A stretch of DNA of 64,000 nt from Chryseobacterium tagetis (lineage in GTDB: Bacteria > Bacteroidota > Bacteroidia > Flavobacteriales > Weeksellaceae): the NCBI RefSeq assembly GCF_016735585.2, contig NZ_JAERSE020000005.1:248001-312000 (forward strand), written 5' to 3'. Below, in pieces: positions 1-64,000 of the stretch. Numbering within the stretch: position 1 is the first letter of the stretch; every line of letters begins with the position of its first letter. The notes under the pieces are model-generated. The model did not search any database and was not told where the DNA came from. It was given only the letters and a program-made list of their open reading frames with translations. The position numbers and the translations under genes were made by a program.

Positions 1-1
1 G

Positions 2-1432
2 CAGAAGCTTGCGCCTCAGCAAATTCAGTTGATGAAGCTGATTCAGCTTCACACTTTGGAATTTGAAGAGGAATTAGAGAGAGAGTTAGAGGAAAACCCG
101 GCGTTGGAAATAGCAAAAGAAGATTCTAAAGAAGATGAATATTCTTCTCTGGAGGATTCCTATGAGAATGAAGGCACAGAAAGTATCGAAACCGATTTTG
201 ATGTGAATGAGTATCTTTATGATGATGAGCCTAGCTATAAAACTGCATCCAGTAACTATTCTCCCGATGATGAAGATTTTGACAACGAAAGTCTTCTGAC
301 CGAAGGCCAATCTTTATATGATTATTTAATGGAACAGATTCATCTTGTAAATATTACAGATGAAGATGTGAAAATTGCAGAATATATCATTGGAAATCTG
401 GATACAGATGGTTATTTAAGAAGAGAAATCAAGTCGATAGTAGATGATTTGGCTTTTTCTCAGGGGATTTATACTACAAAAGAAAAAGTAGAAGATATTC
501 TTGAAAACTATATTCAGAAGCTTGATCCGTCCGGTGTGGGAGCAAGAAGCTTGCAGGAATGCCTTCTTTTGCAGATTGAAAAGAAAGTAAGCTCTGATAA
601 AGCGGTTTCATTGGCTGCAAATATTTTGAGACATCAGTTTGATGCCCTTACCAATAAGCATTACAATAAGATTATTCAGAAATATGATATTGAAGAAGAA
701 GATCTGAAAGATGCCTTGGATGAAATATCAAAGCTATCACCAAAAGTAGGAGGTAATTTTGATACTCAGACGATTACCATCAATCAGGAGATTATTCCCG
801 ATTTTGTCATTCAGGTAAAAGACGGTCAGGTAATTCCGATGTTGAACAGCAAAAATGCTCCAACATTAAGAGTTTCTGAGGAATACAAAGATATTTTATC
901 AACCTATTCTCATGATAAAAATTCTGCGGAACACAAGCAGGCAGCTTTATTTATCAAACAAAAACTGGATGCTGCAAAATGGTATATTGATGCGATTAAT
1001 CAGCGTCAGAACACCTTATTGCAAACTATTAATGCGATTGTAAAATTCCAGAAAGATTATTTCATTACGGGAGATGAGAAATCATTAAGACCCATGATTT
1101 TAAAGGATATTGCAGATATTACCGGTTTTGACATTTCCACCATTTCAAGGGTTGTTAAAAGTAAATATGCAGATACTCCAAACGGAATTTTATATCTTAA
1201 AGATTTATTTTCGGATAGTTTAACAAATGATGATGGTGAAGAAGTTTCTACTAAAGAAATTAAAACTCACCTTCAGGAAGTTATCAATAAAGAAAATAAA
1301 AGAAAACCACTGACGGACGATGCTTTGGTGGTAATTTTGAAAGAACAGGGTTATAATATCGCAAGAAGAACAATCGCAAAATATCGTGAACAGCTGAATA
1401 TTCCTGTCGCGAGATTAAGAAAAGAACTTTAA
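2..1432 (+). CDS. rpoN: RNA polymerase sigma-54 factor (RpoN), 5' end cut by window
   Basis: This is the alternative sigma factor sigma-54, which directs core RNA polymerase to -24/-12 promoters opened by AAA+ activators. The reading frame is open to the window edge: before the first ATG at 29 it reads QKLAPQQIQL, the conserved glutamine-rich start of the activator-interacting domain, so only roughly ten N-terminal residues are missing. An acidic linker follows (about 140-300), then the core-binding and DNA-binding regions, and the RpoN box ARRTIAKYRE at 1361-1390 near the C terminus. The gene ends at a bidirectional terminator shared with the convergent acyl-CoA synthetase gene. Family assignment is secure; the true start lies outside the window. 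Confidence 0.96.
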   Translation, partial: QKLAPQQIQLMKLIQLHTLEFEEELERELEENPALEIAKEDSKEDEYSSLEDSYENEGTESIETDFDVNEYLYDDEPSYKTASSNYSPDDEDFDNESLLTEGQSLYDYLMEQIHLVNITDEDVKIAEYIIGNLDTDGYLRREIKSIVDDLAFSQGIYTTKEKVEDILENYIQKLDPSGVGARSLQECLLLQIEKKVSSDKAVSLAANILRHQFDALTNKHYNKIIQKYDIEEEDLKDALDEISKLSPKVGGNFDTQTITINQEIIPDFVIQVKDGQVIPMLNSKNAPTLRVSEEYKDILSTYSHDKNSAEHKQAALFIKQKLDAAKWYIDAINQRQNTLLQTINAIVKFQKDYFITGDEKSLRPMILKDIADITGFDISTISRVVKSKYADTPNGILYLKDLFSDSLTNDDGEEVSTKEIKTHLQEVINKENKRKPLTDDALVVILKEQGYNIARRTIAKYREQLNIPVARLRKEL

Positions 1433-1438
1433 AAAATA

Positions 1439-1469
1439 AAAAAAGCATTTCAATTTGAAATGCTTTTTT
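1439..1469. terminator. Bidirectional intrinsic terminator between rpoN and the acyl-CoA synthetase gene
   Basis: A hairpin with arms AAAAGCATTTC / GAAATGCTTTT is flanked by A-rich sequence on the left and T-rich sequence on the right. It lies between two convergent genes and can serve both. Confidence 0.85.
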
Positions 1470-1479
1470 GTTTGCTGAT

Positions 1480-3102
1480 TTATTCTTTTATATGTTCCAG
1501 ACCAAGTTCTTTCATAGAGACTTCTCTCATCTCTACTTTTCTTATTTTTCCTGAGATGGTCATCGGGAATTCTTCTACAAATTTCCAGTATTTAGGAACT
1601 TTATAATGCGCGATTCTTCCTTTGCAATAGCTCAACAGTTCATCTTCTGTTACATTAAATCCTTTTCTCACCTTTATCCAGGCCATTACTTCTTCACCGA
1701 ATTTTTCACTCGGAACTCCAATAATCTGTACATCTAAAATATTAGGATAGGTATATAAAAAGTCTTCAATTTCTTTTGGCGAAATATTTTCTCCCCCACG
1801 GATAATCAAATCTTTAATCCTTCCAGAAATCGTTATATAGCCTTCTTCGTCCATTACCGCCATATCTCCAGTGTGCATCCATCTTCCATCATCGATCACT
1901 TTTCTGGTGTTTTCGGGATCGTTCCAGTATTTTAACATGACAGAATATCCTCTTGTACATAATTCTCCATGTTCACCGCGCTTCAGAATTTTTCCGTTTT
2001 CATCGATTATTTTTATTTCTAAATGATTCTGAACGGTTCCCACAGTATTTACCTGTTTTTCAAAAGGAGTACCAATTAAAGTCTGAGTTGAAACGGGAGA
2101 GGTTTCTGTCATTCCGTAGCAGATGCTCATTTCTTTAATATTCATAAGATTTTCCACTTTTTTCATAATCTCAGGCGGACAAACAGAACCCGCCATTACG
2201 CCAGTTCTTAAGCTTGAAAAATCAAAAGTATCAAAATCTTTTACAGCCAATTCTGCGATAAACATAGTTGGAACTCCATATAAAGAAGTGCATTTTTCAT
2301 CCGAAACCACTTTTAAGGTAATATCGGGATCGAAACTGTCGTTAGGAATTACCATGCAGGCTCCGTGAGAAGTACAACACATATTTCCGATCACCATTCC
2401 AAAACAATGGTAAAAAGGAACCGGAATGCAAACTCTGTCTTTTTCTGTGTATTTTAAACGTATTCCTATAAAATACCCGTTATTTAGGATATTATGGTGA
2501 GAAAGCGTTACACCTTTAGGAAATCCGGTTGTTCCGGAAGTGTATTGAATGTTTACAGGATCATCAAATTGAACATGTTCTTCATAACTGTGCAAAACAT
2601 CGTCAGAAATTTCCTGTCCATTATTCAGAAAATCTTCCCAATTGTCATCAAAGAAAATTTCTGATTTTAAAGTGGGACAGAATTCTCTTGCATCGGTGAT
2701 CATTGCTTTATAATCGCTTGATTTAAAAACTAAAGAAGAGAAAATGTGTGACATTTCAGACTGATTGATCACAAAGATGAGCTCGCTGGTTCTGTAAGCC
2801 GGGTTTATATTGACCAGAACAGCACCGATTCTAGCTGTAGCATACTGCAAAAGAACCCATTCGTAACGGTTGGTAGACCAGATCCCGATTCTGTCACCGG
2901 CTTTTGCTCCAAGAAATATAAGTGCTTTGGCAACAGCAGTGGTTTGATTATAAAATTCCTGATAAGTGGCCCGGTAATTTTGGTGCACACAGATCAGGGC
3001 GTCTTGGTTTGGAAATTTTTCTACAGTATTTTTTAGATTGGCTCCGATAGTTTGTCCCAACAATGGAATATCAGAAGCTCCATGAACATAAGATAAAGGC
3101 AT
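1480..3102 (-). CDS. AMP-dependent acyl-CoA synthetase / fatty-acid-CoA ligase
   Basis: A 540-residue ANL-superfamily enzyme that activates a carboxylic acid with ATP to an acyl-adenylate and transfers it to CoA. Visible motifs are the P-loop YTSGTTGFPKG, the adenine-binding YGMTETSP, the hinge-region HTGD...GRIKDLIIRGGENI, and the C-terminal catalytic lysine in TISGKIRK. Length and motif order fit medium/long-chain acyl-CoA synthetases (FadD/AcsF-like), but the substrate cannot be read from sequence. The start ATG at 3102 gives MPLSYVHGASDIPLLG, a usual N terminus of this family. It lies downstream of the ECF sigma pair but has its own candidate promoter. Confidence 0.9.
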   Translation of the reverse strand: MPLSYVHGASDIPLLGQTIGANLKNTVEKFPNQDALICVHQNYRATYQEFYNQTTAVAKALIFLGAKAGDRIGIWSTNRYEWVLLQYATARIGAVLVNINPAYRTSELIFVINQSEMSHIFSSLVFKSSDYKAMITDAREFCPTLKSEIFFDDNWEDFLNNGQEISDDVLHSYEEHVQFDDPVNIQYTSGTTGFPKGVTLSHHNILNNGYFIGIRLKYTEKDRVCIPVPFYHCFGMVIGNMCCTSHGACMVIPNDSFDPDITLKVVSDEKCTSLYGVPTMFIAELAVKDFDTFDFSSLRTGVMAGSVCPPEIMKKVENLMNIKEMSICYGMTETSPVSTQTLIGTPFEKQVNTVGTVQNHLEIKIIDENGKILKRGEHGELCTRGYSVMLKYWNDPENTRKVIDDGRWMHTGDMAVMDEEGYITISGRIKDLIIRGGENISPKEIEDFLYTYPNILDVQIIGVPSEKFGEEVMAWIKVRKGFNVTEDELLSYCKGRIAHYKVPKYWKFVEEFPMTISGKIRKVEMREVSMKELGLEHIKE

Positions 3103-3130
3103 AGATTAAGATTTGATAAAATAAAATTAA

Positions 3131-3158
3131 CAATTATATCTTTATCTTGAACAGGCAA
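3131..3158 (-). promoter_or_regulatory. Candidate Bacteroidota promoter of the acyl-CoA synthetase gene
   Basis: On the minus strand TTG is followed after 17 bases by TATAATTG, one mismatch from the TAnnTTTG -7 consensus. It would start a transcript about 25 bases upstream of the ATG at 3102. Not tested beyond the motif match. Confidence 0.4.
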
Positions 3159-3163
3159 GGGAA

Positions 3164-3838
3164 TTAAATTTCCTGAGAATCTATTTCTTTCAGTTGTTTT
3201 AAGTTTCTGTCCAGCTTTCTGATGATGATTCCATACACAAGTTTGTAATACAACCAGATAAGCAATACACATAATACAGTACTGACTATAATGATGGCAA
3301 TCACGATCATAAGGTCTGAGCCTTTAGGTTCTATGTTTTGGGAATTCAGTGCATAAAAAATAAATGCTGTGAATGTGATGATAAAGACCAGTAATATAGC
3401 AATACTTATTAAAATAAAAGCATTTACTGTTTTCTTAAATTTAATAATACGGGTAATGAGACCTTTTAGATTTTCTTCGATTTTTATCTTATGATAGTTT
3501 TGATAGAATTTATAAACAAAATAGGCTGTAACGAGTAAACTCAAAATCTTTATGGCAAAATAGATCGTATCAAAATTGGAAATAATTTCCGGCGTTTTTT
3601 GTGCTCCCAGTCTCTCCAGCAGTTTTAAGAAACTATTGGATTCATCACCTTTTATGATGTAAAATAAACCGATACCGGAAAAAAACAAGAGCTCTACAAC
3701 GCTGATCCAAAAAATATACTTAACGTAATTACGTGACTTTTTATTCAGCATCTGAAGAATTTCAGTGTTGTCGTATTTTTCTTGAACAGGCTGCTCTTGC
3801 CATGTTTTCTTAAAGCTGTCTAAATCAAATTCAGGCAT
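3164..3838 (-). CDS. Four-helix membrane protein paired with an ECF sigma factor
   Basis: A 224-residue protein I cannot assign to a characterised family. The N-terminal ~40 residues are soluble and charged (FDLDSFKKTWQEQP), followed by four hydrophobic segments at about 40-63, 92-116, 142-168 and 175-200 and a basic C-terminal tail. Its start overlaps the end of the upstream ECF sigma gene by 8 bases, so the two are translationally coupled. Sigma-gene overlap plus a short soluble N terminus before membrane helices suggests an anti-sigma-like partner, but no zinc-binding anti-sigma motif is visible and this role is inference. Confidence 0.7.
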   Translation of the reverse strand: MPEFDLDSFKKTWQEQPVQEKYDNTEILQMLNKKSRNYVKYIFWISVVELLFFSGIGLFYIIKGDESNSFLKLLERLGAQKTPEIISNFDTIYFAIKILSLLVTAYFVYKFYQNYHKIKIEENLKGLITRIIKFKKTVNAFILISIAILLVFIITFTAFIFYALNSQNIEPKGSDLMIVIAIIIVSTVLCVLLIWLYYKLVYGIIIRKLDRNLKQLKEIDSQEI

Positions 3839-4346
3839 ATTTTTCCATCTTTTCTTTAAGGGTTTTCTTTAATCTGTTCATTTTCACACGCGCATTAACT
3901 TCGGTGATTCCGAGGTTTTCTGCAATATCCTTATAAGGCAAATCATCCAGATACATCATCACGATGGCTCTCTCTATATTCGGAAGGGTTTTAATCACAG
4001 TGTATAAAAGAGAAATCTGCTGCTGTTTTTCATCGTCATCCTCTACAAAATCTTTGTGATTAATATCCAGTTCGTTTGTAAGTGGGCTTTTGCTTTTTTT
4101 TCTGAAAAGCGTAATAGCGGTATTTAAGGCTACACGGTACATCCAGGTAGAAATTTTAGAATTTCCTTTAAAGGAGCCGTAGCTTCTCCAAAGCTGTAAG
4201 ACTATTTCCTGGAAAAGATCTTCCTCATCTTCAAGAGAATTGGTATAAAGACGCGAAACTTTGATAATCAAACCTTGATTATCTTTAATAAGCTGTGCAA
4301 ATTCTTTTTCTTTTGAACCCAATGAGGATGTGTAGTTTAGTTGCAC
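3831..4346 (-). CDS. RNA polymerase ECF-type sigma factor
   Basis: A sigma-70 family protein of the extracytoplasmic-function type. Region 2 is visible (DEEDLFQEIVLQLWRSY, STWMYRVALNTAI) and region 4 is the C-terminal helix-turn-helix (LPNIERAIVMMYL...YKDIAENLGITEVNARVKMNRLK). The open frame extends up to 4406, but that extension is an AT-rich repeat-like sequence encoding an atypical hydrophobic leader, so I place the start at the GTG at 4346; a TTG at 4322 is an alternative. The 3' end overlaps the membrane-protein gene by 8 bases. The stress it responds to is unknown. Confidence 0.85.
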   Translation of the reverse strand: MQLNYTSSLGSKEKEFAQLIKDNQGLIIKVSRLYTNSLEDEEDLFQEIVLQLWRSYGSFKGNSKISTWMYRVALNTAITLFRKKSKSPLTNELDINHKDFVEDDDEKQQQISLLYTVIKTLPNIERAIVMMYLDDLPYKDIAENLGITEVNARVKMNRLKKTLKEKMEKYA

Positions 4347-4480
4347 GAATATATGATATAATTTGAGAATTTGAAAATTAAGTAATTTGAAAATGAATGA
4401 ATACACTTAAACAAGTATAATAAATCTTCTTATGAATTGAAAATTTTCAAATTATCACATTGCCAAATTTTCAAATTATC
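4347..4480. repeat. ATTTTCAAATT-type intergenic repeat patch
   Basis: The spacer between the ECF sigma gene and rnpB is built of near-copies of AATTTGAAAAT and its complement; a 17-base unit containing AAATTTTCAAATTAT recurs at about 4440 and 4464. A similar patch lies at 23907-23975. It contains no gene. Confidence 0.6.
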
Positions 4481-4488
4481 TATCTTTG
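4460..4488 (+). promoter_or_regulatory. Promoter of rnpB
   Basis: TTG (4460-4462), an 18-base spacer, then TATCTTTG (4481-4488), an exact match to the Bacteroidota -7 element TAnnTTTG. If the final G is at about -4, transcription begins at about 4492, exactly at the first base of the RNase P RNA closing helix. Confidence 0.8.
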
Positions 4489-4492
4489 CAGC

Positions 4493-4817
4493 CACGAGAA
4501 AATCGGCTTGTTGATTCTTGCTTAGGTAAGGGTAGGAAAGTCCGGACACCATAGAGCATCAAAGCGGATAACATCCGTCACCCGCGAGGGTAGGACAAGT
4601 GCAACAGAAAGTATGTACAGTTCGGCTGTAGTGAAACCAGGTAAACTCTTTGTGGTGCAATGATAAGTATATCGGTTCTTTTCAGTAATGAAAATAGGGG
4701 TTGCTCGCTCTGAAAGCCGAGGGGTAATCAGCTCAAGTTTTGCAGTAATGCACGACGTAGATAAATAACAGGCGCTTCTTTTTGAAGAACAAAATCCGGC
4801 TTATAGATTTTCTCGTG
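4493..4817 (+). ncRNA. rnpB: RNase P RNA (bacterial type A)
   Basis: The catalytic RNA of ribonuclease P, which removes 5' leaders from pre-tRNAs. Hallmarks seen are the conserved core block GGAAAGTCCGGACACC near 4535, the ACAGAAAG and CCAGGTAAAC blocks near 4604 and 4638, the GAGGGGTAATC block near 4720, and the closing AAAATCCGGCTTA at about 4791-4804. The terminal helix P1 is formed by CACGAGAAAATC at the 5' end pairing with GATTTTCTCGTG at the 3' end, which sets both boundaries to within a few bases. About 325 bases is a usual length for the class. Confidence 0.95.
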
Positions 4818-4873
4818 ATTTTGGTTAAAGCTCAGTATTCAAAATATAAAGATTTTGAATTTCATAAAAATAG

Positions 4874-4903
4874 AAAAGCGGAGAAACTATCTCCGCTTTT
4901 TCT
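4874..4903 (+). terminator. Intrinsic terminator downstream of rnpB
   Basis: Arms AAAAGCGGAGA / TCTCCGCTTTTT separated by a short loop and followed by T-rich sequence. It can serve rnpB and, from the other strand, the convergent pseudogene. Confidence 0.75.
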
Positions 4904-4921
4904 ATTATCTATGGTCTTTAA

Positions 4922-5464
4922 TTATCCTATAAATAAGTAAATAATAGAACCTACATATACCCATTCTACAGGAATCCCCGTATTGGCTCCAAGTTGATTT
5001 GTAGTTACAACAAAACTTGCATTGGCAGCAATTGCTGGATTTCCAATCTCAAAACTGTCAACGGCATCTCCTGTTGCAGGATCAACTAAGTTAAAAAGAA
5101 ACCCTGCCCATTCATTCAAGGTGGTCATTGAGCTTACTGCCGGAGAGTTATAAGCCTGAGGTCCGTTGTATGCAGGATTAGGGTGATTGATGACATTTCA
5201 GCCGGGAATGGGAAAAGATACGGAAGGATCTCCCGTTGTATCAAAATTACCATAATCTGCAGTTTGACCGGAAGGAACAGTGTAGGAGGTATAGGGAAGA
5301 TTAGGGAATGCATACATCAATGGTCCGCCCGGAGTCGTACGGCTTGCTGTGATGAGCCTTCCAACAGCATCAAGCCCAGTATTATTAACGATGACTAAAG
5401 TGTGACTTTGAGAAAATGCGAAAATGCCTAAAAATAAGAATATAAATAGTGTTAATTTTTTCAT
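4922..5464 (-). pseudogene. Secreted hypothetical protein gene interrupted by an in-frame TGA
   Basis: An open frame of 181 codons begins with a clear signal peptide (MKKLTLFIFLFLGIFAFSQS) at 5464 and is interrupted by a single TGA at 5200-5198, after which the same frame continues without further stops to 4922. The stop follows SFPIPG and precedes NVINHPNPAYNG, and protein-like composition continues unbroken through it. TGA is one base from TGG (Trp), so a recent nonsense mutation or a sequencing error is the simplest explanation. The upstream part (88 residues) might still be made and secreted. I do not recognise the family. Confidence 0.65.
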
Positions 5465-5500
5465 GGTAAATACATTTGTTTGGATTAAATAATAGATGAA

Positions 5501-5878
5501 TTAATTTTCAAGTTTCAGACTTCTGTTGATTTCCTTATTCTTTTCAAAATAAATCTTATTGGCCCAAACAATTATTTTTGTTTTATCACCTCCGGTTTGG
5601 CGCATCATTTCTTTTTCTGAAATACCGGTTGAAAGAATTAAATCCTTTGAAGCCGGTACTAAAAGCTCTTTTCTTGAATCACTTAGTTCTAAAGAATTTG
5701 GGTTTCTTTCTGTTGGTGTAGGTCTGTTTTTAGGTTGATTTACACTTCTTAGAGCTTTGTTGAAGTTTGCCATTTCTGGACCTTTCATACTTTCTACATT
5801 GTCAATTGCTGCTCTTTCATTACTGCAAGATGTTAAGCCTAATATTATAAAGGCTGATAACAATAAATGTTTTTTCAT
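5501..5878 (-). CDS. Small hypothetical lipoprotein
   Basis: A 125-residue protein with a lipoprotein signal (MKKHLLLSAFIILGLTSCSN; lipobox LTSC), so it should be lipidated and exported to the cell envelope. The remainder is polar and charged, with a proline-rich stretch (NRPTPTERNPNS) and no domain I recognise. It is transcribed separately: a promoter match lies at 5905-5934. Adjacent to the secreted pseudogene on the same strand, 36 bases apart, so the two may once have been co-expressed. Confidence 0.75.
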   Translation of the reverse strand: MKKHLLLSAFIILGLTSCSNERAAIDNVESMKGPEMANFNKALRSVNQPKNRPTPTERNPNSLELSDSRKELLVPASKDLILSTGISEKEMMRQTGGDKTKIIVWANKIYFEKNKEINRSLKLEN

Positions 5879-5904
5879 GTTTAAAGTTTAATGATTTTGT
5901 TTTA

Positions 5905-5934
5905 TAAATATAAATAAAAAAAATACACCGCAAA
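5905..5934 (-). promoter_or_regulatory. Promoter of the small lipoprotein gene
   Basis: On the minus strand TTTG, an 18-base spacer, and TATATTTA (one mismatch to TAnnTTTG). The -33 element lies inside the terminator hairpin of the upstream PPK2 gene. Confidence 0.55.
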
Positions 5935-5961
5935 GAAATTATTCACTTTTTGGTGTATTTT
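5920..5961 (-). terminator. Terminator of the PPK2 gene
   Basis: A perfect 10-bp inverted repeat (AAAATACACC / GGTGTATTTT) with a 22-base loop, followed on the minus strand by a run of T. It lies 44 bases downstream of the PPK2 stop codon. Confidence 0.6.
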
Positions 5962-6005
5962 GTTATTCGAAAAAAATTGTATAGCTCTTGGAGAGTATTT
6001 AATGA

Positions 6006-6875
6006 TTATTCACTTTCCAATTGTTTTTTTGCATCTTTCAGTTCCTTCTTGTCTTCTTCCGAAAGCTGAGGATATTTTAAATTCATTTTTTCCATAGTAT
6101 CAATAATAATCTGAATAGCAGCGACTCTCGCAAACCACTTATCATCTGCAGGCAAAACATACCATGGGGCATAATCTTTTGAAGTTTCGTTGATGGCCTC
6201 TTCATAAGAATTCATATATTGATCAAATAAAGCCCGCTCCGGAAGATCTGCTGTAGAAAACTTCCAATTTTTTTCCTGTTCATTGATTCTATCAAGAAAC
6301 CTTTTCTTTTGTTCACCCTTAGAAACATTTAAAAATATTTTTATTATCGTAGTCCCGTTTTGAGAAAGATGCTTTTCAAAATTTCGTATGCTTTCGTAAC
6401 GGTTTTCCCAGAATTTTTTATCAAAATCTTTTACAGACTTCCATGTTTTTTCACTTAAATTATATTCAGGATGTACTTTGCATACCAAAACGCTTTCATA
6501 GTGGGAACGGTTGAAGATGCCAATCATCCCTTTCTGAGGTAATGCCAAATAATGTCTCCATAAAAAATCGTGGGAATATTCTTTTGAACTCGGAGTTTTA
6601 AAACTTGTTACATTACAGCCTTGCGGATTCACCCCTCCGAAAACGTGCTCTACTAAGCTGTCTTTTCCCGCGGCATCCATTGCCTGAAGCACAACAAGAA
6701 GAGATTGGCTTCCGTCAGAATACAGTTTTTCCTGTAGCTCACGAAGCTTTTCTTTTTCCTTAATAAGAAGCGCTTCTCCTTCTTCTTTACTAAGCTTTCC
6801 TTTATATTGGGTCGAAGCTTTTTTCATAGAAAAACTTCCTTTAATGAGAAAATCGTCTGAAAAATTGGTATCCAT
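6006..6875 (-). CDS. Polyphosphate kinase 2 family protein (polyphosphate:nucleotide phosphotransferase)
   Basis: A 289-residue PPK2-family enzyme, expected to transfer phosphate between polyphosphate and a nucleotide (NDP or NMP). The Walker A-type loop MDAAGKDS is at about residues 66-73, the lid/Walker B-type motif FNRSHYE follows, and the family block WRHYLALPQKG lies between them. Length is usual for single-domain PPK2. The subclass, and so whether it prefers AMP, ADP or GDP, cannot be decided by eye. It is monocistronic, with its own downstream terminator. Confidence 0.92.
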   Translation of the reverse strand: MDTNFSDDFLIKGSFSMKKASTQYKGKLSKEEGEALLIKEKEKLRELQEKLYSDGSQSLLVVLQAMDAAGKDSLVEHVFGGVNPQGCNVTSFKTPSSKEYSHDFLWRHYLALPQKGMIGIFNRSHYESVLVCKVHPEYNLSEKTWKSVKDFDKKFWENRYESIRNFEKHLSQNGTTIIKIFLNVSKGEQKKRFLDRINEQEKNWKFSTADLPERALFDQYMNSYEEAINETSKDYAPWYVLPADDKWFARVAAIQIIIDTMEKMNLKYPQLSEEDKKELKDAKKQLESE

Positions 6876-6924
6876 ATATTTTGTGAATTAAATTTTTTAA
6901 AAACTAAACTTAGTATAAATGTAA

Positions 6925-6956
6925 CAAAAAAACCGCCTCAATAGAGACGGTTTTAT
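6925..6956 (-). terminator. Terminator of the DUF1573 gene
   Basis: A hairpin with arms AAACCGTCTC / GAGGCGGTTT (one mismatch) followed on the minus strand by seven T, between the DUF1573 and PPK2 genes. Confidence 0.7.
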
Positions 6957-6972
6957 TTTTTTGAGTAGAGAT

Positions 6973-7452
6973 TTATTTTGCAGCTGCAACTTTTTTAGCT
7001 TCTTTCGCAGCTATCTTAGCCGCTTTTTTCTCAGCTTTTGCTTTTGCTTTTAGCTCTTCAGGAGTCAATGGTTTTGGCTCAGGAGCATTAGCATCTACGT
7101 TCCCTTTAATATAGATTACACTTCTGCTGTTTACCGGGTCATTGGAAAATACCTCAATCATTTTGTTGAAAGCACCTGGATTAGCAGTGTTGTATCCAAC
7201 TTTAATTTTTGCAGATTTCCCAGGAAGAATAGGGTCTGTGCTGAATTCAGGAGTCGTACATCCGCAAGATGGCTTTACATTTGAAATGATCAAAGGCTTG
7301 TCTCCCGTATTCGTTACATTAAAAAATCTTGTTCCGTCTGCTCCAGGCTTAATAGCACCATAGTCAAAAGTGGTAGTGTCGAAAGTGATGCTTTGTGCAG
7401 ATGCAACAGCAAATGTCCCGAATAATGCAATTCCTGCAATTAATTTTTTCAT
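6973..7452 (-). CDS. Secreted DUF1573 domain protein
   Basis: A 159-residue exported protein: signal peptide MKKLIAGIALFGTFAVASAQ, then one DUF1573 beta-sandwich domain with the family motifs FDYGAI, FNVTNTGDKPLIISNVKPSCGCTTPEF and VFSNDP, then a ~35-residue tail of Ala and Lys (EELKAKAKAEKKAAKIAAK...). An upstream in-frame ATG at 7497 would put 15 residues before the signal peptide; I chose 7452 because it begins a canonical signal peptide. A TAACTTTG -7 element on the minus strand at 7495-7502 supports a start below 7490. Function of DUF1573 proteins is unknown; the ASH/MSP-like fold suggests protein binding in the periplasm. Confidence 0.88.
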   Translation of the reverse strand: MKKLIAGIALFGTFAVASAQSITFDTTTFDYGAIKPGADGTRFFNVTNTGDKPLIISNVKPSCGCTTPEFSTDPILPGKSAKIKVGYNTANPGAFNKMIEVFSNDPVNSRSVIYIKGNVDANAPEPKPLTPEELKAKAKAEKKAAKIAAKEAKKVAAAK

Positions 7453-7544
7453 ATTCTTGAATGTTAATACGTTTGTTAGATAAATTTTAAGAAACAAAGT
7501 TAAAAATTATTTTAATTCATACTTAAAATTTTTTTTCTTTAGAC

Positions 7545-7552
7545 TATTTTTG
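7545..7552 (+). promoter_or_regulatory. Candidate -7 element for valS
   Basis: TATTTTTG matches TAnnTTTG exactly 28 bases upstream of the valS ATG; no good -33 element is visible. It is divergent from the TAACTTTG of the DUF1573 gene. Confidence 0.4.
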
Positions 7553-7580
7553 CAAATTGTAAATTAAAGTAATAGAATTT

Positions 7581-10280
7581 ATGCAGATTTCAGAAAAGTA
7601 CAATCCACAGGAAACAGAACAAAAGTGGTACAATTACTGGTTGGAAAACAAATACTTCCATTCAGAGCCGAATGATAAGCCGCCTTACACTGTTGTAATT
7701 CCTCCGCCAAACGTTACGGGGATCTTACACATGGGGCATATGCTGAATAATACCATTCAAGATGTTCTGGTCCGTCGTGCAAGAATGCAGGGCTTCAATG
7801 CTTGTTGGATTCCGGGAACAGATCACGCTTCAATTGCTACTGAAGCTAAAGTTGTTGCTAAACTGAAATCAGAAGGGGTCAGCAAATCTGATATTACCCG
7901 TGAAGAATTCTTGAAACATGCTTGGGATTGGACGGATAAATACGGAGGAACAATCCTTGAGCAATTGAAAAAACTGGGTTGCTCTTGCGACTGGGACAGA
8001 ACCCGCTTCACGATGGAACCAAAACTTTCTCAGCAGGTTATTAAATCTTTTGTTGATCTATACAATAAAGGATTGATCTACCGTGGGTACAGAATGGTAA
8101 ACTGGGATCCGGAAGCGAAAACCAATATTTCTGATGAAGAGGTAATCTTTAAAGAACAAAACGGAAAACTATATTTCCTGAAATATAAAATTGAAGGTTC
8201 GGAAGAATTCCTTTCGGTGGCTACAACGCGTCCTGAAACGATTTTCGGGGATACCGCAGTTTGTATTAATCCTAATGATGAACGATATGCTCATTTAAAA
8301 GGTAAAAAAGTAATTGTACCGATCGTTGACAGAGTGATTCCAATCATTGAAGATGAATATGTTGATATTGAATTCGGTACAGGTGCGTTGAAAATTACGC
8401 CTGCTCACGATATCAATGATTACGAAATCGGGCAAAAACACAATCTTCAGATGATTGATGCTTTGGATGATGATGGTAATCTTAACGATTACGGTTTGCA
8501 TTATGCCGGAAAAAACAGATTTGATGTAAGAAAACAGATTGCGAAAGAACTGGAAGAAAAAGATCTTTTGTTGAAAGCAGAAGATTATGTAAATAAAGTT
8601 GGAACGTCTGAAAGAACAGGTGCGGTTATCGAGCCTAAAGTTTCTGTTCAGTGGTTTTTAAAAATGTCTGAAATTGCAAAACCTGCTTTGGATGTTGTAA
8701 TGGATGATGAGGTTAAATTTTATCCTGAAAAGTTTAAAAATACCTACAAACACTGGATGGAAAACATCCGTGACTGGAATATTTCCCGTCAGCTTTGGTG
8801 GGGACAGCAAATTCCTGCCTATTATTATGGTGACGGAGAAAATGATTTCGTAGTTGCAGAAGATAAATATCAAGCGCTTGTTGTCTTAGAAGAACAAAAA
8901 GGAATTATAGCTAATCTTGATGATTTAAGACAAGACGAAGACGCTCTTGATACCTGGTTCTCCTCTTGGTTGTGGCCAATGTCTGTTTTTGACGGATTGC
9001 TTGATCCTGAAAATAAAGAAATTAATTATTATTATCCAACTTCAGACTTGGTAACAGGTCCGGATATTATCTTCTTCTGGGTGGCAAGAATGATCATGGC
9101 AGGATTGGAATACAGAAAAGAAGTTCCTTTCAAAAATGTTTATTTCACAGGAATTGTAAGAGATAAAATTGGCAGAAAAATGTCGAAATCTCTTGGGAAT
9201 TCTCCTGATCCGCTAGATTTGATGGAACGTTATGGGGCAGATGCTGTAAGAGTTGGAATTATGATGAGTGCAGCTGCCGGAAATGATTTGAAATTTGATT
9301 CTGAGCAGATTGATGAAGATGGAAATCTATTGACCGAAAAGCAGATAAAACAAAGAATGGAGGAAGGGAAAGATCCTATTTATACTTCGCCTCTTTGTGA
9401 TTTGGGAAGAAATTTTGGAACAAAAATCTGGAATGCTTTTAGATTGATCAATATGTGGAATCATGAAGATAAACCGGCTAATTCTACAGAAATTCAAACA
9501 ATTGAATGGTTTGAAAATCAATTGAACAAATCAATTTCTGAGATTAACAATCAATTTGATAAATTTAGAATTTCTGATGCATTAAATTTAATTCAAAAAT
9601 TAATTAAAGACGATTTCTGTGGATGGTATTTAGAAGCTATTAAACCGAATTATGGCGAAGGAATTTCTAAAGAAGTTTACAATAAAACAATTGAATTATT
9701 TGAGCAACTAATGAAATTGTTGCATCCTTTTATGCCTTTTTTAACAGAAGAATTATGGCAAACAATTTCGGAAAGAAATACTGAAAATGCTTTAGTTATT
9801 GCTCAACAGAAAAAAGCAGAAGCATTTAATGAAGATACTATTAAAAACTTCGAAACGGCATCAGAAGTGATTTCCGGAATTAGAAATTACCGTCAGACAA
9901 AAGGAATTTCTCCAAGGGAAGCTGCTGAAATCTATACCAATGCTTCAGAATTCGCGAACGAATCTGTGATTAAAAAATTAGCAAACGTTTCTGAGATTCA
10001 TTTTGGTACGAAAACAGATAAGCCAAGTTTTACATTCCTTGTCGGAGCAACGGAAATTTCAATTCCTTTAAGTGAAAACTTGGATTTGGAAGAAGAAAAA
10101 ACTAAGACAGAAGAAGAATTGAAATATTTAAAAGGATTCTTAATTTCTGTTGATAAAAAACTTTCAAATGAAAAGTTTGTTGCCAATGCAAAACCAGAAG
10201 TGGTAGAAGTTGAGCGCAAAAAACAAAAAGACGCTCTTGATAAAATTGCAATTTTGGAAGAAAAGCTGAAAAGTTTATAA
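7581..10280 (+). CDS. valS: Valyl-tRNA synthetase
   Basis: A class I aminoacyl-tRNA synthetase that charges tRNA-Val. The 899 residues carry the HIGH-type motif (PNVTGILHMGHMLNN, about residues 41-55), the ValRS signature WIPGTDHASIAT, an editing domain (TTRPETIFGDTAV, about 213-225), the KMSKS loop (GRKMSKSLGNSPDP, about 533-546), an anticodon-binding domain, and the C-terminal coiled coil (LDLEEEKTKTEEELKYLKGFL). Length and order match bacterial ValRS. Base composition becomes more AT-rich after about 9330, in the anticodon-binding half, without any frame disruption. Confidence 0.98.
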   Translation: MQISEKYNPQETEQKWYNYWLENKYFHSEPNDKPPYTVVIPPPNVTGILHMGHMLNNTIQDVLVRRARMQGFNACWIPGTDHASIATEAKVVAKLKSEGVSKSDITREEFLKHAWDWTDKYGGTILEQLKKLGCSCDWDRTRFTMEPKLSQQVIKSFVDLYNKGLIYRGYRMVNWDPEAKTNISDEEVIFKEQNGKLYFLKYKIEGSEEFLSVATTRPETIFGDTAVCINPNDERYAHLKGKKVIVPIVDRVIPIIEDEYVDIEFGTGALKITPAHDINDYEIGQKHNLQMIDALDDDGNLNDYGLHYAGKNRFDVRKQIAKELEEKDLLLKAEDYVNKVGTSERTGAVIEPKVSVQWFLKMSEIAKPALDVVMDDEVKFYPEKFKNTYKHWMENIRDWNISRQLWWGQQIPAYYYGDGENDFVVAEDKYQALVVLEEQKGIIANLDDLRQDEDALDTWFSSWLWPMSVFDGLLDPENKEINYYYPTSDLVTGPDIIFFWVARMIMAGLEYRKEVPFKNVYFTGIVRDKIGRKMSKSLGNSPDPLDLMERYGADAVRVGIMMSAAAGNDLKFDSEQIDEDGNLLTEKQIKQRMEEGKDPIYTSPLCDLGRNFGTKIWNAFRLINMWNHEDKPANSTEIQTIEWFENQLNKSISEINNQFDKFRISDALNLIQKLIKDDFCGWYLEAIKPNYGEGISKEVYNKTIELFEQLMKLLHPFMPFLTEELWQTISERNTENALVIAQQKKAEAFNEDTIKNFETASEVISGIRNYRQTKGISPREAAEIYTNASEFANESVIKKLANVSEIHFGTKTDKPSFTFLVGATEISIPLSENLDLEEEKTKTEEELKYLKGFLISVDKKLSNEKFVANAKPEVVEVERKKQKDALDKIAILEEKLKSL

Positions 10281-10284
10281 TTTA

Positions 10285-10327
10285 AAGGTTTAGGTTAAGG
10301 TTGAGTCTCAAGCTTAGTCTAAACCTT
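10285..10327. repeat. Hexamer-built hairpin after valS
   Basis: Outer arms AAGGTTTAG / CTAAACCTT (9 bp) enclose TTGAG-T-CTCAA. The left side is three hexamers of the form WAGGTT, the right side repeats of YCTTAR/CCTTAA. It may act as a terminator for valS, although no T run follows. Confidence 0.45.
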
Positions 10328-10349
10328 AATCTTAGCCTAAAAAATTAAA

Positions 10350-10991
10350 ATGACACATTTAGAAAATATACAAAAATTATTCTCTAAAAACTTCGTAGAA
10401 AGTCCATTACTGGAAAGTTTTGAAGTGGGGAAAATCTATCTTTCAAGCGGAAAGCTGGTTGCTTGTGATCCTTTGATTACAAATGATATGCAGCCTTTTG
10501 CAACAGAATTTCCGAAAGGGGATTTTTCGGTCTTATTACACAAAGAAAGAGAAAGCAATTGTGTTGCCTATGCTGAAATTATTTTCAGTGATTCAGAAGT
10601 TTCTGAATGGAAAATGGCGACAACAACCGGACAAAAGGTAAAGGATTTAGCCGATGGAGAAGTTTTTGGATATCCTGTAGAAAGCGGAATGGGCTGTTTT
10701 ATGGATGTTGATACACAGAATAGTCTTAACGAACTTGAACAGAGCTTATACAAAAGCAAAGGCGCTGATTTTATGGGGATCTATGAAGAGTTTTTCCATG
10801 AGCATTTCTTTGATGAAAACGGAGCCATCGATCAGTATGCGTTTTTAAAACCTTCAGAAGAACATCCGGGAACTATTTTTGGTTTTGAAACAGGGTACGG
10901 AGAAGGATTTTATGCAAGCTACATAGCATACAGTAAAAACGGAGAACCTGTGAAAATTGTTACCGAGTTTATAGAAGTGCTTGTGAGCTAA
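10350..10991 (+). CDS. DUF4241 domain protein
   Basis: A 213-residue cytoplasmic protein that fits the DUF4241 family: an N-terminal half with SSGKLVACDPL and a C-terminal half with YPVESGMGCFMD and FGFETGYGEGFYASYIAYSKNG. No signal peptide or membrane segment. Members are widespread hypotheticals in Bacteroidota and Bacillota; their biochemical function is not known to me. It ends before a strong terminator at 11054-11083. Confidence 0.8.
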   Translation: MTHLENIQKLFSKNFVESPLLESFEVGKIYLSSGKLVACDPLITNDMQPFATEFPKGDFSVLLHKERESNCVAYAEIIFSDSEVSEWKMATTTGQKVKDLADGEVFGYPVESGMGCFMDVDTQNSLNELEQSLYKSKGADFMGIYEEFFHEHFFDENGAIDQYAFLKPSEEHPGTIFGFETGYGEGFYASYIAYSKNGEPVKIVTEFIEVLVS

Positions 10992-11053
10992 TAAGTTTAA
11001 ACAACTATTTGCCGCATACTGAAATAAAGTTTTCAGATAAAATATTTTAAAAT

Positions 11054-11083
11054 AAAAAGTCCATTTTTGAAGTGGACTTTTTA
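11054..11083 (+). terminator. Terminator of the DUF4241 gene
   Basis: Arms AAAAAGTCCA / TGGACTTTTT with a nine-base loop. It sits just upstream of the hydrolase ATG at 11091 and rules out the earlier TTG at 11067 as a sensible start. Confidence 0.85.
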
Positions 11084-11090
11084 TTGTTTT

Positions 11091-11936
11091 ATGGAAAAAA
11101 TTATTCTTAAAACTGAAGACGGTGTAGATCTGGCTGTTCATGTTTTTATTCCTGAAGAAAGTAATCATAAAGTTTTATTGATTAATTCTGCAACTGGAGT
11201 AAAACAGCAGATCTATTTTTCATTTGCCCATTTTTTTGCTGAGAAGGGATTTACTGTGATTACGTACGACTATGCCGGAATTGGTCTTTCAAAGCCTTTA
11301 AAAATGAAAAAATTCAATGCTTCTATGAGAACTTGGGGAGCAAAGGATTTTAAAACACTTACCAATTATTTACAGCAGAATTTTTCGACCTACAAAAAAT
11401 ATTGTTTAGGACATTCTGTTGGTGCTCTGATTTTGGGAATGAATCAGGATGCGGAAATATTTGATGAGTTTGTTTTTGTGGGTACTCAGAATGCTTTTGT
11501 AGGGAATTTAAAATGGAGAACAAAGATAGAAGCATATTTTGGATTTGGAGTGGCACAACCTCTCTTTACGGAGCTTTTGGGATATTTCCCGGCAAATTGG
11601 TTTGGTTTGGGAGAAAGTCTTCCAAAAAATTGCGCTTATGACTGGAGAACCTTAATTTTGAACAGGAAATCTACCAACCGATTGTTGGATAAAATAGAGG
11701 ACTATTCTAAAAAATTAACTCAAAAAGTATTTGTAATCCGCGCAGAAGATGATGTATGGCTCACCGAAAAAGGAGTAAGGAGTTTGTTGGAAGACACTTA
11801 TCCGAATCTTAGGCCAACGTATAGAATTGTAAAAACCTCTGAGTCGGAAAAGGGAGAAATAGGGCACGTTAATTTTTTCAGAAGTTATAATAAGAAACTT
11901 TGGGAAATTATTTTAAAAGAATTGGTAAATGAATAA
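11091..11936 (+). CDS. Alpha/beta hydrolase
   Basis: A 281-residue alpha/beta-hydrolase-fold protein. The nucleophile elbow is GHSVGA, the oxyanion-hole region is near INSATGVKQQ, and the acid and histidine are probably in VIRAEDDVW and IGHVNFF. No signal peptide, so cytoplasmic. The substrate is unknown. I chose ATG 11091 over the upstream TTG because the latter lies inside the terminator hairpin. It overlaps the following HD-domain gene by 8 bases, so the two are co-translated. Confidence 0.85.
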   Translation: MEKIILKTEDGVDLAVHVFIPEESNHKVLLINSATGVKQQIYFSFAHFFAEKGFTVITYDYAGIGLSKPLKMKKFNASMRTWGAKDFKTLTNYLQQNFSTYKKYCLGHSVGALILGMNQDAEIFDEFVFVGTQNAFVGNLKWRTKIEAYFGFGVAQPLFTELLGYFPANWFGLGESLPKNCAYDWRTLILNRKSTNRLLDKIEDYSKKLTQKVFVIRAEDDVWLTEKGVRSLLEDTYPNLRPTYRIVKTSESEKGEIGHVNFFRSYNKKLWEIILKELVNE

Positions 11937-12573
11937 TTTGATTGACAACACGATACAGTTTGTAAAAGAAAAATTGGAAGGAGCAGAAGCGGGACATGAT
12001 TGGTTTCATATCGAAAGAGTCTGGAAGCTTTCAAAGAAAATTGCTGAAAAGGAAGAATGTAATGTTGAAGTAGTTGAGCTTTCGGCGTTATTGCATGATA
12101 TTGCAGATCCTAAATTCCATAACGGAGACGAAACATTGGCTTTAAAAATTTCCCGTGAATTTTTAGAAAGTCAGAATGCTTCTGAAGATGTTATTGAGCA
12201 GGTTTTATTCGTGATCAAAAATATTTCATTTAAGAATAGAGGGGAAGCACCGAAAAATTTACCGATTGAACTTAAAATAGTGCAGGATGCCGACAGAATT
12301 GATGCAATTGGAGCAATAGGAATAGGAAGGACTTTCAATTTCGGTGGTTTTAAAAACAACCCGATGTATGATCCGAATATTAAGCCTAGCCTGAACATGT
12401 CTAAAGAAGAATATAAAAAGTCAAACGGAACAACAATCAATCATTTTTATGAAAAGCTTCTCTTGCTGAAAGACCTGATGAATACGTCTGAAGGGAAGGA
12501 AATAGCAGAGGAAAGACATGATTTTATGCTGAAATTTCTTGATCAGTTTTATAAAGAATGGAATGTTGATTAG
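11929..12573 (+). CDS. HD-domain metal-dependent phosphohydrolase
   Basis: A 214-residue HD-superfamily protein with the sequential metal ligands H (HDWFHIERV, about residue 23-28), HD (ALLHDIAD) and D (QDADRIDAIGAIG). It resembles the small YpgQ/YedJ group, reported to hydrolyse nucleotides, though substrate specificity is inference. It overlaps the upstream alpha/beta-hydrolase gene by 8 bases, indicating one transcription unit. Confidence 0.88.
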   Translation: MNNLIDNTIQFVKEKLEGAEAGHDWFHIERVWKLSKKIAEKEECNVEVVELSALLHDIADPKFHNGDETLALKISREFLESQNASEDVIEQVLFVIKNISFKNRGEAPKNLPIELKIVQDADRIDAIGAIGIGRTFNFGGFKNNPMYDPNIKPSLNMSKEEYKKSNGTTINHFYEKLLLLKDLMNTSEGKEIAEERHDFMLKFLDQFYKEWNVD

Positions 12574-12590
12574 AAAATTTCTTAATTGAC

Positions 12591-12598
12591 TATCTTTG
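12591..12598 (+). promoter_or_regulatory. Candidate -7 element placing a start almost at the next ATG
   Basis: TATCTTTG, an exact TAnnTTTG match, ends four bases before the ATG at 12603; a TTG lies 22 bases upstream at 12566-12568. Used as a promoter it would make an essentially leaderless mRNA. Confidence 0.45.
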
Positions 12599-12602
12599 TA
12601 AT

Positions 12603-13178
12603 ATGGGGTATCTTCTTTTTATCATATTAATTACCTTAATCATCTCGTTGTTTTTATCAAAGGTGAAGTCGGGTTGGGCAAAGATTTTCAGGGCTGTAAT
12701 ATTAGTTTTTTCCATTTCTCTCTTTACGTATTGGTTTATCAAAAAAAGTTCGATTGGGATTGTACAGAATGCGGTTGCTTTACAGGTAATCAATAAGCTT
12801 CCCCAACCGTTAGACTTTTATGTTGTGAATGTAGAAAGCGGTAAAAATGATGCTTTTGAAGTTATGCATTTAGGTAAAATTCGCCCCGAATATTACAGGG
12901 TTGAATATCTGAAAATGAAAAACTCTAATGAATATTGGATTATAGGGTATCTGGGAAAGAAGAATGCTGTGTATTTTTCTCAGCACTCCGTTCCTAATAA
13001 AAATATCGATCAGATGATCGAGGTGCAGAATTACATCAATCAAAGTGTAAAACTGTCGGGTATCGCCAAAAAAGAAATAGAAGTTTACAATCAGGAAAAT
13101 ACTACACTGGGAGTTCTCATTACATTGAATCTCCTGCTTCTCTTTTTGAATCTCTCTCTGTTTTTAAGAAAAAAATAA
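12603..13178 (+). CDS. Hypothetical membrane protein
   Basis: A 191-residue protein of unknown family with three predicted membrane segments: residues about 2-20, 27-47 and 167-187 (GVLITLNLLLLFLNLSLFL), enclosing a soluble domain of about 115 residues. It begins only four bases after a perfect -7 promoter element. No catalytic motif is visible. Confidence 0.75.
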   Translation: MGYLLFIILITLIISLFLSKVKSGWAKIFRAVILVFSISLFTYWFIKKSSIGIVQNAVALQVINKLPQPLDFYVVNVESGKNDAFEVMHLGKIRPEYYRVEYLKMKNSNEYWIIGYLGKKNAVYFSQHSVPNKNIDQMIEVQNYINQSVKLSGIAKKEIEVYNQENTTLGVLITLNLLLLFLNLSLFLRKK

Positions 13179-13208
13179 ATTAGATTATCCAATTAAGGAT
13201 AATCTAAT
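13179..13208. terminator. Hairpin shared by two convergent genes
   Basis: Perfect 12-bp arms ATTAGATTATCC / GGATAATCTAAT around a six-base loop. It overlaps the stop codon of the minus-strand gene and lies directly after the plus-strand one. Confidence 0.6.
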
Positions 13209-13417
13209 ATTTGCATTACGATTTCTTTTACATCTTCCGGACAGTTTCTGATGATTCTGTCTTTATTATGTTTGTTAATTTGGTTGGGTGACAACCATTC
13301 AATTAACGGATTGTGATCATTGTGGTTTTCTACTTTTTTTATAGTATTGTCATTGTAGAATGTATACTGTTCCGCCTGATCTCCTGTGAGGGTGATGGTA
13401 CAAATTTCTTTTTCCAT
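13193..13417 (-). CDS. Small hypothetical protein
   Basis: A 74-residue soluble protein (starts MEKEICTITLTGDQAEQYTFYND) rich in Asn and charged residues, with no signal peptide and no recognised domain. It is supported as a gene by protein-like composition, a clear spacer on its 5' side and a hairpin at its 3' end. The spacer 13418-13611 upstream is AT-rich and I see no gene in it. Confidence 0.6.
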   Translation of the reverse strand: MEKEICTITLTGDQAEQYTFYNDNTIKKVENHNDHNPLIEWLSPNQINKHNKDRIIRNCPEDVKEIVMQILDYP

Positions 13418-13611
13418 GATTCTAGTTTTTTAATTACTCTACCATAGTGTGATTTAAGCTGTCACAATATAGTGAATTTTATAGATACCTGAAGTATGTT
13501 TCGAAATGTTGGTTTTTTTGTGTTTTTTATTATTGATTATTTGATTTTTTCTATTAAAATTTTACTATTTTTTTATTAATAATTTTATTATGATGAATTT
13601 TTTATTCTGAT

Positions 13612-14502
13612 TTAGAACAGTGTTTGCATGTTTTCAGCAGCCATTTGAGGGATTTTAAGCTCAGTTTTCCATTCTTCATTCATTTTTTTGATAAAATAAG
13701 CGGATAAAAGAGGAGATGCTTTTTCAATATTCTGATGCACGAAGAAATAAAGATTTTGAAGTCCTTCTTTCTTCCATGCTGTAAGATGTTTTAGCCAGTC
13801 GTCTAATCTTTCATAATCGCTTTCTGCGTTTGCACCCACGTATCTGATAAAAGCATTGGGAGTGGTAAGTCTCATGTGAAGCATATCCCGTCTTCCTGCT
13901 GTGTCTACAATAATATTAGTGATATTGTTTTTCTCAAAAAGTTCACAGGTTTTATTTAATATTTCTTCATCGGTGAACCAGTCTGTATTTCTTAATTCTA
14001 TTGCCAGCGGAACTTCTTTTGGCCAGTTATTTACAAATTTTTCTAATCTTTCATAATCTTTTGGCTTAAAATTGTCGTGAAGCTGAAGGAAAACCATCCC
14101 TAGTTTTTCATCAAAATTCAGTACTGCCGAAGCAAACTGGGTTACCACATCATCAATATTTAATAATCTTCTAAAGTGAGAAACTGTATTGGTGATTTTA
14201 GGAAAAAATTTAAAATCTGCCGGTGTTTTTTCTTTCCACGTCTGTACCTGTTCCGGAGTAGGCATTCCATAGAAAGTTGCATTCAGCTCAATAGAATTGA
14301 ATTGCGTAGAATAATAGGAGAGCTCATCTTTTGTTCCTTTTGGATAGAATCCTTTCAGATCGGTTTTATTCCATTTGGCACATCCGATAGAGATATTTTC
14401 CAAGCCTTTTTTATTCTGCTTTAATATGTCTTTTGTCCTTGGATGATCTTTAGGTAAAGTGAAATCTATTTTTGAAGGATCTTCTACTTGTCCGAATTTC
14501 AT
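13612..14502 (-). CDS. DUF72 domain protein (YecE family)
   Basis: A 296-residue TIM-barrel-like DUF72 protein. Family features visible are ISIGCAKWN, YSTQFNSIELNATFYGMPTPEQVQTW, FKFFPKITNTVSH, GMVFLQLHDNF and LAIELRNTDWF. Members are common hypotheticals; no reaction is firmly established. The spacer 14503-14640 upstream is AT-rich with no other gene. Confidence 0.9.
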   Translation of the reverse strand: MKFGQVEDPSKIDFTLPKDHPRTKDILKQNKKGLENISIGCAKWNKTDLKGFYPKGTKDELSYYSTQFNSIELNATFYGMPTPEQVQTWKEKTPADFKFFPKITNTVSHFRRLLNIDDVVTQFASAVLNFDEKLGMVFLQLHDNFKPKDYERLEKFVNNWPKEVPLAIELRNTDWFTDEEILNKTCELFEKNNITNIIVDTAGRRDMLHMRLTTPNAFIRYVGANAESDYERLDDWLKHLTAWKKEGLQNLYFFVHQNIEKASPLLSAYFIKKMNEEWKTELKIPQMAAENMQTLF

Positions 14503-14642
14503 AAGAGTAAATTTTAGTCTATAGCTAATTTAAGAATTTAAGGGATTAATATTCGTATTTATTCACTCTAATACTTGTGAATTAGTTCTTTTTTTCTGTG
14601 AAAAATGTTTGCTTTGTTTGACCTAAAGGAAAAAGTAAATAA

Positions 14643-14672
14643 AAAAACCGCAGAATATTTCTACGGTTTTTG
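14643..14672 (-). terminator. Terminator of the LRR T9SS cargo gene
   Basis: Arms AAAACCGTAGAA / TTCTGCGGTTTT (one G-T wobble) followed by T on the minus strand, directly downstream of the stop at 14701. Confidence 0.75.
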
Positions 14673-14700
14673 TTTTAATTAAAGAGGTGATTAATATATC

Positions 14701-16857
14701 TTAGTTCTTTATTATTTTTTCTGATACTTCGTTTTTATCTGTCCTGATTTTTATAATATAAAAACCAGTTGGATAATTGGATAAATCAATTTTTACATCA
14801 TTCGGATTAAAATCCTGATTCACTATTAATTTTCCCTGTCCGTCAAATACTTTTATATTTTTAATATTATCAGGAGATTTTACAGTAACAAAATCTTTTA
14901 CTGGGTTGGGGAAAATATTGATTTCTTTTTTTACCAGTTTTGATGTATCAGTATTTAAAACAGAGCTTGAACAATTCGTTGTAAAATTAATGTCGGGGAA
15001 ATTTGTTTGGAGATCTGCAAGTTGAGCATTGTCTACACATACCGATAAGTTGGGATTGTAGTTATAAAAATAAACATCATTTTCAATTGATCCATTTTTT
15101 ATATTCACTGAAACAAGATTGGGCATATCCAATATATTTATACTGTTTAAAGTATTTGAATTTGAAAAATCGAGTTGATTAATAAGGGAACAATTATAAA
15201 ACCATATATTTTTTAAATTAATATTTGCTGTAGTATTTATTTGTGATATTGAGTGCATGTTTTGAACAGTAAGATCTTCCAAATTTGTATTGTTAGATAT
15301 ATCTATTTGTGATAAGAGTTCATTATTGTCCAGATATAAGGAAATTAAAGCTGGATTTTGATGAGAATTTAAGGTTGTAATTTTTGTGTTTTTAACTGAT
15401 AATGATTTTAAGCCAGTACAAAGTTTGACATTTAAAGTTTCTAAATTAGGATAGTAATTGCCGTTATAGCTAATTCCTATTTCTAAATTTTCTATCAAAG
15501 GACAGTTTTCTAGTGTTAATTCTTTTAAAGCATAATTTCGTGCGATATAAATATTAGACAATACAAGACAGTTTTTCGCAATGATTTTTTCAAGGCTATC
15601 ATCTCCCTGTGTAAATGTTGTTAAAGTTCTTTCAGTTTTTAATGTATGAAGCTTCGCAAGATTGCTTACATCTACGGTATTCATATAACCACATGAATTC
15701 GTAATATCAATGTTTTCCAGTTCTGTTGCTGCAGTAAAATTTACACTATTAGTGATGCGTTGGTTAAAAGCTTTCAGAATTTTAAGTTTTGGTAATCCTG
15801 TAAGATTTAATAAAGTGACATTTCCGAAATAAATTCCGGATGTTGTGTTGTATTCATATCTGTTGTAATATGCACAATCAAGTTCTTCAAGATTGACTAA
15901 GCCTGCAGTAGATAGATTAATGGAAGGGGTGTTAAGTCCTTTAATTTTTTTTAAACTTGTACAGCCATTAACATTTATGGAAGAAAAATAAGCTCCGTTT
16001 GTATTGTAATGATCTGTTTCAGCGGTAATTTCCTGCAAGCTGGTACAGTTGTTGGCAATTAATTCAATATTTTGATTGACATTGGTTACTGATGATCCTG
16101 TTTCTCCCAAGACTGAAATTTTGGATAAGGTATTTGAGTTAGGGACTGAAATTTTTGTTAAAAACCGACAAGAATTAAATGTTAAAGTGTTGATATTTAA
16201 ATTTTCAATATAAAGTTCTCTAAGCTCTAAATTATCGAACACAATATTACCTGTGATTTGTGTGCAGTTTTTTATAGTTAAACTATTTTCTGGAGCGTAC
16301 CAAGGGTTCATGGTTGCCTGATAAGCAATTATATCATTAATATTTTGGATGCCCAAGCAGTTATCAAATGAAAGATTGATGGGGGATGCAGTTGTTTGAC
16401 CCGACTGGGAAAAATCATAATAAATAGGTCTCCCTTGTACTTTTTTAATTTTATTATTATTTACGAAGCTGATATTTGCCGATTTGGTATCCCAAAAATA
16501 CAGTTCTTCAAGATTGGAGAATAGCAATGCATCTGAAATTCCGTCAGCCAAATGACTATTGTAATACGCTGAATTTATATTGCTGGGATCTGAAGTGCTT
16601 CCGTTAGGATTAATATATTTTTGTGCAGAATCCTGTTGTATATTCAATATGCTTACCTGTTGGGCTTCTGATAATTGAATTTCTCCATCACCGTTTGTAT
16701 CGATAGCAATAGGATTTCCGCTTAGGTCCTTTGCAATATTGTTACTGGAAGTAGAACTTAAAATTAAAGCTTTAAATTTTGAATCTGTAAAATTTAGATT
16801 TTGAGCATGAGCTATTGAGAAAAAGCCTATACTGAGTATAAGTAGTTTTTTTTTCAT
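14701..16857 (-). CDS. Leucine-rich-repeat protein with T9SS type A sorting domain
   Basis: A 718-residue exported protein: signal peptide (MKKKLLILSIGFFSIAHAQ), a short Asp-rich segment (DTNGDGEIQLSEAQ, EF-hand/dockerin-like), then about 550 residues of irregular leucine-rich repeats (repeated L..L.L..C..L, e.g. LKELTLENCPLIENLEI), and a C-terminal type A sorting domain (INIFPNPVKDFVTV...YPTGFYIIKIRTDKNEVSEKIIKN). The last domain marks it for type IX secretion through the outer membrane and attachment or release. A TAGATTTG -7 element lies at 16881-16888 on the minus strand. Probable binding/adhesin role, by analogy only. Confidence 0.9.
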   Translation of the reverse strand: MKKKLLILSIGFFSIAHAQNLNFTDSKFKALILSSTSSNNIAKDLSGNPIAIDTNGDGEIQLSEAQQVSILNIQQDSAQKYINPNGSTSDPSNINSAYYNSHLADGISDALLFSNLEELYFWDTKSANISFVNNNKIKKVQGRPIYYDFSQSGQTTASPINLSFDNCLGIQNINDIIAYQATMNPWYAPENSLTIKNCTQITGNIVFDNLELRELYIENLNINTLTFNSCRFLTKISVPNSNTLSKISVLGETGSSVTNVNQNIELIANNCTSLQEITAETDHYNTNGAYFSSINVNGCTSLKKIKGLNTPSINLSTAGLVNLEELDCAYYNRYEYNTTSGIYFGNVTLLNLTGLPKLKILKAFNQRITNSVNFTAATELENIDITNSCGYMNTVDVSNLAKLHTLKTERTLTTFTQGDDSLEKIIAKNCLVLSNIYIARNYALKELTLENCPLIENLEIGISYNGNYYPNLETLNVKLCTGLKSLSVKNTKITTLNSHQNPALISLYLDNNELLSQIDISNNTNLEDLTVQNMHSISQINTTANINLKNIWFYNCSLINQLDFSNSNTLNSINILDMPNLVSVNIKNGSIENDVYFYNYNPNLSVCVDNAQLADLQTNFPDINFTTNCSSSVLNTDTSKLVKKEINIFPNPVKDFVTVKSPDNIKNIKVFDGQGKLIVNQDFNPNDVKIDLSNYPTGFYIIKIRTDKNEVSEKIIKN

Positions 16858-16955
16858 CGATTGAATATTTGTATTTTGTGCAAATCTACAGTATTTTCTG
16901 ATACTTTCTTATTTAGACTTGGAATAAACGTACAATATATTATATGAAAAAAAAC

Positions 16956-16985
16956 GTATCCGGCACGCTTTAGCGTGCCGGATAC
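16956..16985 (-). terminator. Strong terminator of nrdA
   Basis: A perfect 14-bp stem (GTATCCGGCACGCT / AGCGTGCCGGATAC) with a two-base centre, followed on the minus strand by GTTTTTTTTC. It is markedly GC-richer than its surroundings. Confidence 0.85.
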
Positions 16986-17014
16986 TATATAAATTAGTTA
17001 TTATTTGTCAGATC

Positions 17015-18673
17015 TTAAGCTTCACAAGCTGAGCAGCTAACAAAATTTACCATTAGTTCCTTAGAAACCGAAGAGCTTCTTTGGTAGTATAATGTCTTCA
17101 CCCCTTTTTTCCATGCTTCAATGTAAAGATAGTTTACATCTTTTACAGGCATTGTAGAAGGAATTTGTAAGTTCAGTGACTGAGCCTGATCGATATATTG
17201 CTGTCTTTGTGCTGCCTGAGAAATAATCTCCATAGGAGAGATTTCTTTAAATGTTTTGAATACTGCTTTTTCTTCGTCAGTTAATTCTTTCAAGTGCTGA
17301 ACAGATCCGTGATTCAACATGATCGTTCTCCATGTTTCTTCATTGTCAAGACCTTTTTCTTCTAGCAGTTTTGCCAAATATTTGTTCTTACGCATGAAGT
17401 TTCCTTTCGCAAGACCCGCTTTATAATAGTTGGATGCAAACGGCTCAATTCCAGGAGAAGTTTGCCCTAAGATCGCAGAACTTGAAGTCGTAGGAGCGAT
17501 TGCCATGGTAGTGGTATTTCTCAGTCCATATCCTTTCAATAATTCTGGCTCTCCGTAGATATTGGCCAATTCTCTTGAAGCCTGTTCTGCCTGTTCTTTA
17601 ATATGTCTGAAAGCTCTTGCATTGAACTGCGTCGCTTCAAAACTTTCAAACGGAATCATGTTTTTCTGTAGATAAGAATGGTATCCTAAAACACCCAATC
17701 CAAGTGCTCTGTGACGCATTGCGAAGTTTCTTGCTCCCTGAAGATAATAATTTCCTTCCGTTTTGTCAATAAATTCTGATAAAACTGCATCTAAGAAGTA
17801 CACTGCTAATTTTACAGCATCTGTATCTTTCCACTCATCATACAATTCTAAGTTCATCGACGATAAACAGCATATGAAAGACTCTTCTCTTGAAGAAGGA
17901 AGCATGATTTCCGAGCAAAGATTACTTGCATTTACAGGCAATCCTAAATCTTTATAAACCTGAGGTTTGTTTCTGTTGACGTTATCGGTAAAGAAAATAT
18001 AAGGAAGACCTTTTTGCTGACGGCTTTCCAATACTCTTGCCCAGACTTTACGTTTTTCCATATCGCCATCAATCATATCCTGCATCCAGTAATCAGGAAC
18101 GCAAACTCCTGTAAATAAGTTCTGGATCGGACTTCCGATATCTTTGATGGATAAAAATTCTTCAATATCTCCGTGGTCAATATCCAAATAAGCTGCAAAA
18201 GCGCCTCTTCTTACTCCACCTTGAGAAACAACATCCATTGCCGTATCAAAAAGCTTCATGAAAGAAACAGCTCCTGAAGATTTTCCGTTGTCTGTAACGG
18301 CAGTTCCTCTGTTACGAAGTTCCCCGAAATATCCTGAAGTTCCTCCTCCGATCTTTGTCTGCATGATTACCTCACCCATTTTGTGAGTAATCCCTTCAAT
18401 GCTGTCCGGAATGTGAACATTGAAACAAGAAATAGGAAGACCTCTCTGTGTTCCCATGTTGGCCCAAACAGGAGATGAGAAACTGATCCAGCCTTTAGTA
18501 ATCATTTCTTTGAATGCAGGCTGAAGTTCAGGTTTGTAAAGTTTTTTGGCAGCAGCAGTGGTAATTCTTTCAATAGCTCCGTCTACTGTTTCCCCTTTTA
18601 GAAGATATCCTCTGTTAAGCATTTGCTCAGATTCTTCATTGAGCCACCATATATTGTTGTTTTGTTCTTCCAT
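17015..18673 (-). CDS. nrdA: Ribonucleoside-diphosphate reductase, alpha (catalytic) subunit, short form
   Basis: The large subunit of class I ribonucleotide reductase, reducing ribonucleotides to deoxyribonucleotides. Visible are the substrate-site cysteine region GLPISCFNVHIP, the thiyl-radical loop NLCSEIMLPSS, the PGIEPF block, the radical-transfer tyrosine pair in TLYYQRSSS, and a C-terminal redox pair (SCSAC). At 552 residues it is short, and the N terminus enters the catalytic barrel almost immediately, leaving no room for an ATP-cone. I start at ATG 18673 (MEEQNNNIWWLNEES); the upstream ATG at 18712 adds 13 atypical residues. It is downstream of nrdB and a small ABM-like gene, on the same strand. 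Confidence 0.95.
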   Translation of the reverse strand: MEEQNNNIWWLNEESEQMLNRGYLLKGETVDGAIERITTAAAKKLYKPELQPAFKEMITKGWISFSSPVWANMGTQRGLPISCFNVHIPDSIEGITHKMGEVIMQTKIGGGTSGYFGELRNRGTAVTDNGKSSGAVSFMKLFDTAMDVVSQGGVRRGAFAAYLDIDHGDIEEFLSIKDIGSPIQNLFTGVCVPDYWMQDMIDGDMEKRKVWARVLESRQQKGLPYIFFTDNVNRNKPQVYKDLGLPVNASNLCSEIMLPSSREESFICCLSSMNLELYDEWKDTDAVKLAVYFLDAVLSEFIDKTEGNYYLQGARNFAMRHRALGLGVLGYHSYLQKNMIPFESFEATQFNARAFRHIKEQAEQASRELANIYGEPELLKGYGLRNTTTMAIAPTTSSSAILGQTSPGIEPFASNYYKAGLAKGNFMRKNKYLAKLLEEKGLDNEETWRTIMLNHGSVQHLKELTDEEKAVFKTFKEISPMEIISQAAQRQQYIDQAQSLNLQIPSTMPVKDVNYLYIEAWKKGVKTLYYQRSSSVSKELMVNFVSCSACEA

Positions 18674-18732
18674 AGTCCTTATATTTTCGAATTCCCGAAT
18701 GCTTTTACACACTCAGGAATTTCGTTGCTTTT

Positions 18733-19020
18733 TTATATTGATTGTAAAATTTCTACTGTATGCGAACCGTTCAATCCGCTTTCATCTCTTAATCTTTGAA
18801 ATTCTTTAAAAGACGGAACATTCAGAACCTCATGTTGTACCTCTTCATTGATATAGCTTGAAGAATGTAAAAATGTAACACCATCTTCTTTCAGATATAC
18901 TTTATAATCAAAAGTTGCCGGATCCAATTTTTTGAAATCCTCCAAAAAATTCTGAATATTCGTTTTATTTTCTGAAACGAATTCCGGTTTTACGGTATAG
19001 GTTACCATTACATTAATCAT
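18733..19020 (-). CDS. Small ABM-like (dimeric alpha/beta-barrel) protein between nrdB and nrdA
   Basis: A 95-residue soluble protein whose pattern (MINVMVTYTVKPEFVSENKTNIQNFLEDFKKL...YKVYLKEDGVTFLHSSSY) resembles antibiotic-biosynthesis-monooxygenase-type dimeric barrels. It lies between nrdB and nrdA on the same strand. No catalytic residues can be assigned; a role related to nucleotide reduction is only suggested by position. Confidence 0.7.
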   Translation of the reverse strand: MINVMVTYTVKPEFVSENKTNIQNFLEDFKKLDPATFDYKVYLKEDGVTFLHSSSYINEEVQHEVLNVPSFKEFQRLRDESGLNGSHTVEILQSI

Positions 19021-19045
19021 TTTTTGTGTTTGATTTGATTGGTTT

Positions 19046-19108
19046 TGTCATTCTGAGGAACAAAGAATCTTTATTTTTAAAAATATTTCGACTTTGCTCA
19101 GGATGACA
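19046..19108. repeat. Palindromic intergenic repeat (REP/MITE-like)
   Basis: Terminal inverted repeats TGTCATTCTGAG and CTCAGGATGACA (one mismatch) enclose an AT-rich centre. Elements of this TCATTCTGAG...GACTTTGCTCAGGATGAC form are a familiar intergenic repeat in Bacteroidota. A following stretch at 19130-19147 contains the direct repeat CGCTCGCTTCGCTCGCG. Confidence 0.65.
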
Positions 19109-19165
19109 TCGCTAATACTAAGTGTTTTGACGCTCGCTTCGCTCGCGCTTTTTCTAATCTAAAAA

Positions 19166-20140
19166 CTAGAAAAGATCGTTCGCTGTAATACTCTTATCGT
19201 GTTTCGTGTAATCTACCGGTCTTTTTGCAAAGAAATCATCCATAGAATTCGCGAACACTTCTTCTTCGAACCAAACCATTGGTCTGTATTGTTCAGGAGA
19301 AACGTTGTATCTTGTATTCATGTTGATTTTCTTTAAGCTGTCGTCAACACGGTATTTCATGAAGTTTAATAAATCTTCTTTTGAGAAAACGCTTAGTTCT
19401 CCTAATTCAAAGATCCAGTCTAGGATTTCGCCTTCCAGTTCAATAGACTGGTCAACCAATGTATAGATATCTTCAATATCAGAATCTGTTAATAAATCTG
19501 GCTGTTCTTCACGAATTTTATTGATTAAATAAATTCCGCCGTTTGCATGAATCTGCTCATCAATAGAAGTCCAAGCGATAATATTGGAAACATTTTTCAT
19601 GTACCCTTTGAATCTTGTGAAAGAAAGGATAATGGCAAATTGTGAGAACAGAGAAACGTTTTCAATCAAAATACTGAACAATAAAAGAGAAGAAACGTAC
19701 TCTTTCGGTGTTGCAGAATTGGCGTGTTTAAGAACATTTGCCAAGAAGTCGATTCTCTTTTTTAAAGCAGGAACTTCTACAACCTGCGTAAATTCTTCAT
19801 TATATCCTAATACCTCAAGCAAACGAGAATATGCTTCAGAGTGACGGAACTCACATTCTGCAAAAGTCGCTCCCAAACCATTAAGCTCAGGTTTTGGCAT
19901 GTGACTGTATAGGTTTCCCCAGAATGTCTTTACAGACACCTCGATCTGTGCAATGGCTAACAAAGCATTTTTTACAGCGTGCTTTTCGTGAGGTTCAAGT
20001 TGCGAATGAAAATCCTGAACATCTGCAGTAAAATCCACTTCCGAATGTACCCAGAACGATTTGTTGATCGCCTCTACGAATTGAAGAACCTCAGGATATT
20101 CAAATGGCTTATAACTTACTCTTTTATCAAAAATTCCCAT
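19166..20140 (-). CDS. nrdB: Ribonucleoside-diphosphate reductase, beta (radical) subunit
   Basis: The small subunit that houses the di-iron site and tyrosyl radical of class I ribonucleotide reductase. Metal ligands and the radical residue can be read: E67 (AQIEV), E97 and H100 (ECEFRH), Y104 in the canonical E-x2-H-x3-Y spacing, and a second E-x2-H in IDEQIH. The C terminus (SITANDLF) is the tail expected to dock on the alpha subunit. At 324 residues it lacks the N-terminal ATP-cone present in some flavobacterial NrdB proteins. It is first in a three-gene run to nrdA, with a long leader (promoter at 20284-20314). Confidence 0.95.
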   Translation of the reverse strand: MGIFDKRVSYKPFEYPEVLQFVEAINKSFWVHSEVDFTADVQDFHSQLEPHEKHAVKNALLAIAQIEVSVKTFWGNLYSHMPKPELNGLGATFAECEFRHSEAYSRLLEVLGYNEEFTQVVEVPALKKRIDFLANVLKHANSATPKEYVSSLLLFSILIENVSLFSQFAIILSFTRFKGYMKNVSNIIAWTSIDEQIHANGGIYLINKIREEQPDLLTDSDIEDIYTLVDQSIELEGEILDWIFELGELSVFSKEDLLNFMKYRVDDSLKKINMNTRYNVSPEQYRPMVWFEEEVFANSMDDFFAKRPVDYTKHDKSITANDLF

Positions 20141-20283
20141 ATTAAAATAATGTCTTTAAAATTTTACAAAAAACGATCCGTGTGAATAACATTCGAGAAA
20201 TGAATAATGGATTGAATGTCAGGTGGTTGTTTGGTAAACTTATCCACCTTAATTTTCCTTCATCTCTCGTGACCTGCGAAGCA

Positions 20284-20314
20284 CAAAGTTAGAAAACAGC
20301 ATCCTATTTTGAAA
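20284..20314 (-). promoter_or_regulatory. Promoter of nrdB
   Basis: On the minus strand TTTC, a 19-base spacer and TAACTTTG, an exact -7 match with one mismatch in -33. It predicts a leader of about 140 bases that includes the potential hairpin AGGTGG...CCACCT at 20221-20249. No clear NrdR box is seen. The rest of the divergent spacer (20315-20569) is AT-rich and holds no gene. Confidence 0.6.
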
Positions 20315-20569
20315 GGGGAAAAGCTTAAATGTTTGAATTTGAAAGGTAAAAGTTTTCCACATTTGTTAAGAACCTGCTCTATCATTGGTTTAGAGATACT
20401 TAGCTTTTAAATTTATGTGTTTTACATTCTTTTTACTTAAACGATATTTTGTAAATTACTGTATTTTAATTGATTAATTGTTAAACAATTAAAAATTTTA
20501 ATTAATTGTAATTCTTGTAACAAAATAAAAATATCTCCTACTTATAAGAAAACAAATGAAAACCACTTA

Positions 20570-21259
20570 ATGTTAGTAATTCAAAATTTACATAAGTCAT
20601 ACGATACGGGTAAGAGTAAACTGCACGTTCTCAAGGGAATCAACCTGAATATTAATGAAGGAGAATTTGTTTCCATTATGGGAAGTTCGGGTTCCGGAAA
20701 ATCTACCCTTCTTAATATCATCGGTATCTTGGATGAAAAAGATTCAGGAACTTATGAACTGGATGGCGTTCCTATCGAACATTTGTCTGAAATAAAATCT
20801 GCGGAATACAGAAGTAAATTTTTGGGATTCATTTTCCAGTCATTTAATCTGATTGGTTATAAAACTGCATTGGACAATGTTGCGCTTCCTTTATATTACC
20901 AGAATGTTCCAAGAAAAGAGCGTGACAAAAAAGCAATGGAATACTTAGAAAAAGTAGGTCTTGCACAATGGGCAAATCACTTGCCGAATGAACTTTCCGG
21001 GGGACAGAAACAAAGAGTTGCGATTGCAAGAGCTTTGATCACGAATCCGAAAGTAGTTCTGGCGGATGAACCGACCGGAGCTTTGGATTCTAAAACAACA
21101 CACGATATTATGAAGCTTCTTCAGGATATTAATAATGAAGGGAAAACAATCATTGTTGTAACGCACGAACCTGATGTAGCTGCGCAAACAAAACGTAATG
21201 TTATTCTGCGTGACGGGATTATAGAAAGTGATGAGTTTATAAAGCAGATTGTTTTATAA
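20570..21259 (+). CDS. ABC transporter ATP-binding protein (MacB/LolD type)
   Basis: The 229-residue ATPase of a MacB/LolD-type ABC system. Walker A is GSSGSGKS at residues 38-45, Q-loop FIFQSFNLIG, signature LSGGQKQRVAIARAL, Walker B VVLADEP, then the D-loop and H-loop (VTHEPDVA). Such ATPases power mechanotransmission across the periplasm rather than classical membrane transport. It heads an operon with two MacB-type permeases and a membrane-fusion protein, so it probably drives export or efflux; the substrate is unknown. Confidence 0.92.
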   Translation: MLVIQNLHKSYDTGKSKLHVLKGINLNINEGEFVSIMGSSGSGKSTLLNIIGILDEKDSGTYELDGVPIEHLSEIKSAEYRSKFLGFIFQSFNLIGYKTALDNVALPLYYQNVPRKERDKKAMEYLEKVGLAQWANHLPNELSGGQKQRVAIARALITNPKVVLADEPTGALDSKTTHDIMKLLQDINNEGKTIIVVTHEPDVAAQTKRNVILRDGIIESDEFIKQIVL

Positions 21260-21349
21260 ATGAATTTTAGACTTAATCATGAAAGAGCTTGAATAGTAAA
21301 GCTGATAATGCTTTCATATTTCAATTTTTAAACTTTTAATAATAAAAAA

Positions 21350-22579
21350 ATGTTCGACCTAGATCGTTGGCAGGAAATATTCAGTTCGATTCGCAGTAAT
21401 GTATTGCGAACGGTGCTTTCCGGTTTTACCGTGGCTTTAGGGTTATTTATTTTTATTGTGCTTTTCGGAATCGGAACGGGACTTCAGAATGCTTTCACAC
21501 AAGGCTTTGCGAGAGATGCTCAAAATTTGATTTCAATCGTTACAGGAAAAACAACCATTGCTTACAAAGGACTTCAATCTGACAGAATTGTCACGATGAA
21601 TAATTCTGATTACGATTTCCTGGTGAATGTAGATAAAGAAAAAGTAGGAAGTTCTACACCGAGATACACCGCAAATTTATTAGTTAAATATGGTAAAGAA
21701 AGCGGGAATTATCAAATTAACGGGGCTGAACCTGAAGAAAAAATCATCGAAAACCGAAAAATGCTGGACGGCCGTTATCTGACCCCAACAGATTTGGATA
21801 GAAAGCAAAATGTTGCGGTAATCGGAAGAATGGTTCAAAGAGATTTAATTAAAAACGGAAGTCCGGTTGGAAAAGAATTGAATATAAATGGTACAATGTT
21901 TAAAGTCGTAGGAGTTTTCTCTGATGACGGCGGTGACTGGGATGAAAGACACATTACAGTTCCTATTACAACATTGCAGCAAATGAAAAAAGGTTCCGAT
22001 ACGGTGAGTATCAATTATATCGCTTACAATGATAAATTAAGTCCGCAGGAAGCTATAAAATATGGTGACGAATTAAAAGAAAGATTAAAAGCCAGAAAAA
22101 ATGTTTCTCCCAACGATGAAAATGGGGTAAGAGTCTGGAATAATGCTCAGAACATGAACGATACATTTACTTTCATGGCGGTTCTTACGGCCATTGTAGG
22201 ATTTATCGGGATGGGAACATTGTTGGCTGGAATTATCGGGATCAGCAACATTATGGTTTATATCGTAAAAGAAAGAACTAAAGAAATTGGGGTTCGAAAA
22301 GCTATTGGTGCAAAACCGAGAAGTATTGTTGCTTTGATTGTTCAGGAAAGTGTTGTGATAACCGTAGTTTCGGGATTTGTTGGAGTAGGATTGGGAATTT
22401 TAGCTTTAAATTTAATCGGAGATAATCTTGAAGAATATTTTATTAAAAGTCCGAGCGTAGGATGGGGAACGATCATTATGGCATTCATCGCGCTGATTTT
22501 TTCTGGATTGATTGCAGGATTTGTACCGGCATACAGAGCATCAAGAATTAAACCGATTGAAGCGCTAAGAACAGAATAG
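21350..22579 (+). CDS. MacB-type ABC transporter permease (first)
   Basis: A 409-residue permease with the MacB layout: one N-terminal membrane helix (about 20-42), a MacB_PCD periplasmic domain (about 45-265), then three helices in an FtsX-like domain (about 275-405) ending VPAYRASRIKPIEALRTE. The coupling motif ERTKEIGVRKAIGAKP is present. It shares the same N-terminal pattern (DRWQEIFSSIRSN) and C-terminal RPIEALRTE-type ending as the next gene, so the two likely arose by duplication and form a heterodimer. Confidence 0.9.
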   Translation: MFDLDRWQEIFSSIRSNVLRTVLSGFTVALGLFIFIVLFGIGTGLQNAFTQGFARDAQNLISIVTGKTTIAYKGLQSDRIVTMNNSDYDFLVNVDKEKVGSSTPRYTANLLVKYGKESGNYQINGAEPEEKIIENRKMLDGRYLTPTDLDRKQNVAVIGRMVQRDLIKNGSPVGKELNINGTMFKVVGVFSDDGGDWDERHITVPITTLQQMKKGSDTVSINYIAYNDKLSPQEAIKYGDELKERLKARKNVSPNDENGVRVWNNAQNMNDTFTFMAVLTAIVGFIGMGTLLAGIIGISNIMVYIVKERTKEIGVRKAIGAKPRSIVALIVQESVVITVVSGFVGVGLGILALNLIGDNLEEYFIKSPSVGWGTIIMAFIALIFSGLIAGFVPAYRASRIKPIEALRTE

Positions 22580-22634
22580 TTCGGCTGAAAGTGATCATTT
22601 ATAATTCATAATTCATCATTAATAATTAAATAAA

Positions 22635-23903
22635 GTGAACATAATATTTAAAAAAGATACTTGGCAGGAAATTTATTATTCACTGAGGAATAATAAGCTT
22701 CGAACATTCCTTACCATGATTGGTGTGGGTTGGGGTATGTTTTTGTATGTGAGTTTGCTTGGAGCAGCAAAAGGGATGGAAAACGGTTTCGATAAATTGT
22801 TTTCGGGATTTGCAACAAACTCTATTTTCCTTTGGGCTCAGAATACATCGATTCCTTATGACGGTTTCCCGAAAGGAAGACAGGTTCATCTGAAGCTTGA
22901 AGACATTGAAATATTAAAAAGAAAAATTCCGGAAATAGATTACATTTCTCCACAGAATTCAAGAGGAAACTTTGGAAATGCAGGAGAACAGATGTCCAGA
23001 AACGGAAAATCTGCTACCTATACTTTGAATGGTGATTATCCTTTAGGAAATAAAATCTCAGAGAAAAAATTAATATTCGGAAGATATCTTAACGATGCGG
23101 ATATTTCACAAAATAAAAATGTGGTAGTCATTGGAGAAGAAGTTTACAAAAACTTTTTCGATGCTAAAAAGAATGAAAATCCATTAGGGAAATCCATTAA
23201 TATCAAAGGAATTTTCTTTAATGTTATCGGAGTTTTCAGAGTGAAAAAAGGAGGGGGAATGGAAAACGACCAAACGGTTTTTATTCCGCTTTCAACTTTT
23301 ACAAAAATGTACAACAACGGTGATAATGTGGATTTTTTCGCGATTGTAAGCAAGCCGAATGCAGATGTAAATAAAGTAGAGGAAAAGGTAAGACAACAGT
23401 TGAAATCAAAAAATAATGTGTCACCGGATGATACAAATGCTTTCGGAACTTTTAACCTTGGAAAAGAATTTAAAAAACTGACTGGGTTTTTATCAGGAAT
23501 GCAGCTTTTAACCATTATTGTAGGAACATTAACGATTCTTGCTGGGGTTATTGCAATTTCAAACATTCTTTTAATTACAGTAAAAGAAAGAACCAAAGAA
23601 ATTGGGATCAGAAGAGCTTTAGGGGCAAAACCTTCTGAAGTGCGAAACCAGATTTTGCTGGAAAGTGTGGTAATCACGCTTTCGTCCGGATTGCTCGGAT
23701 TCATGTCAGGAATTTTTGTCTTAATGATTTTAGATATGGCTACAAAAGGTCAGGATTCCTTTCCGTTTTATAATCCGACGGTAAATTACGGAAACGTTTT
23801 CGCGGCAATGGCGGTAATGGTTATTCTGGGATTGATCATCGGAATGATTCCGGCACAGAGAGCGGTAAAAATCAGACCTATCGAAGCTTTAAGAACGGAA
23901 TAA
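22635..23903 (+). CDS. MacB-type ABC transporter permease (second)
   Basis: A 422-residue paralogue of the preceding permease with the same one-plus-three helix layout, MacB_PCD domain and coupling motif ERTKEIGIRRALGAKP. The start is a GTG at 22635 (MNIIFKKDTWQEIYYSLRNNKLRTFLTMIGVGWG); no in-frame ATG gives the family N terminus. It is likely the other half of a heterodimeric transporter with the gene at 21350. Confidence 0.9.
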   Translation: MNIIFKKDTWQEIYYSLRNNKLRTFLTMIGVGWGMFLYVSLLGAAKGMENGFDKLFSGFATNSIFLWAQNTSIPYDGFPKGRQVHLKLEDIEILKRKIPEIDYISPQNSRGNFGNAGEQMSRNGKSATYTLNGDYPLGNKISEKKLIFGRYLNDADISQNKNVVVIGEEVYKNFFDAKKNENPLGKSINIKGIFFNVIGVFRVKKGGGMENDQTVFIPLSTFTKMYNNGDNVDFFAIVSKPNADVNKVEEKVRQQLKSKNNVSPDDTNAFGTFNLGKEFKKLTGFLSGMQLLTIIVGTLTILAGVIAISNILLITVKERTKEIGIRRALGAKPSEVRNQILLESVVITLSSGLLGFMSGIFVLMILDMATKGQDSFPFYNPTVNYGNVFAAMAVMVILGLIIGMIPAQRAVKIRPIEALRTE

Positions 23904-23906
23904 TTT

Positions 23907-23975
23907 GAAAATGAATCAATTTGAAAATTTGATAATGGAAAGTAATCTTTTAATGATTTAATCTTTCAATTTTTA
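23907..23975. repeat. ATTTTCAAATT-type intergenic repeat patch
   Basis: The spacer between the second permease and the fusion-protein gene consists of near-copies of AATTTGAAAATGAATCAA and AATTTGAAAATTTGA, then AATCTTTCAATTTTT. It resembles the patch at 4347-4480. Confidence 0.5.
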
Positions 23976-24002
23976 ATAAAACTTAAAAAATAAACTATAC
24001 AT

Positions 24003-25205
24003 ATGAAAAAGAAATTCACTTGGAAAAAAGCCATTTACATTTTCTTGGGGCTTTTATTTGCAGTGGCGTTATTCTCGGGAATCGGGTATCTGGTGAAATC
24101 GAATTCTAAAGAGAGCGAGGCTTTTCTCACCCGTAAACCTACCATTCAGAATATGGATGATAAAGTGATGGCAACCGGAAAAATCGTTCCGAAAGAAGAA
24201 ATTGAGATCAAACCGAATATTGCAGGGATTATTGATAAAATATTAGTAGATGAAGGAGATAAAGTTGAGGTAGGACAATTGATTGCAACAGTAAGAATCG
24301 TTCCGAATCTTTCTGATGTAAACAGTGCACAACAGAATGTTACCAATTCTCAGCTTCAGATCAATAATGCCAAACTGAATGTAGATAATATGCAGAAGCA
24401 ATTTGAAATGCAGGCCAAACTCTATAAGCAGGGAGTCGCTTCAAAACAGGAATATTTAAATTCTCAACAGCAGTTGTATTCTCAGGAGCAGACGCTTAAA
24501 AATGCTCAGCAACAATTAATTACTGCGCAAAAAGCATTGCAGATTGCAAAAACAGGTTCAACACCTGAATTACAAGGTTTAGCCACTACGCAGATTCGTT
24601 CCAAAGCTTCAGGAACTGTACTTGAAGTGCCTGTAAAAGTAGGAAGTCAGGTAATTGAAGCCAACTCTTTCAACGCGGGTACAACCATTTGTTCCATTGC
24701 AGATCTTAACTCTTTGATCTTCCAGGGAGAAATTGATGAAGCACAGGCTGGGAAACTAAAACAGGGAATGAGCATGAATATCGTAATTGGTGCTTTACAG
24801 AACAAAACTTTCCCAGGTAAACTTACAATGATTGCTCCTAAAGGAAAAGATACCAGCGGAACCATCAAGTTTCCTGTAGAAGGAGATGTTGAAAATCCTA
24901 ACAACGAATACATCAGAGCCGGTTTCTCAGCGAACGGAGAAATTGTACTGAACTCTCAGAAAAATGCTTTGTTATTGGATGAATCTTTGGTTCAATATGA
25001 AAAGAAGAACGGAAAAGATGTTCCTTTTGTAGAAGTAAAACAAAAAGATGGAAAGTTCAAAAAAACGTATATCAAACTTGGAGCGAGTGATGGTATCAAT
25101 GTTCAGATTCTTCCGGGATCAGGAATTGATCAGAATTCTGAAGTAAAAGTCTGGAATCCGTCAGATAAAGACAAAGAAGAGCTGAAAGAAAAGTCAAAAA
25201 AATAG
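24003..25205 (+). CDS. Periplasmic adaptor / membrane-fusion protein (HlyD/MacA type)
   Basis: A 400-residue adaptor linking an inner-membrane exporter to an outer-membrane channel. It has one N-terminal membrane anchor (about 9-30), a split biotinyl/lipoyl-like domain (KIVPKEEIEIKPNIAGIIDKILVDEGDKVEVGQLIA, and RSKASGTVLEVPVKVGSQV), a Gln/Asn-rich coiled-coil hairpin between them (about 100-190), and a beta-barrel C-terminal part. It completes an ATPase-permease-permease-adaptor operon; no TolC-like gene is in the window. Confidence 0.92.
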   Translation: MKKKFTWKKAIYIFLGLLFAVALFSGIGYLVKSNSKESEAFLTRKPTIQNMDDKVMATGKIVPKEEIEIKPNIAGIIDKILVDEGDKVEVGQLIATVRIVPNLSDVNSAQQNVTNSQLQINNAKLNVDNMQKQFEMQAKLYKQGVASKQEYLNSQQQLYSQEQTLKNAQQQLITAQKALQIAKTGSTPELQGLATTQIRSKASGTVLEVPVKVGSQVIEANSFNAGTTICSIADLNSLIFQGEIDEAQAGKLKQGMSMNIVIGALQNKTFPGKLTMIAPKGKDTSGTIKFPVEGDVENPNNEYIRAGFSANGEIVLNSQKNALLLDESLVQYEKKNGKDVPFVEVKQKDGKFKKTYIKLGASDGINVQILPGSGIDQNSEVKVWNPSDKDKEELKEKSKK

Positions 25206-25235
25206 TAAACTAACACTATAAATTTTCAAACTGTG

Positions 25236-25266
25236 ATCCTGAGATATTTTTCTCAGGATTTTTTTG
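25236..25266 (+). terminator. Terminator of the ABC exporter operon
   Basis: Arms ATCCTGAG / CTCAGGAT with an eight-base loop followed by seven T. Directly after it, GTCATTGCAAGAAATGAAGCA (25268-25288) looks like half of an intergenic repeat. Confidence 0.85.
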
Positions 25267-25335
25267 TGTCATTGCAAGAAATGAAGCAATCCTATTTGAA
25301 AATAAGTAAATTTGATTTCCATTAAAATTAAAGCC

Positions 25336-25902
25336 ATGTGTAGATACGCAGGAAAAACATATAAACCTCATTACGCATGTTTCAGTTGTAGAAAATCTTT
25401 TAAGCAAATTGATTCTTATGATATTTTAGCAAGAATTGAGAAAGATAAAATTTATCATGAGCTTAACGGAAAATCTATTCGAAAAGTAGGAACGGTTTTT
25501 ACAAAAAAAGAACGTAATAAATTAGATGAATTAATTTTCGAAATTGAAAACCGTCCTATAAAATGTCCTGAATGTGAAAGCCTAATGGCTGATTTGGGGC
25601 GGGATTTTAAAGCTCCGAAAAAGACTGCAATCAAAGAATGGAAAATTATCGAAGGGCTTTACCAAATCGGAAAAGTTTTTCACACCTGTGGTTGTGACGG
25701 AATTGGTTATATTCCTCAAAATCCAAAAGACTATGAAGTGTATTTGAAAAATAGGTTGGAGGAATATCAAGGTAATTTAGTTTCCTGCCAGAATCTTTCT
25801 AAAACTGAATTTCCGGACAAAATAGAAAGAACAAATTATTGGGCAAATCAAATTTTAAAAATAAAGGCAGAAATGGTTAATCAGAAATTTATTGTTGTTT
25901 AA
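25336..25902 (+). CDS. Cys-rich putative zinc-binding hypothetical protein
   Basis: A 188-residue soluble protein beginning MCRYAGKTYKPHYACFSCRKSFKQ. Paired cysteines (CFSC near residue 15-18; CPEC near residue 77-80) and a further Cys cluster (HTCGC) suggest one or two zinc ribbons. I chose ATG 25336 because the N-terminal eight residues of the longer frame (from 25312) are atypical. It overlaps the convergent Fur gene by 14 bases at its 3' end. Function unknown. Confidence 0.75.
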   Translation: MCRYAGKTYKPHYACFSCRKSFKQIDSYDILARIEKDKIYHELNGKSIRKVGTVFTKKERNKLDELIFEIENRPIKCPECESLMADLGRDFKAPKKTAIKEWKIIEGLYQIGKVFHTCGCDGIGYIPQNPKDYEVYLKNRLEEYQGNLVSCQNLSKTEFPDKIERTNYWANQILKIKAEMVNQKFIVV

Positions 25903-26287
25903 AAAGAGAAGAATTCGAACAATTTGCACAATATCCCGAAATAAAACCATTAAAATTAACTGATTGATAGCCTTCCGGTAACTTCACTTCCATTTCATTC
26001 GGTAAACATTCTATTTTACCGCACGACAAACATCGGAAATGAAAATGATTGTGTTTATGCTTTTTCTCCGAGCAGTTCACGCAAACAGCAAAATAATATT
26101 TTCCGTCATCACCCAAAATTTTGTGAACAATTCCGTCTTCACAAAAGCTGTTTAAAACTCGATAAATCGTTGCACGGTCCACAGCTTCACCCAGTTCTTT
26201 TTGTAGAATTTCCTGACTCACCGCAGACTTTGAGTTCTTTAATGAATCCAGAATTAATTGTTTGGTGGTGGTATTTCTCTTTGCCAT
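25889..26287 (-). CDS. Fur-family transcriptional regulator
   Basis: A 132-residue ferric-uptake-regulator family repressor: winged helix (SAVSQEILQKELGEAVDRATIYRVLNSFCEDGIVHKI) then a metal-sensing dimerisation domain with His-rich KHKHNHFHF and two CxxC pairs (CLSC, CANC) that should bind structural zinc. Whether it senses iron, zinc, manganese or peroxide cannot be settled here. I use ATG 26287 (MAKRNTTTKQ); the longer frame from 26326 runs through the promoter. A TATATTTG element ends five bases before this ATG, implying a leaderless mRNA. It is divergent from the thioredoxin-reductase-like gene. Confidence 0.9.
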   Translation of the reverse strand: MAKRNTTTKQLILDSLKNSKSAVSQEILQKELGEAVDRATIYRVLNSFCEDGIVHKILGDDGKYYFAVCVNCSEKKHKHNHFHFRCLSCGKIECLPNEMEVKLPEGYQSVNFNGFISGYCANCSNSSLFKQQ

Positions 26288-26291
26288 ACTG

Positions 26292-26325
26292 CAAATATAA
26301 AAATTATTATTGCGATTAAGTCGCA
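26292..26325 (-). promoter_or_regulatory. Fur gene promoter with overlapping inverted repeat
   Basis: On the minus strand TATATTTG (26299-26292) is an exact -7 element. The inverted repeat TGCGA-TTAAG-TCGCA at 26311-26325 lies over its -33 region and is placed to act as an operator, perhaps for the Fur protein itself or another regulator. Confidence 0.5.
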
Positions 26326-26342
26326 TTAATGGAAATTTGTTC

Positions 26343-26350
26343 TACATTTG
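26343..26350 (+). promoter_or_regulatory. -7 element of the thioredoxin-reductase-like gene
   Basis: TACATTTG, an exact TAnnTTTG match, immediately abuts the first copy of the 7-bp repeat; no clear -33 motif is seen. Confidence 0.45.
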
Positions 26351-26448
26351 CAATAAGCAATAAGCAATAAGCAATAAGCAATAAGCAATAAGCAATAAGC
26401 AATAAGCAATAAGCAATAAGCAATAAGCAATAAGCAATAAGCAATAAG
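26351..26448. repeat. 14 tandem copies of the heptamer CAATAAG
   Basis: Fourteen perfect head-to-tail copies of CAATAAG, with no variant, fill the interval between a -7 promoter element and ten bases before the start codon at 26459. Perfect identity suggests active slippage. Confidence 0.98.
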
Positions 26449-26458
26449 CAAAATACCT

Positions 26459-27358
26459 ATGGAAAATAAATTTGATGTCATTATCATTGGAGGAAGCTAT
26501 TCCGGTTTATCAGCAGCAATGGCTTTAGGAAGATCGTTACGAAATGTTTTGATTATTGATAGTGGAAAGCCATGTAACCGGCAGACTCCACATTCACATA
26601 ATTTCATTACACACGACGGGAAAACCCCGAAAGAGATTTCTGATTTGGCTAAAGTTCAGGTTTTAGAATATGAAACGGTAAAATTTCATGATGGAGTACT
26701 CGCGAAAATGGAAAAAGATTCTGAAATTTTTACAATAAAGACAGAAAATGGGGAAATCTTTACTGCTAAAAAACTGATTCTTGCTTCAGGAATTAAAGAT
26801 GTCATGCCCGATATTGCCGGATTTGCAGAATGTTGGGGAATTTCCGTGATTCATTGTCCCTATTGTCATGGGTACGAAGTGAAAGGGGAAGTAACAGGAG
26901 TTCTTTCTAATGGAGATATTGCGTTTGATTTCTCAAAACTGGTGTTCAATTTAACAAAAGATCTGACTTTGTTTACCAACGGAACATCTGCTTTAAATAA
27001 AGAGCAGACTGAAAAATTTGCACGGAATAACATCCACATTATTGAAGACGAAATAGAAAAAGTTCAGCACAAAAACGGAAACATTCAGAAAATTATTTTT
27101 AAAAACGGAAAAGAAATTTCCTTGAAAGCATTGTATGCAAAAATAGGTTTCGAACACAACGTCAAGGTAGAAGATCTAGGGATTGAGCTAAATGAAAATG
27201 GCTTTATCAAAGTAGATATGATGCAGAAAACAAATATTCCGGGAGTTTTTGCTTGCGGAGACAATGTGACGATGATGAGGTCGGTTGCCAATGCCGTTGC
27301 ACAAGGGAATTTTGCCGGAGCTGTTGTGAATAAAGAGCTGTCTGAAGAAGAGTTTTAG
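26459..27358 (+). CDS. Thioredoxin-reductase-like NAD(P)/FAD-dependent oxidoreductase
   Basis: A 299-residue two-dinucleotide-fold flavoprotein. The FAD site is GGSYSGLSAAMALGRS near the N terminus, the redox-like pair is C133-P-Y-C136 (HCPYCHGYEVKG), and the C-terminal FAD motif is GVFACGDN. The pair sits in the same place as the catalytic disulfide of thioredoxin reductase, but CPYCHG differs from the usual CATC. Its leader is almost entirely the CAATAAG repeat. It lies just upstream of the arsenic operon; arsenate reductases of the LMW-PTP type need a thiol-disulfide reductase system, so a supporting role is possible but unproven. Confidence 0.88.
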   Translation: MENKFDVIIIGGSYSGLSAAMALGRSLRNVLIIDSGKPCNRQTPHSHNFITHDGKTPKEISDLAKVQVLEYETVKFHDGVLAKMEKDSEIFTIKTENGEIFTAKKLILASGIKDVMPDIAGFAECWGISVIHCPYCHGYEVKGEVTGVLSNGDIAFDFSKLVFNLTKDLTLFTNGTSALNKEQTEKFARNNIHIIEDEIEKVQHKNGNIQKIIFKNGKEISLKALYAKIGFEHNVKVEDLGIELNENGFIKVDMMQKTNIPGVFACGDNVTMMRSVANAVAQGNFAGAVVNKELSEEEF

Positions 27359-27390
27359 AGTTTCTACATATCGAGTTTGTTTAAAATAAA

Positions 27391-27536
27391 TTTACCCACA
27401 AAAGGAACAAAAGCTTTATACATTTGTTATCATATAAAAGCCCTCAAAAGAATGTAATCAAAGATTTTTAAAGGCTTATACTTTCTTTTTATGATTTAGC
27501 GTATTATCCAAATCTTTTGTGCCTTTTGTGGTTAAA
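27391..27536. repeat. MITE-like inverted-repeat element
   Basis: Arms of about 25 bases (TTTACCCACAAAAGGAACAA and, as reverse complement of the right end, TTTAACCACAAAAGGCACAA) bound a 146-base AT-rich element with internal foldback potential and no ORF. It fills most of the spacer upstream of arsR. Confidence 0.6.
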
Positions 27537-27591
27537 TAAAAATTAATCAGGTTATTTTTTATTTAGACCCTTTCAATTTTTTATAATTTAA

Positions 27592-27626
27592 TTTGTTGGT
27601 ACAATTTATTATCGTAATATTGCGAT
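27592..27626 (+). promoter_or_regulatory. arsR promoter with overlapping ArsR operator
   Basis: TTTG (27592-27595), a 19-base spacer and TAATATTG (27615-27622, one mismatch) form a Bacteroidota promoter. The imperfect palindrome ATCGTAATATTGCGAT (27611-27626) covers the -7 element, so repressor binding would block polymerase directly. The same 16 bases recur at 27985-28000. Confidence 0.75.
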
Positions 27627-27638
27627 ATAGTTTAAATC

Positions 27639-27965
27639 ATGGGAGCAACCAAAACCGATTTTTTTACCGAGCAGCAAAATAAAATTGCAACGATTGCAAA
27701 AGCATTAGGACATCCTGCAAGAATTGCGATCATTGAATATTTACTGAAAGTGAATGAATGCATTTGCGGCGACATCGTAAATGAGCTTCCTTTGGCGCAA
27801 CCTACCGTCTCTCAACATCTGAAAGAATTGAAAAATGCGGGATTAATTAAAGGAAATATTGAAGGGAACTCAATTTGTTATTGTATAGATGAAAAAGCTT
27901 TTGAAATTCTGAATGTATTTTTCTCCAATATCATCTCGACTGTAAAAAAGCAAAACTGCTGTTAA
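27639..27965 (+). CDS. arsR: ArsR-family transcriptional repressor
   Basis: A 108-residue winged-helix repressor of the ArsR/SmtB family. The DNA-binding part is ALGHPARIAIIEYLLKV...LPLAQPTVSQHLKELKNAGLIKG. Metalloid-ligand cysteines are plausibly those in NECICGDI (the ELCVCDL-like position of ArsR sensors) and the C-terminal CC. It heads the arsenic operon and has an operator over its own promoter, so it should be autoregulated and released by arsenite. Confidence 0.9.
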   Translation: MGATKTDFFTEQQNKIATIAKALGHPARIAIIEYLLKVNECICGDIVNELPLAQPTVSQHLKELKNAGLIKGNIEGNSICYCIDEKAFEILNVFFSNIISTVKKQNCC

Positions 27966-27984
27966 AATTTTTTTGAAACTAATT

Positions 27985-28000
27985 ATCGTAATATTGCGAT
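27985..28000 (+). promoter_or_regulatory. Second ArsR operator, inside the operon
   Basis: An exact second copy of ATCGTAATATTGCGAT lies 19 bases after the arsR stop and 25 bases before the DUF6428 start. It implies separate repression of the downstream resistance genes. Confidence 0.7.
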
Positions 28001-28025
28001 ATTGCAATTTAAAATAAATTATGTT

Positions 28026-28499
28026 ATGACACTAGAACAAATCAAAGAAATTCTTCCAACATTAGACAATGTGGAATTTGAGCTTGAAAACGGACAATTT
28101 GTACCGGAACATTTTCATGTAACCGAAATCGGAATGGTTACGAAAAACTTCATGGATTGTGGCGGAACGATGAGAAAAGAGGAAAAGGTAAACTTTCAGC
28201 TTTGGAATGCAGATGATTACGAACATCGTTTAAAGCCGGGTAAACTTCTTCATATTATTAATTTATCTGAAGAAAAACTAGGGATTGGAAATTTTGAAAT
28301 AGAAGTGGAATATCAGGACACAACAATTGGAAAGTACGATCTTGAATTCAACGGAAAGAATTTTGTGTTAAAAAATAAACTGACGGCCTGTCTTGCCCAA
28401 GATGCATGTGGAATTCCTCCTCAAAAGCAAAAAATGAATTTGAGTGATCTGTCCGGAAATAAGCAGAATTTCTGTTCGCCTGATTCTGGGTGCTGCTAA
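28026..28499 (+). CDS. DUF6428 family protein of the arsenic operon
   Basis: A 157-residue soluble protein matching the DUF6428 pattern: VEFELENGQFVPEHFHVTEIGMVTKNFMDCGG and LWNADDYEHRLKPGKLLHII. The C terminus is Cys-rich (CLAQDACG, FCSPDSGCC), as expected for a thiol-metalloid contact. I start at ATG 28026; the TTG at 28002 overlaps the operator. It sits between arsR and the arsenate-reductase-like gene, so a role in arsenic handling is likely, but no biochemical activity is known to me. Confidence 0.82.
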   Translation: MTLEQIKEILPTLDNVEFELENGQFVPEHFHVTEIGMVTKNFMDCGGTMRKEEKVNFQLWNADDYEHRLKPGKLLHIINLSEEKLGIGNFEIEVEYQDTTIGKYDLEFNGKNFVLKNKLTACLAQDACGIPPQKQKMNLSDLSGNKQNFCSPDSGCC

Positions 28500-28525
28500 T
28501 ATTAACTTTTATTTGAGATTAAAAA

Positions 28526-29137
28526 ATGAATGATAAGTTATCAATATATATAGAAGAAGTTCTTTCTCAAAATATTAACGAGGACAGGAAGAGTATTTTG
28601 CAGCCATTGATAGATTTTATACAACAGAAAGTAAAAGATCAAAAATCAATAGATATTAATTTTATATGTACCCATAATTCTCGAAGGAGTCACTTTGCAC
28701 AAATATGGGCTCAAACAGCATCGGCTTATTTTAAAATTTCAAATGTGAATTGTTATTCTGGAGGTACAGAAGCAATAGCTTTGTTTCCAAAAATAGCAGA
28801 GACATTATTTGATTCTGGTTTTAATATTTGGAAATTAAATGAAAATGAGAATCCTGTATATGTTATAAAATATGCTGAAAATGCTGTGCCGATTATTGGG
28901 TTTTCAAAAACATATGACGATCCTTTTAATCCAAAGAATAGTTTTGCTGCTATTATGACTTGTTCACAGGCGGATGGAGATTGCCCTTTTATTGCAGGTG
29001 CAGAAAAACGAATTCCAATAACATTTGAAGATCCGAAAATTTCTGACGGCACATCTGAGCAGACAAAAGTATATAATGAAAGAAGCCTGCAGATTGCTGC
29101 AGAAATGTTTTATGTTTTTTCGAATATCAATAAATAA
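28526..29137 (+). CDS. LMW-PTP-like arsenate reductase
   Basis: A 203-residue protein with the low-molecular-weight phosphatase P-loop C48-THNSR-R54 (Cx5R) and a C146-SQADGD-C153 pair. A nucleophilic cysteine plus a downstream pair seven residues apart is the layout of thioredoxin-coupled arsenate reductases, where the three cysteines relay a disulfide. It should reduce arsenate to arsenite for export by the next gene. It carries about 40 extra N-terminal residues before the P-loop. Phosphatase activity cannot be excluded. Confidence 0.85.
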
Positions 29138-29138
29138 A

Positions 29139-30176
29139 ATGAATCCTCAATTAAAATTTCTTGATAGATATTTAACCCTATGGATTTTTCTGGCGATGAT
29201 TGTCGGGGTAAGCTTAGGCTATTTTTTTCCTGGCATATCAATAAGGGTAAATTCATTTTCTTCGGGTACAACCAATATACCACTGGCAATAGGATTAATA
29301 CTGATGATGTATCCTCCATTAGCAAAAGTAGATTATGCATTGCTTCCACAAATTTTCAAAGATAAAAAAGTGATATCCATATCATTGCTGCTCAACTGGA
29401 TTATTGGACCGGTCTTAATGTTTATTTTGGCTGTTATCTTTCTCAGAAATGATCCTGAATTTATGATTGGTCTTATTCTGATCGGCTTGGCAAGATGCAT
29501 TGCTATGGTAATAGTTTGGAATGATTTAGCAAAAGGAAATAGAGAATATGCAGCCTTGCTTATCGCTCTCAACAGTATTTTTCAGATTGTATCATACAGT
29601 TTTCTGGTGTGGTTATTTATTGATGTTCTCCCTCAAAAATTAGGATTGGGAAATTTTAGTGTTTCTGTACCCATCAGAGAGGTGACAGAAAGTGTTTTAA
29701 TTTATTTGGGAATCCCTTTTCTGGCCGGGTTTTTAAGTAGATATTTTTTAATAAAATCAAAAGGAAAAGAATGGTACAACCGAAAATTTATCCCCATAAT
29801 TTCTCCGGTTACTTTATATGCTTTATTATTTACTATTGTCTTAATGTTTAGCCTAAAAGGCGATAAAATTTTGGAATTGCCTATGGATGTTATAAAAATT
29901 GCCATTCCGCTGGTCATTTATTTCATATTGATGTTTTTTCTTAGTTTTTTTATAAATAAATTAATGAAAGTTCCCTATGATAAAAATGCGTCGATTGCTT
30001 TTACAGCAACCGGAAATAATTTTGAATTGGCAATTGCTGTAAGTATTGCAGTATTTGGAATTCATTCATCACAGGCATTCGTTGGAGTGATTGGTCCTTT
30101 AGTAGAAGTTCCGGTATTAATTTTATTAGTTAAAGCCAGTTTATTTCTTAAAAAGACGTATAAATTGACAAATTAA
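29139..30176 (+). CDS. acr3: ACR3-family arsenite efflux transporter
   Basis: A 345-residue, about ten-helix member of the bile/arsenite/riboflavin transporter superfamily. The conserved cysteine of helix 4 (C120 in [11 protein letters not shown]) and glutamate of helix 9 (E296 in [10 protein letters not shown]) essential in ACR3 proteins are both present. It exports arsenite using the proton gradient. The longer open frame from 29025 overlaps the reductase gene; ATG 29139, one base after the previous stop, gives the family N terminus ([17 protein letters not shown]). Confidence 0.93.
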
Positions 30177-30282
30177 TGAATGAAAATGAAATTTTAAAAC
30201 AAAAAATCATCTTTCGCAATACCAAAATCTCAAAGGATTTTCCGTACATTTGGGGTGAAAAATTTCAAAAACTAAAAGTAAA

Positions 30283-31548
30283 ATGGACATTATTTTCGAC
30301 CTGATTGAAAAAGAAAGACAAAGACAAACCCATGGAATTGAGATGATTGCATCAGAAAACTTTGTTTCTGAGAATGTAATGAAAGCAATGGGAAGCGTAT
30401 TGACTAACAAATATGCAGAAGGATATCCTGGTAAAAGATATTACGGAGGATGCGAAGTAGTAGATGAGGTTGAGACTTTGGCGATCAATAGAGCTAAAGA
30501 GCTTTTCGGAGTAGACTATGTAAATGTTCAGCCACATTCTGGTTCTCAGGCTAATGCCGCAATTTACTTGGCCGTTTTGAAACCGGGGGATAAAATCATG
30601 GGAATGGATCTTTCAATGGGAGGTCACCTTACTCATGGTTCAGCTGTGAATTTCTCTGGTATCCAATACGATGTAGTTTCTTACGGAGTTCAGCAGGAGA
30701 CAGGTCTTATTGATTATGATCAGATGAGAGAAGTGGCTTTAAGAGAAAGACCAAAAATGCTTATCGCTGGATTCTCTGCTTATTCAAGAGATTTGGATTA
30801 TGCTAAATTCAGAGAAGTTGCTGATGAGATCGGAGCTACACTTTGGGCAGATATCGCACACCCTGCAGGTTTGGTGGCAAAAGGTCTTTTAAATAATCCA
30901 TTCGAACACTGCCATGTTGTGACAACTACTACTCACAAGACATTAAGAGGTCCAAGAGGAGGGATGATCATGATGGGGAAAGATTTTGAAAACACATACG
31001 GCCACAAAACTCCAAAAGGAGAGATCAAAATGATGAGTCAGGTTCTTGACGGAGCTGTTTTCCCGGGAATTCAAGGGGGGCCGTTAGAGCACGTGATTGC
31101 TGGTAAAGCAGTTGCTTTTGGTGAAGCTTTGGATGATCAGTTCTTAACGTATGCAAAACAAGTTCAGTCAAACGCTCAGGCGTTGGCAAAAGCGATGATC
31201 GACAGAGGATTTGATATCGTAAGCGGAGGAACAGACAACCATTTGATGCTTGTTGACCTTAGAAATAAAAATGTAAACGGTAAAGAAACTGAAAAAGCTT
31301 TGGTTCTTGCTGATATTACTTGTAACAAAAACATGGTTCCGTTTGATGATAAATCACCATTCACAACTTCTGGGATCAGATTGGGAACTGCAGCGATCAC
31401 AACAAGAGGATTGAAAGAAAACGATATGGATACAATTGCAGGATTTGTTTCTGACGTGGTTGACAATATCAAAAATGAAGAAGTGATTACTTCTGTAAGA
31501 AAGAAAGTTAATGAATTAATGGAAGGTAAAGCATTATTCAATTATTAA
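30283..31548 (+). CDS. glyA: Serine hydroxymethyltransferase
   Basis: A PLP enzyme that converts serine and tetrahydrofolate to glycine and 5,10-methylene-tetrahydrofolate, feeding one-carbon metabolism. The 421 residues include [11 protein letters not shown], the PLP lysine K219 in [14 protein letters not shown], and the C-terminal [14 protein letters not shown]. Codon usage looks strongly biased, as for a highly expressed gene. A TACATTTG -7 element is at 30245-30252, and a terminator follows. Confidence 0.98.
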
Positions 31549-31575
31549 TAATTATCTTCGTTAACGAAATATAAG

Positions 31576-31603
31576 GAATGGGCAGTTTGCTCATTCTTTT
31601 TTT
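31576..31603 (+). terminator. Terminator of glyA
   Basis: Arms GAATGGGC / GCTCATTC (one wobble) with a five-base loop and a run of T. Confidence 0.85.
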
Positions 31604-31615
31604 ATCCCATAAACT

Positions 31616-32077
31616 ATGGAAAAGAAATCTTTTACTTTTGATGAAATTAAACTGAAACTGGTGAACTATTGTGTTTATCAGGATCGTTGTCATGCAGAAG
31701 TAGAACAGAAAATGAAGGAATTTTTATTAATTGAGGAGGCGAAAGAAGAGATCATGCTTTATCTTTTAAAAGAAAATTATCTGAATGAAGAAAGGTTTAC
31801 CAGAAGCTACATTCGGGGGAAGTTTTACATTAAACATTGGGGCAGAAATAAAATTAAAATCAACCTGAAACAGAAACAGATTTCAGAAAAACTAATCAAT
31901 TCCTGTTTCAATGAGATTGACAAAACGGATTATGAAGAAACACTCCGAAAAATATATGAAGATTACTATAGTAAGCAAAAAGGATTGAAAGAATATCAGA
32001 GAAAGGTGAAAACTGTTAAATATCTTTTAAGTAGAGGCTTTGAATATGAAGAAATTTTACATTTGATTGATAGTTAA
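31616..32077 (+). CDS. recX: RecX family regulatory protein
   Basis: A 153-residue helical repeat protein of the RecX family, which restrains RecA filament growth. It shows the family layout of three-helix repeats with the motifs NYCVYQDRCHAEVEQKM, YLNEERFTRSYIRGKFYIKHWGRNKIKINLKQK and KVKTVKYLLSRGFEYEEI. It begins soon after the glyA terminator, so it needs its own promoter; none is clear. Confidence 0.9.
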   Translation: MEKKSFTFDEIKLKLVNYCVYQDRCHAEVEQKMKEFLLIEEAKEEIMLYLLKENYLNEERFTRSYIRGKFYIKHWGRNKIKINLKQKQISEKLINSCFNEIDKTDYEETLRKIYEDYYSKQKGLKEYQRKVKTVKYLLSRGFEYEEILHLIDS

Positions 32078-32099
32078 CATTTATATAATTTCATTTTTT

Positions 32100-32129
32100 T
32101 TTGTTTAAAAAGAAAAATATATAGTTTTG
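32100..32129 (+). promoter_or_regulatory. Promoter of the large T9SS cargo gene
   Basis: TTTG (32100-32103), an 18-base spacer and TAGTTTTG (32122-32129), both exact matches to the Bacteroidota consensus. The predicted leader is about 17 bases. Confidence 0.75.
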
Positions 32130-32149
32130 TGGCAAAATTTTAATTTACT

Positions 32150-35100
32150 ATGAAACGAAAACAACTTTTTAGGCAAACATTATTGTTGTTGCTGTTTGTG
32201 GTCTCCCAAATTATGTGGGGACAATGTATTAATGAAACCTTTGCAACTGCAGGGACAAAGCCAACAGGATGGGCTGGTACAGGTAGTGTTAACACTTCAA
32301 GTGATCCTGCACACGCTGCTGGAGGTTCAGGATATTGCTGGAATTTGGGATCAGGTCAAACTGCAATTACCCCAGCGGTAGATTATCCTCAATCTATTAG
32401 TTTTTATTTAGATGCCTCGGGTTCTGGTGGTCAAACAGTAACTTTAGCATATAGCATTAATGGAGGAAGCTATGTAAACCTTACCCCTACATTCTCTGCA
32501 ACGACTGCCGGAGCGACTGTTGGGATAGCCGATTTGCCAGCTGCTGTAAAAACAGCTACAGCTGTTAAAATCCGTTTTACATCTGGATCTAATACTGCTT
32601 ATGTAGATAATGTAGTTGTAACTTGTGGTACTTCTACGCCTACTCAAGCAACTACACCAACAATTACGTTAGCAGGTACTTCTGTAGGAACAGATACGTA
32701 CGCAAATACAGCAACGGTTACTTTGGTTTCTGCAGGAAGTGATGCTATATATTATACGACAGATGGTAGTGATCCTACAATATCGTCTACTCCTTACTCA
32801 GCTCCTTTTACGATAACGACTATTGGTGCAACTACCATAAAAGCTATAGCTACGGTTGCAGGGTTAACGAATAGTACCGTTGCAACTAAAGCAATTACGA
32901 TAGTATCTCAAATTCCACCAGTAAATGATTTATGCTCGAATGCACAAGTATTGATGGCGGGAGCTACGGCAAATGGAACTTTGCTTTATTCTACCTATGC
33001 GGCTCCAGTGAGTGCGGGAAATTCAGGAAAAGATGTTTGGTATCAATATACAGCTACTGTAAGTGGATCTCATACTTTTACCGTTCAAGGGTTTAAAATA
33101 GCACCTAATGATACATCTGCTGATGTAGATTTGCAATTGTTTGGAGGTTCTTGTCCTACATCTTCTACCTATTTGGTAAATTCTACAACAAGTAGTAATA
33201 TTGAGACAATTACAACAAATTTAACGGCTGGAACTACTTATTATCTAAGAGTTTTTGCATACAATACAAATGCTGAAGCGTCTACTTTCACAGTAGGTTT
33301 AACGGCTCCAGCGCCACCAACACCTCCTGTAATTACTAATGAAGGGGCGTTACCCAATGCAACCGTAGGAACTGCGATTGCAACATTTAATGTAATATCT
33401 TCAGGATCTGCAGCTACGTATTCGTCTGCTAATTTACCATCTGGTTTATCTATAAGTTCTGCTGGTGCAATTACAGGGACTCCAACTGTTTCAGGTACGA
33501 ATATTCCATTCACTGTAACAGCGACAAACAGTGAGGGTTCTGATGATGGAAATTATACAATTACAATTGCACAAGGTGTACAAACTTCTGCTAATAATAC
33601 GTCTTACAACTTAGTATCCGGGGCTGCGAATACAACTTTAAGTGCGACTACCAATGCAGGAAAAACTATAACTTATGTAAGTAACAACAATAATGTAATA
33701 GATATACAAAATGGTAACGAAATTCATGTGGTTGGAATAGGAAGTACAACTATTACGGCATCTGCTTCTGGTGATGCTAATTGGAATGCTTACAATGCAA
33801 CTATAAACGTTGAAGTAATATCTGCAGTAGTTTACCAAAAAATTAATTCTCTTACAGATTTAACAGACGGAGAGTATGTGATTGCAGATGCTAACGATGA
33901 AGTTGCTGCAAGTAATGTAATTACAAATGGTGCTTTAGTTACTAATGCTATTACTCCTACGTCTGGACAAATTATAAATCCGGCAGCAAATACGGTTTGG
34001 AATTTGGTGAAAACAGGAAACGTATTTACAATTCAAAGTGTTGCAAGTTCTAAATTTGTAAATTTTATAAGCTCAACAAATTTATCTGTTGTTGATGCAG
34101 TAGCAAATAATAACCAAAAATGGGATATTACTTACACTTCAGGATCTAATGCTCACTTTACAATAGCAAGTGCAGCGGATGCAAGTAGAATTTTTAAATA
34201 TAATTCTGGTTTGACAGCGCCTGGATTTAAAGCATATACTACCTCAACTCAATCACCGGAAGTTAGTCTTTATAAAAAAGTATCAGCTGCTGTTACAACT
34301 TGGAACGGAACAGGTTGGAACAATGGAGTGCCTACATCTTCTACAGATGCAATCATTGCAGGTTTATATTCTACAACTATACAGCCGAATCTTACAGGAA
34401 ATACTATTACAATCAATAATGGAGGAGTATTGGAAGTTACTAGTGGTAAAACTGTAACAGCAACAAATGTAATTGTAAATGACGGAGGAAACTTCATTCA
34501 AAGAGATGGCTCTACTTTAACTAATACAGGAGCTTTCAATGTATTGAAAAATACTACGAGTGCTGCTAATAAATATGTATTCTGGGCATCGCCAATGGTT
34601 TCTCAAAATATTTTTGGTATTTATACAACTACACCACAGTATGTGATGGCTTATGATAGTGCAACAGATTACTATACGACTTTAAGCAATCCTGCAACTT
34701 CTATTCCTGGGGTAGGATATTCAGTAAAAATGCCTGCAGCAAATGCAATTGCTACTTTCGGAGGAGCTTCCGCGCAGCCAAACAATGGAAATGTAGTAGT
34801 CGCATTAAACAATACTTCTACAAACAAATATAACTTAATTGGTAACCCATATTCATCTAATGTAGATTTGAACGCATTTTATAATGCTAACTCATCTTCT
34901 GTAGGTTCTACATTTTGGTTCTGGGATAATACAAGTAATAGTGTAACTACGCAATCAGGAAATACGACAACCAATGTTGGGTATGCTACATACAATGCAG
35001 CTGGTTCTGGTACTTGGATAGAAGCGCCGACTTCTTTAGCGTCACATTCAGGAAATTCAGCAACAATAGGACAAGGTTTCATTGTTGAAGCAACAGGAAC

Positions 35101-35818
35101 GGCAGCAACATTTACCAATGCAATGAGAATTTCTACTACAGGAAATACCTTTAACAAATTAAATGGTAATGATACAGGTAAATTTTGGTTGAAGTTGGCA
35201 ACACCATATGGAAGTAATACCACATTAGCTGTTAACTATGAAGTGGGAGCACAAAATACATTTGATGCTTTCGATTCAAGATCAATGGGAATGGGGTCAG
35301 ATGCTTTCTATAGTACAGTGGGTACTGAAAAATTAGTAATTCAAGGTAGATCACCGTTTACGGTTGATGATGTTGTACCATTAGGAAATAAGCATTTTGA
35401 AGCAGGTAACTTTGTAATTTCATTAACTCAAAAAGAAGGTGTTTTCAATAACGGACAGGCAATTTATCTTCATGATAAAAACTTAGGTACTTATACGAAT
35501 CTTCAGACTGGAAGCTATAGTTTCTCAGCTAATGCAGAAGAGTTTACCAATAGATTCGAAATTGTTTACAAATTGAATGTTTTAGGAACTCAGGAAATTG
35601 AAAAAACAACTTTTGAAGTATATAGAGACGGAGAAGGCTTTGTTGCGATAAATTCTAAAAACATTGAAAAACTAGAAATATATGATGCTTCGGGGAGAAA
35701 AGTAATGGAATTAAAACCAAATGCTGATTCCGTTAAATTTAAATTACAAACAAAAGGAATGTATATTTTAAGAGCAATATCAGCTGGTAAAGAGTATACA
35801 AAAAAACTAGTTAAATAA
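32150..35818 (+). CDS. Large multidomain T9SS cargo protein with type A sorting domain
   Basis: A 1222-residue exported protein. Signal peptide at 1-25 (MKRKQLFRQTLLLLLFVVSQ); jelly-roll-like segment at about 26-160; a chitobiase C-terminal-like fold at about 165-245 (IYYTTDGSDPTISSTPY); a pre-peptidase-like beta-sandwich at about 258-385 (DVWYQYTATVSGSHTFTV); putative Ig-like domains at about 393-474 (LPSGLSISSAGAITGTP) and 482-558; a lectin-like segment at about 560-710; and the C-terminal sorting domain ending GMYILRAISAGKEYTKKLVK. It has no recognised catalytic domain, so binding or surface structure is likely. The next gene starts 7 bases on. Confidence 0.9.
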   Translation: MKRKQLFRQTLLLLLFVVSQIMWGQCINETFATAGTKPTGWAGTGSVNTSSDPAHAAGGSGYCWNLGSGQTAITPAVDYPQSISFYLDASGSGGQTVTLAYSINGGSYVNLTPTFSATTAGATVGIADLPAAVKTATAVKIRFTSGSNTAYVDNVVVTCGTSTPTQATTPTITLAGTSVGTDTYANTATVTLVSAGSDAIYYTTDGSDPTISSTPYSAPFTITTIGATTIKAIATVAGLTNSTVATKAITIVSQIPPVNDLCSNAQVLMAGATANGTLLYSTYAAPVSAGNSGKDVWYQYTATVSGSHTFTVQGFKIAPNDTSADVDLQLFGGSCPTSSTYLVNSTTSSNIETITTNLTAGTTYYLRVFAYNTNAEASTFTVGLTAPAPPTPPVITNEGALPNATVGTAIATFNVISSGSAATYSSANLPSGLSISSAGAITGTPTVSGTNIPFTVTATNSEGSDDGNYTITIAQGVQTSANNTSYNLVSGAANTTLSATTNAGKTITYVSNNNNVIDIQNGNEIHVVGIGSTTITASASGDANWNAYNATINVEVISAVVYQKINSLTDLTDGEYVIADANDEVAASNVITNGALVTNAITPTSGQIINPAANTVWNLVKTGNVFTIQSVASSKFVNFISSTNLSVVDAVANNNQKWDITYTSGSNAHFTIASAADASRIFKYNSGLTAPGFKAYTTSTQSPEVSLYKKVSAAVTTWNGTGWNNGVPTSSTDAIIAGLYSTTIQPNLTGNTITINNGGVLEVTSGKTVTATNVIVNDGGNFIQRDGSTLTNTGAFNVLKNTTSAANKYVFWASPMVSQNIFGIYTTTPQYVMAYDSATDYYTTLSNPATSIPGVGYSVKMPAANAIATFGGASAQPNNGNVVVALNNTSTNKYNLIGNPYSSNVDLNAFYNANSSSVGSTFWFWDNTSNSVTTQSGNTTTNVGYATYNAAGSGTWIEAPTSLASHSGNSATIGQGFIVEATGTAATFTNAMRISTTGNTFNKLNGNDTGKFWLKLATPYGSNTTLAVNYEVGAQNTFDAFDSRSMGMGSDAFYSTVGTEKLVIQGRSPFTVDDVVPLGNKHFEAGNFVISLTQKEGVFNNGQAIYLHDKNLGTYTNLQTGSYSFSANAEEFTNRFEIVYKLNVLGTQEIEKTTFEVYRDGEGFVAINSKNIEKLEIYDASGRKVMELKPNADSVKFKLQTKGMYILRAISAGKEYTKKLVK

Positions 35819-35825
35819 GAAAAAG

Positions 35826-36062
35826 ATGAAAAAGATAATAGTTATAGGTTCAATAGTTTTTTCTGGTCTTGCTTTTGCACAACACTCAGATAATCCTTAT
35901 ATATATGATGAGCCATCACAAACATCAGAAGTAGAAAAAAGTCCAGGTGAACCTGGGGATCCTTCTACACCAATAGATGAGCAAATTCCATTTTTGATAG
36001 CTGCAGCTATAGGGATGATGCTTGTTTTTTCCAAACGCAAAAAAGCAAGCAATTCTTTTTAA
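35826..36062 (+). CDS. Small exported protein with PID-CTERM-like sorting signal
   Basis: A 78-residue protein: signal peptide MKKIIVIGSIVFSGLAFAQ, a Pro/Gly/Asp-rich middle (SPGEPGDPSTP), then PIDEQIPFLIAAAIG..., a hydrophobic helix and a basic tail KRKKASNSF. That tripartite tail (PID, helix, Lys/Arg) matches the PID-CTERM class of flavobacterial sorting signals, thought to be handled by an exosortase-like transpeptidase. Only about 25 residues would remain after both ends are processed. Located directly after a T9SS cargo gene and before the polysaccharide locus. Confidence 0.8.
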   Translation: MKKIIVIGSIVFSGLAFAQHSDNPYIYDEPSQTSEVEKSPGEPGDPSTPIDEQIPFLIAAAIGMMLVFSKRKKASNSF

Positions 36063-36074
36063 AGAAATATATTT

Positions 36075-36108
36075 AAAAACCGAAGTTTATTAACTTCGGT
36101 TTTTTTTA
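36075..36108 (+). terminator. Terminator after the PID-CTERM gene
   Basis: Arms AAAAACCGAAGTT / AACTTCGGTTTTT with a four-base loop and eight T. The spacer that follows (36109-36335) is AT-rich and holds an 8-base direct repeat GTGATAAG (36139, 36275) and a TATATTTG -7 element at 36298-36305, but no gene. Confidence 0.9.
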
Positions 36109-36335
36109 GAAATAGAATATTTATTTTATTATGGCTATGTGATAAGTTTGCATAAAAAATGATTTTTTTATTTAATATATTTATAGAAATAGTTAAAGAA
36201 TCTCTTTGTTAAAACATATTTGTGACTATTATTTCACATAATATGAATCACATAAAAAATAAATTCAAGACTAGGTGATAAGAACAAATAATATCATTAT
36301 ATTTGTCCCAAAATTATAAAACCAATTGATGTTGA

Positions 36336-38294
36336 ATGAAAAAGCTACTTCATGCTTTTAGTGTACTGTACGATGGGGACAACATATTGAAAATTACGAA
36401 ATTAAGATATGTCCCTCGTTGGTTAGTTATTATTATAGATGTTCTTATTGTACTGTTTTCTATAGTGCTTTCTTCTCTGTTTTTAGAGAAATTACATGTA
36501 AGAGATAGTTTTCCGGAATATACATTTCAAAAAATAAGTTTGGTCATTATAATTAATGTCCTGTTTATGTTTGTATTTAAAACATATGCAGGGATTATAA
36601 GGCATTCAACTTTTTTTGATTTCTTTAAAATCATGTTTTCTTCGGGAAGTACTTTAATGACTCTTCTAGTTATTAATTATTGTACAGAAATATTTTTTGG
36701 AAGAACTCCATATCTTTATCCTAATCTGTTTCTATACTTTTTCATATCTGTTTCTGCAATGTTCTTTTTCAGAATGATTACAAAACAGTTCTTCAATATG
36801 CTGATCGATTATAAAGGATTTTCATATAAGGTTAAAGTGGCAGTAGTGGGAGTAGGAGATGCGTCCGTTTCAGTTGCAAGAGCGATCATGCATAATCCCA
36901 GTTATCCATATCGGTTATATGGTTTCTTGACAAAAAGATCGGACTCTAACCGTGCAATGTTATTAGGACATAAAATATACAATCAGGAGTACTTTTTTAA
37001 AAACGAAAACCTAATCAGAAAGTTTGATGCAGTATTGATCATTAAGGAGATCATGACAAAGCAAGAGCTTGAGGAATGGATGACTCTGGCTCTAGATAAT
37101 GGTTTAAAAGTGTTGAAAGCTCCTTCATTGAGTAAAATGCGAGACTCTGATTTAGTAGGAGGAATACGTCAGCTTCAGATTGAAGATTTGCTGAATCGTA
37201 GACCTATTAAAATAGAAAATGAAGAAGTTAAGAAAAGGCATTTTAATAAAAATGTTTTAGTAACAGGTGGGGCTGGTTCTATCGGAAGTGAAATTGTAAG
37301 ACAGGTTGCTCAGTTCAATCCTTCTCTGATTGTGGTACTGGATCAGGCTGAATCTCCTTTGTATGAATTGGAGTTGGAGTTGGTGGAAAAATTTCCGGAG
37401 CAGAACTTTAAATTTATACTGGCAGATATTTCAAATAGATATAGACTTGAAAAAATATTTGAAGAGCATCAGTTTTCAATGGTATACCACGCTGCGGCGT
37501 ACAAACACGTACCCTTGATAGAAGATAACCCTCATGAAGCAATTTTTGTGAATGTTTTAGGAACTAAAAATGTAGCATTGCTTTCAAAAGAATACAAAGT
37601 CAACCGTTTTGTAATGGTTTCTACAGATAAGGCTGTAAACCCTACAAATGTTATGGGAGCATCAAAAAGAACAGCCGAACTTTTTGTACAATCTCTACAG
37701 AATTCGGAAGGTAACGTTACTAAATTCATAACTACACGTTTTGGAAATGTTTTAGGATCAAACGGTTCAGTAATTCCTCATTTTAAAAAACAGATTGAAA
37801 AAGGAGGTCCGATTACGATTACTCACCCGGATATTATCCGTTACTTTATGACAATCCCTGAAGCATGTGAATTGGTATTACAGGCAGGAACTATGGGGAA
37901 TGGAGGAGAAATCTATGTATTCGATATGGGTGAGCCTGTAAAGATTTTAGATTTGGCTAAAAGAATGATAAAATTATCAGGTTATACCCCGGATTTAGAT
38001 ATTAAAATCAGTTTTATAGGATTGAGACCAGGAGAAAAATTGTATGAAGAATTGTTGAGTGACAATGCAACAACAGTCCCTACCCATCATGAGAAAATTA
38101 TGATTTCCAAAGATTTGACAATAGAGTTTGAAGAAATTAATATATTATGCATACAGATCATTAAATCGGCAGTTAAAAGAGATAGATTAGAGGTTGTAAG
38201 GATACTAAAGACTATTGTACCTGAATTTATTAGTAATAATTCAGAATTTGAAATTTTAGATCATAAAACTAAAGAATTTGATGTGATTCAATAA
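36336..38294 (+). CDS. CapD/WbpM-like nucleotide-sugar 4,6-dehydratase
   Basis: A 652-residue membrane-bound polysaccharide biosynthesis enzyme. About four N-terminal membrane helices (residues 30-150) precede a CoA-binding-like domain and a C-terminal SDR domain with VTGGAGSIGSEI (NAD site), AAAYKHVPLIEDNP, and MGASKR, where the usual SDR Tyr is replaced by Met as in FlaA1/WbpM proteins. It should make a UDP-4-keto-6-deoxy-HexNAc from UDP-GlcNAc, precursor of sugars such as QuiNAc or FucNAc. It opens the polysaccharide locus. Confidence 0.92.
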   Translation: MKKLLHAFSVLYDGDNILKITKLRYVPRWLVIIIDVLIVLFSIVLSSLFLEKLHVRDSFPEYTFQKISLVIIINVLFMFVFKTYAGIIRHSTFFDFFKIMFSSGSTLMTLLVINYCTEIFFGRTPYLYPNLFLYFFISVSAMFFFRMITKQFFNMLIDYKGFSYKVKVAVVGVGDASVSVARAIMHNPSYPYRLYGFLTKRSDSNRAMLLGHKIYNQEYFFKNENLIRKFDAVLIIKEIMTKQELEEWMTLALDNGLKVLKAPSLSKMRDSDLVGGIRQLQIEDLLNRRPIKIENEEVKKRHFNKNVLVTGGAGSIGSEIVRQVAQFNPSLIVVLDQAESPLYELELELVEKFPEQNFKFILADISNRYRLEKIFEEHQFSMVYHAAAYKHVPLIEDNPHEAIFVNVLGTKNVALLSKEYKVNRFVMVSTDKAVNPTNVMGASKRTAELFVQSLQNSEGNVTKFITTRFGNVLGSNGSVIPHFKKQIEKGGPITITHPDIIRYFMTIPEACELVLQAGTMGNGGEIYVFDMGEPVKILDLAKRMIKLSGYTPDLDIKISFIGLRPGEKLYEELLSDNATTVPTHHEKIMISKDLTIEFEEINILCIQIIKSAVKRDRLEVVRILKTIVPEFISNNSEFEILDHKTKEFDVIQ

Positions 38295-38447
38295 TGTAGA
38301 ATGAATCAATTCTAAGGAGTAGTATTGCAGATCATTTCTTAATATATATTGTTAAGAACAGAATTTAGGTAATCAAATTTTTTAATGAATAAAGTTTAAA
38401 CTTGAAAATTTAGATGATTGGATTGAAAAATCCCTCACTAAATTTAA

Positions 38448-39065
38448 GTGAAAAATAAGAGCATAAAAGTTTTTAATGTTATTTTGAGCGGTGGAGTAGG
38501 AAGCAGGTTGTGGCCCCTATCTCGAAAACAAAATCCTAAACAGTTTTTAAAACTTTTCTCTGGAAAATCTCTATTTGAATTAACAGCAGAAAGAAATATA
38601 GGATTAGTTGATGAGCTTATAGTTGTTGGAAACCATGATCATATTGAATGGAGTAGAAATATATTTCGGGATAGGAATATCCCGAACAATTTATTACAGA
38701 AAGAGTGGCAAGAAATACTGCTGTGACAATTGCTTTTGTGATACATGCAGATTTTGTTAAGAATACCTTCTATAAATATTGACTAGGCTATGATGGAGCC
38801 TTCAAAGAAAATTAAAGTGATTCTTGCTTATTTTATGTGGAATGATTTAGGGGCTTTTGAATAGTTATATGACTACCTCAGATCTAATGGACATCCTGTG
38901 GATGAAAATGGAAATATGGTAATAGGTACAGATATTTTCACAGCCTTTGGAGGAATGAAAAACTGTATTTTTGTATTTACTTCTGATGCAGTACTGATTT
39001 TGCAAAAAGAAAAATATAAGGATGTGAAAAAAGTATATGCAAAGTGGGAAAATAAAAATAAATAA
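38448..39065 (+). pseudogene. Degenerate mannose-1-phosphate guanylyltransferase copy
   Basis: The first 85 or so codons ([35 protein letters not shown]) are nearly the same as the intact gene at 44321. Around 38690 the frame shifts ([10 protein letters not shown] continues in another frame), about 120-150 codons are then missing, and the C-terminal part resumes at about 38795 (KKIKV...WNDLGAFE) with an internal TAG at 38862-38864 before YDYLRSNGHPVDENGNMVIGT. It cannot encode an active enzyme. It is a relic of duplication or cassette exchange with the copy 5.9 kb downstream. Confidence 0.88.
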
Positions 39066-39147
39066 AAAAGTATCAGAGTTCAAAGCAATGAGAAAATCTA
39101 AATTTTGATTCTTGACTTTAGTATTAATAAAAAATAAAATTGAAACT

Positions 39148-39177
39148 TTTGTTTCATAAATAATAATCATATTTTTG
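39148..39177 (+). promoter_or_regulatory. Promoter of the polysaccharide export operon
   Basis: TTTG (39148-39151), 18 bases, TATTTTTG (39170-39177): exact consensus at both elements. It predicts a start near 39181, which excludes the GTG at 39177 as the wza start and supports ATG 39195. Confidence 0.8.
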
Positions 39178-39194
39178 TGAAAAATATTTCAGGA

Positions 39195-40004
39195 ATGAAT
39201 TGGAAAAATTGTATTTTGGGTGGTGCATTGTCGGTGTTATTGTTTTCTTGTGGAACAAGGCAGGAGATCAACTATATGAAAGATATTGAAAATCTTGTAT
39301 TAGACAATTCCGTGAAAAATAGCAGAAGCACGTTGCAGCCAGGAGATCAGCTGGTGATTACAGTTTCTGCCAAAGATATGGATGTGGTGAAGCCTTTTAA
39401 TCAAGTGTATTCTTCGACGTCTACGATTGCACAGCATTCTACCCAAAGTTCCAATAATCTGGCTCAACAGGTTCCTAGTTCAGGACCTACCTATAACGTA
39501 GATACTGACGGGAATATTATTTTTCCACAAATCGGAAAGGTAAGCACCAAGAACGAAAATTTAGAAACATTCAGGCTGAAGCTTACGGATTTGATTAGAG
39601 AATATGTGAAAGAACCAGTGGTGGATGTAAAATTAATTAATTTTAAAATAGCTGTTTTGGGTGAGGTTGCTAGGCCTGGGCAGTATGTATTCTCGGAAGG
39701 GAATACAACTCTGTTAGGAGCTTTGGGAATGGCTGGAGATCTTACACCATATGGAATAAGAACGAATGTATTGGTGGTTAGAAATGTGGATGGTAAGTTT
39801 ACAAAAGAAAGAATAGATCTTACTAGCGCACAGTTTATCAATTCTCCATATTATTATCTAAGGCAGAATGATATCATTTACGTACAGCCAAATGCCAATA
39901 GAGAAAAAGCAGCAAGAGTAGACCCGAATACAGGTTTATACATATCTGTGGCATCGGTGATTGCTTCTTTGGTGATTGGTATTTTAGCATTGACAAAAAA
40001 TTAA
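39195..40004 (+). CDS. Polysaccharide export outer-membrane lipoprotein (Wza/BexD type)
   Basis: A 269-residue outer-membrane polysaccharide export protein. The lipobox LLFSCG gives lipidation at C19 counted from ATG 39195. It contains the poly_export domain (LQPGDQLVITVSAKD...VDTDGNIIFPQIGKVSTKN) and one SLBB-type domain (VLGEVARPGQYVFSEGNTTLLGALGMAGDL), and ends with a C-terminal hydrophobic helix (VASVIASLVIGILAL), as expected for the outer-membrane barrel of Wza-like proteins. It is paired with the Wzc-like kinase 23 bases downstream. Confidence 0.93.
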   Translation: MNWKNCILGGALSVLLFSCGTRQEINYMKDIENLVLDNSVKNSRSTLQPGDQLVITVSAKDMDVVKPFNQVYSSTSTIAQHSTQSSNNLAQQVPSSGPTYNVDTDGNIIFPQIGKVSTKNENLETFRLKLTDLIREYVKEPVVDVKLINFKIAVLGEVARPGQYVFSEGNTTLLGALGMAGDLTPYGIRTNVLVVRNVDGKFTKERIDLTSAQFINSPYYYLRQNDIIYVQPNANREKAARVDPNTGLYISVASVIASLVIGILALTKN

Positions 40005-40027
40005 TTTTACACATCTAATCATTTATA

Positions 40028-42394
40028 GTGGATCAGAATTATTTGGATAATCAGGAAGAATCTTTAAACCTGAGAGAAATTCTTAAACCTTATCTTCACC
40101 GTTGGTATTGGTTTATCATTGGAGTTGTTATAACAATTATCGGAGCGTGGTTTTTCCTAAGATATAGTGTTCCTGTATATAATACAGAGGCTACGCTTCT
40201 TATTAAAGAAGTGAAAAAATCAACATCTGGGCAGCCTGAACTATCGGTGATTTCCGAGTTGGGTGGAATTGGTGGAATGGGAACTAATTCAGTGGATAAT
40301 GAGATTGAGATTTTCAAATCCAAAAAGCTCATGCTTTCCGTGGTGAGAGAACTAGGATTAGAGACAAGTATTTATGCAAAAGGAAATGTAAAAGATACTG
40401 AGTTATACAAAGAAACGGCTCCTTTTACAGTAAGAATGATTGAAGAGTTTCCTAAAGCAAAATATCCGGCTAAACAAGTATTAGCATCAATACAGAATGG
40501 TCATCTCATATTAAAATCAGAGTCTTTTAAACAGGATATACAAGTAGATTTCAATAAAGCAATAAGATTACCTTTTGGTATTGTAATTTTTCAAAAAAAT
40601 TCTCATTTTAAAAAAGAAAAAAAAGATGAAGGAAACTATACATTGCAGTTTATGTCTGGTATGGATCGTTCACGAAATCTTTTGAGTAAATTGATTGTAA
40701 CTCTTGTACAGAAAGAAGCAACAGTGCTGAAAATTTCAATGAATGATGTGGTACCGGAAAAAACAGAAAACATTCTGAATCATTTAGCAATTAACTATAA
40801 CAAAGAAGCTATTAATGATAAAAGTTCCGAAGCGCAAAAAACAGCAACATTCATTGATGACAGAATCAGGCTTATTGGGTTGGAGCTAGGTAAAGTAGAG
40901 AATCAAAAAGAAGACTTTAAGGTTAGAAACAATATTGCAGATATTCAAACTGAGGCAGCATTATCTTTGGAGAGTGTCACAAAAATACATCAAACTCAAC
41001 TGGAAAATGAATCCCAATTAGAATTGGTGAACAGTTTAATCAGTTATTTGAACAGACAAGGGAGTTTCCAAATATTGCCATTGAATGTAGGCTTGAAAGA
41101 TTCAAACACCGCTTCTGATATTGCAGTATATAATCAATTGGTGATGGAAAGAAACCGATTGTTGGAGAATTCCACCACGGCAAACCCATTGGTGCAGGAT
41201 ATAACGAAACAGATCAATGGAATACGTACAGGAATTGGGGCAAGCTTACAGAAAAGTAGATCTGCATTGCAAATTGCAACAGCCAATATTCAGGTGGAAC
41301 AAAATCGTCTATCTGGGATGATTTCGAAAATTCCGGTACAGGAAAAGCTATTTAGAAGCATCGAAAGACAGCAGAATATCAAAGAGCAATTGTATTTATT
41401 ATTATTACAGAAAAGAGAAGAGGCTGCAATTTCATTAGCAATTGCAGCACCAAAGGCTCGTATTGTAGACGATGCATTAACGAATCCTATTCCTGTTTCT
41501 CCTAAAAAAATGATTATTTATTTGGGAACGTTAGTTATTGGATTATTGATTCCATTTGGAATTATTTACTTAGTGGAGTTATTCAATAACAAAATACAGA
41601 CTAAACATGATCTTGAAGGCTTATCAGAAGGAGCTTCAGTGATTGGTGAATTGCCATCATTGGAAAAAGGAGCTTCGGAATTAGTGCAAATGAACGATTT
41701 ATCACCGTTAGCAGAAGCATTTCGTATTTTGATTACTAATCTGAACTTTATGTTGGCTAAAAATAAAAAAGGAAATGTTATTTTCGTTACATCTACAGTA
41801 AAAGGAGAGGGAAAAACATTTACTTCTGTAAATTTAGCGTTAACGTTGGCTACTCCTAGAAAAAAGGTAGTTATTATTGGTTCAGATATTAGAAATCCTC
41901 AATTACAAAGATATAATGATAGTAGGAGAGGATTGATTGGACTTTCAGAATTTATGTATGATGACCATATGAAGGCTTCAGAAATAATTCATCCAACTTC
42001 TTTTAATCCTTATTGTGATGTGATTTATTCGGGAGCTATCACTCCAAATCCTACAGAGTTATTATCAAATGGGAGATATCAGGAATTGGTAGAAAGTTTG
42101 AAATCCGATTACGATTATATTATCTTAGATACAGCTCCATTGATGCTGGTAACAGACTCTTTTCTTATTGCTGATGTTGCCGATGTTACAGTCTATGTAA
42201 CGAGATCTGGGCATACAGAAAAAGAATTAATTAAATTTGCTAACCATCAAATTAAAGATAAAAAAATCCATAATGTTGGATTTGTTCTGAATGATGTATC
42301 AAAAAGGAATAGTGGTTACGGTTATGGGTATAAATATGGTTATGGTTATACTGCGGATATTGAAAAATCTTGGTGGAAAAAATTGTTTAGCTAA
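40028..42394 (+). CDS. Polysaccharide co-polymerase and BY-type tyrosine autokinase (Wzc type)
   Basis: A 788-residue fusion of a Wzz chain-length domain and a bacterial tyrosine kinase. Helix 1 is at about 27-47, a coiled-coil periplasmic arm spans about 250-440, helix 2 is at about 497-520, and the kinase follows with Walker A around K596 (VKGEGKTF), Walker A' ([10 protein letters not shown]) and Walker B (YIILDTAP). The C-terminal tyrosine cluster [13 protein letters not shown] is the autophosphorylation tail. Start is a GTG at 40028. No cognate Wzb phosphatase gene is seen in the window. Confidence 0.95.
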
Positions 42395-42530
42395 TTCAAC
42401 ACTAAAAAATAATTATGGTCTCTATAAAAGCAAACCGAATTATATATGAGTTGATATTGAAAAAAGATAACTAAATAATATTAATTAAAGCATATAGAAT
42501 AGGATTTGATATCTAACTTGTAAATAGTAA

Positions 42531-43859
42531 ATGGAAAAAAAACATAAAATAGCGGTAATTGGTTTAGGGTATGTTGGTTTACCCTTAGCTAGGCTATTAG
42601 CAACAAAATATCCGGTAGTGGGCTTTGATATCAATCAAAATAGAGTTTCTGAGCTTAACAATGGATATGATAGTACATTAGAAGTAGATAATGAAATCCT
42701 TCAGGCTGTTTTGCTTGAGGAAAATTCTTTTGTTGTTACGAACAAATCGCAAGGTTTATACTGTTCAACAAGCCTTGATAGTATTAAAGATGCAAACATA
42801 TATATAATTACTGTTCCTACTCCCGTTGATAAGCATAATCGCCCTGATCTTACGCCGCTTTATAAAGCCTCTGAAACGGTAGCAAAAGTATTGAAAAAAG
42901 GAGACATAGTAATCTATGAATCTACAGTATATCCTGGAGTAACTGAAGAGGAATGTGTTCCTGTATTAGAGACGATTTCGGAGTTGAAGTTTAATATTGA
43001 TTTCTTTGCCGGTTATTCTCCGGAAAGAATAAATCCGGGAGATAAATTACATTCTGTAGATAAAATTTTAAAAGTAACATCTGGCTCGACTCCTGAAATA
43101 GGAAAAATAGTTGATGACTTATATAAATCGGTGATTACGGCTGGAACGCATTTAGCACCTACAATTAAAGTAGCTGAGGCATCGAAAGTTATTGAAAACT
43201 CGCAAAGAGATGTCAATATTGCATTTATGAATGAATTAGCAAAGATTTTTTCTTTAATGGATATTGATACGCACGATGTTTTAGAAGCAGCTGGAACAAA
43301 ATGGAATTTCCTGCCTTTTAAACCTGGATTAGTAGGTGGACACTGTATAGGTGTTGATCCTTTTTATTTAGCTCAGAAAGCTCAGGAAATAGGTTACTAT
43401 TCTGAATTAATACTTTCTGCAAGAAGATTAAATGATTCTATGGGGGCATTTGTAGCTTCTCAAGTCATTAAATTGATGATTCAAAAGAATATTCCCATTA
43501 AAGGAGCAAAAATATTGAATCTTGGAATTACATTTAAAGAAAACTGCCCAGATATTAGAAATTCTAAAGCAATAGATGTTATCTCCAATCTGAAAGAATA
43601 TGGGGTAGAGGTAATAACATTTGACCCTTGGGCAGATCCTAAAGAGGTGATGTATGAATATGGGATAACCAGTCATACAGAACTTAAATCTTGTCATCCT
43701 AAGGATACTGACGAATCTCATAGATTTGATGCTATTATTCTTACAGTTGCGCATCAGGAATTTTTAAATTTATCTTTGAACAATTATCTAAAAGATAAAG
43801 GAGTAATATATGATGTGAAAGGAATAATGAAGAAAGATCAAGTAGATAAAAGACTATAG
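42531..43859 (+). CDS. UDP-N-acetylhexosamine 6-dehydrogenase (WbpO/TviB type)
   Basis: A 442-residue nucleotide-sugar dehydrogenase that oxidises the C6 hydroxyl of a UDP-HexNAc to a uronic acid. The NAD site is GLGYVGLPLA; the catalytic cysteine is in GGHCIGVDPFYL; conserved blocks YSPERINPGD and NLGITFKENCPDIRNSK are present. The TviB/WbpO resemblance suggests UDP-GalNAc or UDP-GlcNAc as substrate rather than UDP-glucose. The 136-base spacer before it is AT-rich with no gene. Confidence 0.9.
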   Translation: MEKKHKIAVIGLGYVGLPLARLLATKYPVVGFDINQNRVSELNNGYDSTLEVDNEILQAVLLEENSFVVTNKSQGLYCSTSLDSIKDANIYIITVPTPVDKHNRPDLTPLYKASETVAKVLKKGDIVIYESTVYPGVTEEECVPVLETISELKFNIDFFAGYSPERINPGDKLHSVDKILKVTSGSTPEIGKIVDDLYKSVITAGTHLAPTIKVAEASKVIENSQRDVNIAFMNELAKIFSLMDIDTHDVLEAAGTKWNFLPFKPGLVGGHCIGVDPFYLAQKAQEIGYYSELILSARRLNDSMGAFVASQVIKLMIQKNIPIKGAKILNLGITFKENCPDIRNSKAIDVISNLKEYGVEVITFDPWADPKEVMYEYGITSHTELKSCHPKDTDESHRFDAIILTVAHQEFLNLSLNNYLKDKGVIYDVKGIMKKDQVDKRL

Positions 43860-43911
43860 TTTAGAATTGTTCAGATAAGGATTAAGTATATTAAAAACAA
43901 AAAGAAGAAAG

Positions 43912-44256
43912 ATGTTAGAACATGATGTGAGACCATGGGGAGAATATTGGGTATTAGAAGATACCAATACTCATAAAGTAAAAAAAATTTTGGTAAACCC
44001 AGGAGGTAGACTTTCTTTGCAATATCATCATTATCGTGCCGAAGTATGGACAATAGTTTCAGGTATAGGTACCATAACAATTAATGACGAAATTAAAGAT
44101 TATTCTGCAGGAAATGTAGCACAAATTCCTTTAGGTGTACATCATCGTATTGAAAATAAAACAAGTGAACCTGTTGTTTTTATTGAAGTACAATATGGAA
44201 CCTATTTTGGGGAAGATGATATTGTGAGAGTTGAGGATGATTATAATAGAATGTGA
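43912..44256 (+). CDS. Stand-alone mannose-6-phosphate isomerase-type cupin
   Basis: A 114-residue cupin matching the C-terminal isomerase domain of type II phosphomannose isomerase/GDP-mannose pyrophosphorylase proteins: RPWGEYWVLED, KKILVNPGGRLSLQYHHYRAEVWTIVSG, and IPLGVHHRIEN. Metal ligands are probably the Q-x-H-H and E in that block. Here the domain is separate and lies upstream of the guanylyltransferase. It likely supplies mannose-6-phosphate for GDP-mannose. Confidence 0.88.
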   Translation: MLEHDVRPWGEYWVLEDTNTHKVKKILVNPGGRLSLQYHHYRAEVWTIVSGIGTITINDEIKDYSAGNVAQIPLGVHHRIENKTSEPVVFIEVQYGTYFGEDDIVRVEDDYNRM

Positions 44257-44320
44257 AATTGTTATTAATACATAAAAAAAAATAGACAATTTCTAGAACC
44301 TTTTAAATATAAATATCCAT

Positions 44321-45313
44321 ATGAAAATATATAACGTAATTTTATCAGGTGGTGTTGGAAGCAGGCTTTGGCCTCTTTCTCGTAAACAACACCCGAAGCA
44401 GTTTCTTAAATTGTTTTCAGGAAAGTCATTATTTGAATTAACTGCTGAACGTAATCAGAAAATTGTAGATCAGATTATGGTTGTTGGAAATACAGATCAT
44501 ATTGAATGGAGTAAGCAGCTTCTTAATGATATTTCTTTGCCTAAGAAATTTATTACCGAAACTGCGGCTAGAAATACAGCTGCTGCCATTGCATTTGCTG
44601 CACTAGCTGTTGATCCTGATGATATATTAATTATTACCCCATCTGATCATTTAATTCAGAATCAGGATGCTTATGAAAAGGCAATAAAAGAAGCTGTTGA
44701 ACTGGCAAAAAAAGACTTTTTGGTAACTTTTGGAGTCGTTCCTTCAAAACCAGAAACAGGGTATGGGTATATAGAATATGAAGGAAAGGATGTACTTTCT
44801 TTCAGAGAAAAACCGAATACAGAAACTGCACAAGAGTTTTTGGAAAGAGGAACTTTTCTTTGGAATTCTGGAATGTTTTGTTTTAAAGCTGGGATACTTT
44901 TAGAGGAACTAAAAAAATATCAGCCTGAAGTATTTGATAAATGTAGTGAAACTTGGAAAACTTCTGAAAACCAATGTTTAGATGTAGATGCTTCACTTCA
45001 GATTCCCTCCATTAGTATTGATTATGCAGTAATGGAGAGATCTAAGAAAATAAAAGTAGTTCCAGCTCACTTCAGGTGGAATGATTTGGGATCTTTCGAA
45101 TCATTATATGACTATTTACGTTCTACAGGACATCCTATAGATGAAAACGGAAATATGGTAATTGGAACAGAAATATTCACGGCTTTTGTTGGGCTCAAAG
45201 ATTCTATTTTAGTATACACTTCCGATGCCTTATTGATTCTTCATAAAGAAAAATCGCAGGATGTAAAAAAAGTGTATAACCAACTTGAGAAATATAAATC
45301 TACATTAAGATAG
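44321..45313 (+). CDS. manC: Mannose-1-phosphate guanylyltransferase
   Basis: A 330-residue nucleotidyltransferase that makes GDP-mannose from mannose-1-phosphate and GTP. Motifs are [20 protein letters not shown] (nucleotide binding), ITPSDHLI, FREKPN and the domain WNDLGSFESLYDYL. It lacks the C-terminal isomerase cupin, which is encoded by the gene just upstream. A degenerate paralogue lies at 38448-39065. The 130-base spacer that follows is very AT-rich and marks the boundary to the CDP-sugar cassette. Confidence 0.92.
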   Translation: MKIYNVILSGGVGSRLWPLSRKQHPKQFLKLFSGKSLFELTAERNQKIVDQIMVVGNTDHIEWSKQLLNDISLPKKFITETAARNTAAAIAFAALAVDPDDILIITPSDHLIQNQDAYEKAIKEAVELAKKDFLVTFGVVPSKPETGYGYIEYEGKDVLSFREKPNTETAQEFLERGTFLWNSGMFCFKAGILLEELKKYQPEVFDKCSETWKTSENQCLDVDASLQIPSISIDYAVMERSKKIKVVPAHFRWNDLGSFESLYDYLRSTGHPIDENGNMVIGTEIFTAFVGLKDSILVYTSDALLILHKEKSQDVKKVYNQLEKYKSTLR

Positions 45314-45443
45314 TTAAAGTAATAGGGTTTATTATAAAAAGCTAAATTTTAAATAAAATTTTATTAAAAAATAATATAATAATTGCAAAAATATTTTAGC
45401 ACCTTTTGAATTTTCAAATGTCTCAAGTTTTAAATTGATTTAA

Positions 45444-46481
45444 ATGAGTATAACATATACCCTAAAAATTGTTGATATCATTCAAGAAACTGATGATACT
45501 ATTACGCTTTGTTTTAAGCAACCCGCATTAAAAAAGATACAGTATGTTGCGGGACAATATTTGACATTGATTGTAAGAATAAACGGTAGAAGATATATAA
45601 GACCTTACTCATTTTCCTCTTGCTATGGAGTGGATCGCAATATAGAGGTTACTATAAAGAGAGTTCCAAATGGAATTGTTTCCAATTATATTATTGATAT
45701 GATAAACATTGGAGATTCTATTGAGGTATTACCACCTATGGGAGATTTTATTTTAGGTGTTTCTCCTAAGCAAAAAAATATTTTTTTGTGGGGAACAGGT
45801 AGTGGAATAACTCCTTTAATTTCTATTACAAAATCTGCACTATATCAGTTCGATGACTTAAAAGTGCACCTAATTTACGGAAATAAAAATTTTGAAAGTA
45901 CAATCTTTTTAGAAAAGATAGAGTCTTTGAAAGAGGAATTTCCTGAAAGATTTAATAGAACATATTTTCATACAAGATTTGAGATAGATAAGAATTTTCC
46001 ATATGTAATTGAGGGAAGAATACAAGAACGTAGAGTTAACTCAATAATTGATAGTCATATCAAAGAAGATGAACAGCTACATTATATATGTGGTCCTGTA
46101 GGTTTAAAAGAATCTCTCAAAATGGCTTTTAAAAGTTTAAATATAAATGAGAGAAATATCTTTTCTGAAGATTTCGAAATTTTAAGAAATCCATCTGATT
46201 TCGATGATATTTCGACTCAAACGATTAGTTTATATTTTCAAGGAAGGAATGAAATTTTAGAAGTAGTAAAAGGACAAAGTATATTGGAAGCAGCACTGAA
46301 CGTTGGTTTAGAATTGCCTTATTCTTGTCAAACAGGTAACTGTAGTACCTGTAAAGCAACCCTGTTATCTGGTGGAATAAAAATGATTGGACTTACTAAA
46401 GAAAGGGAAGATTTAAACGAACAAGAGTATTTGCTTTGTTGTTCACATCCAAAAGATAATATTGTTTCAATAAAAATTTAA
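45444..46481 (+). CDS. CDP-6-deoxy-4-hexulose-3-dehydrase reductase (E3, AscD/RfbI type)
   Basis: A 345-residue flavoprotein that passes electrons from NADH through FAD and a [2Fe-2S] cluster to the E1 dehydrase (RfbH). Order here: FAD-binding barrel (RPYSFSSC), NAD domain (GTGSGITPLI), and a C-terminal plant-type ferredoxin with C295-x4-C300-x2-C303 and a last cysteine at 332/333. This ferredoxin-last arrangement differs from E3 proteins that carry the ferredoxin at the N terminus. It is followed 8 bases later by the cytidylyltransferase and is the first gene of the CDP-3,6-dideoxyhexose cassette. Confidence 0.85.
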   Translation: MSITYTLKIVDIIQETDDTITLCFKQPALKKIQYVAGQYLTLIVRINGRRYIRPYSFSSCYGVDRNIEVTIKRVPNGIVSNYIIDMINIGDSIEVLPPMGDFILGVSPKQKNIFLWGTGSGITPLISITKSALYQFDDLKVHLIYGNKNFESTIFLEKIESLKEEFPERFNRTYFHTRFEIDKNFPYVIEGRIQERRVNSIIDSHIKEDEQLHYICGPVGLKESLKMAFKSLNINERNIFSEDFEILRNPSDFDDISTQTISLYFQGRNEILEVVKGQSILEAALNVGLELPYSCQTGNCSTCKATLLSGGIKMIGLTKEREDLNEQEYLLCCSHPKDNIVSIKI

Positions 46482-46489
46482 ACATAAAA

Positions 46490-47266
46490 ATGAAAGTAGT
46501 TATTTTAGCAGGTGGCCTAGGAACCCGATTGATGGAAGAAACTGAGGCGAGGCCTAAACCAATGGTAGAGATTGGAGGAAAGCCAATATTATGGCATATT
46601 ATGAAAATATATGAAACCTATGGTTACAATGATTTTGTATTATGTCTAGGGTACAAAGCGCAATCAATCAAAGAATATTTTTTGAATTACTATCTTTATA
46701 ATTCTGATGTCACTATTGAATTAGAAAAAAATAAAGTAGATGTACACTTTTCAAATTCTGAATCGTTTAAAGTAACTCTTGTTGATACCGGATTACACAC
46801 CAACACGGCAGGTAGAATTAAAAAAATTCAAAAATATTTAAACGATGAAACTTTTATGCTTACTTATGGTGATGGCGTATCAGATGTTAATATTAGTGAA
46901 TTGGTTAAATTTCATCAAAGTCATGGGAAGCTTGCAACGCTTACGAGTATCCAGACTCCTGGGAGGTTTGGAAATATCGAAATGGATGAACGGGGAAATG
47001 TTGAATATTTTGTTGAAAAGCCACAAGGCGATGGTATGTGGATAAATGGAGGTTTCTTTGTTCTTGAGCCAGGAGTTTTTAAATATCTTGAAGGTGATAT
47101 GGATGATATTCAATGGGAGAAAAAGCCTTTGATAGATATTGCTAATGATGGTGAACTATCTGCTTATAAACATAATGGATTTTGGAAACCTATGGATGCA
47201 TTGAGAGATAGAATAGAATTGGAACAGCTTTGGAGTTCGGGTGAAGCAAAATGGAAAATTTGGTAA
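46490..47266 (+). CDS. rfbF: Glucose-1-phosphate cytidylyltransferase
   Basis: A 258-residue nucleotidyltransferase forming CDP-glucose from CTP and glucose-1-phosphate. It has the N-terminal ILAGGLGTRLMEETEARPKPMVEIGGKPILWHIMKIY signature typical of RfbF/AscA/DdhA, then LCLGYKAQSIKEYF, TYGDGVSDV, and FWKPMDALRDRIELEQLW at the end. First enzyme of the 3,6-dideoxyhexose route; the next gene begins one base after its stop codon. Confidence 0.95.
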   Translation: MKVVILAGGLGTRLMEETEARPKPMVEIGGKPILWHIMKIYETYGYNDFVLCLGYKAQSIKEYFLNYYLYNSDVTIELEKNKVDVHFSNSESFKVTLVDTGLHTNTAGRIKKIQKYLNDETFMLTYGDGVSDVNISELVKFHQSHGKLATLTSIQTPGRFGNIEMDERGNVEYFVEKPQGDGMWINGGFFVLEPGVFKYLEGDMDDIQWEKKPLIDIANDGELSAYKHNGFWKPMDALRDRIELEQLWSSGEAKWKIW

Positions 47267-47267
47267 T

Positions 47268-48350
47268 ATGTTTGAAGATTTAAAACAAATATATAGCGGT
47301 AAAAAAGTTTTTTTAACGGGTCACACTGGATTTAAGGGTGCATGGATGCTGAAAACTCTTTCTCTTTTAGGGGCAGAAGTAAAGGGCTATGCATTGGAAC
47401 CCCTTACAGAAAATGATTTATTTTATCTTATTGACGGTCAGTCGCTATGTGAATCAGTAATTGCAGACTTAAGAGACAGGGATAAATTAAAAAAGGAGCT
47501 TTGTGAGTTTGAACCAGATTTTGTATTTCACTTAGCGGCACAACCATTAGTACGCTTGTCATATGAAATTCCCTCTGAAACTTTTGAAGTTAATGCTATT
47601 GGTACTGCTAACCTACTTGATGCAATAAGATTAATTAATAAACAATGTTCTGTTGTTTTAATTACAACAGATAAAGTATACCACAATTATGAATGGCTTT
47701 ATCCCTACCGTGAAAATGATAGGTTAGGAGGATACGACCCATATAGTGCAAGTAAGGCATGTACCGAGTTGGTTATCGATTCTTACCGTAATTCTTTCTT
47801 TAATACTAAAGATTTCAAGAATCATAAAAAAGGGATTGCAGTCGGACGCGCAGGTAATGTTATTGGTGGTGGTGACTGGTCTAAAGACAGACTCATTCCA
47901 GATATTGCAAGAGCATTATCTCAGGATGAAGAAATAATTATCAGAAATCCTTTTTCCGTACGTCCATGGCAGCATGTTTTAGAGCCAATAACCGGATATC
48001 TTATGTTAGGGTCTTATTTACATTCCGAGCCTGTAAGATATTCTCAAGCATATAATTTCGGTCCGGTTGCAGAAGATGCATTATCCGTTGAACAGATGCT
48101 AAAACTGGCAATTGAATCTTGGGGCTCTGGTAAATATAAAGTAGTAAGCGAAACCAATCAGCCTCATGAAGCTGGCTTACTTAAACTTGATGTAAGTAAA
48201 GCTGCTTTTGAACTAAAATGGTTTCCTAAAATGAAAGCAAAAGATACAGTGGATTTTACTATAGCATGGTACAGGCAATTTAAAAATGAGCCTTCAACAA
48301 TTAATAATTTTACTAAAGAGCAGATAATTAATTTTTTGCAAAAAAAATAA
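47268..48350 (+). CDS. rfbG: CDP-glucose 4,6-dehydratase
   Basis: A 360-residue extended SDR that converts CDP-glucose to CDP-4-keto-6-deoxyglucose. The NAD site is VFLTGHTGFKGAW, the active site is TTDKVY with YDPYSASKACTE (Tyr-x3-Lys), and the family block VRPWQHVLEPITGYL is present. I start at ATG 47268, directly after the rfbF stop, instead of the in-frame ATG at 47241 inside rfbF. Confidence 0.95.
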   Translation: MFEDLKQIYSGKKVFLTGHTGFKGAWMLKTLSLLGAEVKGYALEPLTENDLFYLIDGQSLCESVIADLRDRDKLKKELCEFEPDFVFHLAAQPLVRLSYEIPSETFEVNAIGTANLLDAIRLINKQCSVVLITTDKVYHNYEWLYPYRENDRLGGYDPYSASKACTELVIDSYRNSFFNTKDFKNHKKGIAVGRAGNVIGGGDWSKDRLIPDIARALSQDEEIIIRNPFSVRPWQHVLEPITGYLMLGSYLHSEPVRYSQAYNFGPVAEDALSVEQMLKLAIESWGSGKYKVVSETNQPHEAGLLKLDVSKAAFELKWFPKMKAKDTVDFTIAWYRQFKNEPSTINNFTKEQIINFLQKK

Positions 48351-48375
48351 ATAAACAAAGACTAATTAAAAACAA

Positions 48376-49641
48376 ATGAATTTGGATTTCAACTTAAAAA
48401 CATTTACACCTCCTGTTGCTGGGAAAGATTATATTCCGGTTACTGGTAAAATTATTGAACAAGACGACTTATTGCTATGTATGGAATCTGTCGCAGATGG
48501 ATGGTTGACTGCGGGTAGGTTTGCTAATGAATTTGAATCTGAATTTGCAAAATATTTTGGAGCAACAAAAGCATTATTGGTAAACTCTGGTTCATCCGCA
48601 AACTTGGTAGCTTTTTATGCTCTGACATCTCCAAAACTAGGAGATAGAGCAATTAAACCTGGTGATGAAGTAATAACTGTAGCTGCGGGATTTCCTACAA
48701 CTGTCAACCCAATAGTTCAGTTTGGAGCAGTGCCTGTATTTATAGATGTTGATGTGGCAACCCATAATGTGAAGCCTGAAATGATAGAAGCGGCAATCAG
48801 TTCTAAAACTAAAGCGATCATGATTGCACATTCACTTGGTAATCCGTTTGATTTGGATGAAGTGATGAGAGTTGCAAAGAAATATAATTTATGGGTTATT
48901 GAAGATGACTGTGATTCTTTGGGAGCTACATATAATGGTAAAAAAACGGGTACATTCGGTGATATATCAACATTTTCTTTTTATCCTGCTCATCATATAA
49001 CAATGGGAGAGGGTGGTGCTGTATTAATAAATAACCCTGTACTTTCAAAAATTGCCGAAAGCTTTAGAGATTGGGGGAGAGATTGCTATTGTGAACCGGG
49101 TAAAGATGATACTTGTGGATGCCGATTTCAGCAGGAATTAGGTTCACTTCCTTACGGATATGATCACAAATATACTTATTCTCACATAGGTTTTAATTTA
49201 AAAGTTACTGATATGCAGGCTGCACTTGGAGTTTCTCAATTGAGGAAAGTGGATCGCTTCGTTGAAAAGAGAAGACAAAATTTTACTGCTTTATACGAAA
49301 GGATGAAAGAGTTTGAAGAAATTTTCATATTACCACAACCAACACTTAATTCGGAGCCTTCATGGTTTGGTTTTCTGATGACGTTACGTGACGGAGATGC
49401 AGCAGACAGACATATGCTTGTACAGCATCTCGAAAAAAATAAAATAGGAACAAGATTATTGTTTGCGGGTAATCTGCTTAGACAGCCAGCTTATGCAGGG
49501 GTTAATCACAGAGTTGTTGGTGACCTTACTAATACTGATATAATTATGAATCAATCTTTTTGGCTAGGGGTTTGGCCAGGACTTGATGAAAGTCACTATG
49601 ATTATATAGCAAATGTAATAAGAGATTACATTAACAGCTAA
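48376..49641 (+). CDS. rfbH: CDP-6-deoxy-D-xylo-4-hexulose-3-dehydrase (E1, RfbH)
   Basis: A 421-residue PMP-dependent, iron-sulfur enzyme that removes the C3 hydroxyl of CDP-4-keto-6-deoxyglucose. Two diagnostic features are both present. The Schiff-base lysine of the aminotransferase family is replaced by histidine (H206-H207 in [11 protein letters not shown]). And the [2Fe-2S] ligands occur with the exact E1 spacing C-X57-C-X1-C-X7-C (C179, C237, C239, C247). It works with the E3 reductase at 45444. Confidence 0.97.
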
Positions 49642-49665
49642 ATTAATAAACAAAATATCAATTCA

Positions 49666-50568
49666 ATGACCGTATCTATCATCGGCACAAACGGACTTTT
49701 AGCAACCGAACTAGGATTGTTTTGTAATAAAAAAGGTATGAATGTTAAAGCATTTGGAAGGAGAAAGCCAGATTTATATGCTTATAACCAATTTGATACT
49801 TTGGATTTAATGACTGAACAAATTGATTTGGATTCTCTTTTGGACAGTGATGTAATATTCTACACTGCTGGTGCTGGAATACAATCTAATTTGAAGGACT
49901 CATTTGAAGCAATCTATAAATTAAATACTTACATACCTATCCTTTTATGTAAAAGTCTTTCAGAGAAAGGATTTAAAGGAACATTAGTAACATTTGGTTC
50001 TTGTTTTGAAATAGGTAATAATAATGAATCAGTAGTTTTTGATGAAGATAACGTTGTGACATCTGTTCTAGATGTTCCAAATGATTATTGTGTTTCAAAA
50101 CGTATTTTTACACGTTATGCAACCTCTGATAATTTGAATTCTTTTACTCATTTACACATTATTCTGCCTACAATTTATGGTGAAAAAGAGGCTACACACA
50201 GATTAATTCCTTATACAGTTTCTGCAATTAAAAATAAGGCACCTATGCAATTCACTAAAGGTACGCAAATCAGACAGTATTTGTATGCTGGTGATATACC
50301 TGCAATAGTTTTTAGTTTGATTGATAAGAAATATAATGGTGTAATCAATATATCGGGTGTAGAAACATATACGGTAAGACAGATAGTTGAGATGATATAT
50401 AGTTTTTATGGAATTGAAATTACGGAAGAATTATTTGGTAAAGCTGAAAGGTCTGATATTGGAATGCTAAATCTTCAGTTAGATGGAACTAAGCTGGAAA
50501 ATATATTGCCTGAATTGAATTATACCACTTTCACAGATTCCTTAAAATTGTACGATTTATGTCTCTAA
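49666..50568 (+). CDS. NAD(P)-dependent sugar reductase/epimerase of the CDP-3,6-dideoxyhexose pathway
   Basis: A 300-residue extended SDR: NAD(P) site GTNGLLATELG, an active-site Ser region (LVTFGSCFEIG), Tyr-x3-Lys in DYCVSKR. By position after RfbH it should reduce the C4 ketone of the CDP-3,6-dideoxy-4-hexulose, giving abequose, paratose or, with a 5-epimerase, ascarylose. Sequence alone does not fix the stereochemistry. It overlaps the cupin gene by 10 bases. Confidence 0.85.
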   Translation: MTVSIIGTNGLLATELGLFCNKKGMNVKAFGRRKPDLYAYNQFDTLDLMTEQIDLDSLLDSDVIFYTAGAGIQSNLKDSFEAIYKLNTYIPILLCKSLSEKGFKGTLVTFGSCFEIGNNNESVVFDEDNVVTSVLDVPNDYCVSKRIFTRYATSDNLNSFTHLHIILPTIYGEKEATHRLIPYTVSAIKNKAPMQFTKGTQIRQYLYAGDIPAIVFSLIDKKYNGVINISGVETYTVRQIVEMIYSFYGIEITEELFGKAERSDIGMLNLQLDGTKLENILPELNYTTFTDSLKLYDLCL

Positions 50569-50966
50569 AAGAAAAAATAAAGGTTACTTCGCTAAGAGTT
50601 ATTTCTGATAGTAGAGGTTGGTTTTTAAAGGTGATTAATGGTTACGAAGAAAACCTACCTAAACATACTGGAGAAATATATTTTACAAGTGCATTACCTG
50701 GAAAATCAAAAGGTGGACATTATCATATTAGAGCTGTAGAATGGTTTGTTTTAATCAAAGGTCAATGCGATTTGCACTTGATTGATGTGGAAACAAATGA
50801 AAAAATGATTCTTAAATTATCATCAGACGATCCTATGACTATTTACGTACCGAATAATGTAGCTCATAGTTTTTTCAATACGGGTGAAGTTGATTATATA
50901 TTAATGGCATACTCTGATATACTTTACGATCCTGTAGACACAATACCCTATGACTTTAACTTTTAA
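50559..50966 (+). CDS. RmlC-like cupin, candidate CDP-hexulose epimerase
   Basis: A 135-residue single cupin of the RmlC/WxcM type: ISDSRGWFLKVI, GHYHIRAVEWFVLIKGQCDLHLID, and YVPNNVAHSFFNTG. Its overlap with the SDR gene upstream and the GT2 gene downstream ties it to the CDP-sugar pathway. In the ascarylose pathway an RmlC-like protein (AscE) epimerises C5 before the last reduction; this protein could do that. It is shorter than typical RmlC, so a 3,4-ketoisomerase-type or non-catalytic role remains possible. Confidence 0.75.
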   Translation: MSLKEKIKVTSLRVISDSRGWFLKVINGYEENLPKHTGEIYFTSALPGKSKGGHYHIRAVEWFVLIKGQCDLHLIDVETNEKMILKLSSDDPMTIYVPNNVAHSFFNTGEVDYILMAYSDILYDPVDTIPYDFNF

Positions 50967-52005
50967 TTATAGTAATGTGGTGGCTGATCACGCAGAAATA
51001 AAAGCAGAAACTTACTTAAGTATATGTATTCCTACTTACAACAGAGTTGAAAAAACATTTCAACTCGTTAAATCCATACTAAATTACGATGGAAATGATG
51101 TAGAAGTTATTGTAGTTGATAATTGCTCAACGGATAGTACACAAGACTTGTTAAAAACGATTAGTGATGATCGTTTTAAATATTTAAGAAATAAAGAGGC
51201 AATTGGGGGTATGCCCAATATTCTTAATTCGATGACTTATGCGAGTGGTGAGTATGTCTTATTATGCTTAGACAAGGATCATGTACTACCAAATAAAATT
51301 TCACAATTTATTGATCAAATAAAGAAATCAAATTTTTCGGTTGGACAATGTTCTTTAGATTCCTCAGAGTTTGATAAAAATATAACTTACAAGGAAGGTA
51401 TTGATTCAATTATAAACATTGCGTATACATCCGAACATCCTTCAGGTTTATTTATTAAAAATAATATCATAAAAGAAAAGGCATTCATTAAAAATATTGT
51501 AGATAAATACAATGCTTTTGCTTTCTTGCCAGAATTATTAAAAGCAGAAGTTGCTTTATATGGTGGTACAGCAGGTAGAATTAATATGCCGTTTGTGGTT
51601 ACAGAAACAAGGGAAGAATGTGCAAAGGAAATTTCCCATACATATAAAGGAAATAATATTTATTTTATGCCAGATAATGTAATTATTAGGTTTAATATTT
51701 TTAAAGAACATATTGATAGCCTAAGTATTTCTGCAGAAAATAAAAAAAAATTAACCGAAAGAATTTATAAATCATTGTTGGTTAGTGCTGCAATTGAATA
51801 TAAAAATATTATGCTTGATGAAAAAATATGTAGGCATCATGGTATCAATACTCGAAAAGTTGGAAAAAAAGAACAGATAAAATATTTGTGGCAATTCAAT
51901 CGAAATTTTTTTAACAGTAATTTTTCTGATAATAATTTTTGGAAATATAAAACTACTGTTATATTGAGTACAAAACTCTTATTGAGAATTCTAATAAAAA
52001 GCTAG
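50950..52005 (+). CDS. Glycosyltransferase family 2
   Basis: A 351-residue GT-A fold glycosyltransferase. The N-terminal nucleotide-sugar domain shows LSICIPTYNRVEKTFQLV, VIVVDNCSTDSTQDLL and CLDKDH at the DxD position. It overlaps the cupin gene by 17 bases. Donor and acceptor unknown; position next to the CDP-sugar genes suggests it may transfer the dideoxyhexose. Confidence 0.85.
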   Translation: MTLTFNYSNVVADHAEIKAETYLSICIPTYNRVEKTFQLVKSILNYDGNDVEVIVVDNCSTDSTQDLLKTISDDRFKYLRNKEAIGGMPNILNSMTYASGEYVLLCLDKDHVLPNKISQFIDQIKKSNFSVGQCSLDSSEFDKNITYKEGIDSIINIAYTSEHPSGLFIKNNIIKEKAFIKNIVDKYNAFAFLPELLKAEVALYGGTAGRINMPFVVTETREECAKEISHTYKGNNIYFMPDNVIIRFNIFKEHIDSLSISAENKKKLTERIYKSLLVSAAIEYKNIMLDEKICRHHGINTRKVGKKEQIKYLWQFNRNFFNSNFSDNNFWKYKTTVILSTKLLLRILIKS

Positions 52006-52009
52006 TACA

Positions 52010-53491
52010 TTGGAACAAAATAAAAAATCCCAAAAAAATATCTTAAAAGCTACTAGTATTGTTGGAGGCTCACAGTTAGCAACCATTCTTATAGGCTTAA
52101 TAAGAAATAAGTTAATTGCTGTTTTACTGGGGCCAACTGGCGTGGGTATTAATGCTATTTTACAAAACACAGTAGATTTGGTTCGACAAGCTACAGGTTT
52201 CGGTATAAACTTCAGTGGTGTTAAGGAAATAGCTGCGGCTAGTTCAACTGAAGATGAAATAAAGATTTCTAGGACAATAACTATTCTTAGACGTTGGTCT
52301 CTTTATACAGGTATTTTAGGAATGTTCGTTGCAATAATTCTTTGTCTACCCTTAAGCTATTATGCTTTTGATAACAAAAACTATGCAGTAAGTATTGCAA
52401 TTATATCAGTTACACTTCTTACTACAAGTGTAAGTTCAGGGCAGATAGCTCTTTTACAAGGTCTAAGAAAAATGAGTATAATGGCTAAAGTTTCAGTTTA
52501 TGGAGCTGGTCTTTCTCTATTATTTTGTCTTCCTCTATATTGGTGGTTAGGTTTAAAAGGTATCGTACCAGGAATAGTTGTAAGTGGTATTATGAGCCTT
52601 ATTGTTTCTTATACTTTTGCAAGTAAAATAAAGGTTCAGAAACCTAATATAACGTTTAAAGAAACAGTAACAGAAGGTCTTGGTATGGCAAAACTAGGAT
52701 TTTTAATAATTTTGACTAGCTTAATGGTTACTGCTACAATGTATGCAGTAAGATCATTTATAGCACAGAAAATGAATTTAGATGCAGTAGGATATTTTGT
52801 TGCAGTATGGTCAATCTCTAACACATATGTGAATATTATTTTGAATGCAATGCTTTCTGATTTTTTTCCTAGATTAAGTGAAGCCGAAACATTTAAGGAC
52901 TACAAGAAATCAAATAGTATCATTAATGAACAGCTTGAATTATCTCTGATAATAGCGGGGCCTTTGTTCGTTTTATTGATTGGTGCAGCAAATTTGATTA
53001 TAAGAATTCTATTTACTTCAGATTTTTTAATCGCGGTAAGTGTTTTACAATGGCAGTTATTTGCCGGTTTTTTTGCAATAATATCTTGGTGTTTAGGGGT
53101 AATGTTTTTATCTAAGAATAAGGGTGGATATTCTATGCTTACAGAGGGTATATGGTCAGCAACTTATTACTTATTCATTATTTTGTTCTGGAATAATTTA
53201 GGTTTTCTTTCATTGGGTATTGGATATTTTGTGGCTCATTTTATTAAAATTATATTCGTTTATTTAATTACAACTAGTTATTGGAAGTTTTTTTTTGATA
53301 CCCAATCTCTAAAAACTATTTCTATTTATTCAATACTTATTATCACAATATTTATAAATGTCATATTGATTAAAGGGATATATCAATATATTTTCAGTGC
53401 AATAATATCTTTAATAGCAATTTTGATAAGTTATTACAGAATATCAAAAATTATCGATTTCAAAAATTTATTAAAGAAAAAATTAAAGTAA
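52010..53491 (+). CDS. O-antigen/capsule repeat-unit flippase (Wzx type)
   Basis: A 493-residue polytopic membrane protein of the MOP superfamily with about 12-14 helices, matching O-antigen translocases (SIVGGSQLATILIGLIRNKLIAVLLGPTGVGI; later VKEIAAAS and LLQGLRKMS). It should flip undecaprenyl-linked repeat units to the periplasmic face. The start is a TTG at 52010; the first in-frame ATG would remove the N-terminal helices. It lies between two GT2 genes. Confidence 0.9.
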   Translation: MEQNKKSQKNILKATSIVGGSQLATILIGLIRNKLIAVLLGPTGVGINAILQNTVDLVRQATGFGINFSGVKEIAAASSTEDEIKISRTITILRRWSLYTGILGMFVAIILCLPLSYYAFDNKNYAVSIAIISVTLLTTSVSSGQIALLQGLRKMSIMAKVSVYGAGLSLLFCLPLYWWLGLKGIVPGIVVSGIMSLIVSYTFASKIKVQKPNITFKETVTEGLGMAKLGFLIILTSLMVTATMYAVRSFIAQKMNLDAVGYFVAVWSISNTYVNIILNAMLSDFFPRLSEAETFKDYKKSNSIINEQLELSLIIAGPLFVLLIGAANLIIRILFTSDFLIAVSVLQWQLFAGFFAIISWCLGVMFLSKNKGGYSMLTEGIWSATYYLFIILFWNNLGFLSLGIGYFVAHFIKIIFVYLITTSYWKFFFDTQSLKTISIYSILIITIFINVILIKGIYQYIFSAIISLIAILISYYRISKIIDFKNLLKKKLK

Positions 53492-53497
53492 TTAAAA

Positions 53498-54394
53498 ATG
53501 AAATTATTAACAATAGCTATACCTACTTATAATAGAGCTTCTATATTAAAGGATAGTCTTGCAAAAATAATTGATCAAATATCTGGAAAAGAGGATTTAA
53601 TTGAATTGCTGGTTTCAGATAATTGTTCTCCTGACGAAACTCAAGATATAGTTTATACTTTAATCCAGAAAGGAAATGTAATTAATTACAATAGGAATGA
53701 AGAAAATTTAGGAATGGATGGAAATTTTTCATATTGTTTCAATCATGCTAAGGGAAAGTATATTTGGATTTTAGGAGACGATGATTACTTATTAGATGGA
53801 GCACTTGATAAAATTATAAATATTCTTAGAAAAGATGAGTATGGTTTGATTCATTTAAATAGCTCAAAGCTAATTAAGGAAAATGAAATTTTTTATTCTT
53901 CCACGAAGCTTTTAAATACAATTAATATTAATATAACTTTTATTTCTGGAAATATTGTAAACCGCAATGCTGTCCAGAAAGTTAATTTTGACAATTACCG
54001 AGGTACTTTGTTATCTCAGGTCCCTGTATATCTGAATGCTGCTAAAGATTTCGAAAAGAGTATTATTATTAATCAACAGCTTTTAGAAACGGCAGTTGAC
54101 TCAGTTACAAATGGTGGGTATAATATTTTTGAGGTTTTTGTTATAAATTATTTAAATATCCTCAAAGAATTCAAAATTGATTTAGGAAATACTTGGTATG
54201 AAATCCAAAAATTTAAGCTTTGTAGAAATTTTCTTTGGATATGGATGTGTCGCTTACTTCTAAATCCACATCATGGTCTTAGATTTAAAACAGATGGATG
54301 GCTCAAAATAATATGGAAATACTATTGGTATGAAATTTATTTTTACCCAATGATGACATTATTTTCATTAAAAAAAATATTTCATAAATTGTGA
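53498..54394 (+). CDS. Glycosyltransferase family 2
   Basis: A 298-residue GT2 enzyme: LTIAIPTYNRASILKDSL, LLVSDNCSPDETQDI, and the metal-binding DDD in WILGDDDYLLDG. No membrane helices, so probably peripheral at the inner membrane. It follows the flippase gene by 6 bases. Substrate unknown. Confidence 0.85.
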   Translation: MKLLTIAIPTYNRASILKDSLAKIIDQISGKEDLIELLVSDNCSPDETQDIVYTLIQKGNVINYNRNEENLGMDGNFSYCFNHAKGKYIWILGDDDYLLDGALDKIINILRKDEYGLIHLNSSKLIKENEIFYSSTKLLNTININITFISGNIVNRNAVQKVNFDNYRGTLLSQVPVYLNAAKDFEKSIIINQQLLETAVDSVTNGGYNIFEVFVINYLNILKEFKIDLGNTWYEIQKFKLCRNFLWIWMCRLLLNPHHGLRFKTDGWLKIIWKYYWYEIYFYPMMTLFSLKKIFHKL

Positions 54395-54436
54395 GAATTA
54401 CTTATAATTTTATTTCTTTTGCCCAAAACATATTAA

Positions 54437-55120
54437 ATGAAAAAGTTATACAAAATAATTATTTATTATTGTAATGATATTTTAAATGATCTAAAACAAA
54501 CTGGCAATGTAGCAAATTGGCGCCTGAAGAATAAGCATAATAAAACAATTATCAAAAAGTCTGTGAAAAATGCTAATCTTATAACTGTTGGGAATCATTC
54601 TTATGGTATATTAGATGTACTTACATTTGGTAATCCCGCAGAAAAATTAGTGATTGGTAGTTATGTTTCCATAGCTGAGAATGTGACATTTATACTTGGA
54701 GGAAATCATCAAATAAATTCTTTCAGCACATATCCATTGCAGGCATTTTTCTTTGAAAACACTAATTTTGATGATACACAAACAAAGGGGCCAATTATAA
54801 TTGAAGATGAAGTTTGGATAGGTAGTAATGTTTTAATATTATCTGGAGTTACTGTTGGGAAAGGAAGTATTGTTGCAGCAGGTAGTGTTGTTACAAAAAA
54901 TATAGAGCCATTTACCATTGTAGGAGGTAATCCTGCAAAATTTATAAAATATAGAATTCCCAAAGAATTAATTGATGAAAGATTAAAAGTTGATATTCAA
55001 AATATCCCATTTGAGTTATTGAGTAGAACAGAATTAGACGTATTTTATAACAGCTTAACTAGCGAGTCGTTAGATAAAATTAAGAATTTAATTGTTTCAA
55101 AAGAACAGAATGACAACTAG
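54437..55120 (+). CDS. CatB-like hexapeptide-repeat acetyltransferase
   Basis: A 227-residue left-handed beta-helix acyltransferase of the xenobiotic acetyltransferase (CatB) group: [55 protein letters not shown], and [13 protein letters not shown]. The conserved His in GGNHQ is the likely catalytic base. In a polysaccharide locus it most likely O-acetylates the repeat unit using acetyl-CoA. It overlaps the next GT2 gene. Confidence 0.88.
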
Positions 55121-56078
55121 ATTGAATCAAGAAATCAAGTTGGCTATTATAATTCCAGCTTATAAATCTACATATCTCGCAGAAACTCTTCAGAGTTTAG
55201 CAAATCAGACTAATCAAAACTTTAGAGTATATATTGGTGATGATTGTAGCCCCTATTATTTGGAAGATATTGTAATTAATTTTTATGATAAATTGAATAT
55301 CATTTATCATAAATTTGAAAATAATTTAGGGGCGGAATCACTGGTAAAACAGTGGGAAAGATGTATTGATCTCTGTAATGAGGAATATATTTGGCTTTTT
55401 TCTGATGACGATATCGCCTCGTCCCAATGTGTTGAAGCATTTTATGAAAAGATAAACAATGATAATCTGAAATTAATGCGTTTTTACACAAAAATTATAG
55501 ATGAGTCAGGAAAAATTATTCCACTATACTTTGATAAAACAAATATTTATAAAAATATTTCAGCAGAAAAGTTTATTTCTTTACGACTCAGTCAAGATCG
55601 TTTTAGAAGCTATGTTGTAGAATATATTTTTCATCGCTCAATATATCAAGAAGTTAAATTTCAGAATTTTCAGCTGGCATGGTTTTCTGATGATGCATTT
55701 TGGCTTGAAGTATCTATTTTTAGCAAGGGGATTTCTATTATTCCACAATTTGTTTTTTGGAGATTTTCAGGGCAAAATATTTCGTCCATTTCGAATAATT
55801 CGAAGGTGGCAGACGATAAAATTTTGGCAACAAAACAGTATTTAAAACATTTATTAAAATTATTGAAGAAATATCCCTTAAATTTAAAACATAAGGATTT
55901 ACTAACTACTTTGATGCTTCAATATAAAAATTTATATAAAAATATAAATATATCACATATAGAAAATATTTGTGATGAAGTAGGACTAAATATTACAACA
56001 AGAGATATTATAGAAGTAGAAAGAAAACTGAATGAGAGAAAGATTTTTAAGATATTAAGATCATTATTTAAGATTTAG
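55110..56078 (+). CDS. Glycosyltransferase family 2
   Basis: A 322-residue GT2 enzyme: [29 protein letters not shown], and SDDD in [12 protein letters not shown] start at ATG 55110, overlapping the acetyltransferase stop by 11 bases; the frame extends to 55092 but that adds residues inside the upstream gene. Donor and acceptor unknown. Confidence 0.82.
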
Positions 56079-56080
56079 CT

Positions 56081-57190
56081 ATGCAAGAAGATAAATGTAT
56101 TTTTATTACTCCAAAAAGAGAAACGGCTGGTGGAAAGCTTGTAATGGATAGAAATTTTGACTTCTGCAAAAAATATTTTGGAGACAATAATGTTTATTTT
56201 ATTGAACATTTCATTAATCTCAGAAAAAAAAAACAATTATTAAGTATGCTTGCTGGAGACTTTTTTCCTATCGGTGACTTAAAAATTATCTTAAGAAATC
56301 TAATCAACAAAGAAAATATCCACTATATTTTTATTGATATGTCATTGTGTGGAAATTTAATAAAGTTCATAAAAAGCAATTTTCCGGAAATATTGGTGAT
56401 ATGTTATTTTCATAATATTGAGTTTAGTTATTTTAAATCTATGTATAATTCTCAAAAAAAAATTGTGAGAGATATAATACTTAGATCGGTTTATAAAACT
56501 GAGAAAAAAACTGTACAGTATTCAGACATTATTATAGCAATGAACGGAAGAGATTGTAATGATATGACTAAAACATACGGTAGATCTGCAGATTTTCAAT
56601 TACCGACATCTCTGAATGATACTTTTATAGAAGAGAAAGATGTTAATGAGAAAGATTTATCACTTGAAACTATTAATCTTTTATTTGTAGGCTCTGCTTT
56701 TTTCGCAAATGTAGAGGCTGTAAAATGGTTTATTGAGAAAGTTACTCCGAAACTTAGAATTCCGTTCTCACTCAAAATAGTAGGGAAAGGTTTTGAAAAT
56801 ATAGTTTTTGAATTCTTACCATCAAATGTTGAAATTCGGGGTTTTGTAGAGGATTTGGGTCCATATTATAAAAATGCTCATTATATTGTTTCTCCTATAT
56901 TTTCCGGAAGTGGAATGAAAACGAAAACAGCTGAGGCTCTTATGTATGGTAAAAGTATTTTAGGCACGGATGAAGCTTTCGAAGGATTTGAATTGAATTA
57001 TGAAAAAGTTGGAAGAAAGTTGAATACTGCCGATGGATATATTGACTTTCTTAACGCTTTATCTTGTTCAGATTTAAAAAAATATAATATTTATTCACGA
57101 AATGTATTTCTTGAAAAATATTGTAACTCAAGTCTATATAAAGATTTTTCAGGAAATATGAATAAAATACTAAAAAAGGGAGTATTATGA
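56081..57190 (+). CDS. Glycosyltransferase, GT4-like (GT-B fold)
   Basis: A 369-residue glycosyltransferase. The C-terminal donor domain is clear: LLFVGSAFFANVEAVKWFI, SLKIVGKGF, and SPIFSGSGMKTKTAEALMYGKSILGT (the E-x7-E-like block). The N-terminal acceptor domain is divergent. It overlaps the polymerase gene by four bases (ATGA), so they are coupled. Confidence 0.82.
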   Translation: MQEDKCIFITPKRETAGGKLVMDRNFDFCKKYFGDNNVYFIEHFINLRKKKQLLSMLAGDFFPIGDLKIILRNLINKENIHYIFIDMSLCGNLIKFIKSNFPEILVICYFHNIEFSYFKSMYNSQKKIVRDIILRSVYKTEKKTVQYSDIIIAMNGRDCNDMTKTYGRSADFQLPTSLNDTFIEEKDVNEKDLSLETINLLFVGSAFFANVEAVKWFIEKVTPKLRIPFSLKIVGKGFENIVFEFLPSNVEIRGFVEDLGPYYKNAHYIVSPIFSGSGMKTKTAEALMYGKSILGTDEAFEGFELNYEKVGRKLNTADGYIDFLNALSCSDLKKYNIYSRNVFLEKYCNSSLYKDFSGNMNKILKKGVL

Positions 57191-58281
57191 TACCTTATTT
57201 GATACTATACTTTTCCATTTCATTAGCTTCTGTTTATAATGTTTTTATAAAACGCTACAATTATACCTTATTTTTAATTTTAATTTTAATTATTGGTTTT
57301 TTTTCAGGTTCTCGAGTTACAAAATTAGGAGGATATGACACTGATGTTTACAAGCAAGCTTTCGAAGAAGTTCCTTCTAATTTTTTTAATACATTATCAG
57401 CAGATTCTTTTTACTTGAAAAATATGGAAAAAGGGTATGCTGCTGTTAATTGGTTAGCAAAAAGTATTGGACTAAATTTTAATGAATTTTTGTTGTGTTT
57501 GGGGATTATTTCTGCTCTAGGATTATATGTTGTGTTTAAAAGGTATTCTCAATATTATTTTGTAGTACTAATGATTTTTTTAGCTAAGGGATATTTATAT
57601 TATTTTTTTACTGCACAACGGCAGGTCTTAGCTATGATTATATGCTGGTGTTCAATTTACTTCATACTTAATAAACGGTTTTGGATTTTCTTTTTATGTA
57701 TACTTATTGCAATTCAATTTCATACAAGTTCAATTATTTTTTTTGTAGCATATTTTTGCAACTTAATACGTTTTAATAATAAATGGTCTTTAATTATTGT
57801 GGCTTTATCTTTGATGGTAGGATTGTCAAATGTAGGTTTACTGATAGGTCAGGGTTTTTCTGCTTATCTTCCAGGAGAGCAATTTAGCGAAAAGCTTAAT
57901 AATTATTTAGAAAACAGTGATTCAGGTGTTAATATTTTAAATTTTATCGAATTGGTTCCTGTTTTTTTAATTATGATATATTTTAGGAAGAAAATTGAAG
58001 AAAAATTTCCAAACTTTAATTTTTTCTTTAATATTTTTTTAGTTTTCTTGTGTCTCACTTTTGCATTCTATAATTTTCAGTTTATTGCAAGATTGAAGGG
58101 ATATTTTGTTATAGGATACATTATGATCATCAGCTCCTTTTTATATATTGCACCGAACAAAATTAAATTTGGTATTTTATCCGTCATAATGGTTTATTGC
58201 CTGGCTGTCTTTGTAAGAGAATTATTAGTTTTTGATAATGGTGAGGGATATTTGCCCTATCAAAGTTTTTTGTTTGAATAA
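57187..58281 (+). CDS. EpsG/Wzy-type polysaccharide polymerase
   Basis: A 364-residue polytopic protein with about ten hydrophobic segments and the EpsG-family features near the N terminus (GFFSGSRVTKLGGYDTDVYKQAF) and AQRQVLAMIICWCSIYF in the middle. It should polymerise repeat units flipped by the Wzx-like protein. As usual for Wzy proteins the primary sequence is poorly conserved; the call rests on topology, the EpsG pattern and context. Confidence 0.82.
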   Translation: MIPYLILYFSISLASVYNVFIKRYNYTLFLILILIIGFFSGSRVTKLGGYDTDVYKQAFEEVPSNFFNTLSADSFYLKNMEKGYAAVNWLAKSIGLNFNEFLLCLGIISALGLYVVFKRYSQYYFVVLMIFLAKGYLYYFFTAQRQVLAMIICWCSIYFILNKRFWIFFLCILIAIQFHTSSIIFFVAYFCNLIRFNNKWSLIIVALSLMVGLSNVGLLIGQGFSAYLPGEQFSEKLNNYLENSDSGVNILNFIELVPVFLIMIYFRKKIEEKFPNFNFFFNIFLVFLCLTFAFYNFQFIARLKGYFVIGYIMIISSFLYIAPNKIKFGILSVIMVYCLAVFVRELLVFDNGEGYLPYQSFLFE

Positions 58282-58287
58282 AGATTT

Positions 58288-59658
58288 ATGATTATGAGAT
58301 TTTTTACTATTTTACTTATATTTTTTTTCCATTCTTTATTGGGGCAATCTGTGAATATTGAGAAATTTAATGTAAATGGTAATGATCGAAATGATGATAC
58401 AATTACTTTTGATAACGCTATTGAGTATATAACTAAAAATGGTGGTACTCTGTCCATTCCCAAAGGAAATTATTATTTAAATAATGATTTTAGAAAAAGA
58501 AAAGGTGTACATAACAATAATTATATATTTTTAATTTCAAGAAGCTTTACAATAAAGCTAAACAAAGGAGCTGTTCTACATTACCAGAATGGTTTTAAAG
58601 GTTTTAGATTTCGTTCTGTAGCAGATCCTGATGATAAAACCATTAGAAAGTATGAAGTTATCATTGATGGAGGGATAATAAATGCTGTTAATAATATCAC
58701 AACAATTCCTAAAATAGGAAATCCGGAAATGTGGGGATTTGTTGCCGAAACTTTACACAATTTCACAGTAAAAAATTTGGAAGTGAAAAATTTCAGAGGA
58801 ACTGCTGCAGTTGCATCCTATTCAAATGACATATTCGAAATTGAAAATTCAAATTTTTTAAATGTCACAGGTAATCCTTATGACTTAGTTGATAATCATG
58901 GAGATGCAATTTATGTTGCTAACACACTAGCTTATAAAATTGTAAATAATAACGCAACTAATTCAATAACATCAAAAAATAGAATAGGACGGGTGGGGAT
59001 TTGCATTGAATATGAAGGTTGTGGAAATGGTCTTATAGAAAATAATATAGTTAATGGATATGATAGAGGAGTTCATGTGGAACTAATAAAAGGTTCCGCA
59101 CTTATTAGAAACAATAGATTGATAGGAAACAGCTCAGGAATAGTTCTTTGGAATAATTATAAAAATAAACAAGTAATTGATTCAAACATAATTAGCAATA
59201 GAGGTCTGCAAATAAATAATAAAAGTTTGTTGTATACTTCGGCACCTATTATAATGCTTGGATATAACACTAATAATAATACCACTATTATAAATAATCA
59301 AATTACCATTGATAAAAATTTTTATAGACCTAGGAATATTTTACAGATAACAAGCAGTAGTATAGATGTTAAAAATAATAAATTTATAGATGAAACAAAT
59401 GAATTATCTTTAGCTATTGCACAAGGACAAAGTGATAAAGAAAAAATTACAAACATTAATTTTTCTAATAATATTGTTCAAACTAAGATAGTGAATGCTT
59501 ATGATGTTAGTAATTTAAATATTAATGGGAATAAGTTTGATATTTCTGAAATGACAATCTCATTTGATAATTCAAAGAATATTTATAAGAATAATAAGTT
59601 TGGAGAAAACTTGCAAAAGAAAAGAATCAATATTCTTGGAAAATACTCCTTGCAATAA
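58288..59658 (+). CDS. Exported right-handed parallel beta-helix protein
   Basis: A 456-residue protein with a signal peptide (MIMRFFTILLIFFFHSLLGQ) and a pectate-lyase-like beta-helix: repeated short strands rich in Asn (IENNIVNGYDRGVHVELIKG, IRNNRLIGNSSGIVLWNN, INNQI, VKNNKF). The opening SVNIEKFNVNGNDRNDDTITFDNAIEYITKNGG matches the N-terminal pectate-lyase-3-type cap. Fold suggests a polysaccharide lyase, hydrolase or epimerase acting on the locus product in the periplasm; no catalytic residues can be assigned with confidence. Confidence 0.82.
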   Translation: MIMRFFTILLIFFFHSLLGQSVNIEKFNVNGNDRNDDTITFDNAIEYITKNGGTLSIPKGNYYLNNDFRKRKGVHNNNYIFLISRSFTIKLNKGAVLHYQNGFKGFRFRSVADPDDKTIRKYEVIIDGGIINAVNNITTIPKIGNPEMWGFVAETLHNFTVKNLEVKNFRGTAAVASYSNDIFEIENSNFLNVTGNPYDLVDNHGDAIYVANTLAYKIVNNNATNSITSKNRIGRVGICIEYEGCGNGLIENNIVNGYDRGVHVELIKGSALIRNNRLIGNSSGIVLWNNYKNKQVIDSNIISNRGLQINNKSLLYTSAPIIMLGYNTNNNTTIINNQITIDKNFYRPRNILQITSSSIDVKNNKFIDETNELSLAIAQGQSDKEKITNINFSNNIVQTKIVNAYDVSNLNINGNKFDISEMTISFDNSKNIYKNNKFGENLQKKRINILGKYSLQ

Positions 59659-59680
59659 ATAATAAAAAAATAGAATTTAA

Positions 59681-60547
59681 GTGTTACTAACAATATTTAC
59701 ACCGACATATAATAGAGCAAATTTATTATCTCGTTTGTACAATAGTCTTTGCTTACAAACTTTTCAAGATTTTGAATGGGTTATTGTAGATGATGGATCT
59801 CAAGATGACACGGAGAATGTCATTAAAAAATTTATTGAAGAGTCTAAAATACCGATTGTTTATTCTAAACAAGAAAATTCAGGAAAACATATCGCAATTA
59901 ATAAAGGCGTATCTTTAGCTAAGGGGGAACTTTTTTTTATCGTTGATAGTGATGATTTTTTACTACCCAATGCAGTAGAAATGGTTAGTAACAACTATAG
60001 CAATATTCAAAACGTAGAAGTTGCTGGATTATCTTTTAGAAGAGGATATGATGCTCAAATACCAATTGGCTCATCTAATTTTAAAACCCCTTTTCTTATG
60101 AATGTTTTTGAATTTAGATATGGAAAGAAAGTTGTTGGAGATATGGCTGAAGTAATAAAGACTGATATTATGAAGAAATATACATTTCCTAAGTTGCTAA
60201 ATGAAAAATTTTTAACTGAAGGCTTAATTTGGAATAGAATTGGACAAAAATTTAAATTTCTTTGGTTGCCCGAGGTGATATATATTGGTGAATATTTGGA
60301 AGGGGGCCTTACTGATAATAATTTTAGCGTAAGAAAAAAATCGCCAGAAGGTACACTCATTTTCTACAGTGAGCTCCAAAGAATGCCGATTAATTTTTTT
60401 TACAAACTTAGAGCGAATATAAATTATTGGCGTTTTGCGAAATTTTCCAACAGATCTTTTATATCTAAATTTAAGGATGTTAGATTTATATTATCATTTT
60501 TTGGATTACCATTAAGTTTAATTTTTTTTATTAAAGACTCAAAATGA
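59681..60547 (+). CDS. Glycosyltransferase family 2
   Basis: A 288-residue GT2 enzyme with LTIFTPTYNRANLLSRL, WVIVDDGSQDDTENV and the DxD-like DSDD (FIVDSDDFLLP). Start is a GTG at 59681, the only codon giving the normal N terminus. It overlaps the next gene by four bases. Substrate unknown. Confidence 0.85.
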   Translation: MLLTIFTPTYNRANLLSRLYNSLCLQTFQDFEWVIVDDGSQDDTENVIKKFIEESKIPIVYSKQENSGKHIAINKGVSLAKGELFFIVDSDDFLLPNAVEMVSNNYSNIQNVEVAGLSFRRGYDAQIPIGSSNFKTPFLMNVFEFRYGKKVVGDMAEVIKTDIMKKYTFPKLLNEKFLTEGLIWNRIGQKFKFLWLPEVIYIGEYLEGGLTDNNFSVRKKSPEGTLIFYSELQRMPINFFYKLRANINYWRFAKFSNRSFISKFKDVRFILSFFGLPLSLIFFIKDSK

Positions 60548-61620
60548 AAATATTACAAATCATAAATAGTTTAGAAACTGGTGGAGCAGAAAGATTGATA
60601 GTGGAGACGCTTCCTTTACTTGCAAAGAAAGACTGTAAAGTAGATTTGCTGTTACTAAAAGATGAAGAAACAGTTTTTTTTAATACACTTAAAGAAAAAC
60701 ACTGTTCAAATATTTTTACTTTAGGAAAGTCGTATTATAATCCTATGTATATATTTAGAATGCTTAAGTATGTGAAAAACTATGATATTGTTCATGTGCA
60801 TCTTTTTCCTTCACAATATTTTGCAGCCATCAGTAGTTTTTTTTGTAATAGCAAAACAAAATTTATTTTCACAGAACATAATACTGCTAATAATAGAATA
60901 AATAATGTTTTTTTTAAACAAATTGATAAGTTTATATATAGTTTTTATCAGAAGATAATATGCATAACCCCTCAGGTTAAAGAAACATTAAAAATCAAAA
61001 TAGGTTTAGATGATTCAAAACTTTTAGTAATACAAAATGGTATCAATTTAGAAGATATAAATGCTGAAAGTAAATCTTCTCGTGAAGAGTTTGGTTTTTC
61101 AATTGATGATAAACTTTTAATAATGGTGGCTGGATTTCGTGAACAAAAAGACCAAGATACTGTTATTAAGGTATTAGAAAAATTACCATCAACATATAAA
61201 CTTCTTCTAGTTGGTGATGGTGCCAGAAGAAGCATTTTAGAAAAAATTATTATTGAGAAAAATCTCGAAAATCGTGTGTTTTTATTAGGATTTCGGTCTG
61301 ATGTTTTTTCATTATACAAAATGTCAGATATAGCAATTCTTAGTTCTCATTGGGAAGGATTTGGATTAGCTGCAGCAGAAGCTATGGCATGTGGCATACC
61401 AGTAATTGCTTCTAATGTGGATGGTCTTGCCCAAGTAGTTCATGGTGGAGGTATACTTTTCGAAAAAGAAAATGTCAATGATCTTAAAGACAAAATTATT
61501 TCACTTGAAAATAAAGAGAGGTATATCTCTTTATCTCTTGATGGTTTAAAAAAGGCTCAAAACTACTCATTGAAAACAATGGTTGAAAATCTTATTTCAA
61601 GTTACAAAACATTGTTATAA
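60544..61620 (+). CDS. Glycosyltransferase family 4
   Basis: A 358-residue GT-B enzyme of the GT4 family: N-terminal SLETGGAERLIVETLPLL, donor-domain LIMVAGFREQKDQDTVI, LLLVGDGARR and SSHWEGFGLAAAEAMACGIPVIAS with the E-x7-E motif. It transfers a sugar from a nucleotide donor with retention of configuration, by family analogy. Coupled to the GT2 gene upstream. Confidence 0.9.
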   Translation: MKILQIINSLETGGAERLIVETLPLLAKKDCKVDLLLLKDEETVFFNTLKEKHCSNIFTLGKSYYNPMYIFRMLKYVKNYDIVHVHLFPSQYFAAISSFFCNSKTKFIFTEHNTANNRINNVFFKQIDKFIYSFYQKIICITPQVKETLKIKIGLDDSKLLVIQNGINLEDINAESKSSREEFGFSIDDKLLIMVAGFREQKDQDTVIKVLEKLPSTYKLLLVGDGARRSILEKIIIEKNLENRVFLLGFRSDVFSLYKMSDIAILSSHWEGFGLAAAEAMACGIPVIASNVDGLAQVVHGGGILFEKENVNDLKDKIISLENKERYISLSLDGLKKAQNYSLKTMVENLISSYKTLL

Positions 61621-61632
61621 TTAATAAAATTT

Positions 61633-62736
61633 ATGGCTAAGTGCAAAGTCTTACACGTAGTATCTGTTTCTTTCTCCTTAAAGTATTTTATAGGAAATCA
61701 GTTTATCTATTTCAACGAAAAGGGGTATGATTTTACTGTTTCCTGCTCCCCATCAAAAGATTTATTTGAATATGCTGAGAAAATGAATTTTAAAACTTTT
61801 CCAGTTAATATTTCAAGAAGTATAAATCCGTTACAAGATATTTTATCGATTTATAAATTATATAGGTTTATAAAAAAAGAAAAATTTGATGTAGTTATTT
61901 CACATTCTCCAAAAGGAGGGCTTATTGGTATGTTTGCAAGTTATTTTGCGAAAACCCCAAAAAGAATTTTTTTTAGACACGGGTTAGTTTTTGAAACTTT
62001 GACAGGAGTAAAAAAACAGCTAATGATTTTGGTAGAGAAATTAATAGGGTTTTGTAGTCATAAGGTAGTAAATGTCAGCTATTCAATAGAAAATCTCGCA
62101 ATTCAACTACAACTTAATGATGTTTCCAAAAATATTATTTTAGGAAAAGGAACATGTAACGGTATAAATGATAATATTTTCTATCCGAGACCCCGAACTG
62201 AGTTTAAAGATAAAACAGTTGTAGGATTTGTTGGTCGTATGACAAAAGATAAAGGAATTACAGAATTAATAAATTCTCTTGATTATTTAAATGATTATGA
62301 AGATTTTTTACTTTTGTTAATTGGTCCTTTTGATGAAAGAGATGTTTTAGATGATGATATTATCACTAAAATAAAAACACATCCTAAAATCAAATACCTT
62401 GGAGAGGTTAAAAATACAGCATACTATTATAATCAAATGGATGTTTTTATCTTACCTTCTTATAGAGAAGGGTTTCCTACAGTTAATCTTGAAGCAGCGT
62501 CTTCTTCTCTTCCGATAATTACAACAATGAGTACGGGTTGTGTTGATTCTATTATTGAAAATGAAACGGGGATTTTTACAGAAATAGATTCTGAAAGTAT
62601 AGCTAAAGCGATTATATTTTATTTAGATAATAAAGAGGAAAGAATTAAACATGGCTTAAATGGAGTGAAATTTGTTACGGAAAATTTTTCGGAGAGTATA
62701 ATTTATAATCAAATTGAAGACAAATTATTGCAATGA
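61633..62736 (+). CDS. Glycosyltransferase family 4
   Basis: A 367-residue GT4-type enzyme resembling those acting on the second sugar of undecaprenyl-linked glycans: SHSPKGGLIGMFASYFAKTPKRIFFRHGLVFE in the acceptor domain, VGFVGRMTKDKGITELI and LPSYREGFPTVNLEAASSSLPIITT in the donor domain. It overlaps the NAD-dependent reductase gene by four bases, and that gene precedes the initiating transferase. Confidence 0.88.
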   Translation: MAKCKVLHVVSVSFSLKYFIGNQFIYFNEKGYDFTVSCSPSKDLFEYAEKMNFKTFPVNISRSINPLQDILSIYKLYRFIKKEKFDVVISHSPKGGLIGMFASYFAKTPKRIFFRHGLVFETLTGVKKQLMILVEKLIGFCSHKVVNVSYSIENLAIQLQLNDVSKNIILGKGTCNGINDNIFYPRPRTEFKDKTVVGFVGRMTKDKGITELINSLDYLNDYEDFLLLLIGPFDERDVLDDDIITKIKTHPKIKYLGEVKNTAYYYNQMDVFILPSYREGFPTVNLEAASSSLPIITTMSTGCVDSIIENETGIFTEIDSESIAKAIIFYLDNKEERIKHGLNGVKFVTENFSESIIYNQIEDKLLQ

Positions 62737-63641
62737 AAATAAATATATTTGGAACGACGGGTTTTATTGGTGAAAACCTTACGGATAAATTACATGAAAA
62801 TTATAAAATTTCAGCTGTTTCTTTGCGTAATAATAATTGGAATAATGAATTAGTTGAAAGTGAAGTTTTTATCAACCTTGTAGGTAAAGCCCATGATCAT
62901 AATAAAACTGCTACAGAAGCAGATTTCCATCACGTAAATGTAGATTTGACAAAAGATATTTTTAATGCTTTTATAGAGTCAGATGCAGCACTTTTCATTC
63001 ATGTAAGTTCTTTAGCAGCACTAGAAGAATTTGAGTCAACAAAACCACTCAATGAAGAAGATATCTGCAATCCAAATTCATGGTATGCTAAATCTAAAAG
63101 AGAAGCTGAGATTTGGTTGATGAATCAAAAGCTTCCTGAAAATAAAAAAATGATAGTTCTTAGACCACCCATGGTTCATGGAAAAGGTGATAAAGGGAAC
63201 TTGGTATTGCTTTATAAATTAATATCAAAGGGAATTCCCTATCCTCTAGCTTCATTTGAAAATAATAGATCATTTATTTCAATAGATAACTTTTGCTTTT
63301 TTATTGACGAGATTATTAAAAATAAAAACAAATTAGATAGCGGAATTTATCATATTTCAGATGATGAAATAGTTTCAAGTAAAGAAATTATTAAGATTAT
63401 TCAGAAGGTTGAAAATAAAAAAACGTTGAACGTAGGACTTCCAAAATTCTTTGTAAAAGGTTTAGCAAAAATAGGTGATATACTTCCAATTCCATTGAAT
63501 AGTATACGTCTGAAAAAAATGACTTCAGATCTTATGGTTTCCAATCAAAAAATAAAATCTGCCTTAGGAATTGAAAAACTTCCTTTATCAGCAGAAGAAG
63601 GTCTTATAAAAACCATTAAAAGCTTTACAAAAGAAAAGTAA
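62733..63641 (+). CDS. NAD-dependent epimerase/dehydratase (UDP-4-keto-6-deoxy-HexNAc reductase type)
   Basis: A 302-residue extended SDR: NAD site GTTGFIGENL, VGKAHDHN, the Tyr-x3-Lys pair in WYAKSKREAE, and RPPMVHGKGDKGN. Enzymes of this pattern sit beside an initiating sugar transferase and reduce the 4-keto sugar made by a WbpM-like dehydratase (here at 36336), giving for example UDP-QuiNAc. The product assignment is inference. Confidence 0.85.
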   Translation: MKINIFGTTGFIGENLTDKLHENYKISAVSLRNNNWNNELVESEVFINLVGKAHDHNKTATEADFHHVNVDLTKDIFNAFIESDAALFIHVSSLAALEEFESTKPLNEEDICNPNSWYAKSKREAEIWLMNQKLPENKKMIVLRPPMVHGKGDKGNLVLLYKLISKGIPYPLASFENNRSFISIDNFCFFIDEIIKNKNKLDSGIYHISDDEIVSSKEIIKIIQKVENKKTLNVGLPKFFVKGLAKIGDILPIPLNSIRLKKMTSDLMVSNQKIKSALGIEKLPLSAEEGLIKTIKSFTKEK

Positions 63642-63674
63642 ATTTAAAAATTATCACACTCACACTTAAAAATT

Positions 63675-64000
63675 ATGATGCGCATATTCGATTTTTTATT
63701 TTCATTTTTTGGGCTTTTATTTCTTTGGCCAATTCTTGTAATTTTATATATAATAGGATTATTTGATACAGGTTCACCGATATTTGTGCAGGAGAGAGTA
63801 GGGCGCTATAAGAAGCCGTTCAAACTGATTAAATTCAGAACCATGCACGTAAATACTAAATCTGTAGCTACCCATCTTTCAAATCAGGCATCAGTCACAA
63901 AATTCGGAAGTTTTTTACGTAAATCTAAGTTGGATGAACTTCCACAATTGATTAACGTTTTAACGGGTGATATGAGTTTAGTTGGGCCAAGACCTAACTT
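63675..64000 (+). CDS. Initiating undecaprenyl-phosphate sugar transferase, 3' end cut by window
   Basis: The first 108 residues of a bacterial sugar transferase of the small (PglC/WcaJ C-terminal) type. It begins MMRIFDFLFSFFGLLFLWP with one hydrophobic segment, then PIFVQERVGRYKKPFKLIKFRTM and SKLDELPQLINVLTGDMSLVGPRP. It transfers the first sugar phosphate to undecaprenyl phosphate to begin repeat-unit assembly. A short second ATG follows the first directly; I use the first. The gene continues beyond the window. Confidence 0.93.
   Translation, partial: MMRIFDFLFSFFGLLFLWPILVILYIIGLFDTGSPIFVQERVGRYKKPFKLIKFRTMHVNTKSVATHLSNQASVTKFGSFLRKSKLDELPQLINVLTGDMSLVGPRPN

Follow-up and report, generated by a model that had tools for sequence, protein, structure and literature searches.

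A PID-tailed mini-protein encoded behind a T9SS cargo in Chryseobacterium tagetis is a candidate substrate of the exosortase XrtF

A 64,000-nucleotide stretch of DNA from Chryseobacterium tagetis, which we call the window, encodes a 78-residue mini-protein directly behind the gene of a large T9SS cargo. With confidence a little above even, we explain it as a Sec-exported mini-protein whose PID-type exosortase tail makes it a substrate of XrtF and whose role is to partner that one cargo. We infer from the sequence that the mini-protein would be processed, would come to lie at the surface and would be produced jointly with the cargo. C-terminal sorting tails of the PID-CTERM type, served by an exosortase, are a kind already known; the T9SS-cargo/PID cassette and the XrtF substrate candidates are new as far as the literature searched shows, and in that literature (titles and abstract openings, with subscription papers mostly outside the coverage) we found no account of the cargo/mini pairing. 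xrtF and the gene next to it are important in Flavobacterium johnsoniae for colonising sand and for biofilm, according to a 2024 paper whose accessible part leaves the substrates of XrtF to future work (PMC10936215). The mini-proteins provide concrete candidates for such substrates, of a size that mass spectrometry can handle directly. That they are paired with cargos links two sorting systems mostly considered separately, and allows a test of whether a dedicated exosortase-tagged partner is required by some T9SS cargos.

The mini-protein, a predicted XrtF substrate, is encoded on the + strand at 35826..36062, with its ATG at 35826 and its stop at 36060-36062; the product starts MKKIIVIGSIVFSGLAFAQ... 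and its tail is PIDEQIPFLIAAAIGMMLVFSKRKKASNSF. Residues 1-18 (35826..35879, + strand) read as a Sec signal peptide, predicted to be cut before Gln19 at a Q-rule site. Q19 is invariant in 29 of 29 aligned minis, as are M1, K2, S13, P40, P43, P49, D51 and L57; across a wider set, Q stands at the predicted cut in 90 of 128 minis, a count biased by the rule's own preference for Q. In the alignment, an acidic mature segment of 30 residues follows (residues 19-48; 35880..35969, + strand), containing DNPYIYDE and PGEPGDP, and is predicted to be the displayed peptide. The PID-type C-terminal tail (residues 49-78; 35970..36059, + strand) consists of PIDEQ, a hydrophobic helix at about 35985-36032 and the basic end KRKK at 36033-36044. 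The structural model (mean pLDDT 68.6) has a helix at residues 2-18, a middle without secondary structure and a helix at 50-75, and thus predicts no further membrane helix between the signal peptide and the tail. The signal peptide, PID, hydrophobic helix and KRKK described in an earlier, sequence-only reading are confirmed. That reading had also called the middle variable, which does not hold: in comparison with three close relatives, 3, 4 and 6 of the middle's 29 residues differ and 8, 6 and 11 of the tail's 30, and a DNPYVYD-like stretch of the middle is widely shared in the family alignment. The ORF is a genuine gene under selection, since its dN/dS against three close relatives is 0.25-0.32 and, of 148 genomes in the genus, 31 contain a match at E<=1e-3, that of C. 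tagetis among them.

Upstream lies the gene of a 1222-residue T9SS type A cargo (32150..35818, + strand), a modular adhesin-like beta protein according to TIGR04183, Pfam and a fold match. Its stop codon occupies 35816-35818 and the mini-protein starts 7 nt further on, in agreement with the spacing noted earlier. The C-terminus is a TIGR04183 T9SS type A sorting domain (32.5 bits, cut-off 23), and CHB_HEX_C_1, Fn3_assoc and GBD_T9SS_assoc exceed their Pfam cut-offs. A model of the last 495 residues (mean pLDDT 82.5, pTM 0.58) matches the C-terminal domain of RgpB (best E 9e-5); a further match is 8gl8_D, which is chain D in a complex of the T9SS translocon (E 2.8e-3, TMt 0.76, 2.0 Å). Because an inverted repeat of 13 pairs, ending in a T run, comes directly after the mini-protein (36075..36104, listed on the - strand and assigned to the + strand from the T run, seen by eye), cargo and mini look like a two-gene unit and probably share one transcript; terminator-like sites in the region number 3 against 2.5 expected in shuffles. 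As the earlier reading had it, a polysaccharide locus adjoins the mini-protein, and its first gene (36336..38294, + strand) encodes a PF02719 polysaccharide biosynthesis enzyme (401 bits). At 46490-49641 of the window, matches to RfbF, RfbG and RfbH exceed the respective cut-offs, marking a CDP-dideoxyhexose-type pathway within this locus. By sight, a 92-aa ORF at 38448-38726 looks like a truncated copy of the beginning of the mannose-1-phosphate guanylyltransferase encoded at 44321-45313. At 28002-30176, arsenate reductase-like and Acr3-type arsenite transporter-like genes were likewise noted by sight only.

The supposed recurrence of T9SS-cargo/PID pairs is borne out, both among relatives and by another such pair that C. 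tagetis itself carries. At 30 of 30 loci read, a mini-protein of 64-82 aa lies 1-89 nt behind an open frame that is 469 aa long or longer. From loci drawn from best-hit lists, not from exhaustive sampling, a script picked 129 distinct mini candidates, 118 found via mini or tail and 11 via cargo only; the script was loose, letting in one evident artefact (L088) and missing some minis, among them L139, L141, L142 and L145. Looking up to 400 nt upstream revealed a gene for 123 of the 129 candidates and none for the other six (L056, L088, L129, L137, L140, L147). TIGR04183 matches 119 of these 123 upstream gene ends at E<=0.01, PF18962 matches 117, and the gap is 20 nt or less in 100; the upstream gene of one genome (G307, family f2) is outside the pairing counts. 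Searching from the cargo side gave 37 loci, with a mini next to the cargo in 31 of the 36 complete ones (30 by script and L184, with tail PIGMY, by reading), a count that leans to mini-bearing cargos because the query alignment A3 came from mini-bearing loci. The remainder comprise one cargo running off a contig end, one decayed-looking mini (L180) and four cargos without a mini. In other families, the minis of three f6 genomes sit directly behind large ORFs, two of which have TIGR04183 tails, and the mini of G296 (f4) sits behind a TIGR04183 cargo. Two observations concern the arrangement of these modules. In C. balustinum, the stretch behind the cargo at L180 5490-5620 resembles a decayed mini signal peptide and holds no intact ORF. 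Some Chryseobacterium contigs carry a pair of oppositely oriented cargo/mini modules separated by about 20 kb (L170/L191, L171/L172, L175/L199), arranged as if flanking a locus.

The tail-only profile A2 has two matches in the C. tagetis genome at E<=0.1, the window mini-protein and C3:20170-20274. The second mini (L065:5168-5389), whose middle is rich in Pro and Gly and quite unlike that of the first, follows a 657-aa T9SS type A cargo (24.9 bits, cut-off 23) at a distance of 2 nt, the pair standing between clpX and a thioredoxin-like gene. In the 4.4 Mb genome, T9SS type A tails number 80 (E<=1e-5); because these mark a small minority of its genes, chance is unlikely to have placed both of its PID minis immediately after a T9SS cargo.

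Over 81 tails the signature reads PIDxY-x3-L-x3-[AG]: position +4 is Y in 67 of them, position +8 is L in 80, and position +12 is either A or G in all 81. The window mini-protein has Q at the Y position. Because P-[ILV]-[DNE] served as the selection filter, evidence of conservation is limited to the other tail positions, and these, together with the alignment of 29, uphold the claim that the PID tail is conserved in homologues. Some paired minis have an altered motif (PIG, ANMY, DIDMY, STDMY), and the minis behind the second cargo in XrtF-positive genomes poorly reached by A2 have ANMY, DIDMY, PIDLY, STDMY or TPINF; because of these alterations behind the second cargo, the core of the tail may be D-x-Y followed by the helix and the basic end. 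The window protein has the PID-CTERM layout of a C-terminal P-I-D, a hydrophobic helix and a basic end, and the PID_CTERM model NF046080 (cut-off 26 bits) does not report it at E<=10. Because it falls below the cut-off, we file it as a divergent PID-CTERM relative, not as an NF046080 member, and NF046080 was set aside as its direct classifier. Three f6 minis do exceed that cut-off (29.7, 32.3 and 44 bits), and 7 of 65 tails match at E<=1. Two NF046080 matches in the C. tagetis genome, in proteins of 112 and 589 aa, were dropped, both being read as membrane proteins. PEP-CTERM (TIGR02595) gives no match to the window protein, which has PID where Pro-Glu-Pro is expected. LPXTG anchor and PEF-CTERM were rejected on sub-threshold matches, and the NCBIfam and Pfam scans returned sub-threshold families only.

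The exosortase to be expected elsewhere in the genome is present. A single XrtF match (TIGR04128; C3:312633-313142, 216.7 bits, cut-off 90) is followed by the TIGR04127 partner protein (150 bits), on a contig other than that of the window cassette. Cys, Asn-x-x-Arg and a His are readable in the XrtF sequence, and the EpsH-type His-x-x-x-Gly spacing is not seen; the accessible part of the EpsH paper gives the catalytic residues as Cys, Asn-x-x-Arg and His-x-x-x-Gly (PMC1569441). Within the family of C. tagetis (f1, which we infer to be Weeksellaceae), 168 of 178 genomes have XrtF. Co-occurrence was counted with A2; the full-length profile A1 matched 80 of 80 genomes at E<=1, many via signal peptides, and was not used. 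Run on 73 family genomes (63 XrtF-positive, 10 XrtF-negative), A2 matched 53 of 63 versus 0 of 10 at E<=1e-3 (Fisher p 3e-7, relatedness ignored), two of the 63 (G000, G064) having contributed tails to A2 and the 53 matches being partly read. Every weak match in the XrtF-negative family genomes, up to E 0.1, starts at A2 column 10 or later, past the PID. Among the ten XrtF-positive genomes short of 1e-3, reading, which left out G160, G162, G217 and G235, found a mini behind a cargo in four (G174, G205, G222, G210), while G204 and G214 have no mini at the clpX site and no A2 match at E<=1e-3.

Outside the family, 66 genomes of the order were searched, 27 with XrtF (G303 under the cut-off) and 39 without. 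A PID-type tail is present in 11 of the 27 XrtF-positive genomes (ten read; G294 accepted on an E-value of 7.5e-9, its match cut by a contig end) versus 0 of the 39 XrtF-negative ones, many of which are very small and little informative. Thirteen XrtF-negative genomes match at E<=0.1, all from column 10 or later, and in 16 of the 27 XrtF-positive genomes, where weak matches were partly read, a PID tail was not confirmed. Putative minis in the XrtF-negative genomes G151, G193 (80 aa) and G300 (65-aa frame) were rejected, as no PID tail was found on reading. The second cargo (E<=1e-20) follows the same pattern, occurring in 10 of 19 XrtF-positive versus 0 of 13 XrtF-negative genomes. At the clpX site, the cassette is missing in seven of seven XrtF-negative genomes read (G285, G151, G193, G186, G220, G164, G185; the count leaves out G201, G165 and G212), and clpX there stands directly beside the thioredoxin-like gene; the XrtF-positive G176 has an equally empty site and a first-type mini elsewhere. 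The exosortase reading proposed earlier is partly supported. Its two refuting conditions, a genome lacking any exosortase and homologues in which the PID tail is not kept, were checked and did not refute it. Tail and XrtF share a phylogenetic profile, though not strictly, as G204, G214 and the 16 of 27 genomes without a confirmed tail show.

XrtF can be told apart from T9SS in the XrtF-negative genomes that keep T9SS tails, three in the family (G285, of the same genus, with 67; G151 with 44; G193 with 45) and three elsewhere in the order (G338 with 75, G354 with 8, G357 with 9); a PID tail was found in none of the six. With only the three T9SS-keeping family negatives, Fisher p is 0.006, relatedness being ignored. 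These genomes weigh against a rather unlikely alternative, in which the mini-protein is an unprocessed bitopic adaptor that stays in the inner membrane and chaperones its own cargo to the T9SS translocon, its co-occurrence with XrtF being secondary. Such an adaptor would fit the tight coupling of the minis to T9SS cargo genes, the variation of the tail motif in some minis, and a flexible acidic segment in which, for 56 of 128 minis, an N-x-[FYW] motif occurs no more than 22 residues from the predicted cut (shuffles average 9.2 and reach at most 16; many of the minis are close relatives and not independent). It fits poorly with a tail laid out like sorting tails, with f6 homologues that exceed the PID_CTERM cut-off, and with only 2 PID tails found in the C. 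tagetis genome beside its 80 T9SS tails.

A shade less probable again is that the mini-protein is indeed an XrtF substrate whose link to the cargo is one of co-expression only, the peptide decorating exopolysaccharide or the surface without touching the cargo. PEP-CTERM systems are linked to exopolysaccharide, according to the accessible part of PMC1569441, and a polysaccharide neighbour, judged by sight, is frequent at loci of the window mini type (19 of 30), though not constant. The polysaccharide link was rejected as a rule on the clpX-site pair of the same genome, near which no polysaccharide gene was noticed within the 10.5 kb read; attachment of the peptide to the polysaccharide, put forward as a possibility in the earlier reading, is not supported. 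In favour of the co-expression reading, none of the five f3 minis read has a T9SS cargo upstream. Against it, each of several cargo families has a mini type of its own and a different site, and the cassette, where absent, is absent as a whole. Two of the f3 loci (L138 and, by sight, L147) have a standalone PID mini adjoining a methylmalonyl-CoA-epimerase-like gene, with no T9SS cargo.

Quite improbable, in our judgement, is shared loss without an enzymatic link, in which XrtF, the minis and some T9SS cargos form one surface programme and the tail is dealt with by some other enzyme. Of the ten XrtF-negative family genomes, seven (G164, G185, G165, G186, G201, G212, G220) have no T9SS type A tail, and in this family XrtF seems to be lost when T9SS is lost; because their T9SS type A tails are absent too, these seven cannot separate XrtF from T9SS, and the losses that appear independent are few. 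Yet the C. tagetis genome has no second XrtF-like protein at E<=1e-3, although the model reaches weaker relatives in other genomes (G350, G303), and what is missing from G285, from G151/G193 and from three f3 genomes points in one direction. To a chance ORF or annotation artefact we give virtually no credence: the small size might suggest one, as might the NCBIfam and Pfam scans, in which no curated family exceeded its cut-off, but conservation, a dN/dS in the range given above and a fixed position have already refuted it.

Taken together, these results lead us back to the XrtF-substrate reading with a cargo partner, for which we envision the following steps. Signal peptidase would expose Gln19, and the C-terminal helix would retain the mini-protein in the inner membrane. 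XrtF would then cut near PID and pass an acidic peptide of roughly 30 residues to an acceptor, either a glycan or a lipid; by the Q-rule, the released peptide would probably begin with pyroglutamate, as pyroGlu-HSDNPYIYDEPSQTSEV... In PEP-CTERM/EpsH systems, as described in the accessible part of PMC1569441, a periplasmic motif, a helix and a cytoplasmic basic end hold the protein until the exosortase cuts, and it is by analogy with this logic that cutting of the mini-protein by XrtF is proposed. The tagged peptide would arrive at the surface and serve its own cargo, exported separately via T9SS, in docking, anchoring or assembly; because each mini travels with its own cargo, a dedicated cargo partner is the simplest function. 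The frequent N-x-[FYW] motif near the predicted cut suggests a putative binding site, although many of the minis that carry it are close relatives. We also consider, as possible rather than likely, a bolder version in which T9SS and XrtF are two arms of one surface-display pathway and the mini peptide, linked to a glycolipid or sugar, forms a private, cargo-specific lock-and-key. If so, the PID minis would be the missing XrtF substrates, the peptide would be the address or anchor for its own cargo, and the acceptor might be akin to the sugar by which T9SS cargos are linked.

Among known systems, PID-CTERM (NF046080) also comprises short secreted proteins with PI[DN], a hydrophobic helix and basic residues, and of the three f6 minis over its cut-off, two lie behind T9SS type A cargos; it differs in that the signature here is PIDxY-x3-L-x3-[AG], whereas the f6 form is PIDG..LLAAG-like. 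The XrtF/TIGR04127 pair of F. johnsoniae (Fjoh_1448/1449) has its equivalent in this genome, with the difference that the PID minis provide substrate candidates here and none is tied to F. johnsoniae itself. With the T9SS type A CTD and PorU sortase system, the common element is the paired cargo, which bears a T9SS type A CTD; T9SS cargos carry a C-terminal sugar modification, according to the accessible part of PMC7468200. The mini-protein, in contrast, is without a T9SS CTD, and because its tail is a membrane helix its route must differ from T9SS. PEP-CTERM/EpsH (XrtA) shares the motif, helix and basic end, an exosortase in the genome and a link to a polysaccharide locus, as far as the accessible part of PMC1569441 goes; what sets the present system apart is PID as the motif, minis without a predicted folded domain, the pairing with T9SS cargos and the finding of two tails in this genome.
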